A stretch of DNA of 37,251 bases, taken from positions 1 through 37,251 of the forward strand of contig JAENZP010000021.1 in NCBI GenBank assembly GCA_016841205.1, written 5' to 3'. Under the pieces are notes generated by a model. It saw only the letters and a program-made list of their open reading frames with translations, made no database searches and had not been told where the DNA came from. Source of the DNA: Desulfoscipio geothermicus. GTDB lineage: Bacteria > Bacillota > Desulfotomaculia > Desulfotomaculales > Desulfallaceae. A program made the translations under genes and the position numbers. Positions 1-37,251 of the stretch are shown piece after piece. Each line of letters opens with the position of its first letter. Position 1 is the first letter of the stretch.

Positions 1-53
1 GCAACTTTTATCTTTAATAAAGGTTTGGTTGTATAAATAGGTGGTGCGGTGAC

Positions 54-908
54 TTGGGTATTAACAAAGAAGCAGAACAAGCAGGTTACGATAATCAGTT
101 AGAAAAAATTGAAATTACCATTTTACTTGAAGGTATTTACCAGCGTTACGGCTTTGACTTTAGGAACTATGTATATTCCTCCATTCGTAGAAGAATTTGG
201 CACAGAACGAGGGTCGAAAATTTAAGCAATATATCAGCCTTAATAGAAAAAGTTCTGCATGACCATCAGACAATGGAAAGACTATTTGCCGATTTTTGTA
301 TTCATGTTACCGAAATGTTTCGTGATCCGAGTTTTTTCTTGACTTTTAGAACAGAGATACTGCCAATTTTAAAAGACAAATCCCTTATTCGAATTTGGCA
401 TGCAGGGTGCGCTACTGGAGAAGAAGTATACTCAATGGCTATTCTTTTATGTGAAGAAGGTTTGCATGATAAAACACTGATCTATGCCACAGATATGAGC
501 GATAAAATAATAAATAAGGCGAAGCAAGGGGTTTTCCCTTTATCCAAAATGAGAGTATATACCCAGAATTATATAAAATCCGGTGGAACCAGGTCTTTTT
601 CCGACTATTATAAAGTTGTGGGAGATAATGCAATTTTTCAAACATCTCTTACAAAAAAAGTAATTTACGCCCAACATAATTTAGCTAGTGACGGATCATT
701 CAATGAATTTGACGTGATTATATGCAGAAACGTTTTGATCTATTTTAACAGAAGTCTTCAAAAAAAAGTGCATAAATTGTTTTATGATAGCTTATGTGTA
801 CAGGGATTTCTTGGTTTAGGCAATAAGGAGACAATTGATTTCTCTGACGTGGTTAATTGCTATGATAATGTAAATATAAAAGAAAGAATATATCGCAAGT
901 TTAAGTAG
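54..908 (+). CDS. CheR-type protein-glutamate O-methyltransferase
   Basis: This is an S-adenosylmethionine-dependent methyltransferase of the CheR family, which methylates glutamates on chemoreceptor-like proteins. The 284 residues match the usual family length. The N-terminal helical CheR_N part (about residues 18-85) carries the Arg-rich YSSIRRRIWHR stretch. The motif TEMFRDPSFF follows, then the SAM-binding glycine motif WHAGCATGEE at residues 115-124 and the typical IICRNVLIYF near residues 222-231. The start is TTG at 54, preceded by an AGGTGG ribosome binding site; the frame is open only from about position 21, so little extension is possible. It lies 46 bp upstream of a receiver-PAS-kinase gene and probably shares its transcript. 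No chemoreceptor, CheA or CheW is visible, so a role in flagellar chemotaxis is not shown; CheR with a free-standing hybrid kinase is often a separate signalling module. The upstream partner gene is cut off by the window edge. Confidence 0.9.
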   Translation: MGINKEAEQAGYDNQLEKIEITILLEGIYQRYGFDFRNYVYSSIRRRIWHRTRVENLSNISALIEKVLHDHQTMERLFADFCIHVTEMFRDPSFFLTFRTEILPILKDKSLIRIWHAGCATGEEVYSMAILLCEEGLHDKTLIYATDMSDKIINKAKQGVFPLSKMRVYTQNYIKSGGTRSFSDYYKVVGDNAIFQTSLTKKVIYAQHNLASDGSFNEFDVIICRNVLIYFNRSLQKKVHKLFYDSLCVQGFLGLGNKETIDFSDVVNCYDNVNIKERIYRKFK

Positions 909-954
909 GTATAACCAATTAAAAAAGATTTATTTCTTAAATCGGGGGATTCAT

Positions 955-2469
955 ATGAGTGATCAAAAAATTAATATATTAATGGTTGATGACAGACCGG
1001 AAAATTTAGTTGCATTAGAAGCTGTACTAATGTCCCCAAAATACAATCTGATTAGGGCAAATTCCGGAGAAGAAGCTTTAAAATTAGTCCTTTCGGAGGA
1101 TTTTTCACTAATTTTATTGGATGTTCAAATGCCGGGTTTGGATGGATTTGAAACAGCAAATTTAATAAGACAAAGAAAAAAGTCTAAAAATGTTCCAATT
1201 ATATTTATTACAGCAATTAATCAGGCAAATGAATTTGTGATAAAGGGATACAAAATTGGCGCTATAGATTATATTATAAAACCATTTCACCCGGATACAT
1301 TAAAATTAAAGATTCAGGGATATTTAAAAGTTTATCAAGATCGTGAAAGCCTTGAAATTGTGGTTCAAGAGCGTACTTCAGAGTTAAAATCTGCTAACCA
1401 GAAGCTGCTTCAAGAAGTTAATAAAAGAGAAGTAATTGCTGAAAAGCTAATGGCGTCTAATAAAAAGATTACCAATATTTTAGAAAGTATCTCGGATGCC
1501 TTTATTTCTGTGGATAACAGTTGGTTATTGACTTATATAAATAAAGAAGCTGTTGGATTATTTGGATTATTTAATATATCCCCAGAGGGGCTTATTGGAA
1601 GAAGTATATGGGATTTGATACCGGAAACCATTGCTCCAAAATTCTATGATCAACTTAATGAAGCAATTAATAGTAAGAAAAGAGTTCATTTTGAGATAGA
1701 AGCCCCGGATTTAAAGCATTCATTCTATGATGTTAATGCTTATCCATTTTTTGATGGGTTGTCTATTTATTTTAGAGACATCACTGAAATTAAACGACTA
1801 GAAAAGGAAATGACTCAAATTGACCGTTTAAATACAGTTGGGAAACTGGCTGCCGGTATTGCCCATGAAGTCAGGAACCCGATGACCACTGTACGAGGAT
1901 TACTACAAGTGTTAGCTAGTAAGGAGGAGTGTTCTAAATATAATGAATACTTTCCTCTAATGATAGGGGAACTGGACAGGGCTAATTCAATTATTACAAA
2001 TTTTCTTTCCTTGGCAAAAGATAAGTTTATTGAATTCAAAAAGCAAAGCCTTAAGGAAATAGTTGAAAACTTATTCCCCTTAATCCAAGCGGATGCAATG
2101 GTTTCCGGAAAGTACATAAATATGGATTTGGAAGAAGTTTTGGAAATACCCCTGGACGATGAAGAAATCCGTCAGTTAATTCTCAATCTTGTTCGAAACG
2201 GGTTGCAGGCAATGTCCCCCGGTGGAAATATGAATATAAGAACATTTATGACAAAGGAAGAAATTGTACTAGCCGTGCAGGATGATGGCAAAGGGATAGC
2301 CCCTGAAGTGCTTAAAAAAATCGGCACTCCTTTTTTCACTACAAAAAAAGACGGTACAGGTTTGGGGCTTGCTGTATGTTATAGCATTGCTGCTAAGCAC
2401 AATGCAAAAATAGATATAGAAACAAGTGCTAAGGGTACAACCTTTTATGTGCGCTTTAATAAAATTTGA
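955..2469 (+). CDS. Receiver-PAS-histidine kinase signalling protein
   Basis: This is a cytoplasmic signalling protein with an N-terminal receiver domain and a C-terminal histidine kinase. The receiver (residues about 6-125) has the acidic pair D12-D13, phosphoacceptor D56 in LLDVQMPG, and K109 in IIKPF. A charged helical linker (about 130-172) is followed by a PAS-like sensor (about 173-285). The HisKA segment has the H-box AGIAHEVRNPM with phosphorylatable His304. The ATPase domain shows the N-box NLVRNGLQAM, G1 DDGKGIAP and G2 GTGLGLAV. There are no membrane segments, so the stimulus is probably internal or delivered by phosphotransfer to the receiver. GGGGG lies upstream of the ATG. The arrangement resembles Spo0B/KinA-like or CheY-kinase hybrids, but the output partner is not in the window. 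It is followed by a strong terminator. Confidence 0.9.
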   Translation: MSDQKINILMVDDRPENLVALEAVLMSPKYNLIRANSGEEALKLVLSEDFSLILLDVQMPGLDGFETANLIRQRKKSKNVPIIFITAINQANEFVIKGYKIGAIDYIIKPFHPDTLKLKIQGYLKVYQDRESLEIVVQERTSELKSANQKLLQEVNKREVIAEKLMASNKKITNILESISDAFISVDNSWLLTYINKEAVGLFGLFNISPEGLIGRSIWDLIPETIAPKFYDQLNEAINSKKRVHFEIEAPDLKHSFYDVNAYPFFDGLSIYFRDITEIKRLEKEMTQIDRLNTVGKLAAGIAHEVRNPMTTVRGLLQVLASKEECSKYNEYFPLMIGELDRANSIITNFLSLAKDKFIEFKKQSLKEIVENLFPLIQADAMVSGKYINMDLEEVLEIPLDDEEIRQLILNLVRNGLQAMSPGGNMNIRTFMTKEEIVLAVQDDGKGIAPEVLKKIGTPFFTTKKDGTGLGLAVCYSIAAKHNAKIDIETSAKGTTFYVRFNKI

Positions 2470-2685
2470 ATTTGCTGTTTTAATTTAACGTTTTAATGGA
2501 TAGTTTCATATCTTCATGCTTTGGCCTCTTCAATGATATGGTCTGGGGTTAACAGACAACAATGCTATGTGGTTAGACTTTACAAAACACAATAGGAAGT
2601 GTTATATTGGTATAAATTTGATTATTTAGTTGTGTTTAACAATGTATTTTTAACTTCTGCCATTGCTCAACACCCTCACTATAAC
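2470..2685. other. AT-rich intergenic stretch, no gene seen
   Basis: This is the space between the 3' end of the kinase gene and the shared terminator. I see no convincing coding frame with a ribosome binding site. A short minus-strand frame near 2510-2570 is open but has no start, no homology that I recognise, and an in-frame stop. Confidence 0.4.
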
Positions 2686-2727
2686 GGGAGTGACTCTCTT
2701 ATTATAAGAGAGTCACTCCCTATTTTT
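2686..2727. terminator. Bidirectional intrinsic terminator, perfect 16-bp stem
   Basis: A perfect 16-bp inverted repeat (arms 2686-2701 and 2705-2720) surrounds a 3-base loop and is followed by a T-rich run. The arms begin GGGAGTGACTCTC. It sits between the convergent kinase and ATPase genes, so it probably terminates transcription from both sides. Confidence 0.85.
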
Positions 2728-2764
2728 ATTATGGTAGCAGGGAAAAGGTTATGTTAAAAGTTTT

Positions 2765-4684
2765 TTAACTTATTTTTAATAATCGTAAACTGTTTAAGGT
2801 TACGATTAACGTTGCTCCCATATCTGCAAATATGGCTATCCACAGGGTTAACCAACCGGGAATTACCAATAGTAAGGCCATTGCTTTAATTACCAAAGAG
2901 AAGGTAATATTTTGCTTAATGATAGCCAAAGCCCTCCGGCTTAATTTAATTGTATAGGGCAATTTGCTTAAATCATCAGACATTAAAGCGATATTCGCCG
3001 TTTCCAATGCTGTATCGGTTCCGGCCCCACCCATTGCCACACCAACGGTGGAAGCCGCTAGTGCCGGTGCATCGTTCATGCCATCCCCAACCATTGCTAC
3101 ATTTTGATGGTTTGCCCGCAGCTTTTTAATGAAATTCAATTTATCTTCCGGCAGCAAATCAGCTTTAATATCCGAAACACCGATTTCTTTCCCAATTGCT
3201 TCTGCTGTTCGTTGATTATCACCGGTGAGCATGATTGTTTTTTCTATCCCAATTAGATGAAGCTTGCGGATTACTTCTTTTGATGATTCCCTAATTTCAT
3301 CAGCCACGGCAATTAATGAAAGGATATCTTTTTCCGTGCCTAAAACCATGACGGTTTTGCCTTCCGTTTGCATACGAGCAATTTGTTCTCTGATGGTACT
3401 TTCAATTTTAGATTTATGCAAATCCTCAAAGAGATTCGGACTTCCTATATAATACAGTTCATTATTTACTTTTGCCATTACGCCTTTCCCCGTAATGGAT
3501 TGGAAATCTTCAACCGGCAGATTACAATTTATTCCTTTTTCTTCTGCTTTTCTCATAATCGCTGAGGCAAGGGGATGCTGTGATCCTTTTTCAAGGGCCG
3601 CTGCAATGGTAAGTAATTTATTTTCGTTGCCACCATATGTCACAACTTCTGCCACCACCGGAACACCTTTGGTTAATGTACCTGTTTTATCAAAAGCGAT
3701 GACTTTTAAGGCACCGGCTTCTTCTAGATAAATGCCGCCTTTTATTAATACACCGTTTCTGGCCGCATTGCCTACTGCAGTTACTACGGCAACCGGCGTT
3801 GAAACGACCAGGGCACAAGGACAGCCGACCACTAAAACTGCTAACCCCTGATAGATCCATTTGTTCCAGTCCCCCTCAAATAGCAGTGGAGGAACAACTG
3901 CAATTAATAGAGCCAAGACAATGACAGCCGGCGTATAATATCGGGCAAATTTATCGACAAATGCTTGAGATGGTGCTCTTTCTGCTTGAGCTTCTTCTAC
4001 TAAATGAATAATTTTTGCAAGAGTTGTGTCTTCCGCTCTTTTGGTTACTTTTACCTCTAATAATCCTTCTTCATTAAATGTTCCAGCAAAGACCTCATCA
4101 TTAATCGTTTTGGTTACTGTAACACTTTCTCCGGTAATGGCAGACTGATTTAACGTAGATATCCCCTTGGTAACTGTTCCATCCATTGCTACTTTTTGCC
4201 CGGGCTTCACGATCATAATATCGCCCACTTGAATATCTTCAGTGTTGACCATCATTTCTAAATTGCCAAGACGGATAAGCGCTTCCTTGGGGGCAATATC
4301 CATTAAAGATTCAATAGATTGACGGGCTTTATCCATTGAATAACGCTCTAATGCTTCACTGATGGTAAATAGAATGACAACAGTAGCGCCTTCGCCCCAT
4401 TCTCCAATCACAGCGGCCCCTAAAATAGCCACTGTCATTAGTGTATTTATATCAAAGTTGAGTCTGCCTAAGTTTTTAAAACCTTGAATAAATAGCGAAT
4501 ATCCCCCAATAAGGATGGCAGCGGCATAACCAATTGTCGGAAGCATTTGCCCTTCCCCGTATTGCAGTGATGAAAGCCAACTGATCACAAGTAATATCGC
4601 CGATATATATACTTTAACGTTCTCTTTCTGTTTCCAGAACGGTTCTCGTGCTACCGAATTTTCTTTCTCATTGCGCACCTTCAA
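2765..4684 (-). CDS. cadA: Cd/Zn/Pb-type P1B metal-exporting ATPase (CadA/ZntA-like)
   Basis: This membrane pump exports soft divalent metals (Cd, Zn, Pb) using ATP. In numbering from the TTG at 4684, the metal-site motif is C288-P289-C290 inside a membrane helix and the phosphorylated Asp is D332 in DKTGTLTKG. The TGES actuator loop (ITGES), the class-specific HP pair (SQHPLAS) and the hinge [11 protein letters not shown] are all present, with about eight predicted membrane helices. The core is complete and ends normally. The start is the difficulty: the TTG at 4684 has no good ribosome binding site, and the same frame continues upstream through a recognisable HMA domain interrupted only by a TGA (see 4685-4879). 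If that TGA is decoded, the protein gains roughly 65 residues and matches normal CadA architecture. No ArsR/CadC regulator gene is adjacent. CPC with HP and no CopA-type signature favours Cd/Zn over Cu. Confidence 0.92.
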
Positions 4685-4879
4685 GTTTTCAAAAGCACCG
4701 GCTTTTTCGATTGCTTCAATGGTCGTACTGCCATAAACTGTTAGTTTAGAGGCGCCAAAATTTACTTTTGCATCAGTAACACCATCCAGGTGTTTTACGT
4801 TCGTTTCGAACTTCTTTGCGCAGTTAGCTCAGGAGAACCCCTGAATACGGTATGTTTTTATTGCTTCAAGCTCAGATAT
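4685..4879 (-). pseudogene. N-terminal HMA domain of the ATPase with in-frame TGA at the CxxC Cys (selenocysteine candidate or decayed)
   Basis: Read in the frame of the downstream ATPase, this stretch encodes a typical heavy-metal-associated domain. It runs YRIQGFS, then TGA, then ANCAKKFE, and further on [14 protein letters not shown], joining the ATPase without a break. In relatives the TGA position is the first Cys of GFSCANC. The second Cys is present, so decoding as selenocysteine would give a U-x-x-C metal site. A small stem-loop lies at a suitable distance (4799-4811). Against translation, no ATG, GTG or TTG occurs in frame between the upstream stop (TGA at 4887-4885, minus strand) and the domain. 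The GTG at 4889 runs into a stop after five codons, and the best in-frame candidate is an ATA at 4879, nine bases after a GGGGG. It is filed as a pseudogene only for want of a better class; selenoprotein and pseudogene are both open. Confidence 0.6.
4799..4831 (-). promoter_or_regulatory. Candidate bacterial SECIS element with TGA codon
   Basis: The TGA is at 4831-4829 (minus strand). Twenty-one bases further on is a loop beginning with G (GAAAC) closed by the stem GTTC/GAAC at 4811-4799, or five pairs if the inner G-C is counted. Bacterial SECIS elements place a small loop with a G in its first positions roughly 16-37 bases after UGA, so position and loop fit. The stem is short and would occur by chance fairly often. 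Confidence 0.4.
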
Positions 4880-4912
4880 TGATTTTCACCCCCTTACTTT
4901 TGAGTTAATGAC

Positions 4913-4923
4913 ATAATGATTAT
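4913..4923. promoter_or_regulatory. Short palindrome upstream of the ATPase, possible metal-regulator site
   Basis: ATAATgATTAT is a 5-1-5 palindrome about 25 bases upstream of the ribosome binding site for the HMA/ATPase frame. It recalls the core of Fur/Zur-type boxes but lacks their full 7-1-7 extent, and AT-rich sequence yields such palindromes by chance. Confidence 0.2.
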
Positions 4924-5044
4924 TAGATTAACCGCTAATACCGGCTTTTATTTTGTACGCATGCTCTAAGTTTCTAATCATTCATGATACTGGATTAATA
5001 TATGACTATAATCCAACCGGATATTTAGTCTCCAGCATACGGTA

Positions 5045-6172
5045 CTATTCATATTGGCTGCGCAATTTGGCCAGTGCAGTCTTTAGTTGTTCAGGACTAT
5101 TTATGTTTTTAAGTAATTTCTCCACATATAAAGACTTGCTTGGGTTCTGCATGTCATTCATGGTTACATAAACCCCGGCCCGCCTGCCCAGCTGGAAATT
5201 AGCTTTTTCTTGTGGTGTCATACCAAGATAGTGATCAATAATCTCCAGCAATTTATCCCGGTCACCAGGCAGGGTACCCTTTAATTCCTGCAGCAAATTG
5301 CGCATGTGATCACTTACCACCGTAGTAGTTACCCCTTCCAGCGACTCAAGCAATGAACGTTGTTCTCTAACCACTTCATCCTCATCTAAGGGTGTAAAAG
5401 CACCACTGGTCATCATTTCATGTAAAGGAGTATTTTTGAGTACAGAAAGTGTTCTAAAACGCATATAGTCCGGATTTCCCTGGTTAATCACAGCAGCGGT
5501 TCCCAGAGCATGTTCCCTGGTATGCTCTCTGCCGCCCAACCCGGGCATGATGTACCAGCATAGCGATATACCGGAAGCCTTGATTTTTTGAGCAGCTTCA
5601 ATTAATTGGCTAGCAGTAATTCCCTTTTGGATCATTTTTAATACTACGTCTGATCCCGATTCCATGCCCATGTGTATTCTATCCAGACCGGCTTTTCGTA
5701 GTTCACGTAGTTCATCTGTGCTCTTTCTGGTTACCGTATTTGCCCTGGCGTACATGGTTACCCGTTCCACCGAGGGCAAGATTACACGCAGATATTGAAT
5801 AATTCGTACTAAATCACTAGTCTTTAATACTAATGAATTAGCATCTTGCAAAAAAACATTTTTGCCGCCGTAATATAGCCACTGAGCAACATGGTAATGC
5901 AAATAGCCATAGCGTGAGCCTGCTTCATTTACCACTTGTTCGTTTATCCGTCCATCCAATCCCTTATTCCAGGAAATTTGCCTGACTTGCTCGACAACCT
6001 GGGCTACGGAATCTATGTCCCGTTGCACATCTTCAACCGGGCGCCTGCTGAATTGTTCGCCTTTGTAAGTTATGCAAAAGGCGCATTTATTCCAAGGACA
6101 GTTTCTAGTTACCCGAATAAGCAAACTAGATGCCTCGCTGGGTGGCCTGATCGGACCTTGTTCAATTTGCAT
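5045..6172 (-). CDS. Radical SAM protein of unknown substrate
   Basis: This is a 375-residue radical S-adenosylmethionine enzyme. The cluster-binding motif is C25-PWNK-C30-AF-C33, which is CX4CX2C, one residue longer than the canonical CX3CX2C. It is followed by a TIM-barrel-like sequence with MGMESGSD and a glycine-rich MPGLGGREH. I chose the ATG at 6172 because GGAGG lies nine bases upstream; a longer reading from 6244 would put that ribosome binding site inside the gene. The C-terminal third is helical and charged, and there is no obvious B12-binding or second Fe-S domain. It is transcribed toward the metal ATPase, whose HMA frame begins about 150 bases after its stop. Members with this cysteine spacing occur in anaerobes, but I cannot name a reaction. 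Confidence 0.8.
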   Translation of the reverse strand: MQIEQGPIRPPSEASSLLIRVTRNCPWNKCAFCITYKGEQFSRRPVEDVQRDIDSVAQVVEQVRQISWNKGLDGRINEQVVNEAGSRYGYLHYHVAQWLYYGGKNVFLQDANSLVLKTSDLVRIIQYLRVILPSVERVTMYARANTVTRKSTDELRELRKAGLDRIHMGMESGSDVVLKMIQKGITASQLIEAAQKIKASGISLCWYIMPGLGGREHTREHALGTAAVINQGNPDYMRFRTLSVLKNTPLHEMMTSGAFTPLDEDEVVREQRSLLESLEGVTTTVVSDHMRNLLQELKGTLPGDRDKLLEIIDHYLGMTPQEKANFQLGRRAGVYVTMNDMQNPSKSLYVEKLLKNINSPEQLKTALAKLRSQYE

Positions 6173-6510
6173 GATAATCATCCTCCATGATTCGTCATTT
6201 TTAGGAAGCATCAGCATTATCCCCGCGCCTCCAATGAAAGTCAACCATCCCGATGGTTAGCTGGTAATAGTGCTTGAGGCAGCAGCTCAGTAAAAGAAAT
6301 GTAGATTATTAGAATGGGGTATTTTATAGCATCGTGGGAGTTATTGCACATTATATCAATATTTTACCTTAATTTCTTGGGAAAAAAGCAAAATATTCTG
6401 TAACCAAACCTAGTTCTTACTATATTCAGACGCATATTTGAATGATAAAATTACGAAATATTATTTTTTAAAAATTAAATGGTTAGTTTGTAATCAACCA
6501 ATCATTTAAA
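6173..6510. other. Long AT-rich intergenic region
   Basis: No gene is seen here. A perfect 7-bp inverted repeat with a 2-base spacer (AACCATC / GATGGTT, 6243-6258) lies about 70 bases upstream of the radical SAM start and could be an operator or a small hairpin. The rest is very AT-rich with stops in all frames. Confidence 0.35.
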
Positions 6511-6690
6511 ATGCTTAACCTGCTGGATACACAACTACGTGAAGCATTTCAAGAAGTTCACATGCCTCGTGAAAGGCTTATATGAAAGGTTAAATAAAAG
6601 AAGTCTAGAAACCGGGTAAATAACAACCGTAGCTGCTGCGAGTATGCTGGCGCCATTGATATATTCTTTTGAATAGATTTGCTTCTTCTG
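6511..6690 (+). pseudogene. Possible relic of an anti-sigma-like or DUF4179-like membrane protein
   Basis: A frame starting at ATG 6511 reads MLNLLDTQLREAFQEVHMPR, then stops soon after. The next frame (from about 6623) reads TTVAAASMLAPLIYSF and then stops. Together they resemble the short cytosolic N-terminus plus membrane segment of small anti-sigma-type proteins, with the middle lost and a frameshift. The resemblance is by eye only. Confidence 0.3.
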
Positions 6691-6742
6691 GAAAAGCTAG
6701 CTATATTATAGCGATTTTCCATTAAAAGGAGCAGCTGAAACA

Positions 6743-7204
6743 GTGAAGATAATTAATGATTGGTTTTTTGCAGGTACAATAGCAGGGGCAATTGGTGGTG
6801 CTGGCATTCTTATGCTGAATTTTATGTTACTTCTGTTAGGCATTGAACATAAGACTTATTGGCAAGCAATGGGAGGCTTATTTTTTAGCGAACAATTATT
6901 ACAGACCTGGCAAGCTCAGGTTCACGGTGCGATAGATGCTATAGGTGTATCGGCAATGAATGGTGTATTATTAAGTTTAGCCCTACTAATAACTGGAAAA
7001 GATTACCTTTTTACTAAAAGTGTAGTACTTAGTGCATTTGGTGCTTATTTTCTTTTTCTTCTTGTTTATCCTCAGACAGGCTTAGGAAAAAATTCTCTGA
7101 TTACTCCTTGGGTTGCTTTATTTGGCCATACTGTTTCCAATGGGTTGTTAACAGGTTATATATTGAACAGGATTTGTTCATTCAATAAGGAGCTAAAAAC
7201 TTAA
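6743..7204 (+). CDS. Small integral membrane protein of unknown function
   Basis: This 153-residue, very hydrophobic protein has about four predicted membrane segments (roughly residues 8-32, 60-82, 88-108 and 120-143). The start is GTG at 6743 with AAAAGGAG about ten bases upstream. Gly/Ala-rich helices such as GAIGGAGILML and GAIDAIGVSAMNGVLLS suggest a compact bundle. There is no signal peptide cleavage site and there are no catalytic motifs. I do not recognise the family with confidence, and the neighbours (a gene relic upstream, a convergent DUF3231-like gene downstream) give no functional clue. Confidence 0.7.
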   Translation: MKIINDWFFAGTIAGAIGGAGILMLNFMLLLLGIEHKTYWQAMGGLFFSEQLLQTWQAQVHGAIDAIGVSAMNGVLLSLALLITGKDYLFTKSVVLSAFGAYFLFLLVYPQTGLGKNSLITPWVALFGHTVSNGLLTGYILNRICSFNKELKT

Positions 7205-7290
7205 AAGTATCAAATGGCAATAAATTATCACCTTATCAAAAGACTTTTTATGCAAAAGAGGATTATGGTAGACTACCTTTCTCAATTGCG

Positions 7291-7797
7291 CTACTTCATA
7301 GGTGGGAGTTCTAACCACCCTTTTAACTTACCAAATTTACACATATCATCATAGATTTGAGTCTCTTTGCAGAGATTCCTTATAGCTATACCACGCACAG
7401 CATCATTAGTTATAAATGTACGAATAGTATGAGTTAGTGTTGTCATCATATTTTCAACACCTGACATGATGTCTCTAAACATATATCTATCATTCATTAA
7501 TTCAGTATTGACTTGTATGGAAAAGCTTTTCGGAGGACGGCATGGAAGAGTTAGATTATACTTGTCCATTAGATGTTCCAACTCAGTAGCTTGCTGTTCC
7601 AGAGTACCTTCTAACTCCTTAGTAACATAATATTTAAAATCCGGGTCATGAATTATGTTTTGATAGAGTTGAGTTTTTTGTATATTATCATACCTGGTAA
7701 GAAGTCCATTCCATAACATAAAAGCCTCACCAGCGTTTAATACAGGACTCTCTACTTTATCTGCTCTTCCGATATGAAAGTTAAATATTTGAACCAT
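7291..7797 (-). CDS. DUF3231-like ferritin-fold protein (spore-coat-associated family)
   Basis: The 168-residue all-helical protein resembles one repeat of DUF3231, found in Bacillus and Clostridia and distantly related to spore coat protein F. Visible features are the N-terminal NAGEAFMLWNGLLTRYDNIQKT, a central long helix with EGTLEQQATELEHLMDKYN, a Pro-rich turn (LPCRPPKS), and the C-terminal pair with TIRTFITNDAVRGI. Most DUF3231 proteins have two such units (about 330 residues), so this is a single-unit form. The start is ATG at 7797; AAAGGA lies rather far upstream, so the start is moderately certain. Function is unknown, and a role in spores or stress is an inference from relatives. 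Confidence 0.65.
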   Translation of the reverse strand: MVQIFNFHIGRADKVESPVLNAGEAFMLWNGLLTRYDNIQKTQLYQNIIHDPDFKYYVTKELEGTLEQQATELEHLMDKYNLTLPCRPPKSFSIQVNTELMNDRYMFRDIMSGVENMMTTLTHTIRTFITNDAVRGIAIRNLCKETQIYDDMCKFGKLKGWLELPPMK

Positions 7798-8181
7798 TTT
7801 TAATGTTTACCGTCCTTTCTTTGTTTATGTCCATAGTTTTTCCTAAGAAACAGAAATAAAACTAAGAAAAAAACTGGTAACTTACGCTCAGGTGAGCAGA
7901 TAAAAGCAGAAATCAAAGGCCAACCCATTTTATGCAAATAAAATATTATTTTTTACGTGTCCTATCATAAACCAAACGGCACCAAAATATAATGTTAAAG
8001 AAATTGTATTTTGGAGGTATGTTTTACGACCAAAATTCACAAGAAAAAGGGTCTGTTACTTCCGCCCTTTACTCCCTATTCGAAAATACGAGTCGTTTTC
8101 AGTGCGCTACGGGGGGCTACCATTGCCGATATCAGTTACTATTTCATTATACGCTTGTCTGTTGGCTTTTCAAAATTAAAC
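7798..8181. other. Intergenic region without a convincing gene
   Basis: Two overlapping plus-strand frames occur (from 7992 and from 8011), and a GGAGGT lies near 8010. Neither looks like a known family and they exclude each other. One segment, KIRVVFSALRGATIADISYYF, has a protein-like composition, so a decayed gene is possible. I do not call a CDS. Confidence 0.3.
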
Positions 8182-8211
8182 GCCCCTGGCTGCTCGTAAG
8201 TGCGCAGGGGC
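8182..8211 (-). terminator. Probable terminator downstream of mntH
   Basis: GCCCCTG (8182-8188) and CAGGGGC (8205-8211) form a 7-bp GC-rich stem about 20 bases beyond the mntH stop. The following minus-strand sequence (GTTTAATTTTG) is only moderately T-rich. Confidence 0.5.
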
Positions 8212-8228
8212 TATTGTTTTGGTTTATT

Positions 8229-9533
8229 TTATGCATTTCCTGTAAAGGTTAGATAAAGCAACACAGCGTTAAGGGAGATAATGAGCGAAGTTATTATCCA
8301 ACCAATGGTATTTGTCAGTGGCTTATTTACTAACGTGCCCATAATATCTTTACGTTTAGTAATAAGCATTAAAGGTATTATTGCCAAGGGCAGAGCAAAA
8401 CTAAGGACCACCTGACTCATGATTAGCGCTTTAATAGGGTTGATACCCATAGCTATGATAACCATTGCTGGCGTCATTGTAACCAGTCTTCTAACTAACA
8501 GAGGAATATTCAAGTTAACAAAGCCTTTCATGATGGTCTGCCCGGCTAATGTCCCCACCGCCGAAGAAGAGAGTCCGGAGGCCAGCAAGGCTATACCAAA
8601 GGCTCCACTGGACAGGGAACCAAGCAGGGGAGTCAGAGACTGGTGTGCTTGCTCAATGGATTCCACCCTCATACCCTGAGTAAAAAACACCGAGGCCGAA
8701 ACCACAACCATTGCGGCATTAACCAGAAAGGCAATATTCATGGCCAGGACAATATCCATAAGCTCCAGTTTAAAGTGTTTTTTCTTCTGAGCATCTGTTT
8801 GGGGTGTCTTACGGGACTGTACTAACTGCGAATGCAGGTAAATAACATGGGGCATTACCGTGGCTCCCAGCATTCCTACTGCAATTAAAACCGCTTCACC
8901 GTTAGGTAGAGAAGGAACAAGAGTGTGCAGGCCAACCTGTGCCCAGTCCGGTTTAGCCAGGAATAATTCTATGGCATAGGCACCTGATATAACTGCCACC
9001 AAACCTGCGATAACGGCTTCAACAACCCTCTGGCCGTATCTTTCTAAGTAAATAATAATAAAGGTTAATACGCCGGTAGCCAGGCCAGCATAAACTAACG
9101 GGATATGGAATAACAGGTATAAACCCAGAGCCCCGCCAAGAAATTCCGCCAGGTCCGTAGCCATTGCAGCAAACTCAGCAGCAATCCATAAAAACCAGTT
9201 GGTCTTTCTACTAAAAACTTTACCACACATTTCCGGTAGGTTAGCACCCGCGGCAATGCCAAGTTTGGCAGAAATGGATTGCAGGAAAATAGCCATTAAG
9301 TTACTCCACAGAATAACCCATACTAGGTTGTAGTTAAATATTGACCCACCACTTATGTTGGTAGCAAAGTTGCCGGGGTCAATATAGGCCACGCTTACAA
9401 TAAAAGCAGGTCCTAAGTACTTTAGGAATTGTCTAAAGCGGCTAAAAACCTGGGAACGATTATAGGTTATAATACTCCCGAAACTAACATCAGCTGTTTG
9501 AGCTGATATGCTTTCAATTTTTACCTCCTGCAA
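8229..9533 (-). CDS. mntH: Nramp-family manganese/divalent metal transporter
   Basis: This is a proton-coupled importer of Mn(II) and related divalent metals in the cytoplasmic membrane. The 434 residues give eleven membrane helices. The helix-1 metal-site motif DPGNFATN is intact and the helix-6 site appears as the MPHVIYLHSQLVQSR region (Met-Pro-His), which together define Nramp transporters. The start is TTG at 9533, with GGGGTG eight bases upstream. A second strong AGGAGGT lies just inside the gene but has no normal start after it. It is divergent from mntR with a 144-bp spacer, the usual arrangement in which Mn-loaded MntR represses mntH. The first 30 residues are polar and not conserved. 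Confidence 0.93.
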   Translation of the reverse strand: MQEVKIESISAQTADVSFGSIITYNRSQVFSRFRQFLKYLGPAFIVSVAYIDPGNFATNISGGSIFNYNLVWVILWSNLMAIFLQSISAKLGIAAGANLPEMCGKVFSRKTNWFLWIAAEFAAMATDLAEFLGGALGLYLLFHIPLVYAGLATGVLTFIIIYLERYGQRVVEAVIAGLVAVISGAYAIELFLAKPDWAQVGLHTLVPSLPNGEAVLIAVGMLGATVMPHVIYLHSQLVQSRKTPQTDAQKKKHFKLELMDIVLAMNIAFLVNAAMVVVSASVFFTQGMRVESIEQAHQSLTPLLGSLSSGAFGIALLASGLSSSAVGTLAGQTIMKGFVNLNIPLLVRRLVTMTPAMVIIAMGINPIKALIMSQVVLSFALPLAIIPLMLITKRKDIMGTLVNKPLTNTIGWIITSLIISLNAVLLYLTFTGNA

Positions 9534-9677
9534 GTCAAAAACACCCCTTTTTTACAAGACTAATAAAATTACCTGCAGCTATCTTCTTTTCACTTAACTA
9601 AAATATGAAGAAATTTCAAAAAAGGTGATTCATATAAATATAAAAACAGGTATATATTTTTAAAATACTGTCTTTAT

Positions 9678-10160
9678 ATGATGGGTGATGAAATTGTGGA
9701 TAAGGAGTTTTTTACTTTTCGGGAATATATGAAAAAAGATGATAAGCTAACGGCCTCTATGGAGGATTACTTGGAAATGATTTACCGTATATCCAATGAA
9801 AAGGGCTATACCAGAACCCAAGACTTGGCAATTGCTCTCAACGTCCAATCGCCGTCAGCCACCAGGATGATACAGAGGATGTCCGGGCTAAAGCTGGTAA
9901 ACTACGAAAAATACGGGATTATCACTTTGAGTCAAAAGGGGAAAGAAATAGGCGAGGCTCTTCTGCACAGGCATATGATGGTGGAGGAATTTCTTAAATT
10001 AATTGGGATTACCAAAAACATCCTGGAAGAAACAGAGAAGATTGAACATACCATCAGTATAGAAACTTTACAATGCATTGCAAACTTAACAGCTTTTCTT
10101 AAGAATAACCCGAAGGTATTGAAAGCTTTTGAGGACTTTCAAACCCAAAATACGTTTTAA
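9678..10160 (+). CDS. mntR: MntR/DtxR-family metal-dependent transcriptional regulator
   Basis: This is a DtxR-family repressor with a winged-helix N-terminus (SMEDYLEMIYRI, then TRTQDLAIALNVQSPSATRMIQRM as the helix-turn-helix) and a dimerisation domain with the metal-ligand region (LLHRHMMVEEFLKLIG). It lacks the C-terminal SH3-like domain, as in MntR. It very likely senses Mn(II) and represses the divergent mntH. The start is uncertain. The ATG at 9678 has no ribosome binding site; GTG at 9696 follows GGGTGATG; ATG at 9729 follows CGGGA and gives an N-terminus closer to known MntR proteins. The 144-bp divergent region is AT-rich, and I could not see a clear MntR box in it. Confidence 0.88.
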   Translation: MMGDEIVDKEFFTFREYMKKDDKLTASMEDYLEMIYRISNEKGYTRTQDLAIALNVQSPSATRMIQRMSGLKLVNYEKYGIITLSQKGKEIGEALLHRHMMVEEFLKLIGITKNILEETEKIEHTISIETLQCIANLTAFLKNNPKVLKAFEDFQTQNTF

Positions 10161-10181
10161 AATAAACCGGTACCGAATGAA

Positions 10182-10220
10182 AAAAGTGACATGCCCGTAA
10201 GGACAAGCCACTTTTGCTAT
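10182..10220 (+). terminator. Probable terminator after mntR
   Basis: AAAAGTG (10182-10188) pairs with CACTTTT (10209-10215) around a loop of about 20 bases that may fold further. It lies 22 bases after the mntR stop and faces the convergent azlD gene. Confidence 0.5.
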
Positions 10221-10278
10221 TAAACGTAGAAACTTTTACGTAATAATGGTGAATATTGCACTATAGTCCAATCGAATA

Positions 10279-10602
10279 TCACACAAAATTATATAGCAGA
10301 GCCATGATTACGATGCCAATTAACAAACTATAGAAGAGGCTTTTGGTCTTAATGGCGACCAGCAGTGTGGGTATGAAGGCCCAGATATACCTGTTATAAA
10401 TACTGATCTCAATATCGCCTTCCGGCGCTAATACACTTAAAGCTGTTAAAGCGCCTAAGACAGCCGGGGCCACAAAGGATAACCACTGTTTTAGCAGTTC
10501 AGGAAATTCATAGCGAGAGAACAGCGCTACCGGCAGGATACGTGGCAAGAGGGATACCAGCGAAACGCCGATGATCATGATCCAAATACTAGTCCCGCTC
10601 AC
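10279..10602 (-). CDS. azlD: AzlD-family branched-chain amino acid transport subunit
   Basis: This is a 107-residue membrane protein of the AzlD family, the small partner of AzlC in branched-chain amino acid (or related analogue) export. It has four hydrophobic helices, with SLLPRILPVALFSR and a LKQWLSFVAPAVLGALTAL segment typical of the family. The start is GTG at 10602, preceded seven bases upstream by GGGGGTG. The start lies inside the end of azlC (14-bp overlap), which implies translational coupling and one complex. Confidence 0.88.
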   Translation of the reverse strand: MSGTSIWIMIIGVSLVSLLPRILPVALFSRYEFPELLKQWLSFVAPAVLGALTALSVLAPEGDIEISIYNRYIWAFIPTLLVAIKTKSLFYSLLIGIVIMALLYNFV

Positions 10603-11293
10603 GAATTAACACCCCCAAACTGGCCGCAATAATCGTTGCAATAATGATATTAAACATATTCCCCATAGCAGCAGGTACGAGGTAACCTATAAGCAAACAA
10701 AAAAACGCTGAAGACAAGGCAACAATAACGTCTGATTTATGTTTGGTCATAAAGACCAATAGACATATATACATTGCCGGCAAAGCAAAATCCAGGCCCA
10801 AACGATCTGTATTGCCTATATAACTACCCAGTATGGCTCCCAATAGTGTACTGGTGATCCAGCCAATATGTGCGCTTAGATTAAGTCCGGCCATATAGGA
10901 AGCGGTGGGCGCATGATTCTGATAGCGGTTCATTGCTACCGCATAAGTCTCATCGGTTAATCCATAAGAAAGAAGACTGCCAATCGCAGTTTGAACTTGC
11001 CCCTTGATGTAGGGCACCAATGATGTAGAAAATAGTAAATACCTTAAATTCACTAAAACATTTGCCAGGATAATGGTGAATATGGCCCCTCCTATTTGCA
11101 TGACCCCGATGGCGATATATTGCCCAGCTCCTGTAAAACACAGAACCGACATCATCGTAGCCTGAATGATTGACATGCCTACCTCGTTTGCCAGCACCCC
11201 GAAAGCAAACCCCAATGGTAAATAACCCAAAATAATTGGGATTGAGTCCTTGATTCCTTGTTTTAGTTCTTGCTTTTGCATATGTATCGCCAT
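10589..11293 (-). CDS. azlC: AzlC-family branched-chain amino acid exporter subunit
   Basis: This is a 234-residue membrane protein of the AzlC family, the main subunit of a two-component exporter for branched-chain amino acids. The N-terminal DSIPIILGYLPLGFAFGVLA and the FTGAGQYIAIGVM segment are characteristic, as is NLRYLLFSTSLVPY. About six to seven membrane helices are predicted. The start is given as ATG 11293; ATG 11281 is an alternative with GGATGG eight bases upstream. It is transcribed with azlD. No Lrp-type regulator (as in Bacillus azlB) is adjacent. Confidence 0.9.
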   Translation of the reverse strand: MAIHMQKQELKQGIKDSIPIILGYLPLGFAFGVLANEVGMSIIQATMMSVLCFTGAGQYIAIGVMQIGGAIFTIILANVLVNLRYLLFSTSLVPYIKGQVQTAIGSLLSYGLTDETYAVAMNRYQNHAPTASYMAGLNLSAHIGWITSTLLGAILGSYIGNTDRLGLDFALPAMYICLLVFMTKHKSDVIVALSSAFFCLLIGYLVPAAMGNMFNIIIATIIAASLGVLIRERD

Positions 11294-11551
11294 CCGAATT
11301 AAATGTAGTTCCCATGCTCTCCTTGTTATTACGATTATATCATCATGTGGAATAAATGCTTGGGAAATTTTCAGCTTCTTTCGTATGGAAGATAGATTAT
11401 ACTTAGCATGTGATAAATAATTTTAATAAATTTATGGTTAATTATAAATTAGTTTTATAATAATAATAAAGGATCTAATGTGTTCGTTGTTAAATATACT
11501 TAAAGGTATTGGTGAAGTTATCAGGTCGCCCAAAAATAGTGGAGGCAAATC

Positions 11552-12019
11552 ATGCTTAATCAAGAGGAAGATGTACGGCGTAGGGCGGAGAAGTATTTTG
11601 ACGATGGTTACAATTGCGCTCAGGCAGTGGCCTTAAGCAATATTGAAGTTTTTAACGGTTGTACAGAAGGCATAGTACAGCTTGCTGCCGGTTTTGGGCA
11701 CGGGATGAATTCAGGATGCGCCTGTGGCGCGGTTTCCGGGGGGGTGCTGGCCATAGGCTTTTTGCTGGCAGAATCTAGTGTTAAGGGCTTTGACCGGACA
11801 ATTACTGAGCTTACAGCTAAACTGCATCGGATGTTTATTGGCGAGTTCGGCTTAACTTGCTGCAAAGGGCTACGTAATAAGTATTCGCTATTAAAGAATG
11901 CCCGGTGTAAAAAAATTACCGTCATTACCGCTGCTATCACTTTAGAATTGCTGCTGTCGCAAAAAGCAAAAATCAACGGTGCCGGTCACTGTACATGCGG
12001 TTTAAATGAGATGGACTAA
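11552..12019 (+). CDS. C_GCAxxG_C_C family redox-active protein
   Basis: This small (155-residue) protein belongs to the C_GCAxxG_C_C family, named for its cysteine pattern. Visible are C in YNCAQAV, GCACGAVSGG (the GCAxxG core), the CC pair in LTCCKG, and C in ARCKK, with extra cysteines in the tail CTCG. Such proteins are thought to bind a metal or act in redox chemistry in anaerobes; the exact role is unknown. The ATG follows GGAGG at good spacing. Its 3' end overlaps the convergent glycosyltransferase gene by 47 bp. Its position beside arsenosugar-type genes is suggestive but not proof of a shared pathway. Confidence 0.88.
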   Translation: MLNQEEDVRRRAEKYFDDGYNCAQAVALSNIEVFNGCTEGIVQLAAGFGHGMNSGCACGAVSGGVLAIGFLLAESSVKGFDRTITELTAKLHRMFIGEFGLTCCKGLRNKYSLLKNARCKKITVITAAITLELLLSQKAKINGAGHCTCGLNEMD

Positions 12020-12671
12020 CTCCCAGAAGGTAAAGAAATTTAATTTTATGCATCAACCAGGCTGTACGCCATTTGCCGTAAAAAAGCCAACGTCTGGCCG
12101 AAGTAATTACAGGCCCTGTTAACAGTACTGTTTTTCCTGCTAGCTTTAGTTTTCGGGAGAGTATCCAGTCTTCCATTAATTCAACTGCGGGATAGCCCCC
12201 TAATTGTAAGAAGTCCTTGCGCCGGGCAAAGATAGCTTGGTCGCCAAAATAGATGCCGGTTAAAGCTGCTCTCAGATTGGAGCCCAGAGCAGCTAGGTAG
12301 AAAAACAGGCCGGGATGATCAAATTTTAATTTAAAAGCGCCACCGATAACATTTTTATTAGACAGGGCTGTTTTTATTTGTTCTGGGACATCGTAGGGTA
12401 GTCTTGTATCGCTGTGCAAGAATAGCAATACTTCCCCGGAAGCAATCTGTGCACCGGTATTCATTTGAATGGCCCTGCCTTTGGGGGCTTGAATTAATTT
12501 AACCCCTTCGGCGATTTTACTAATGGTTTCGTCAGCGCTTCCACCATCCACTACGATAATCTCGTGGATGCCGTTTAGGTTTTTCAGGTGTTCAATGGTA
12601 ATTTTTATAGTACTGGCCTCATTATAGGTAGGAATGATAATGCTTATTACCGGATTGTTGTTTTTAATCAT
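11973..12671 (-). CDS. Family 2 glycosyltransferase of the rSAM/selenodomain-associated type (TIGR04283-like)
   Basis: This is a 232-residue GT-A fold glycosyltransferase. The N-terminal nucleotide-sugar fold begins VISIIIPTYNEASTI, followed by EIIVVDGGSADETI, and the DxD-like metal site is in LLFLHSDTRLP. The segment GDQAIFARRKDFLQLGGYPAVELMEDWILSRKLK is typical of the TIGR04283 branch, which co-occurs with ArsS-type radical SAM genes. It probably adds a sugar or processes a sugar intermediate in arsenosugar-type metabolism, by context. It is divergent from the partner transferase gene at 12756 with an 84-bp gap. The start ATG 12671 has only a weak ribosome binding site. Confidence 0.85.
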   Translation of the reverse strand: MIKNNNPVISIIIPTYNEASTIKITIEHLKNLNGIHEIIVVDGGSADETISKIAEGVKLIQAPKGRAIQMNTGAQIASGEVLLFLHSDTRLPYDVPEQIKTALSNKNVIGGAFKLKFDHPGLFFYLAALGSNLRAALTGIYFGDQAIFARRKDFLQLGGYPAVELMEDWILSRKLKLAGKTVLLTGPVITSARRWLFYGKWRTAWLMHKIKFLYLLGVSPSHLNRMYSDRHR

Positions 12672-12755
12672 ACATTATTTTTCTGGATGCTTATTACTGA
12701 ATCCTTTAGTGTCCTTTAAAATTTTTATAAGCACTGACCAGTAGGGGGTGAAATA

Positions 12756-13427
12756 ATGAAGAGACCTGCACTGGTAATTATGTCCAGAGTTCCATCTACT
12801 GAAGGTAAAAGCCGGTTGAGCGAAGTTTTGACTCCGGAGCAAAGGGAAGCATTACAATGGGCTTTATTGAAGGATACAATGGATAAAGTTGGTCAACTGA
12901 CTGGTCTCAAATGTTATATAGCGGCAACGCCGCCGGACAGGATCAATAAATTAAGGCTAACTTTAGGACCTGGAGTGGAAATTATCCCGCAGTCGAATGG
13001 CGATCTCGGCCAGCGAATGTTGTCAGCAATTTATTATGCTTACGGCCTTGGTTATTCACCTGCTATTTTAATCGGTACAGATGCCCCTCTTTTACCTGCT
13101 TCATATTTAACTAAAGCAATAAGAATGCTGGACAAATATCAGGTTGTATGCGGTCCGGCACTGGATGGCGGGTATTATTTAATCGGCACTTGTCATCCCA
13201 GGGAATGCATTTTCCAAGATATTAGTTGGGGGCGCAGCGATGTACTGGAAAGGACTGTTACTGCTTGCAGGCAGCATAATCTTACTATTGGATTGCTGGA
13301 ACCATTAGGTGATGTAGATCGCCCGCCTGACCTGTTTGCTTTAGCCCGGAAAATTAAAAAAATGGAACCGGGGCACCCGGCGATTCCGATAAGGACTAGC
13401 CGGTTTATTGTGAAAAACTTTACATAA
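12756..13427 (+). CDS. TIGR04282-like glycosyltransferase/nucleotidyltransferase-fold protein (rSAM/selenodomain-associated)
   Basis: This is a 223-residue protein with a CofC/MobA-like GT-A fold. The N-terminal ALVIMSRVPSTEGKSRL is the nucleotide-binding loop, ILIGTDAPLLP carries the metal-binding Asp, and GPALDGGYYLIG is the family hallmark. It is the 'transferase 1' partner of the TIGR04283 protein and is usually found with ArsS. GGGGGTG precedes the ATG. The gene is followed 28 bp later by the peroxidase-like gene and then arsS, so an operon of three is likely. The exact substrate is not known to me. Confidence 0.86.
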   Translation: MKRPALVIMSRVPSTEGKSRLSEVLTPEQREALQWALLKDTMDKVGQLTGLKCYIAATPPDRINKLRLTLGPGVEIIPQSNGDLGQRMLSAIYYAYGLGYSPAILIGTDAPLLPASYLTKAIRMLDKYQVVCGPALDGGYYLIGTCHPRECIFQDISWGRSDVLERTVTACRQHNLTIGLLEPLGDVDRPPDLFALARKIKKMEPGHPAIPIRTSRFIVKNFT

Positions 13428-13455
13428 TAGTATGAAAAAGAAAGGATGAAACCCG

Positions 13456-13788
13456 GTGGAGAGTTATTACAACCCGGCTGACTTGAGTAAATTTGCTACC
13501 ATTGGTGAGGAAGCACCTGAATTGTGGGAAAAGTTTATGGCCTATTACAGTGCGGTATTTCAGGCCGGGGCCCTGAGTACCAGGGAAAAAGCTCTTATTG
13601 CTCTGGCTGTGGCCCACGCCGTGCAATGTCCCTACTGCATTGAAGCTTATACTCAGGAAGCCCTTGAAAAGGGATCCAACGAGGAACAAATGACTGAAGC
13701 GATCCATGTTGCGGCTGCCATAAAAGGAGGTGCTGCTCTGGTACATGGGGTGCAAATGAAAAACGTTTGTAAAAAACTGGGGTTTTAA
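13456..13788 (+). CDS. Arsenosugar biosynthesis-associated peroxidase-like protein (CMD/AhpD family)
   Basis: This is a 110-residue carboxymuconolactone decarboxylase / AhpD-like protein. The redox motif is C-PY-C in HAVQCPYCIEAYT, a CxxC followed by the helical EKGSNEEQMTEAIHVAAAIKGG. Relatives beside arsS can carry selenocysteine at the first Cys position; here both are cysteine codons. The start is GTG 13456 with AAAGGATG upstream. It lies 20 bp before arsS and is almost certainly co-transcribed with it. The reaction is unproved, and a thiol-peroxidase or transfer role is inferred. Confidence 0.88.
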   Translation: MESYYNPADLSKFATIGEEAPELWEKFMAYYSAVFQAGALSTREKALIALAVAHAVQCPYCIEAYTQEALEKGSNEEQMTEAIHVAAAIKGGAALVHGVQMKNVCKKLGF

Positions 13789-13808
13789 AAACAATTGTGG
13801 AGGTCTAA

Positions 13809-14843
13809 ATGGCTTTGAATTATAAGTATTCTCCCGGCGATGAGCTGGATCAGTTGCATTACTTAAATAGTGTTGATAACTTGGTTCCGTTCGAGCAAAA
13901 GATTAAAGAAACCGGTCTATTCCCCATTCGAAGTGATGATGTATCCGTGCTGCAGGTAAATGTAGGTAAAGTTTGTAACCTTTCTTGTAAGCACTGCCAT
14001 GTTAATGCCGGCCCTAACAGAACGGAATTGATGAGCAGGGAAACCCTGGCATGCTGCTTGGAGGTGCTGGCTGGTGCGGACAGCATCAAAACTTTGGATA
14101 TCACCGGTGGAGCTCCTGAATTAAACCCTCATCTACCCTGGTTTATCTGGGAGGCTACCAGTATAGGGCGCAAGGTTATGGTGCGTACTAATCTTACCGT
14201 GTTGGAGCAGGACCAGAATATGTACTTGGCCGGCTTTTACGCTTCGCAGGGAGTTGAAGTAGTGGCCTCTTTACCGTATTATCAGGGGAAAAACACCGAT
14301 CGCCAGCGAGGTCAGGGCGTGTTTGACGCGTCAATACGGGTGCTGAAACGTTTGAATGAACTTGGCTATGGCCAAGCAGGAACTCACTTGCAATTAAATC
14401 TGGTTTATAACCCGGGTGGGGCTTTTCTGCCGCCAGACCAGCAGACTATTGAGGCTGATTACCGCCGGGAATTGTCACACCGCTACGGAATAGTTTTCAA
14501 CCAATTATATACGATGACAAATGTGCCGCTGGGGCGCTTCCTGGTATTTTTACAGCATTCCGGCAATTCAGCCAGGTACATAGAACGTTTAGCCGGGGCC
14601 TTTAATCCAGCAGCGGCCAATCGGGTGATGTGTCGCAATCAAGTTTCGGTTGGGTGGGACGGCCGGCTTTATGATTGTGATTTTAACCAGATACTGGGCC
14701 TGGTTTGTTCTCCAGACGTTCCCGGGCATATCAACGATTTTGATATTAAAGTTCTGCAAAACCGGCGCATCGTGGTTGCTAATCATTGTTACGCTTGTAC
14801 TGCGGGTGCTGGTTCCAGTTGCGGTGGTTCAATTACCGGCTGA
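13809..14843 (+). CDS. arsS: Arsenosugar biosynthesis radical SAM protein ArsS
   Basis: This is a 344-residue radical SAM enzyme with the canonical cluster motif CNLSCKHC (CX3CX2C). It matches ArsS in its N-terminal sequence (ETGLFPIRSDDVSVLQVNVG), the DITGGAPELNP segment and the C-terminal DUF3641-like part ending HCYACTAGAGSSCGG. Known ArsS acts on an arsenic-adenosyl intermediate on the way to arsenosugars; that is family knowledge and is not shown here. Some relatives have selenocysteine in the C-terminal motif; this one has Cys. GGAGG lies upstream of the ATG. ArsM (arsenite methyltransferase), normally needed first, is not in the window, so it must lie elsewhere or the substrate differs. 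Confidence 0.92.
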   Translation: MALNYKYSPGDELDQLHYLNSVDNLVPFEQKIKETGLFPIRSDDVSVLQVNVGKVCNLSCKHCHVNAGPNRTELMSRETLACCLEVLAGADSIKTLDITGGAPELNPHLPWFIWEATSIGRKVMVRTNLTVLEQDQNMYLAGFYASQGVEVVASLPYYQGKNTDRQRGQGVFDASIRVLKRLNELGYGQAGTHLQLNLVYNPGGAFLPPDQQTIEADYRRELSHRYGIVFNQLYTMTNVPLGRFLVFLQHSGNSARYIERLAGAFNPAAANRVMCRNQVSVGWDGRLYDCDFNQILGLVCSPDVPGHINDFDIKVLQNRRIVVANHCYACTAGAGSSCGGSITG

Positions 14844-14869
14844 GAGAAGGATTAGGCAAATTCATACAT

Positions 14870-14961
14870 AAACAAGATCCGGACATGAAACCTGGCTCGG
14901 GGTGAGCGAGAACATGTAAACAATAGCTTCCGCAGGGAACTTTACCAGATAAGTTATTGGT
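14870..14961 (+). ncRNA. Unexplained structured intergenic element
   Basis: Between arsS and ytxC the sequence folds well on paper. The element ACATG...CATGT (about 14882-14918) encloses GCTC-GGGGT-GAGC, and CAATAGCTT (about 14920-14928) pairs with AAGTTATTG (about 14951-14959) over nine pairs with one G-U. A perfect terminator follows at once. It could be an arsS 3' UTR, a small RNA or a leader. I do not match it to a riboswitch class I know. Confidence 0.35.
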
Positions 14962-14986
14962 AGCGTCCATTGGACGCTTTTTTTTA
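14962..14986 (+). terminator. Intrinsic terminator after arsS
   Basis: AGCGTCCA (14962-14969) pairs with TGGACGCT (14971-14978) and is followed by eight Ts. It ends the arsenosugar-type operon or the structured element before it. Confidence 0.9.
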
Positions 14987-15163
14987 TGTCTTTTTCAGGA
15001 CATAGTACTGAAATTTATCATATAACACCAGCCTTATGAGTGGCGATAATAATTTACCTGACATTATCGTCTTATTTTTTGTTCATACTGGTAGCACAAT
15101 CAGGTTGTCGTATATCATTTTGTAGGCACACATATAATGTTATACATAAGGGGGATCGAGCTC

Positions 15164-16021
15164 ATGATGTCACAGTGCTTTTCCATTGGTGCCGCGCATT
15201 ATACAGAATTGCTTAAAGACACTTTGGGCAAGGAACTTAGGGTGCTTAAAAACCAAGGTCTGGAAGTGCATATGGAAGAAAGCCCGGTTGGCAGCCTTAC
15301 TTTTTTAGCTTGCAGCGTCTCCGGCTGTGAACAGATAGAGCCCGTTTTCAAAGATCAAATAGCAGGTGTTATTGCCGATTTAATAACCGGTAAATGGAAG
15401 GATAAGCTGTTAAGAGATATTATAAGAAATAATTATTATTATTTTAACGATGAGGAGAAGGGGACTATTTATGATTATGCCCAGAAAAAAATAAATTATA
15501 ATGAAAAAAGTAGGGAAAAGGATAGACTGTGGATCCTGCGCCGGCTGACCGAGTATTTTAATTTTAATAGTAATTTGGTAATTGACGGCTTCATTCGTTT
15601 CCGGCTTAAAGAATATGTTAACGATTTATATGAAGTCGCGGATCAAGCAGTGGATGATTTTCTAAGTGAACGCGAATATAAAGAATTTATACAACTGTTA
15701 AGGTATTTTGTAGAAATACAAGATCCCCGTGTAGAACTGGTAAATGTAGTGGTCCGACCTAGCGGTGTGTTCCAATTGTACGACGAAGTGGGCCGGGTTA
15801 TTAATAGTGACTATTTAAAAGATTTTATGGTGGAGTTAGCCGAGAATGAAATTAACTATGAGGATTTACTTATTAGTGCCTTGATAACTATCTCTCCTAG
15901 AAAAATCACGGTTCATATGGGCAACGGTGATTTTCCGGCCGGAACCCTGGAAACTATCAGCCAGGTTTTTACTGACCGGGTTTACCAATGCCAGGGCTGT
16001 TCACTATGCCGACAGCAATGA
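15164..16021 (+). CDS. ytxC: YtxC-like sporulation protein
   Basis: This 285-residue soluble protein is similar in length and pattern to YtxC, a poorly characterised sporulation protein that in Bacillus also sits just before thrS. Visible blocks are YNEKSREKDRLWILRRLTEYF, GFIRFRLKEYVNDLYEVADQAVDDFLSEREYKEFIQLLRYFVEIQ, and the C-terminal TDRVYQCQGCSLCRQQ. I chose ATG 15164 because AAGGGGG lies nine bases upstream; the ATG at 15137 lies before that site. The C-terminal CxxCxxC is unusual and could bind a metal. Function in sporulation is inferred from the family only. Confidence 0.8.
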   Translation: MMSQCFSIGAAHYTELLKDTLGKELRVLKNQGLEVHMEESPVGSLTFLACSVSGCEQIEPVFKDQIAGVIADLITGKWKDKLLRDIIRNNYYYFNDEEKGTIYDYAQKKINYNEKSREKDRLWILRRLTEYFNFNSNLVIDGFIRFRLKEYVNDLYEVADQAVDDFLSEREYKEFIQLLRYFVEIQDPRVELVNVVVRPSGVFQLYDEVGRVINSDYLKDFMVELAENEINYEDLLISALITISPRKITVHMGNGDFPAGTLETISQVFTDRVYQCQGCSLCRQQ

Positions 16022-16084
16022 TTTGCGACGTTGACAATTAGAAGGTAGTTAAATATAATATTTTATGTATTATGAGCGATAAAT

Positions 16085-16345
16085 AGCAGGTTATAAATGT
16101 AATGATGAGGAAAAGTAAACTCTGACCGGTTCTCAGAGAGAGGGTGCCAGTGGCTGGAAGCGCCTTTGTATACGGGGAGTTGAAAACCACCTTTAAACAG
16201 CTGTATTGAACAACTCTTGTAAGTACAGCCGGTCGGCACCGTTACATGCTTTAAAAGTAAAGCCTTTCGAGGGTTTAAATCAGGGTGGAACCGTGGGATA
16301 AGAATCCCGCCCCTGGCATTCGTGCCGGGGGCGGGATTTATTTTA
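16085..16345 (+). promoter_or_regulatory. T-box leader controlling thrS (threonine)
   Basis: The 397-bp region before thrS holds a T-box. Stem I contains GGGTGCC and GGCTGGAAGCG. A specifier-like AAACCACC at about 16184-16191 reads ACC (Thr) at either of two positions. The T-box sequence AGGGTGGAACCGTGGG is at 16282-16297. Uncharged tRNA-Thr would stabilise the antiterminator and allow thrS transcription. The terminator hairpin follows. Confidence 0.9.
16303..16342 (+). terminator. T-box terminator before thrS
   Basis: AATCCCGCCCC (16303-16313) pairs with GGGGCGGGATT (16328-16338), and TTATTTTA follows. It is the conditional terminator that competes with the T-box antiterminator. Confidence 0.85.
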
Positions 16346-16418
16346 CCGGCATGTTTAGCAAAGCTCGTTTTAGTACGTGTTTTTTTGTTAGCATAATAGG
16401 AAAGGGGTACTGCAACAA

Positions 16419-18329
16419 ATGATTAACGTAACACTAAAAGATGGTTCGGTGCGCAGTTACGAACCCGGAACATCTCTCTTGGAAATTGCCTTTAATATTA
16501 GCCCTAGGTTGGCCAAGGAAACACTGGTGGCCAGAGTGAACGGTAAACTAGCTGACTTAAACGAAAAAATATATAATGACAGTGAAGTTGAGCTTCTAAC
16601 CTTTGACAGCGATGAGGGTAAAAAGGTTTTTAGGCACAGCGCCTCACACGTACTGGCCCAGGCCGTGCAAAGACTGTTTCCCGGCACCAAGCTGGCTATC
16701 GGACCGGCGATTGCCAACGGTTTTTATTATGATTTTGACAAGGAACAAAGCTTTACTCCGGAGCAGCTGGAAAAAATCGAAGCGGAAATGGATAAAATTA
16801 TTAAAGAAGATTGGCCATTTGGCCGGGTGGAGCTGTCTCGTGAAGATGCCCTGCGCAAATTTAATGAGCGGGGGGAGCAGTATAAGGTTGAGTTAATTAA
16901 AGATTTGCCGGAGGACGCTGTTATCTCCTGTTACCAGCAGGGTGAATTTGAGGATTTATGTGCTGGTCCTCACGTGCCTTCCACAGGAAGGCTTAAAGCC
17001 CTTAAACTGCTCAGTGTAGCCGGGGCGTACTGGCGCGGTGACGAGCACAACAAAATGCTGCAGCGTATTTATGGCACGGCGTTCCCTAAGAAATCGTTGC
17101 TGGAAGAGCACCTGCACCGGCTTGAGGAAGCCAAACGCAGGGACCACCGCAAGCTGGGGGCGGAACTGGACTTGTTTAGTATTCATGAGGAAGGCCCCGG
17201 GTTTCCTTTTTTCCATCCCAAGGGAATGATTTTGCGCAACGAGCTGGAAAAATACTGGCACGAAGAGCACAAAAAACGGGGTTATGACGAAATACGCACA
17301 CCGGTGATATTAAACCGGTCGCTATGGGAGCAGAGCGGACATTGGGACCATTACCGGGAGAATATGTACTTTACCCGTATAGATGAGGGAGACTATGCCA
17401 TAAAGCCTATGAACTGTCCGGGCAGTATGCTGATATACAGGAACCGTCCGCACAGTTATCGCGAGCTGCCCATACGCATGGCTGAGTTGGGTCTGGTGCA
17501 CCGTCACGAGCTTTCCGGAGTGCTGCACGGGCTGATGCGGGTGCGTTGCTTTACCCAAGATGATGCGCATATCTTTATGCTGCCCAGTCAGATAAAAGAC
17601 GAAATTGTAGGCGTTATTGATATGGTGAATGATTTCTACCAGGTGTTTGGATTTAAATACCATGTGGAATTATCCACCAAGCCGGACAAGGCTATGGGCT
17701 CCGATGAAATATGGGAGCTTGCCACCGGTACTTTACAAGAGGCCCTGGAGGCCCGGGGGTTGCCCTACAAAATTAATGAAGGGGATGGCGCTTTTTACGG
17801 CCCCAAAATAGATTTCCATCTGGAGGATTGCCTGGGCCGTACATGGCAGTGCGGCACCATTCAGTTGGACTTTCAGATGCCCGAGTTATTTGATCTAACC
17901 TATGTTGGCGAAGACGGTCAAAAGCATCGTCCTGTGATGATCCATCGGGTGGTGTTCGGCAGCATCGAGCGATTTATCGGTATCCTCACCGAGCATTTTG
18001 CCGGCGCTTTCCCGGCCTGGCTAGCCCCGGTGCAAGTTAAGGTGTTACCCATTACCGACCGGCACCTTGAGTACGCATATAAAGTAGTTGAAGCACTCGC
18101 GAAAAGGGAAATCCGGGTGGAACTGGACGCTCGCAATGAAAAGGTTAATTATAAAATAAGGGAGGCCCAGGCGCAAAAAATACCTTACATGTTAGTGGTT
18201 GGCGACCGGGAGTCTGAAGCGGGGGCAGTGGCGGTACGCCACCGCAGTCAGGGGGACCTGGGTGCGGTACAGTTGGAACAGTTTATCGAAGATTTAGTGC
18301 AGGAAATTAATAGTAAAGAGTGTAAATAA
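16419..18329 (+). CDS. thrS: Threonyl-tRNA synthetase
   Basis: This enzyme charges tRNA-Thr with threonine. The 636 residues are full length. The N-terminal TGS domain spans about 1-62. The editing domain (HSASHVLAQAV and the CAGPHVPSTG block) spans about 65-225. The class II catalytic core (GPGFPFFHPKG, the Cys in PMNCPGSML, the HRHELSGVLHGLMRVRCFTQDDAH block and the C-terminal motif VIHRVVFGSIERFIGIL) spans about 245-535. The anticodon-binding domain (PVQVKVLPITDRHLEYAYKV) is at about 540-633. The zinc ligands Cys/His/His of the core are present. It is controlled by the upstream T-box. AAAGGGG precedes the ATG. Confidence 0.98.
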   Translation: MINVTLKDGSVRSYEPGTSLLEIAFNISPRLAKETLVARVNGKLADLNEKIYNDSEVELLTFDSDEGKKVFRHSASHVLAQAVQRLFPGTKLAIGPAIANGFYYDFDKEQSFTPEQLEKIEAEMDKIIKEDWPFGRVELSREDALRKFNERGEQYKVELIKDLPEDAVISCYQQGEFEDLCAGPHVPSTGRLKALKLLSVAGAYWRGDEHNKMLQRIYGTAFPKKSLLEEHLHRLEEAKRRDHRKLGAELDLFSIHEEGPGFPFFHPKGMILRNELEKYWHEEHKKRGYDEIRTPVILNRSLWEQSGHWDHYRENMYFTRIDEGDYAIKPMNCPGSMLIYRNRPHSYRELPIRMAELGLVHRHELSGVLHGLMRVRCFTQDDAHIFMLPSQIKDEIVGVIDMVNDFYQVFGFKYHVELSTKPDKAMGSDEIWELATGTLQEALEARGLPYKINEGDGAFYGPKIDFHLEDCLGRTWQCGTIQLDFQMPELFDLTYVGEDGQKHRPVMIHRVVFGSIERFIGILTEHFAGAFPAWLAPVQVKVLPITDRHLEYAYKVVEALAKREIRVELDARNEKVNYKIREAQAQKIPYMLVVGDRESEAGAVAVRHRSQGDLGAVQLEQFIEDLVQEINSKECK

Positions 18330-18362
18330 ACATTATGGCTGCGGTCGTGGTTTATGGGATAG

Positions 18363-18391
18363 TTGACGGAGCTAATTTGACGTGTTATAAT
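18363..18391 (+). promoter_or_regulatory. Sigma-A promoter of the infC operon
   Basis: TTGACG at 18363-18368, a 17-base spacer and TATAAT at 18386-18391 form a near-perfect housekeeping promoter after thrS. A transcript would begin near 18398 and carry a leader of about 165 bases. Confidence 0.85.
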
Positions 18392-18397
18392 AAACCA

Positions 18398-18545
18398 CAA
18401 ATTGTATATCTTGATATCAAGTAGAGGCCGCTCGCTTCTCACCCCGGAACATCCAAATGGATTGTTTAAGGGTTAATAATCAGCTACCATAAATGTTGAT
18501 AATTTATCGGTAATAATTGGCGGGTGCAAAGCCCCGCCTTTTTTT
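18398..18545 (+). promoter_or_regulatory. L20-type autoregulatory leader of infC-rpmI-rplT
   Basis: The leader between the promoter and infC contains pairable segments and ends with a GC-rich terminator. In Firmicutes this position holds the L20 leader, where ribosomal protein L20 causes premature termination. The assignment is by position, promoter and terminator; I did not align it to the family model. Confidence 0.6.
18519..18545 (+). terminator. Attenuator hairpin before infC
   Basis: GGCGGG (18519-18524) pairs with CCCGCC (18533-18538) and is followed by seven Ts, 22 bases before the infC start. It is probably the conditional terminator of the L20 leader. Confidence 0.8.
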
Positions 18546-18567
18546 AATTTACAGGGAGGTGAAATTT

Positions 18568-19086
18568 ATTTCCAGGGATCACCGGATAAATGAAAATATT
18601 CGGGTCAAAGAAATTAGAGTGGTGGACGATGACGGTAAACAGCTGGGTGTGCTGCCTACCCGTGAGGCTTTTAAGCTGGCGGAGGAAAAACAATTGGATC
18701 TGGTTGAAATAGCACCACAAGCCAAGCCGCCGGTTTGCCGGATTATGGATTACGGCAAATTTAAATTTGAACAAAGCAAGCGGGAGAAAGAAGCCAGGAA
18801 AAACCAGCGCATCATCAATGTCAAAGAAGTAAAGCTGAGACCGAATATTGATGATCATGATTTTGAAGTTAAGGCTAAAAACGCTATTCGTTTTTTAAAA
18901 GACGGTGATAAGGTCAAGTTAACTATTATGTTTCGTGGCCGGCAGATTGTACATCCCGATCTTGGGAAAAATCTTTTGCTGCGGATGGCGGAACAAGTTA
19001 CTGAGCTGGCTAATGTGGAAAGACAGCCCAAGCTTGAGGGCAAAAACATGATTATGATTTTGGCGCCCAAGCAGCAGCAAGAATAG
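18568..19086 (+). CDS. infC: Translation initiation factor IF-3 (ATT start)
   Basis: IF-3 binds the 30S subunit and checks the start codon. The N-terminal domain (RINENIRVKEIRVVDDDGKQLGVLPTREAFKLA) and the C-terminal domain (KVKLTIMFRGRQIVHPDLG) are both complete. I chose ATT at 18568 because AGGGAGGTG lies just upstream with about seven bases of spacing, and IF-3 genes commonly use rare starts for autoregulation. A TTG at 18517 would place the terminator inside the gene, and GTG at 18559 overlaps the ribosome binding site. The product would be 172 residues, the normal length. It is the first gene of infC-rpmI-rplT. Confidence 0.95.
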   Translation: MSRDHRINENIRVKEIRVVDDDGKQLGVLPTREAFKLAEEKQLDLVEIAPQAKPPVCRIMDYGKFKFEQSKREKEARKNQRIINVKEVKLRPNIDDHDFEVKAKNAIRFLKDGDKVKLTIMFRGRQIVHPDLGKNLLLRMAEQVTELANVERQPKLEGKNMIMILAPKQQQE

Positions 19087-19116
19087 TGCCATATACAGGA
19101 AGGAGCGAAGGTATCG

Positions 19117-19308
19117 ATGCCCAAAATCAAAACCCACCGTGGTGCTGCCAAACGTTTTAAGAAGACGGGGACAGGCAAATTCAAGGGCTCGCACGCATTT
19201 GCAAGTCATATTTTAGGGAAGAAGTCGGCCAAGCGCAAGCGCAACCTGCGTAAGGCTATTATGGTTGATAAAACTAATGAAGCCCAACTACGGCGTCTTC
19301 TCCCTTAA
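19117..19308 (+). CDS. rpmI: Ribosomal protein bL35
   Basis: This 63-residue basic protein of the large subunit has the diagnostic start [18 protein letters not shown] and the tail [19 protein letters not shown] precedes the ATG. It lies between infC and rplT, the conserved bacterial order. Confidence 0.98.
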
Positions 19309-19349
19309 TCTGGTAATAGCATCTAGTTGTCAAAAAAGGAGGAATAACC

Positions 19350-19709
19350 ATGCCACGGGCGAAGAGTAGTGTGGTTTCACACAAAAGGCACAAGAAGATT
19401 TTAAAACTGGCCAAGGGCTATAGGGGTTCGAAAAGTAAATTGTTCCGGGTGGCCAACCAGCAAGTGATGAAGTCTCTGATGTACGCTTACCGGGACCGTA
19501 AAGCAAGAAAGCGGAATTTTAGAAGACTTTGGATTACTCGCATTAATGCCGCTGCACGGGATAATGGCATGTCTTACAACCGTTTCATCAATGGTCTGAA
19601 AAATGCAGGAGTGGATATTAACCGTAAAGTGCTGGCTGATTTGGCCGTGAACGACAGCAACGCTTTTGGTCAGCTGGTAGAGATGGCTAAGAGTCAGGCG
19701 CATTCTTAA
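19350..19709 (+). CDS. rplT: Ribosomal protein bL20
   Basis: This is a 119-residue 50S assembly protein, with [26 protein letters not shown] at the N-terminus (long basic tail) and the globular domain from about residue 60 ([23 protein letters not shown]). In Firmicutes it also represses its own operon through the infC leader. AAAAGGAGG precedes the ATG. It is the last gene of the operon before a terminator. Confidence 0.98.
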
Positions 19710-19767
19710 TCATTTGTTGCGCTTATGCTGACCATACGAGTTTTGGATCATGAGTTAGCGGGGATGA

Positions 19768-19803
19768 TAAGCATGGCAGTATATCAACCATGCTTATTTT
19801 ATT
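19768..19803 (+). terminator. Intrinsic terminator after rplT
   Basis: TAAGCATGG (19768-19776) pairs with CCATGCTTA (19788-19796), with a TTTTATTT run after it. It separates the ribosomal protein operon from the methyltransferase gene. Confidence 0.8.
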
Positions 19804-19824
19804 TGGGGGGAAAACTAAAATCAA

Positions 19825-20628
19825 ATGTTGCAGAGTAAGCAAAACCCGCACCTAAAATATGTGCGGCGCCTTGCCCAACGCAAGTTCAGGGAACAGGAAG
19901 GAAAATTCATTATTGAAGGGGTACGTTTTCTGGAGGAAGCAGTGCAGGTGGACTGGCCCTTGGAACTGGTTCTTCATACTAATGGTATAACCGAACAAGC
20001 CAGGGTCGGCCGGCTGCTGGATTTACTGGGCCAGCGGGGTGTGCCTCTGCTGGCTGTGCATGATACACTGTTTCGTGGACTGGCGGATACCGAGTCACCT
20101 CAGGGAGTGCTGGCGGTGACCCATGTACCGGAGGGCCTGAATATGGACCTGCAAGTTTGGGCCGCACAGGGTCGGGATTTGCTGGTGCTGGTGGACGGTA
20201 TCCGGGACCCGGGCAATTTAGGCACTATCATTCGCTGCGCTGATGCCGCCGGGGCGGGTGGTGTGCTTATGCTCAAGGGTTCTGTGGACCCGTATAATCC
20301 TAAGACACTACGCTCTACTATGGGATCGATATTTCATGTGCCGGTTATACCAATTGGGGAGCGGGACAGGTTGCTTTCCCAATTGTATTCGGCCGGCTGG
20401 CGGTTGGTAGTAGGTGACCCGGGAGCCGATAAGCTTATCCAACAGTGTGATTTGACCGGCCGGGTGGTGCTGGCTGTAGGAAGTGAAGCCGACGGTGTGT
20501 CCGACGCGGTGCGCCAGGCTGCCTGGGAGAGGGTACGCATTCTCATGCCGGGTCGGGCCGAATCTCTGAATGCCGGGGTAGCTGCCGGAATAATGCTCTA
20601 TGAAGCAGTGCGGCAAAGAACCATCTAA
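19825..20628 (+). CDS. TrmH/SpoU-family RNA 2'-O-methyltransferase
   Basis: This is a 267-residue SAM-dependent RNA ribose methyltransferase with the SPOUT knot. The N-terminal substrate-binding domain (KYVRRLAQRKFREQEGKFIIEGVRFLEEA) covers about residues 10-85. The SpoU motifs are DPGNLGTIIRCADAAGA (motif 1), VGSEADGVS (motif 2) and GRAESLNAGVAAGIMLYEAVR (motif 3). In Firmicutes it is the common gene next to pheS; the target is probably 23S rRNA, but the exact nucleotide cannot be read from sequence. GGGGGGA lies upstream of the ATG. Confidence 0.93.
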   Translation: MLQSKQNPHLKYVRRLAQRKFREQEGKFIIEGVRFLEEAVQVDWPLELVLHTNGITEQARVGRLLDLLGQRGVPLLAVHDTLFRGLADTESPQGVLAVTHVPEGLNMDLQVWAAQGRDLLVLVDGIRDPGNLGTIIRCADAAGAGGVLMLKGSVDPYNPKTLRSTMGSIFHVPVIPIGERDRLLSQLYSAGWRLVVGDPGADKLIQQCDLTGRVVLAVGSEADGVSDAVRQAAWERVRILMPGRAESLNAGVAAGIMLYEAVRQRTI

Positions 20629-20636
20629 AACCTTAC

Positions 20637-20665
20637 TTGTTTTAAAAACTACCATATGATATAAT
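20637..20665 (+). promoter_or_regulatory. Probable sigma-A promoter upstream of the pheS leader region
   Basis: TTGTTT at 20637-20642, a 17-base spacer and a perfect TATAAT at 20660-20665. Transcription from it would meet a terminator within about 65 bases. Confidence 0.55.
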
Positions 20666-20671
20666 CTTTTC

Positions 20672-20737
20672 GAATAAAGGTCCCCAAAAAATGTGGGAAA
20701 GGTTGTGGTTAAATGTTTTTAACCGCCGATTTTTTTT
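20672..20737 (+). ncRNA. Possible short terminated transcript (small RNA or attenuated leader)
   Basis: The interval runs from the promoter at 20637-20665 to a strong terminator. It contains TCCCC / GGGA-like pairing segments and no coding frame with a start. It may be a small RNA, or just the readthrough terminator of the upstream gene with a promoter in front of it. Confidence 0.3.
20705..20737 (+). terminator. Intrinsic terminator between the methyltransferase gene and the pheS T-box
   Basis: GTGGTTAA (20705-20712) pairs with TTAACCGC (20719-20726), with one T-G pair, and is followed by a run of eight Ts at 20730-20737. Confidence 0.75.
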
Positions 20738-20828
20738 GGAGGCTGTTTGAAGCAACGGGTTCCATCCGGGCATATATGCTTTACAGAAGACTTGCTGTCC
20801 ACTAGTACAGTAATAATGATAATTAATA

Positions 20829-21083
20829 GTAATGAAGGGGATAAGTAAGCGGCTATTTGCCTACCAGGGAAGTGGGGTCATAGACTGGAAGCCTCATTAA
20901 GTGCAACCCGCTCAAATTCACCCCGGAACTGCAGCTGAACATTTTTTTAGTAGGTGTAGCCGGATTCTCGCCGTTACCGGGAGCCAGGCGAAATAATCTT
21001 CGCTTGGGCTAAGTGGTTGAGCTTTTTTATGCACAATATTAGGGTGGTACCGCGGATTATTCCGTCCCTTGGGGCGGTTTTTT
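20829..21083 (+). promoter_or_regulatory. T-box leader controlling pheS-pheT (phenylalanine)
   Basis: A second T-box lies before pheS. Stem I includes GACTGGAAGCC. The specifier-like sequence CTCAAATTCACC has TTC (Phe) at 20917-20919. The T-box sequence AGGGTGGTACCGCGG is at 21041-21055. Uncharged tRNA-Phe would promote readthrough into pheST. It occupies most of the 519-bp gap after the methyltransferase gene. Confidence 0.9.
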
Positions 21084-21084
21084 A
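21062..21084 (+). terminator. T-box terminator before pheS
   Basis: CCGTCCC (21062-21068) pairs with GGGGCGG (21071-21077), with TTTTTTATTTT following. Confidence 0.8.
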
Positions 21085-21147
21085 TTTTGTCTACATAAGG
21101 TGGGAATAATAGGGGCAATTGTTATTTCTTTTGAGGGGGATTAATTT

Positions 21148-22170
21148 ATGCAGGAAAAATTGAAAAATATTTTATACGAGGCGCAGCAGGAATTGTCTCA
21201 GGCAGATAACTTGGAAGAGTTAAATGACATCCGAGTTCGCTATTTGGGTAAAAAAGGGCAATTAACGGGCGTGCTGCGGGGCATGGGTGCCCTTTCTGCC
21301 GGGGAGCGGCCGATAATAGGCCAGCTGGCCAATGAAGTGCGCTCACAAATAGAGGATATATTGGAGCTGCGTACGGCTGAGATTAAAGAAAAACGTAAAA
21401 TAGTGCAGCTGGAGTCCGAAAGAATTGATGTTACGCTGCCCGGTACTTCCTCTATGATGGGGCGCAGGCATCCTTTATCCATTGTACAAGAGGAAATAGA
21501 GGAAATTTTCTTGGGCATGGGTTACACCATTGAAGAAGGACCGGAAATTGAAACGGATTTCTATAACTTTGAGGCATTAAATTTACCCAAAGATCACCCG
21601 GCCCGGGATATGCAGGATTCATTTTACATTAATCCCGAGGTGCTCCTGCGCACTCAAACTTCCCCGGTGCAGGTGCGTACAATGGAGCGGACTGCCCCCG
21701 GGCTGCCGGTACGGATTATCGCCCCTGGCCGGGTATATCGCCGGGATGACGACGCCACTCACTCGCCGATGTTTAACCAAGTGGAAGGTCTGGTGGTGGA
21801 CCGGCGAGTGACCTTGGCCGATTTAAAGGGTACTTTGCAAGTGTTTGTTGAAAAAATGTTTGGCCCCGCAACTAAAACCAGGTTCCGGACTAGTTTCTTT
21901 CCCTTTACTGAGCCTAGCGCCGAGGTGGATATCTCCTGTGTCATGTGCGGCGGTCAGGGCTGCCGGGTTTGCTCCCATTCAGGCTGGCTGGAAATACTGG
22001 GCTGTGGCATGGTGCACCCCCGGGTACTGGAGGTATCGGGCTATAACCCTGAGGAAGTCACCGGCTTTGCCTTTGGTATGGGGATAGAGCGTATTACCAT
22101 GCTCAAATACGGCATTGACGATCTGCGTCTATTGTTTGAGAACGACCTGAGATTTCTAGCCCAGTTTTAA
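21148..22170 (+). CDS. pheS: Phenylalanyl-tRNA synthetase alpha subunit
   Basis: This is the catalytic alpha subunit of the (alpha-beta)2 enzyme. The 340 residues begin with a coiled-coil N-terminal part (about 1-90). The class II core follows, with [44 protein letters not shown] (motif region), [29 protein letters not shown] and the final [18 protein letters not shown] (motif 3). GAGGGGG precedes the ATG. It is co-transcribed with pheT under the T-box. Confidence 0.98.
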
Positions 22171-22236
22171 GGGTCAGGCTTAAACTTTGATATATGGTTT
22201 AGATGATCAAAATAGTTTATAAGGAGGTAACAACTC

Positions 22237-24660
22237 TTGCGCGTTTCCTTTAATTGGTTGCAGGAATATGTGGATATAGACGTTTCCCCTGCTGCTCTTG
22301 CCGGGTCCCTGACCTTGGCAGGCTTGGCGGTGGAGGGTATGGAAGAGCCTGGCAAGGGCATTGAAAAGGTTTATACAGGTAAAATACTTAAAATAGATAC
22401 GCACCCCAATGCAGACAAACTGGTTATTTGTCAGGTAGCGCTGGGTGGGGAGGAGCAAACCCAAATTGTTACCGGGGCCACCAATGTCCGGCAAGGGCAA
22501 GTGGTACCCGTAGCCATAGTGGGCGCCAAGCTGGCCGGTGGCTTGACGATTAAGAAGGCCAAGCTGCGCGGGATGGAATCCCGGGGAATGCTTTGCTCGG
22601 GTGCGGAATTGGGCTTAGACCCGGATATATTGCCGGAAGACCAGCAGCACGGTATCATGATTTTGCCTGCCGATACGCCTGTTGGTCTGGATGTAAAGCC
22701 CTTGATTGGACTGGATGATGTAATAATGGAGCTGGAGCTCACTCCCAACCGGGGCGATTGTATGAGCATGCTGGGCGTGGCCCGGGAAGTGGCTGCTCTA
22801 TTAAAAAAACCACTGAAAATGCCCGTCATACAATTGTCTGAAATCCCGCCCGGGCCGGAGGACAATGTACGGGTAGATATTGATGATGCTGATCTGTGCC
22901 GTCGTTATGTGGCCCGGCTGCTTAAAAACGTTAAAATAGGGCCATCACCGGCCTGGATGCAGCAGCGGCTGCGAGCCGCCGGTGTGCGGCCGATCAGCAA
23001 TGTGGTGGACGTGACCAACTATGTGATGATGGAAATGGGCCAGCCCATGCATGCTTTTGATTATAACAAGCTTAAAGATGGTCATATTATTGTGCGCCGG
23101 GCTGTTACTGGCGAAACTATTGTTTCCCTTGATAAAGCGGAAAGAAAACTGGCCCCGGACATGCTGGTCATCACCGACCCGGGCGGTCCGGTGGCGGTGG
23201 CCGGAGTAATGGGCGGCCTGGAATCCGAGGTGACGGAGGATACTACAGCTGTTTTACTGGAATCGGCATACTTTAAACCAGTAAGTGTACGGCGTACCTC
23301 CCGGGATTTGGGACTGCGCTCCGAATCTTCCTCCCGGTTTGAAAAGGGCATTGACCTTACGGGCTGTCTGCGGGCTGCGGATCGGGCCGCCGCGCTGCTT
23401 GCCCAGATGGGCGCGGCAGAAACGGTGGCTTTGGTGGTGGATAACTATCCCGAGCCTGCGGTGGAGAAAACTGTATTGCTGCGGCCCGACCGGGTGAACT
23501 GGCTTTTGGATACTAATTTAACCACCGCTGAAATTGGTCAATTGTTGACCCGCCTGCATTTTACAGTGCAGGAGGATAGCAGCGGATTGCTGGTGCATGT
23601 ACCCGGTTACCGTCCTGATATTAGCATTGAGGTTGATCTAATTGAGGAAGTGGCCCGGCTGTATGGGTATAACCGGGTGAAAAATACTTTGCCCACCGGT
23701 GTGATTACTCAGGGAGCCAGAACCTATGCCCAGCGCTTAGCGCTTAATATAAAAGATTTTTTGGCCGGTAGCGGGTTTAAAGAAGTAATTACTTACAGTT
23801 TTATTAATACCCGGGTTTTTGACCGGTTGGGATTGCCGGAGGAAAACCCGTTCCGTAATGTTGTGAAGCTGCAAAATCCGTTAAGCGAAGAACAGGCCGT
23901 AATGCGCACGCTGCTATTCCCTGGTCTGCTGGAGGTGCTGCAGCGCAATAGCAATCGCCGGGTTAAGGATGGCGCTGTTTTTGAGTTGGGCCGGGTGTTT
24001 TATCCGCGGGAAGGGGAACTCCTGCCTGAAGAAGTGCAGATGCTGGCGGTAGCGGTCACCGGGTCTACCCAGGGCAGCTGGAATGCCCGGCCCGTGTCGA
24101 TGGATTTTTACTATCTGAAGGGTTGTTTGGAAACGCTGTTGGCCTATTTGGGGGTAAAGGATGTAGCTTACAGGCCTGCTGCTGATATCAGGGGCTTTCA
24201 TCCCGGGCGGACGGCCATTGTGCAGGCCGGCGATGTTGAATTGGGTGTGATCGGTGAGCTGCATCCCGATGTGCAGGAGAACTATGAACTGAGTCAAAGG
24301 GTGACAGTGCTAGAGCTTAACTTCCACCGACTTATTCATGTTTCTGGTACACCTAAAAAATATCAACCGCTGCCCAAGTTCCCAGGTGTGGAACGGGATC
24401 TGGCTGTAGTGGTGCGTAAGGATATCCCGGCCCAGGAGATAATTGATAAAATTTACCAGGCAGGTGGGGCCATTTTGCGTGATGTGCAGGTGTTTGATAT
24501 ATATCACGGCGAGCAGTTTGCCCCTGACCAGCACAGCATGGCTTTTGCTTTGAAATTCCAGGCTGCGGACCGTACGCTTACTGATGAGGAAGTAGCTATA
24601 AAAACTGATGGTATTATGGAGGCCTTGCAAAGGGATTTTGGTGCTATTTTGAGGAAATAG
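22237..24660 (+). CDS. pheT: Phenylalanyl-tRNA synthetase beta subunit
   Basis: This is the beta subunit (807 residues, normal length) that recognises tRNA-Phe and edits Tyr-tRNA. Domains in order: a tRNA-binding OB fold at about 40-150 (TGATNVRQGQVVPVA), B3/B4 editing at about 210-385 (MGQPMHAFDYNKL), B5 at about 400-475, a catalytic-like core, and the ferredoxin-like anticodon-binding domain at about 714-806 (PKFPGVERDLAVVVRKDIP). The start is TTG at 22237, with AAGGAGGT nine bases upstream. It lies 66 bp after pheS and is followed by a terminator. Confidence 0.98.
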   Translation: MRVSFNWLQEYVDIDVSPAALAGSLTLAGLAVEGMEEPGKGIEKVYTGKILKIDTHPNADKLVICQVALGGEEQTQIVTGATNVRQGQVVPVAIVGAKLAGGLTIKKAKLRGMESRGMLCSGAELGLDPDILPEDQQHGIMILPADTPVGLDVKPLIGLDDVIMELELTPNRGDCMSMLGVAREVAALLKKPLKMPVIQLSEIPPGPEDNVRVDIDDADLCRRYVARLLKNVKIGPSPAWMQQRLRAAGVRPISNVVDVTNYVMMEMGQPMHAFDYNKLKDGHIIVRRAVTGETIVSLDKAERKLAPDMLVITDPGGPVAVAGVMGGLESEVTEDTTAVLLESAYFKPVSVRRTSRDLGLRSESSSRFEKGIDLTGCLRAADRAAALLAQMGAAETVALVVDNYPEPAVEKTVLLRPDRVNWLLDTNLTTAEIGQLLTRLHFTVQEDSSGLLVHVPGYRPDISIEVDLIEEVARLYGYNRVKNTLPTGVITQGARTYAQRLALNIKDFLAGSGFKEVITYSFINTRVFDRLGLPEENPFRNVVKLQNPLSEEQAVMRTLLFPGLLEVLQRNSNRRVKDGAVFELGRVFYPREGELLPEEVQMLAVAVTGSTQGSWNARPVSMDFYYLKGCLETLLAYLGVKDVAYRPAADIRGFHPGRTAIVQAGDVELGVIGELHPDVQENYELSQRVTVLELNFHRLIHVSGTPKKYQPLPKFPGVERDLAVVVRKDIPAQEIIDKIYQAGGAILRDVQVFDIYHGEQFAPDQHSMAFALKFQAADRTLTDEEVAIKTDGIMEALQRDFGAILRK

Positions 24661-24673
24661 GATTCAATAAAAA

Positions 24674-24721
24674 TGGGCAGTAGGCTTGGCTTTTAACAGC
24701 AAGCAGATTGCCCGTTTTTTT
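24674..24721 (+). terminator. Intrinsic terminator after pheT
   Basis: TGGGCA (24674-24679) pairs with TGCCCG (24709-24714), using T-G at one end, with further pairing inside (GGCTT with AAGC) and a run of seven Ts. Confidence 0.75.
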
Positions 24722-24811
24722 GTAATTATACAATATATGCAGCAGGAATAAGTTAATAATTGCCGAATTATTAATTTAATGTGTCTGATATTAGCTGGGG
24801 AGGGCCAATAC

Positions 24812-25078
24812 ATGTCAGATGAGCAGAACCGGGTGGATGTGGATATAAATGGAGTGCGCTACACATTAAAAGGAGATACATCCCCGGAAAATATGTTTAA
24901 AATGTCCCGGCATGTGGATGAACAAATTAAGCTGGTCATGCGGCGAAATCCCAGGCTTTCTTTGTACAAGGCCGCGGTTCTTGTGGCACTGAATATAACG
25001 GAAGAACTTTTTAATTTACGTGAAGAATATGATAACTTGGTACATATATTGGAACCCGAAAGTAAACCAAAAAAATAG
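24812..25078 (+). CDS. zapA: Cell division protein ZapA
   Basis: This is a small (88-residue) FtsZ-bundling protein. The N-terminal part, NRVDVDINGVRYTLKGDTSPENMFKMSRHVDEQI, is the ZapA globular domain. The rest forms a helix (LYKAAVLVALNITEELFNLREEYDNLV) that makes coiled-coil dimers. I chose ATG 24812 because GGGGAGGG lies seven bases upstream; an earlier ATG at 24779 would place that site inside the gene. It precedes polX and mutS2, as in Bacillus. Confidence 0.93.
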   Translation: MSDEQNRVDVDINGVRYTLKGDTSPENMFKMSRHVDEQIKLVMRRNPRLSLYKAAVLVALNITEELFNLREEYDNLVHILEPESKPKK

Positions 25079-25088
25079 TTACCCATGT

Positions 25089-25118
25089 ACTCATGGAGCG
25101 GGCTTCATGAGTTTTTTT
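25089..25118 (+). terminator. Intrinsic terminator after zapA
   Basis: ACTCATG (25089-25095) pairs with CATGAGT (25106-25112) and is followed by seven Ts. Confidence 0.8.
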
Positions 25119-25155
25119 ATATTTTTCGGGACAAATTATTCTTAACTAATATAAG

Positions 25156-25184
25156 TTAATCACAAACGAAGGTTTAGCTATAAT
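25156..25184 (+). promoter_or_regulatory. Probable promoter of the polX-mutS2 operon
   Basis: A perfect TATAAT at 25179-25184 has a weak -35 (TTAATC, 25156-25161) at 17 bases. It lies between the zapA terminator and polX, and no other terminator or promoter is evident through mutS2. Confidence 0.5.
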
Positions 25185-25211
25185 AGTATCATAACAAGAA
25201 AGGCGCTATGA

Positions 25212-26936
25212 ATGAGAAACGCAGAAATTGCCTGGTCCTTTTATCAGATTGCCGATTTGTTGGATTTTAAGGGTGAAGAATTTTTTAAAACCAGGGCCTA
25301 CCGGCGGGCCGCTCGGGCTATTATCGGGCTACAGCAGCCTGTGGCAGAGCTATATACTAGAGGAGAATTAAAAAATGTCCCCGGCTTAGGCAAAAATATT
25401 ATCGCCAAAATTGGTGAAATGCTTGATAACGGCGAATGCCAGCTGCACAGGACACTGAAACAAGAGATACCTGCTTCACTGCTTGATTTAATGGCCTTGC
25501 CTGGTTTAGGGCCCAAGCGAGCTAAATTGCTTTATGAACGTTTGGGGGTAACTACCCTTGCTGAATTGGAGCAGGCGGCCCGGGGCAAGAAGGTGCGGGA
25601 TTTGCCAGGGATGGGCACTAAAACCGAGCTAAGTATTATTCAAGATATTAGCCGTCTGAAAAAGAAAACCCACCACCTGCCGCTGGGGGTGGCTAGGGAA
25701 CTAGCGGCAGAGTTAAGTGAATACCTGGGCCAGCTGGCCGCCGTGCAAAAGGTTACAGTTGCCGGGGATATCAGACGCTGGGCAGAGCTGGCCAATAGTG
25801 TGAATATTTTAGCAGTAGCCCGAAATAGGGAGGATGCAGAGGATGTTATAGAAGCTTTTATTATGCACTCGTCATTGGAGGAAGTGCTCTGGCGAGAGTA
25901 CGGACGGGTGCGGGCAACCAGCCGCTGGGGGGTGCCGGTGGAACTTGTGGTAGTGAACGAGGATCAGTATTGGCTCGCCCTGCTGTGGACAACAGGCAGC
26001 AAGTATCATTTGCGTCGTTTGCAGCTACTTGCCTGGCAGAGGGGCTGGCGGCTTAGCCGTTTCCGCCTGATTTCACGCCATAGTGGACAGGCAGCTATAG
26101 TGGACAGTGAGGAGACCATCTACCGGTTGCTGGGGATGCAGTATGTCGTGCCCGAGCTGCGGGAAAATAACGGGGAAATTAGTGCCGCTTCAGCTGGTAC
26201 GCTGCCCCGCCTTGTGGAGTTGCCTGATATACGAGGTGATCTCCATGTACACACTAACTGGAGTGATGGCGTGAGCAGTATTGAGGAAATGGCTCTGCGG
26301 GCTCGGGAAATGGGTTACTCTTACATAGCTGTCACTGATCATTCCCCAAATTTAAAAATAGCTCGGGGTCTATCGCCGGAAAAATTACTCGAACAGTTTG
26401 AGAAAATCCGGGCGCTGAACGGGCAATTGGGGGATTTTTATATATTTACCGGGGTAGAAGTAGATATTTTGACTGAAGGGAGACTTGACCACCTGGATGA
26501 TGTGCTGGCGCAGGCTGACGTAGTGATCGCTTCTATACATAGCGGCTTTAAGCAGGATCGGAATATGATAACGAAACGGATAATGGCTGCCATTAAAAAT
26601 GAGCACGTCGATATAATCGGCCATCCTACCGGGCGGTTGCTAGGACACCGGGAACCTTACGCTGTGGATGTGGAGGAAATCATTGAAGCCGCGGCACGCT
26701 ATAACAAAGTATTAGAAATCAATGCCTCGCCGGACCGACTGGACCTGAATGATTTTTACGTGCAGTTGGCTCGCGAAAGCGGCGTGCGGGTAGCTATCAA
26801 CACCGACGCTCATGATTTGCGCCGCATGGATGAAATGGTTTACGGCGTGTCCGTGGCCAGGCGGGCCTGGCTGGAGCAACAGCATGTGCTGAACACTTTG
26901 CCGTTGCCCGATTTATTAAAAGTGTTACATAGATGA
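25212..26936 (+). CDS. polX: PolX-family protein: degenerate X-family polymerase domain plus PHP phosphoesterase
   Basis: The 574 residues have PolX architecture. Helix-hairpin-helix DNA-binding parts (LKNVPGLGKNIIAKI, MALPGLGPKRAKLLYERLG, LPGMGTKTE) cover about residues 1-150, a nucleotidyltransferase-like domain about 155-310, and a PHP domain about 338-574. The PHP metal site is complete: H345 and H347 in DLHVHTNWSDG, TDHS, GVEVD, SIHSG, GHPTG and TDAHD. In the polymerase domain, AGDIRRWAELANSVNILAV aligns to the usual GS-RR-DxD motif, but the catalytic Asp-x-Asp is S196-V197-N198. The third Asp is E244 in PVELVVV. Polymerase activity is therefore probably lost, while 3'-5' exonuclease or phosphoesterase activity may remain. 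The TTGSKYHL dNTP-binding motif is still recognisable. It heads a five-gene cluster ending in mutS2. Confidence 0.93.
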   Translation: MRNAEIAWSFYQIADLLDFKGEEFFKTRAYRRAARAIIGLQQPVAELYTRGELKNVPGLGKNIIAKIGEMLDNGECQLHRTLKQEIPASLLDLMALPGLGPKRAKLLYERLGVTTLAELEQAARGKKVRDLPGMGTKTELSIIQDISRLKKKTHHLPLGVARELAAELSEYLGQLAAVQKVTVAGDIRRWAELANSVNILAVARNREDAEDVIEAFIMHSSLEEVLWREYGRVRATSRWGVPVELVVVNEDQYWLALLWTTGSKYHLRRLQLLAWQRGWRLSRFRLISRHSGQAAIVDSEETIYRLLGMQYVVPELRENNGEISAASAGTLPRLVELPDIRGDLHVHTNWSDGVSSIEEMALRAREMGYSYIAVTDHSPNLKIARGLSPEKLLEQFEKIRALNGQLGDFYIFTGVEVDILTEGRLDHLDDVLAQADVVIASIHSGFKQDRNMITKRIMAAIKNEHVDIIGHPTGRLLGHREPYAVDVEEIIEAAARYNKVLEINASPDRLDLNDFYVQLARESGVRVAINTDAHDLRRMDEMVYGVSVARRAWLEQQHVLNTLPLPDLLKVLHR

Positions 26937-27006
26937 ACTGCAGCATAAGCTAAATATTTAACATTACTTACTATGCCAAACAATATGATTATGTAGGTGT
27001 TATATA

Positions 27007-27630
27007 ATGGCAGAAACAGATTGTTCTGTTTACTCTGTGCCTAACAATGTGCTATCCAGGGATTTTTATGCTCGGGACACCATTACCGTGGCCCGGGAAT
27101 TGCTAGGCTGTGTACTGGTGCACCGCACTCCGGAGGGCATTACAGCCGGCAGGGTTGTGGAAACTGAGGCGTATTTACAGGGTGACCCGGCCTGTCACGC
27201 GGCCAGGCGGATGACTCCACGCAATAGCGTCATGTTTGGGCCGCCCGGTTATGCCTATGTATATTTTACATACGGTATGCATTATTGTTTTAACGTGGTG
27301 TCCGCCCCCGAGGGGGTGGGTGAGGCGGTGCTGGTCCGGGCGCTCGAACCTGTAATGGGTATGGCCATAATGCAGCAGCGGCGAGGCCGGCAAAACGTCC
27401 GGGAACTTTGTTCCGGCCCAGCCAAACTGACTCAGGCTATGGGTATAGCCCGTAAGCATAACCGGCAGGATCTTACGGTAGGTGATTTATTTTTATGTCC
27501 GGGTGAAGCGGATTCGACTATTGTGACGACCACCCGTATTGGTATCAAGGAGGGAACGGAACTACCGCTGCGCTTTTACCTGCAAGATAACAGGTATGTA
27601 TCCAGGGATGTGGGACGAAACAGGGCTTAA
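27007..27630 (+). CDS. mpg: 3-methyladenine DNA glycosylase (Aag/MPG family)
   Basis: This enzyme excises alkylated purines such as 3-methyladenine. The 207 residues are normal length. Visible family features are LARELLGC-like [13 protein letters not shown], the catalytic Glu in [18 protein letters not shown], the [22 protein letters not shown] block and [20 protein letters not shown] precedes the ATG. It lies 70 bp after polX and 25 bp before the NIF3-like gene, within a DNA-repair-flavoured operon. Confidence 0.94.
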
Positions 27631-27655
27631 GTATTTAGAGAGGAAGTGATTAATA

Positions 27656-28609
27656 ATGAAAATAAGTGAAATTTATGAATACGTAGTGACCAGGGGTATG
27701 GAGAGAGATCCCCGGGGGGCTGAAGCGGTCGCACGGGATATAGCTAAAGCCAGAAAGAATTACGATGAATTAAAGGAAGAGGAAAAAAATGATTTCGACA
27801 CTGACCGTTTAGTTAACCCATACAGCGACACAAGGGTACTTTATGGTGATCCGGAGACGGAAGTAAAGCGCATTCTGGTGGGGATTGATATTGAGGCCGG
27901 TGAAGTACTGTTGGCGGACCGTCTGGGAGATAAAGGGTCCAAAGTGGACTTAATTATGTCCCATCATCCTGAGGGCAAAGCACTGGCGGCGCTGCATGGT
28001 GTTATGCACTTGCAGGAGGATATACTAGCCCAATTCGGTGTGCCCATCAATGTGGCCGAGGGGATTATGATATCACGTATAAGTGAGGTTAAACGGGGTT
28101 TGCTGCCCATTAATCATAACCGGGCAGTAGATGCGGCCAAACTACTGGGTATTCCGCTGATGTCGGCCCATACCGTAGCCGATAACCAGGTGACCAGTTA
28201 CCTTCAGGAGATGATGGATCAAGAAAAACCCGATACGCTGGGCAATGTGCTTAAAATGCTTAAAAAAATTCCAGAATACGCCGAAGCCGTCAAGTATAAC
28301 GCCGGTCCTACTCTGGTGGTAGGTACTAAGGATCGGCGGGCTGGAAAAATATTGGTAGATATGACCGGAGGCACCGGTGGTTCCGAGGATGCCTACGCTA
28401 AGCTGTCTCAGGCTGGGGTGGGCACACTTTTGGTGATGCATATTGGTGAAAAACACCGCAAGGAAGCGGAAAAGAATCATGTTAACGTGATCATTGCCGG
28501 GCATATGGCCAGCGATTCACTGGGTGTGAATTTATTGCTGGATGGCCTGGAGGAAAAGGGACTGGAAATTATACCTTGTTCAGGATTAATAAGACATAAG
28601 CGTATTTAA
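27656..28609 (+). CDS. NIF3/DUF34-like putative metal-binding protein
   Basis: This is a 317-residue soluble protein that I place loosely in the NIF3/DUF34 group, from VDLIMSHHPEGKALAAL (a His pair that would bind metal), VNVIIAGHMASDSLGVNLLLDGLE near the C-terminus, and LVGIDIEAGEVLLADRL. The N-terminal 60 residues are charged and helical and are not part of classical NIF3. Function is unknown; NIF3-like proteins have been linked to GTP cyclohydrolase I-like or metal-insertion roles without firm proof. GGAAG lies before the ATG. The gene is tightly packed between mpg and the U32 gene. Confidence 0.65.
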   Translation: MKISEIYEYVVTRGMERDPRGAEAVARDIAKARKNYDELKEEEKNDFDTDRLVNPYSDTRVLYGDPETEVKRILVGIDIEAGEVLLADRLGDKGSKVDLIMSHHPEGKALAALHGVMHLQEDILAQFGVPINVAEGIMISRISEVKRGLLPINHNRAVDAAKLLGIPLMSAHTVADNQVTSYLQEMMDQEKPDTLGNVLKMLKKIPEYAEAVKYNAGPTLVVGTKDRRAGKILVDMTGGTGGSEDAYAKLSQAGVGTLLVMHIGEKHRKEAEKNHVNVIIAGHMASDSLGVNLLLDGLEEKGLEIIPCSGLIRHKRI

Positions 28610-28625
28610 GGAGACGGATTAAACT

Positions 28626-31160
28626 ATGAGAAAACCTGAATTACTGGCACCGGCGGGCAGTTGGGATGCGTTGGTGGCAGCCGTACAAAACGGTGCAGAT
28701 GCTGTTTACCTGGGTGGTAAGAGTTTTAACGCTCGCAACAGTGCAGACAATTTTGACGATGATTCATTAGCCAAGGCCATTGAATACGCCCATGTGCGCG
28801 GTGTGAAAGTCCATGTAACAATGAATATTTTATTGGCCGACACAGAGCTTAAGGAAGCCCTTCGTTTTTTGCGCATTGTATATAACGCGGGTGCAGATGC
28901 TGTTATCATGCAGGATCTGGGGTTGATTCGTATGGCCAGGTTGGTGTTTCCTGATCTGGAACTACACGCCAGCACCCAGATGACGGTGCATAATGTACCC
29001 GGTGCCATATTTTTATGCGATGCGGGCATTAAGCGTATTGTATTAGCTCGGGAACTGGATCTCGACTCGGTACGGGAAATACGCAAACGCGCTGGTGTGG
29101 AAGTGGAAACATTCGTCCACGGTGCTCTCTGTGTGTGCTATTCCGGGCAGTGCCTGATGTCCAGTATGATCGGTGGTCGCAGCGGCAATCGGGGGCGCTG
29201 CGCTCAGCCCTGCCGGTTGGAATACCGCTTGATGGACGACAAGGGAAAACTAGTGGCCGATAACGAAAAGGTGGGAGATTACCTGCTCAGCCCGAGGGAT
29301 TTGAATATCAGCTTGCATATTCCGGAATTAATTAAAGCAGGTATTGATTCCTTTAAAATTGAGGGTAGAATGCGACGCCCGGAATATGTAGCCACGGTTA
29401 CCAGGATATACCGTTCTTTGATTGACCGGGCAGCCTTGGGAGGAGAATACTTCGTCACCGATGATGAGGCCAGTCAGCTGGCCCAGGTTTTCAATCGTGA
29501 ATTTACCACGGGTTATTTTTTCGGTGTGCCAGGCCGGGATTTAATGAGCTATAAACGGCCCAACAATCGGGGTGTAAGGCTTGGCAGGGTGCGTTCCTAT
29601 GACCGTGATACCAATCAGACTGAAATAGAACTAGAGGCTCCGCTGAATGTGGGTGATGGTATAGAGGTTTGGGTGACCCGTGGGGGCCGGGTGGGTACTG
29701 AGGTTAACGAGATTTTCGTAGGCGGGCAAAAAACCTTAGCCGCTGATGCAGGTGTGGTGGCAGTGCTCAAGCTGGAGGGACATATTCACCCCGGGGACCG
29801 TGTATTTAAGACTCATGATGTGCAGCTAATGGAAAATGCTGTGCAGACATACTCCTCCAGCCGGGAAACACGGCGCATACCACTTGATTTTAAAGTGCGG
29901 GCGCGGGTGGGGGAGCCAATGGTACTGGAAGCGGCTGACCAGGAATGGGTCACTGCCCGGGCAACTACACGGGAGGTGGGCCAAATTGCTCAAAGGAGGC
30001 CGCTGACGGAGAAGTTTTTAGCTGAACAACTGGATCGGCTGGGCAATACCCCATTCGTTTTAAATAAACTGGAATGTGACCTGGGGGAAAACGTGATGAT
30101 CCCGGTCAGCGAAATAAACGATGTGCGTCGGCAGGTAGTGAAAGAGATAGCCGAAATGCGGTCTTTATTGCGCAAACCGCCAAAGGCGTGTGATTCAGAT
30201 CTCGAGGTTAAGATGTCCGTTTTGTTGGATAATGAGGATATTGACCGGACCGGCCAATTCCCGGTGCTGGCCGTAGCGGTGGGCGGTGCGCCGGAGGCGC
30301 TGGCCGCGGTAAAAAACGGTGCTGAGCTGGTTTATTTCAGTGGCGATCAATTTAGAAGCAGGAGCAACGTAACTATGGCTGAAATACACCAGGCCAGGCA
30401 GTACTGCAGTGATGCTGGAGTTAAATTTTATTTTACTACCCCGCGTATTGCGCACGACCGGGAAATAAAACAGTATCTGCCTTTTTTAAAATCTTTACTG
30501 GAAACAGCGCCGGATGGTATAATGGTTTCCTCCTATGGCTGGTTGACTGAACTGCGCGAATTAACAGGTTTACCCTTGGCTACCGACTTTTATTTGAATG
30601 TATTTAACCACCAAAGCGCGGTGTTTTTAATGCGGCGTGGGGTAAGCCGGGTTGCTTTATCCACCGAGCTTACCGGAGAGCAAATTAGACACTTGGTAAC
30701 CCGCTCCCCGGTGGAAACCGAGGTTATAGTACACGGTGTATTGCCGTTAATGGTGTCTCGCTATTGTGCGGTGGGCAGCGTGCTGGGCGGCAAGGGTGAA
30801 AACAGCAACTGCTCCAGGCAGTGCCGCCATACATCCTATGCACTGCTGGACCGCAAAGGAGTGGCTTTCCCCGTGGAGACGGACCAGCACTGTCTAATGC
30901 ATATATATAATTCCCGGGAGCTATGTCTTTTGGACACCCTTCCCTACCTGGCGCAGGCGGGGCCAGCCGTACTGAGAATTGAAGCCCGCCGGGAAAATGA
31001 GACTTACGTGGCGCGTGCGGTTAAAACCTACCGGCAGGTTTTGGATAGCTTGCGTAATTCCCCTGACGGAATGCCGGACTTGCCGGCCTTAATGCAGAAG
31101 CTGGTGGAAGGGGGACCTGGTTTCACCCGTGGGCATTATTATAGAGGGGTAATGGATTAA
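28626..31160 (+). CDS. U32-family protein with duplicated U32 domain (DUF3656 type)
   Basis: This is an 844-residue protein of the peptidase U32 family, which today is better known for RNA hydroxylation (TrhP, RlhA) than for peptidase activity. The first domain begins PELLAPAGSWDALVAAVQNGADAVYLGG and has the signature ETFVHGALCVCYSGQCLMSSMIGGRSGNRG (broken here into known parts: VHGALCVCYSGQC and GRSGNRGRCAQPCR). Those four cysteines, C-x6-C then C-x3-C, would hold an Fe-S cluster. A second U32-like half starts near residue 550 and has VHGVLPLMVSRYC and a CSRQCRH cysteine set. A middle domain (about 330-520) is DUF3656-like. AAGGAG precedes the ATG. It is probably a tRNA- or rRNA-modifying enzyme; the substrate is not known to me. 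Confidence 0.88.
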   Translation: MRKPELLAPAGSWDALVAAVQNGADAVYLGGKSFNARNSADNFDDDSLAKAIEYAHVRGVKVHVTMNILLADTELKEALRFLRIVYNAGADAVIMQDLGLIRMARLVFPDLELHASTQMTVHNVPGAIFLCDAGIKRIVLARELDLDSVREIRKRAGVEVETFVHGALCVCYSGQCLMSSMIGGRSGNRGRCAQPCRLEYRLMDDKGKLVADNEKVGDYLLSPRDLNISLHIPELIKAGIDSFKIEGRMRRPEYVATVTRIYRSLIDRAALGGEYFVTDDEASQLAQVFNREFTTGYFFGVPGRDLMSYKRPNNRGVRLGRVRSYDRDTNQTEIELEAPLNVGDGIEVWVTRGGRVGTEVNEIFVGGQKTLAADAGVVAVLKLEGHIHPGDRVFKTHDVQLMENAVQTYSSSRETRRIPLDFKVRARVGEPMVLEAADQEWVTARATTREVGQIAQRRPLTEKFLAEQLDRLGNTPFVLNKLECDLGENVMIPVSEINDVRRQVVKEIAEMRSLLRKPPKACDSDLEVKMSVLLDNEDIDRTGQFPVLAVAVGGAPEALAAVKNGAELVYFSGDQFRSRSNVTMAEIHQARQYCSDAGVKFYFTTPRIAHDREIKQYLPFLKSLLETAPDGIMVSSYGWLTELRELTGLPLATDFYLNVFNHQSAVFLMRRGVSRVALSTELTGEQIRHLVTRSPVETEVIVHGVLPLMVSRYCAVGSVLGGKGENSNCSRQCRHTSYALLDRKGVAFPVETDQHCLMHIYNSRELCLLDTLPYLAQAGPAVLRIEARRENETYVARAVKTYRQVLDSLRNSPDGMPDLPALMQKLVEGGPGFTRGHYYRGVMD

Positions 31161-31182
31161 CATATTAAAGCAGGGAGAGATT

Positions 31183-33549
31183 ATGGACGAACGCAACTTA
31201 AGGAGACTGGAATTTGATCGGGTAAAGGAAAGGTTAGCTGAATTTGCAGCATCAAATTTAGGTCGGGAACTGATAGACGAGCTGGTTCCGTACAGCAACC
31301 GGGAAGAAATAATAATTATGCTGGCCGAAGTGACCGAGGGAAGGGAGTTATTACGTCTGGACCCTACCGCGCGGCTGGATGGCTGGAATGATGTCCGGCA
31401 GCAGGCACGCCGCTGCGAGCGAGGGGCTCTAATAGATCCTCAGGAATTGTGGTACGTGTTACAAACCCTTACCGCCTGCAGGCAAATAAAGCACTTTTTT
31501 AGCGAACGGCAAGATAGGTATATACGTTTAAACGAAATAGCATTGGGATTGGGTAGTTTTAAAGAATTAGAAAATAAGATTGCTCTGGCTATAGACCCCG
31601 GTGGTGAAGTACTGGACCGGGCTTCGGAGCGGTTATTTAGCATTAGACGCCGGTTGGCGGCCGCCCAGCAGCGGATCAAAGACCGGCTAAATGAAATTAT
31701 CCGGTCAACCAGCTACCAAAAGTATTTGCAGGACTCCATTGTCACCATGCGGGAAGGTCGTTATGTTGTACCCGTCAAACAGGAATACCGGTCTTATGTG
31801 CCCGGCATTATACATGACCAGTCGGCCAGCGGGGCTACTGTTTTTATCGAGCCTATGCCGGTGGTGGAGGCTAACAATGAAGTGCGAGGTCTTATAGCCG
31901 AAGAAAAACGGGAGATAACTCGTATTTTAACAGAACTTTCTAATGCTGTGGGTAGGCAAGCTGAAGAGTTGCTTTATGTTTTGGAGAATTTGGGCAGGCT
32001 GGATTTTATTATGGCCAAAGCCCGGTATAGCGAAAGCCTGAATGCCTGGGCACCACGAATTGTTCCGGAGGCCAAACTGGATATCCGGCAGGGCAGACAT
32101 CCCCTTTTACCGGTCAAGGCTGTACCAATCAGTATTCAGCTGGGTGAAGCTTTCGATATGCTGGTGATCACCGGACCCAATACGGGTGGCAAGACGGTCT
32201 CACTTAAAACGGTGGGGCTGTTGGTATTGATGGCCCATTCGGGATTGCATGTGCCTGCTGAAGATGGCACGGTAATCGGTATGTTTGGCCGGGTATTTGC
32301 TGATATTGGCGATGAGCAGAGCATAGAACAATCCCTGAGTACCTTTTCATCCCATACCACCAATATTGTTAAAATATTAAGCGAGGCCGGCTATAGAAGC
32401 CTGGTGCTGCTGGATGAGCTTGGCGCGGGCACCGATCCCACAGAGGGCTCGGCCCTGGCCCGCGCCATACTGGATCAACTGCGACGGCAAGGGGCAAAGG
32501 TGGTGGCAACAACCCACTATGGAGAATTAAAAAGCTACGCTTTCGCCAACGAACGGGTGGAAAACGCCAGCGTAGAATTTGATATTAAAACCCTGCAGCC
32601 CACCTATAGGCTGTTGATTGGCCGACCTGGTCGCAGCAACGCCTTTGAAATAGCACTGCGGCTGGGACTTGCTGAATCTGTAGTGCAACAGGCCAGAGGG
32701 TTTCTTTCCGAGGAGCAGGTACAGGTGGCCGACTTGATACGAGAATTGGAAAAATCTCGCTTACTGGCGGAGCAGGAGCAGGCCGAGGCGGAAAAAATCC
32801 GTCGAGAAGCGGAGCAATACCGGGAACAATTTATGAGCCAAGTTGAGACTATCCGCCAGCGTAAAGGTGAAATAATTTCTCGTGCAGTGGCTGAATCCAG
32901 AGAAATGGTTAAAAAAGCCAGACTGGAGGCTGATCAGCTGGTGGAGGAACTGCGGGCCGCACTAAGGGAGCAGACATCACATAGTCGCGAACAATCCATA
33001 ATTAATGCCAGACGGCGTCTTAAACAGTTACAGGCAAACCTGGATACACAAGCGCCAGATGATGTCCCTAAGCATACCACTGAAATGGTGACCGATGTAA
33101 AGCCCGGCGATGAGGTTTTTATACCTAAATACGGTCAACGGGGTGTGGTGTTGGAAGCGCCCGGTCAGGATGACCAGGCACAAGTGCAGGTGGGAATGAT
33201 CAGGATGACCATAGCCCGCCAGGAACTGTGCAGGGTAGCAGCGAAAGAGGCTGTTCGGCCACAGCGAACTGGTGTTGGTCAACTGGTACAGCAAAAAGCC
33301 CGTGATATATCCCCCCGGCTGGATATGCGCGGTATGAGGGTGGATGAAGGGCTTGCTGAGGTAGAAAAGTATTTGGACGATGCCTGCGTAGCCGGGCTGC
33401 CCATGGTGCAGCTCGTGCATGGTAAAGGTACCGGAGCATTACGTGCTGCAGTGCAGAACTTATTAAAAGAGCACCGACGGGTCAAGACTTATCGTCTTGG
33501 CGAACAGGGAGAGGGCGGCAGCGGGGTAACTGTGGTCGAGCTAAAGTAA
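31183..33549 (+). CDS. mutS2: Endonuclease MutS2
   Basis: This is a MutS-like ATPase with a C-terminal Smr nuclease domain, linked to ribosome-collision rescue and to suppression of homologous recombination. The 788 residues comprise a lever/core region (about 1-310), Walker A G331-PNTGGKT with Walker B LVLLDELGAGTDPTEG, a long coiled coil (about 515-625), a small linker barrel, and the Smr domain from about 713 (LDMRGMRVDEGLAEVEKYL, then LVHGKGTGALR). It lacks the mismatch-recognition domain of MutS, as expected. GGGAGAG precedes the ATG. It is the last gene of the polX cluster, ending at a shared terminator. Confidence 0.97.
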   Translation: MDERNLRRLEFDRVKERLAEFAASNLGRELIDELVPYSNREEIIIMLAEVTEGRELLRLDPTARLDGWNDVRQQARRCERGALIDPQELWYVLQTLTACRQIKHFFSERQDRYIRLNEIALGLGSFKELENKIALAIDPGGEVLDRASERLFSIRRRLAAAQQRIKDRLNEIIRSTSYQKYLQDSIVTMREGRYVVPVKQEYRSYVPGIIHDQSASGATVFIEPMPVVEANNEVRGLIAEEKREITRILTELSNAVGRQAEELLYVLENLGRLDFIMAKARYSESLNAWAPRIVPEAKLDIRQGRHPLLPVKAVPISIQLGEAFDMLVITGPNTGGKTVSLKTVGLLVLMAHSGLHVPAEDGTVIGMFGRVFADIGDEQSIEQSLSTFSSHTTNIVKILSEAGYRSLVLLDELGAGTDPTEGSALARAILDQLRRQGAKVVATTHYGELKSYAFANERVENASVEFDIKTLQPTYRLLIGRPGRSNAFEIALRLGLAESVVQQARGFLSEEQVQVADLIRELEKSRLLAEQEQAEAEKIRREAEQYREQFMSQVETIRQRKGEIISRAVAESREMVKKARLEADQLVEELRAALREQTSHSREQSIINARRRLKQLQANLDTQAPDDVPKHTTEMVTDVKPGDEVFIPKYGQRGVVLEAPGQDDQAQVQVGMIRMTIARQELCRVAAKEAVRPQRTGVGQLVQQKARDISPRLDMRGMRVDEGLAEVEKYLDDACVAGLPMVQLVHGKGTGALRAAVQNLLKEHRRVKTYRLGEQGEGGSGVTVVELK

Positions 33550-33588
33550 TCAAAGCCCTTAATCCATGGTCGGGTTAAGGGCTTTGAT
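33549..33588. terminator. Bidirectional terminator between mutS2 and the PBP gene
   Basis: A perfect 14-bp stem (33549-33562 with 33575-33588, arms including CAAAGCCCTTAA) extends to about 17 pairs when inner bases are counted. It overlaps the last base of the mutS2 stop and lies just before the convergent PBP stop. Confidence 0.85.
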
Positions 33589-33595
33589 CTAATAT

Positions 33596-35899
33596 TTATC
33601 CATCATTGTCAGCGTTGTTTGGTTGGTAACTCCCGTGATTCATTCTAAAAAGATTAACCACCGGTTGCTCTTTATTATCATTATCGGGGTCAGCTATACT
33701 ATTTTCTACAGTATCTTTTTCCGGTTCGATTAAACTGTCGGGCCCGTGCTCATCACATATTTTAGTTGGCACCCGCTGATCATAATCTTCTGTTAAAGGC
33801 GATGTATCCGACGTCTTTAAAAATACCCGGGTAATTCTTTCCGGGCAATACTCGTTAGGTAGTAACCCTGAGGTGGCGCACACTTCAACCAATACATGCG
33901 TATCATCGTATTTGGTCGGTGCGGTGCCGGACTCAAAAAGATCAGTTACCATATCTTGCGGTGGTGTATTAGGACCTGGTAAAAGCCCCGATTTGCTATC
34001 CACGGTGACCGATTTCAGGCCTTCCGGTTTGGTAAAATCATGGGACGGAATCCCTTGGTGCGCCTGACTCATAACTTCTCGCCATATTTTAGCGGGATAG
34101 GTGCCGCCGTAACTTTGGGGCATTTTTACGGGAATGTCGTATCCTATCCAGACCACCCCTACCAGATCCGGCGTATAGCCTGAAAACCATATATCCTTGC
34201 CCTCGTCGGTAGTGCCAGTTTTACCGGCTGCTGGGCGCCCGATCTGCGCACCGGTGCCTGTACCGGATTGCATAACAGATTTCATCATGTCGGTCATTAG
34301 ATAAGCTGTGGTTTCCTTCATAACCCTGCGGGGTGCAGGTTCTGCTTCATATAAGGAAGTGCCGTCGTAGTCTTCCACTCGTAAAATAGAGACAGGACTG
34401 TTATAAATACCATGGTTGTCAAAGGCAGCATAGGCGGCCGTTAATTCCAGCGGGGTTACACCATGCGTTAAACCACCCAGCGCTATGGCAGGTCCCGTGG
34501 GGTCTATATCAATGCCCATTCGGGCGGCAAACTTGATAGCGTTGGAAATTTGCACGTGATCCATAAGAAGCTTTACCGCCACAATATTTACCGAATGAGT
34601 TAGGGCGGTGCGCAGGGTAGTTAAGCCCCGGTAAACGCCATCAGCGTTGCGTGGTGAATAGTTGTCGTAATTGTGATAAGTAACCGGTGCATCGTCAATG
34701 ACACTGGCCGGCCCCATGCCTTTTTGATCAATGGCCGGACCGTAGATTAAAACTGGTTTAATGGCCGAGCCGGGCTGTCTGGGGGACATGGTGGCCCTAT
34801 TTAACGATCTTTGATAAGTATGTTCTCGACCGCCAACCAATGCTTTAACCTCACCGGTTCCGGGATCCATAATCACCATGGCCCCCTGGGGTTGCAGCAC
34901 ACCATTGCTATCCCTTTGGGAAGCCGGAAAATTAGATTGATTGGCCATTGCTTTTTCCGCATAAGTCTGAATTTCTGGGTCAAGGGTGGTATATACTTTT
35001 AGCCCACCTTTAAAAACTTTTTCCTCACCAAACTTCTCCACCAGTTGCTCAGTAATGTTATCTACGAAAAACGGGTAAGGGTAACTGTTAACATTATGAT
35101 TACTGTTTAATTCCAATTTTTCCGCTTTGGCTTGTTGGTAATCCCCTTCATTAATAAAATTATAACGGTACATGTTGTCCAGTACCTGGTTGCGATGGTC
35201 TATAGCCACATCCGGATTTTGATAGGGTGAATAGTTATTGGGTGATCTAATTAGTCCTGCCAGCAGGGCGGCCTGGGCTATAGTCAAATCACCGGTGTTC
35301 TTCCCAAAATAGGTTTGGGCCGCAGCCTGGATGCCGTAAGCTCCTTCGCCAAAATATATACGGTTGAGATACATAGTTAGGATCTCTTCCTTGGAGTATC
35401 TGCTTTCCATTTTAAAAGATAAAATAGCTTCCTGGATCTTTCTTTTAAAAGTCCTTTCTTGATTTAAAAATGATAGCTTAACTAACTGCTGGGTGATGGT
35501 GCTACCGCCCTGTATATTACGTTCCGCCCCTAAAACATGTAATGCGTCGTTAATCGCGGCCCTGGCAATAGCCTCAAATCTAATGCCATGGTGTTGGTAA
35601 AATAAGTGATCCTCAGCAGCTAAGAAAGCATTCTGAACATGCAGTGGCACCTGGCTTAAGGAAACTTGGGTCCGGTTTTCCACACCAATTTGGGTAACTA
35701 ACTGGTCATTGCAATCATATATCCGTGTGGCGCTAGCCGGTATTAAATTTTCTTCATTAAATGCCGGTAAATCCATTATACTTACCAACAGTAGTCCTGC
35801 CGCAGCAAGGGCCGAAATTAACAAAATGTTACCCAATAAAAATATTATTAATCTGGTGGGATTAAGTTTTCTTTTTTTTTGTTTTTTCTTGGCGGTCAA
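33596..35899 (-). CDS. Class A penicillin-binding protein (PBP1A-type)
   Basis: This is a bifunctional peptidoglycan glycosyltransferase and transpeptidase (767 residues). A basic N-terminus (KKKQKKRK) and a membrane anchor (about 15-41) are followed by the GT51 domain with catalytic E96 in AAEDHLFYQHHG, GGSTITQQLVK and the LNRIYFGEGAYG block. The transpeptidase has S378-A-I-K381 as SxxK, SVN, and K560-TGT. The C-terminal tail after about 680 is acidic, Pro-rich and Cys-containing (CATSGLLPNEYCPERI), then low in complexity, and is probably exported. The start is TTG at 35899 with AAGGGGGGG upstream. It is convergent to mutS2, with the shared terminator between them. Confidence 0.95.
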   Translation of the reverse strand: MTAKKKQKKRKLNPTRLIIFLLGNILLISALAAAGLLLVSIMDLPAFNEENLIPASATRIYDCNDQLVTQIGVENRTQVSLSQVPLHVQNAFLAAEDHLFYQHHGIRFEAIARAAINDALHVLGAERNIQGGSTITQQLVKLSFLNQERTFKRKIQEAILSFKMESRYSKEEILTMYLNRIYFGEGAYGIQAAAQTYFGKNTGDLTIAQAALLAGLIRSPNNYSPYQNPDVAIDHRNQVLDNMYRYNFINEGDYQQAKAEKLELNSNHNVNSYPYPFFVDNITEQLVEKFGEEKVFKGGLKVYTTLDPEIQTYAEKAMANQSNFPASQRDSNGVLQPQGAMVIMDPGTGEVKALVGGREHTYQRSLNRATMSPRQPGSAIKPVLIYGPAIDQKGMGPASVIDDAPVTYHNYDNYSPRNADGVYRGLTTLRTALTHSVNIVAVKLLMDHVQISNAIKFAARMGIDIDPTGPAIALGGLTHGVTPLELTAAYAAFDNHGIYNSPVSILRVEDYDGTSLYEAEPAPRRVMKETTAYLMTDMMKSVMQSGTGTGAQIGRPAAGKTGTTDEGKDIWFSGYTPDLVGVVWIGYDIPVKMPQSYGGTYPAKIWREVMSQAHQGIPSHDFTKPEGLKSVTVDSKSGLLPGPNTPPQDMVTDLFESGTAPTKYDDTHVLVEVCATSGLLPNEYCPERITRVFLKTSDTSPLTEDYDQRVPTKICDEHGPDSLIEPEKDTVENSIADPDNDNKEQPVVNLFRMNHGSYQPNNADNDG

Positions 35900-36045
35900 A
35901 TAGATTCCCCCCCTTAGGGAATTTTAGCCCTACTTTATCAAAAGCAATTATACCATACTATGATCAAAAGTATTAGCATAGAAATTACACCTTGTAACCC
36001 ATCTTGCGTATCTGATATAATCTAAAAATTGAGGCAATGGAAAGG
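35900..36045. other. Upstream region of the PBP gene
   Basis: This is an AT-rich spacer with the ribosome binding site of the minus-strand PBP gene near its left end. No other gene is seen. Confidence 0.4.
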
Positions 36046-36212
36046 GGTTCAAACGCCAAAACCTATGAAAGGCAAATATTCAAAGTACTGGATCCAAACA
36101 AGACCACTATTGCATTTAATAGTAAGTGGCTTTCTCCTTTGAATTTCGCTCAGGTAATCGAACTGGCGCTAAGTATACCGTGGCCATAATGTTGGAACGA
36201 GATAAATATTAA
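36046..36212 (+). pseudogene. Fragment of a tyrosyl-tRNA synthetase gene, frameshifted
   Basis: Read from 36046 the sequence gives GSNAKTYERQIFKVLDPNK, then TTIAFNSKWLSPLNFAQVIELA, which matches an internal part of Bacillus-type TyrRS (usually KTYEEQVFKILDP and NSEWL). A one-base loss near 36165 then shifts the frame. The alternate frame continues KYTVAIMLERDKY and ends at a stop, matching TyrRS (KYTVARMLERDDF). The catalytic N-terminus and the rest of the enzyme are absent. It is a relic, probably of a second tyrS copy. Confidence 0.7.
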
Positions 36213-36274
36213 ACTCGTGCAAGGTATGATAATGAAAGCCGGTAAAAGAAAATTTATACGCCTTGTTTAGCTTT

Positions 36275-36300
36275 AACCCGAAAAATTCGGGTTTTTTTTT
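36275..36300 (+). terminator. Intrinsic terminator before yunB
   Basis: AACCCGAA (36275-36282) pairs with TTCGGGTT (36286-36293), and a long run of Ts follows. It ends whatever remains of transcription through the tyrS fragment and shows that the upstream extension of the yunB frame is not coding. Confidence 0.85.
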
Positions 36301-36355
36301 GCGGTTGATCCATATAGATATAACATACTTAGTTGCAAAAGCCGGGGGTGACTTA

Positions 36356-37012
36356 TTGTTTAAAAAAAGGAGGCCTTTTAAAAAAGCACTATTTATCGTA
36401 TCATGTATTTTTCTGATTATGGCAGTAGCTTATTTTCTGGAAATGCGAGTGCGTCCCACGGTTATTTCTATAGCGAAGATTGAAGTAACCCAAATGGCTG
36501 TGAAAGCAATTAATCAGACTGTACAAAAAGAAGTATCCAGCGGTAATTTGGATTATCAGGACTTCATTACTGTGCAGCGGGACTATAACGGGAGAGTGGC
36601 GTTAATGCAGGCGAATACCGTACGAATAAATCGTATGTCCGCTGATATAGCATTGGAAGTGCAAAATGAATTGCAGAGTTTAAAAACGAAACAAGTGTCA
36701 GTGCATACGGGACAATTGCTGGGCAGTTATATTTTTGCCAATAGAGGACCGTGTATTAAAGTTTATATTGAGCCAATGGGTACAGTTAATATAAATATCG
36801 ATGACCGTTTTGAACAGGCCGGTATCAACCAAACCAGGCATAAAATCTATTTGGATTTTACTGCAATGGTGCGGGTAGGAATACCGCCGTTACACAGTAG
36901 CCAGGTTAAAGTTGTGACCACGGTGCCTGTGGCGGAAAGCATTATTGTGGGGGATGTCCCTAACGCTGTAATCAATATGTCGGGGGGGATATTAGGGGTT
37001 GATGGCAAATAA
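36356..37012 (+). CDS. yunB: YunB-like sporulation protein
   Basis: This is a 218-residue membrane-anchored protein related to Bacillus YunB, which is needed for efficient sporulation. A basic start (FKKRRPFKK) and one membrane segment (about residues 9-28) are followed by an extracytoplasmic domain with AVKAINQTVQKEVSSG, DYQDFITVQRDYNGRVALMQANTVRINRM, GQLLGSYIFANRGP, and the end VPVAESIIVGDVPNAVINM. I chose TTG 36356 because GGGGGTG lies six bases upstream; the open frame back to 36263 runs through a terminator. The family knowledge (SigE-controlled, mother cell) is from Bacillus, and I found no clear SigE promoter here. Confidence 0.9.
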   Translation: MFKKRRPFKKALFIVSCIFLIMAVAYFLEMRVRPTVISIAKIEVTQMAVKAINQTVQKEVSSGNLDYQDFITVQRDYNGRVALMQANTVRINRMSADIALEVQNELQSLKTKQVSVHTGQLLGSYIFANRGPCIKVYIEPMGTVNINIDDRFEQAGINQTRHKIYLDFTAMVRVGIPPLHSSQVKVVTTVPVAESIIVGDVPNAVINMSGGILGVDGK

Positions 37013-37076
37013 TGTGTTAACTATGTATAAAATCTCAAAACTAAATTATAATATCCTTATATAGACAAAAGTTTAT

Positions 37077-37105
37077 TTGACAGCGAAGTTTGTAAGTGAT
37101 AATAT
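37077..37105 (+). promoter_or_regulatory. Sigma-A promoter P1 of a probable rRNA operon
   Basis: TTGACA at 37077-37082, 17 bases, and TAATAT at 37100-37105. It is the first of two tandem near-consensus promoters. Confidence 0.75.
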
Positions 37106-37159
37106 CTAAAAAGTCGCTTCGAAACACGAATTGTTAGATTAAAAGGTGATAAAAAAGTA

Positions 37160-37188
37160 TTGACATCAAGATTATAAAGCGATATAAT
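37160..37188 (+). promoter_or_regulatory. Sigma-A promoter P2 of a probable rRNA operon
   Basis: TTGACA at 37160-37165, 17 bases, and TATAAT at 37183-37188, a fully consensus promoter. Two such promoters in tandem followed by an untranslated leader are typical of rRNA operons. Confidence 0.85.
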
Positions 37189-37195
37189 AAAAAAC

Positions 37196-37251
37196 ATCGC
37201 CAATGAGCGACGGGATTTAGTAGGTCCTTGAAAACTAAACAGTGCAAAGAG
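37196..37251 (+). other. Leader, probably of an rRNA operon cut by the window end
   Basis: After P2 the sequence holds a small hairpin (TCGC..GCGA) and the string CCTTGAAAACTAAACAGTG, which is typical of the segment just upstream of 16S rRNA in Firmicutes. The 16S gene itself is not reached. Confidence 0.65.

Follow-up and report, generated by a model that had tools for sequence, protein, structure and literature searches.

The minus-strand gene at positions 2765–4879 of the window, as the whole analysed stretch of 37,251 nucleotides from Desulfoscipio geothermicus is called here, almost certainly encodes a selenoprotein CadA with a UxxC motif. This reading follows from four lines of sequence evidence: a conserved TGA, a covarying hairpin, the presence of the selenocysteine (Sec) machinery and purifying selection after the UGA. 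With high confidence, the product is predicted to be a P1B-type efflux ATPase of the ZntA/CadA branch, in which UGA codon 17 would be translated as Sec through SelB, tRNA-Sec and a SECIS element, giving a U-x-x-C site in the heavy-metal-associated (HMA) domain. The features of the locus are as follows.

2765..4879, minus strand: predicted Sec-containing heavy-metal P-type ATPase gene (CadA/ZntA branch), stop included; frame open except for one TGA; TIGR01525 and TIGR01512
4887..4895, minus strand: ribosome-binding-site-like AAGGGGGTG, 7 nt before the AUA; read from the sequence; kept in G010
4877..4879, minus strand: AUA, apparent start codon; ATG at this place in genomes G014 and G011, ATA in G010
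4703..4855, minus strand: HMA domain; PF00403 above cut-off
4829..4831, minus strand: UGA codon 17, predicted Sec, first UxxC ligand; TGA in 4/4 genus orthologues and in 12/12 TGA genes of the order
4799..4811, minus strand: SECIS hairpin 1, core GUUC-GAAAC-GAAC; 87.4% of cells paired in 33 Sec genes
4778..4794, minus strand: possible hairpin 2, AACACC-UGGAU-GGUGUU; 84.3% of cells paired in 33 Sec genes

The pump gene, its TGA codon and the Sec machinery

The pump frame runs from 4879 to 2765 and is limited upstream by a stop at 4888. The sole in-frame stop before its end is the TGA at 4831–4829, which occupies the first Cys position of the CxxC motif, so that the motif reads GFS-U-ANC. The initial annotation had placed an in-frame TGA exactly at this Cys and had described the frame as continuing into the pump without another stop. 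Both statements are borne out, and the span it gave, 4799–4831, corresponds exactly to the UGA plus the hairpin. As is expected of a bacterial selenoprotein, the in-frame UGA is aligned with Cys of the homologues and the frame is conserved on both sides of it. The PF00403 match to the HMA domain covers codons 9–59 and scores 40.4 bits against a cut-off of 24.8. The pump protein exceeds the cut-offs of TIGR01525 (heavy metal ATPase) and TIGR01512 (cadmium subfamily); the TIGR01512 match, a CPC motif and an HMA domain with UxxC place it in the CadA/ZntA (P1B-2) group. The closest solved full-length structure is the zinc ATPase 4umv, which covers pump residues 9–702. The mechanical list of open reading frames begins the pump at TTG 4684, after the HMA stretch; gene callers that stop at the TGA drop the HMA domain.

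Four of the seven genomes of the genus have an orthologue (77–90% identity), and in all four the same TGA is the sole stop. The other three carry stop-free relatives of 49–51% identity. The search of the order (113 genomes, E up to 1e-180) yielded 55 matching genes, of which 12 contain a single TGA and 43 lack one, and in 12/12 the TGA is located at the first Cys of CxxC. The class search covered an equal number of genomes (113), and its listed matches are all among those of the order. A Bacillaceae family was sampled by 193 genomes around Neobacillus vireti, which contain at least 150 pump matches; among the 150 matches listed, 119 genes have one TGA and 31 have none. The TGA was located in 16 of these 119 genes and stands at the first-Cys codon of CxxC in every one, as read by a regular expression that detects only TGA or Cys codons at the motif. 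The TGA is thus kept without extra stops in the homologues, where further stops had been named as a sign of decay, and the proposed alignment of homologues gave a conserved TGA together with a conserved and covarying hairpin. A distant pump of the Chloroflexota (L134, 4028–4090; Anaerolineales UBA2181) also has a TGA at the same CxxC position, with its own hairpin, GGUC-CGUGA-GACC, at an equal distance from the TGA.

The initial annotation had regarded the absence of the Sec genes as decisive against its proposal; the genome carries the complete set of selA, selB, selC and selD. The selA gene adjoins selB on contig C7, and ARAGORN detects a tRNA-Sec with the anticodon TCA on contig C6. The selD gene (G000:C24:126799-127719) itself has one in-frame TGA and encodes a full SelD if this codon is read as Sec. 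Throughout the order selB is present in 109/113 genomes, including 12/12 genomes with a TGA gene; since it is nearly universal there, its presence says little. Among 12 Bacilli genomes, selB was found in 5/5 with a TGA gene versus 1/7 with a Cys gene (Fisher p 0.015). In the Bacillaceae family, 116/119 TGA genes versus 17/31 Cys genes lie in selB genomes (p 7e-9), by a hand count over the 150 matches listed. Both p values serve as a guide only, because genes and genomes are related. No selB was found in 23 genomes of this family sample, among which G299, G311 and G314 were assigned by elimination. The three TGA genes in genomes without a found selB belong to G291, G293 and G311, and they may be stranded genes or reflect incomplete genomes. 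G291 (G291:C223:5934-8027) and G293 (L176) carry TGA pump copies beside Cys copies.

Hairpins downstream of the UGA codon

In bacterial SECIS elements a G stands within the first two loop positions, and the hairpin lies 16–37 nt from the UGA. Hairpin 1 agrees with this: its G-initial loop GAAAC begins 21 nt after the UGA. The stem-loop with a G-initial loop at 21 bases reported in the initial annotation was thereby recovered as GUUC-GAAAC-GAAC at 4811–4799. In many relatives two extra pairs (4797–4813) extend it.

The conservation of the structure was assessed in an alignment of 33 distinct Sec sequences, derived from 36 TGA loci (L089 included), and in a control of 33 close Cys sequences chosen from 75 distinct ones. 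The two-hairpin structure has 85.9% of cells paired in the Sec sequences, and the covariation score and the number of paired cells are above those of 500/500 shuffles; the count of double-sided pair changes is above only 481/500. In hairpin 1, three of six pairs are changed on both sides. The 33 Cys sequences pair in 55.3% of cells of the same structure, with no excess over shuffles; the paired cells fall to 60.6% for hairpin 1 and to 50.0% for hairpin 2. RNAalifold predicted only the core of hairpin 1 and not hairpin 2, a feature absent from the initial annotation. A search of Rfam over 4600–5050 gave nothing relevant, only two chance matches below the gathering score.

The geometry of the element was examined gene by gene, with 23 diverged loci excluded from both this test and the tree input. 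A score of at least 9 was reached by 31/32 distinct Sec genes versus 15/52 Cys genes, and in 26/32 Sec genes the best hairpin lies at 21 nt with a 5-nt loop. The exceptions include L050, L053 and L167, with a hairpin at 16–17 nt, and L045, L055 and L077, with the top score at 32–35 nt. Taken per gene the test is weak, with values below 0.05 in 4/32 Sec genes and 2/52 Cys genes. Folding energy compared with synonymous shuffles gave a mean z of -1.45 in 12 Sec genes versus -0.06 in 26 Cys genes (p 4e-4). The hairpin of the window gene taken singly is not significant: its z is -1.26, 13% of synonymous shuffles fold equally well, and 11% of shuffles score equally well in the geometry test. The weight of this hairpin as evidence therefore derives from its conservation among relatives and not from a single-sequence test. 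Over the 36 nt spanning both hairpins, the window and Neobacillus vireti are identical. Nine Sec genes were compared over the 18 codons that follow the UGA, where they average 79–86% identity to other Sec genes and 55–61% to Cys genes; over the rest of the HMA domain their average identities are alike, 71–76% and 67–76%, respectively.

Start codon, selection and alternative readings

The window gene has no in-frame ATG, GTG or TTG ahead of codon 66; the first candidate start further upstream is the AUA at 4879, which the initial annotation does not mention. In G014 and G011 the ATG start is preceded by a ribosome-binding-site-like stretch. By alignment with these genes, translation in the window gene would begin at AUA. 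The apparent AUA start is also seen in L015, the nearest relative of the window species, and two other species of the genus have ATG.

The loss of ATG was the reason why decay was examined before other explanations. According to this reading, the HMA domain is no longer expressed because of a nonsense mutation and the missing ATG, and the pump is made from the internal TTG 4684 or GTG 4678. It is consistent with ATA in place of ATG in the window genome (G000) and G010, with the location of the window pump gene, which has no adjoining ArsR-type regulator as G014 has, and with codons 2–16, which show no constraint between the window and G010 (1 synonymous and 4 nonsynonymous changes, only five in all). 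However, the same TGA recurs across many independent genomes in which the gene has no further stop, and the hairpin covaries in Sec genes. Furthermore, codons 36–65, located ahead of any ATG, GTG or TTG, evolve under purifying selection: a comparison of the window with G010, the other species with ATA, shows 7 synonymous against 2 nonsynonymous changes (omega 0.06, p 0.0007). They are at least as constrained as codons 66–440 (omega 0.17). The HMA frame is thus most likely still translated, presumably from the AUA. Given the conserved TGA and the selection on codons 36–65, decay was rejected, and we consider it very unlikely. A reading in which another tRNA inserts Cys or Trp at the UGA, or in which programmed read-through operates without selenium, is less credible still. 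It would account for a frame open across the codon, but it leaves the complete Sec system, the covarying SECIS-like hairpin and the link to selB in Bacilli unexplained.

A selenium-dependent switch is improbable, yet less so than these two. With selenium the full pump would be made; without it, translation would stop at codon 17 and begin again beyond the HMA domain, yielding a pump that lacks the metal-capture domain. The UGA is just 17 codons from the start, two potential start codons, TTG (codon 66) and GTG (codon 68), come after the HMA domain, and the family includes paralogous pumps whose match starts at residue 91 or later. Such a switch would supplement Sec decoding and not replace it.

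We infer from the gene sequence that the pump product carries Sec. SelB and tRNA-Sec would decode UGA codon 17, directed by the hairpin with its loop 21 nt downstream, and Sec insertion would yield the U-x-x-C metal site of the N-terminal HMA domain. By analogy with the known family, the metal would meet the UxxC of the HMA domain, then the transmembrane CPC site, and would then be exported at the expense of ATP. The selenolate could act as a soft ligand that hands Zn-, Cd-, Pb- or Hg-type ions to the pump. Compared with Cys, Sec is the softer ligand, and it is in its ionised form at neutral pH; at the HMA site it may therefore give preference to Cd, Hg, Pb or ions like them.

Genomic context, apparent mobility and relation to known selenoproteins

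In G014 an ArsR-type regulator immediately precedes the pump gene, and a similar frame lies before the pump gene in G011. The pump genes of the window and G010 have a radical SAM gene upstream. Elsewhere in the window, 13456–14843 encodes an arsenosugar pair, a peroxidase-like protein (TIGR04169) and the radical SAM protein ArsS (TIGR04167); both families are described as selenoprotein-linked, and no in-frame TGA lies within their listed window frames. The product of 11552–12019 matches the C-GCAxxG-C-C family (seleno)protein TIGR01909 above cut-off, in the Cys form. A manganese pair, an MntH-type Nramp transporter and a divergent MntR-type regulator, occupies 8229–10160.

A quick LG+G4 tree of 89 pumps, calculated with the HMA domain removed and without bootstrap, places the four Sec genes of the genus inside a clade that otherwise consists of Bacilli and plasmid genes (clades of 48 rows at support 100 and 32 rows at 97). 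This placement suggests that the pump gene entered the genus from Bacilli. At least 13 changes between Sec and Cys are required on the same tree, 9 of them on well-supported branches. Two of five plasmid pump copies examined, from Cytobacillus and Halobacillus, contain the TGA, and their annotated coding genes span it, so public annotation already reads through there. In protein trees the label changes once in the HMA domain (weak support) versus four times in the pump body, which had suggested a swap of the whole Sec-HMA cassette onto Cys pumps. This idea was rejected, as the SECIS constraint explains most of the signal: without the SECIS region the rest of the HMA domain resembles Sec genes and Cys genes to a similar degree in identity, and trees of parts give 1 to 5 label changes. 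L190 alone retains a supported placement among Cys genes, in one pump part.

Tentatively, and with not quite even confidence, we propose that Sec-CadA is a mobile metal-resistance selenoprotein, which would combine movement among Bacilli, Clostridia-type bacteria and plasmids, a portable two-hairpin SECIS, selenium as a metal ligand instead of a redox catalyst, repeated switching between Sec and Cys and, in the present lineage, an AUA start.

The closest Cys relatives are the CadA pumps of Bacilli. Those of Bacillus badius (L084) and Paenibacillus (L083) share 81–82% identity over the pump and the same domain order, and the solved HMA domain of a Bacilli Cys CadA, 2aj0, matches residues 9–73 of the window pump. 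These pumps differ in having CxxC where the window pump has UxxC, in lacking the hairpins and in residing in hosts mostly without selB. The kind of Sec pump described here is already known as a prediction from very few examples. PMC13188914 lists the selenoprotein 'cation-transporting ATPase E1-E2, TIGR01525, UxxC' with one accession, ABB15669.1, and a table in PMC2398784 has the same kind of ATPase with counts of 1 and 1. By its listed description, this ATPase shares the TIGR01525 subfamily and UxxC with the window pump. It is represented in that list by a single accession, whereas Sec-CadA occurs here on a scale of hundreds in one Bacillaceae family, with plasmid copies and an apparent AUA start. 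PMC13188914 also predicts Sec at possible metal-binding positions of mercuric transport proteins and of SaoB/SaoC, as in the window pump, but these belong to other protein families. PMC1794560 counts 3 selenoproteins in Bacillales. No paper on a Sec CadA or on its spread in Bacillaceae or plasmids was found in the literature searched, in which the breadth, mobility and start codon of Sec-CadA seem to be undescribed. New here are the breadth, the plasmid Sec copies, the apparent transfer from Bacilli, the anatomy of the SECIS and the apparent AUA start.

Some groups of bacteria carry Sec-CadA commonly. In the majority of well-studied bacterial selenoproteins, Sec serves redox chemistry; the pumps described here form a large set with Sec predicted at a metal-capture site instead. 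The plasmid copies and the apparent transfer between classes would make Sec-CadA an unusually mobile selenoprotein. Since some Cys pumps reach 88% identity to Sec pumps over the pump body, natural pairs are available for testing how selenium and sulfur differ in metal binding.
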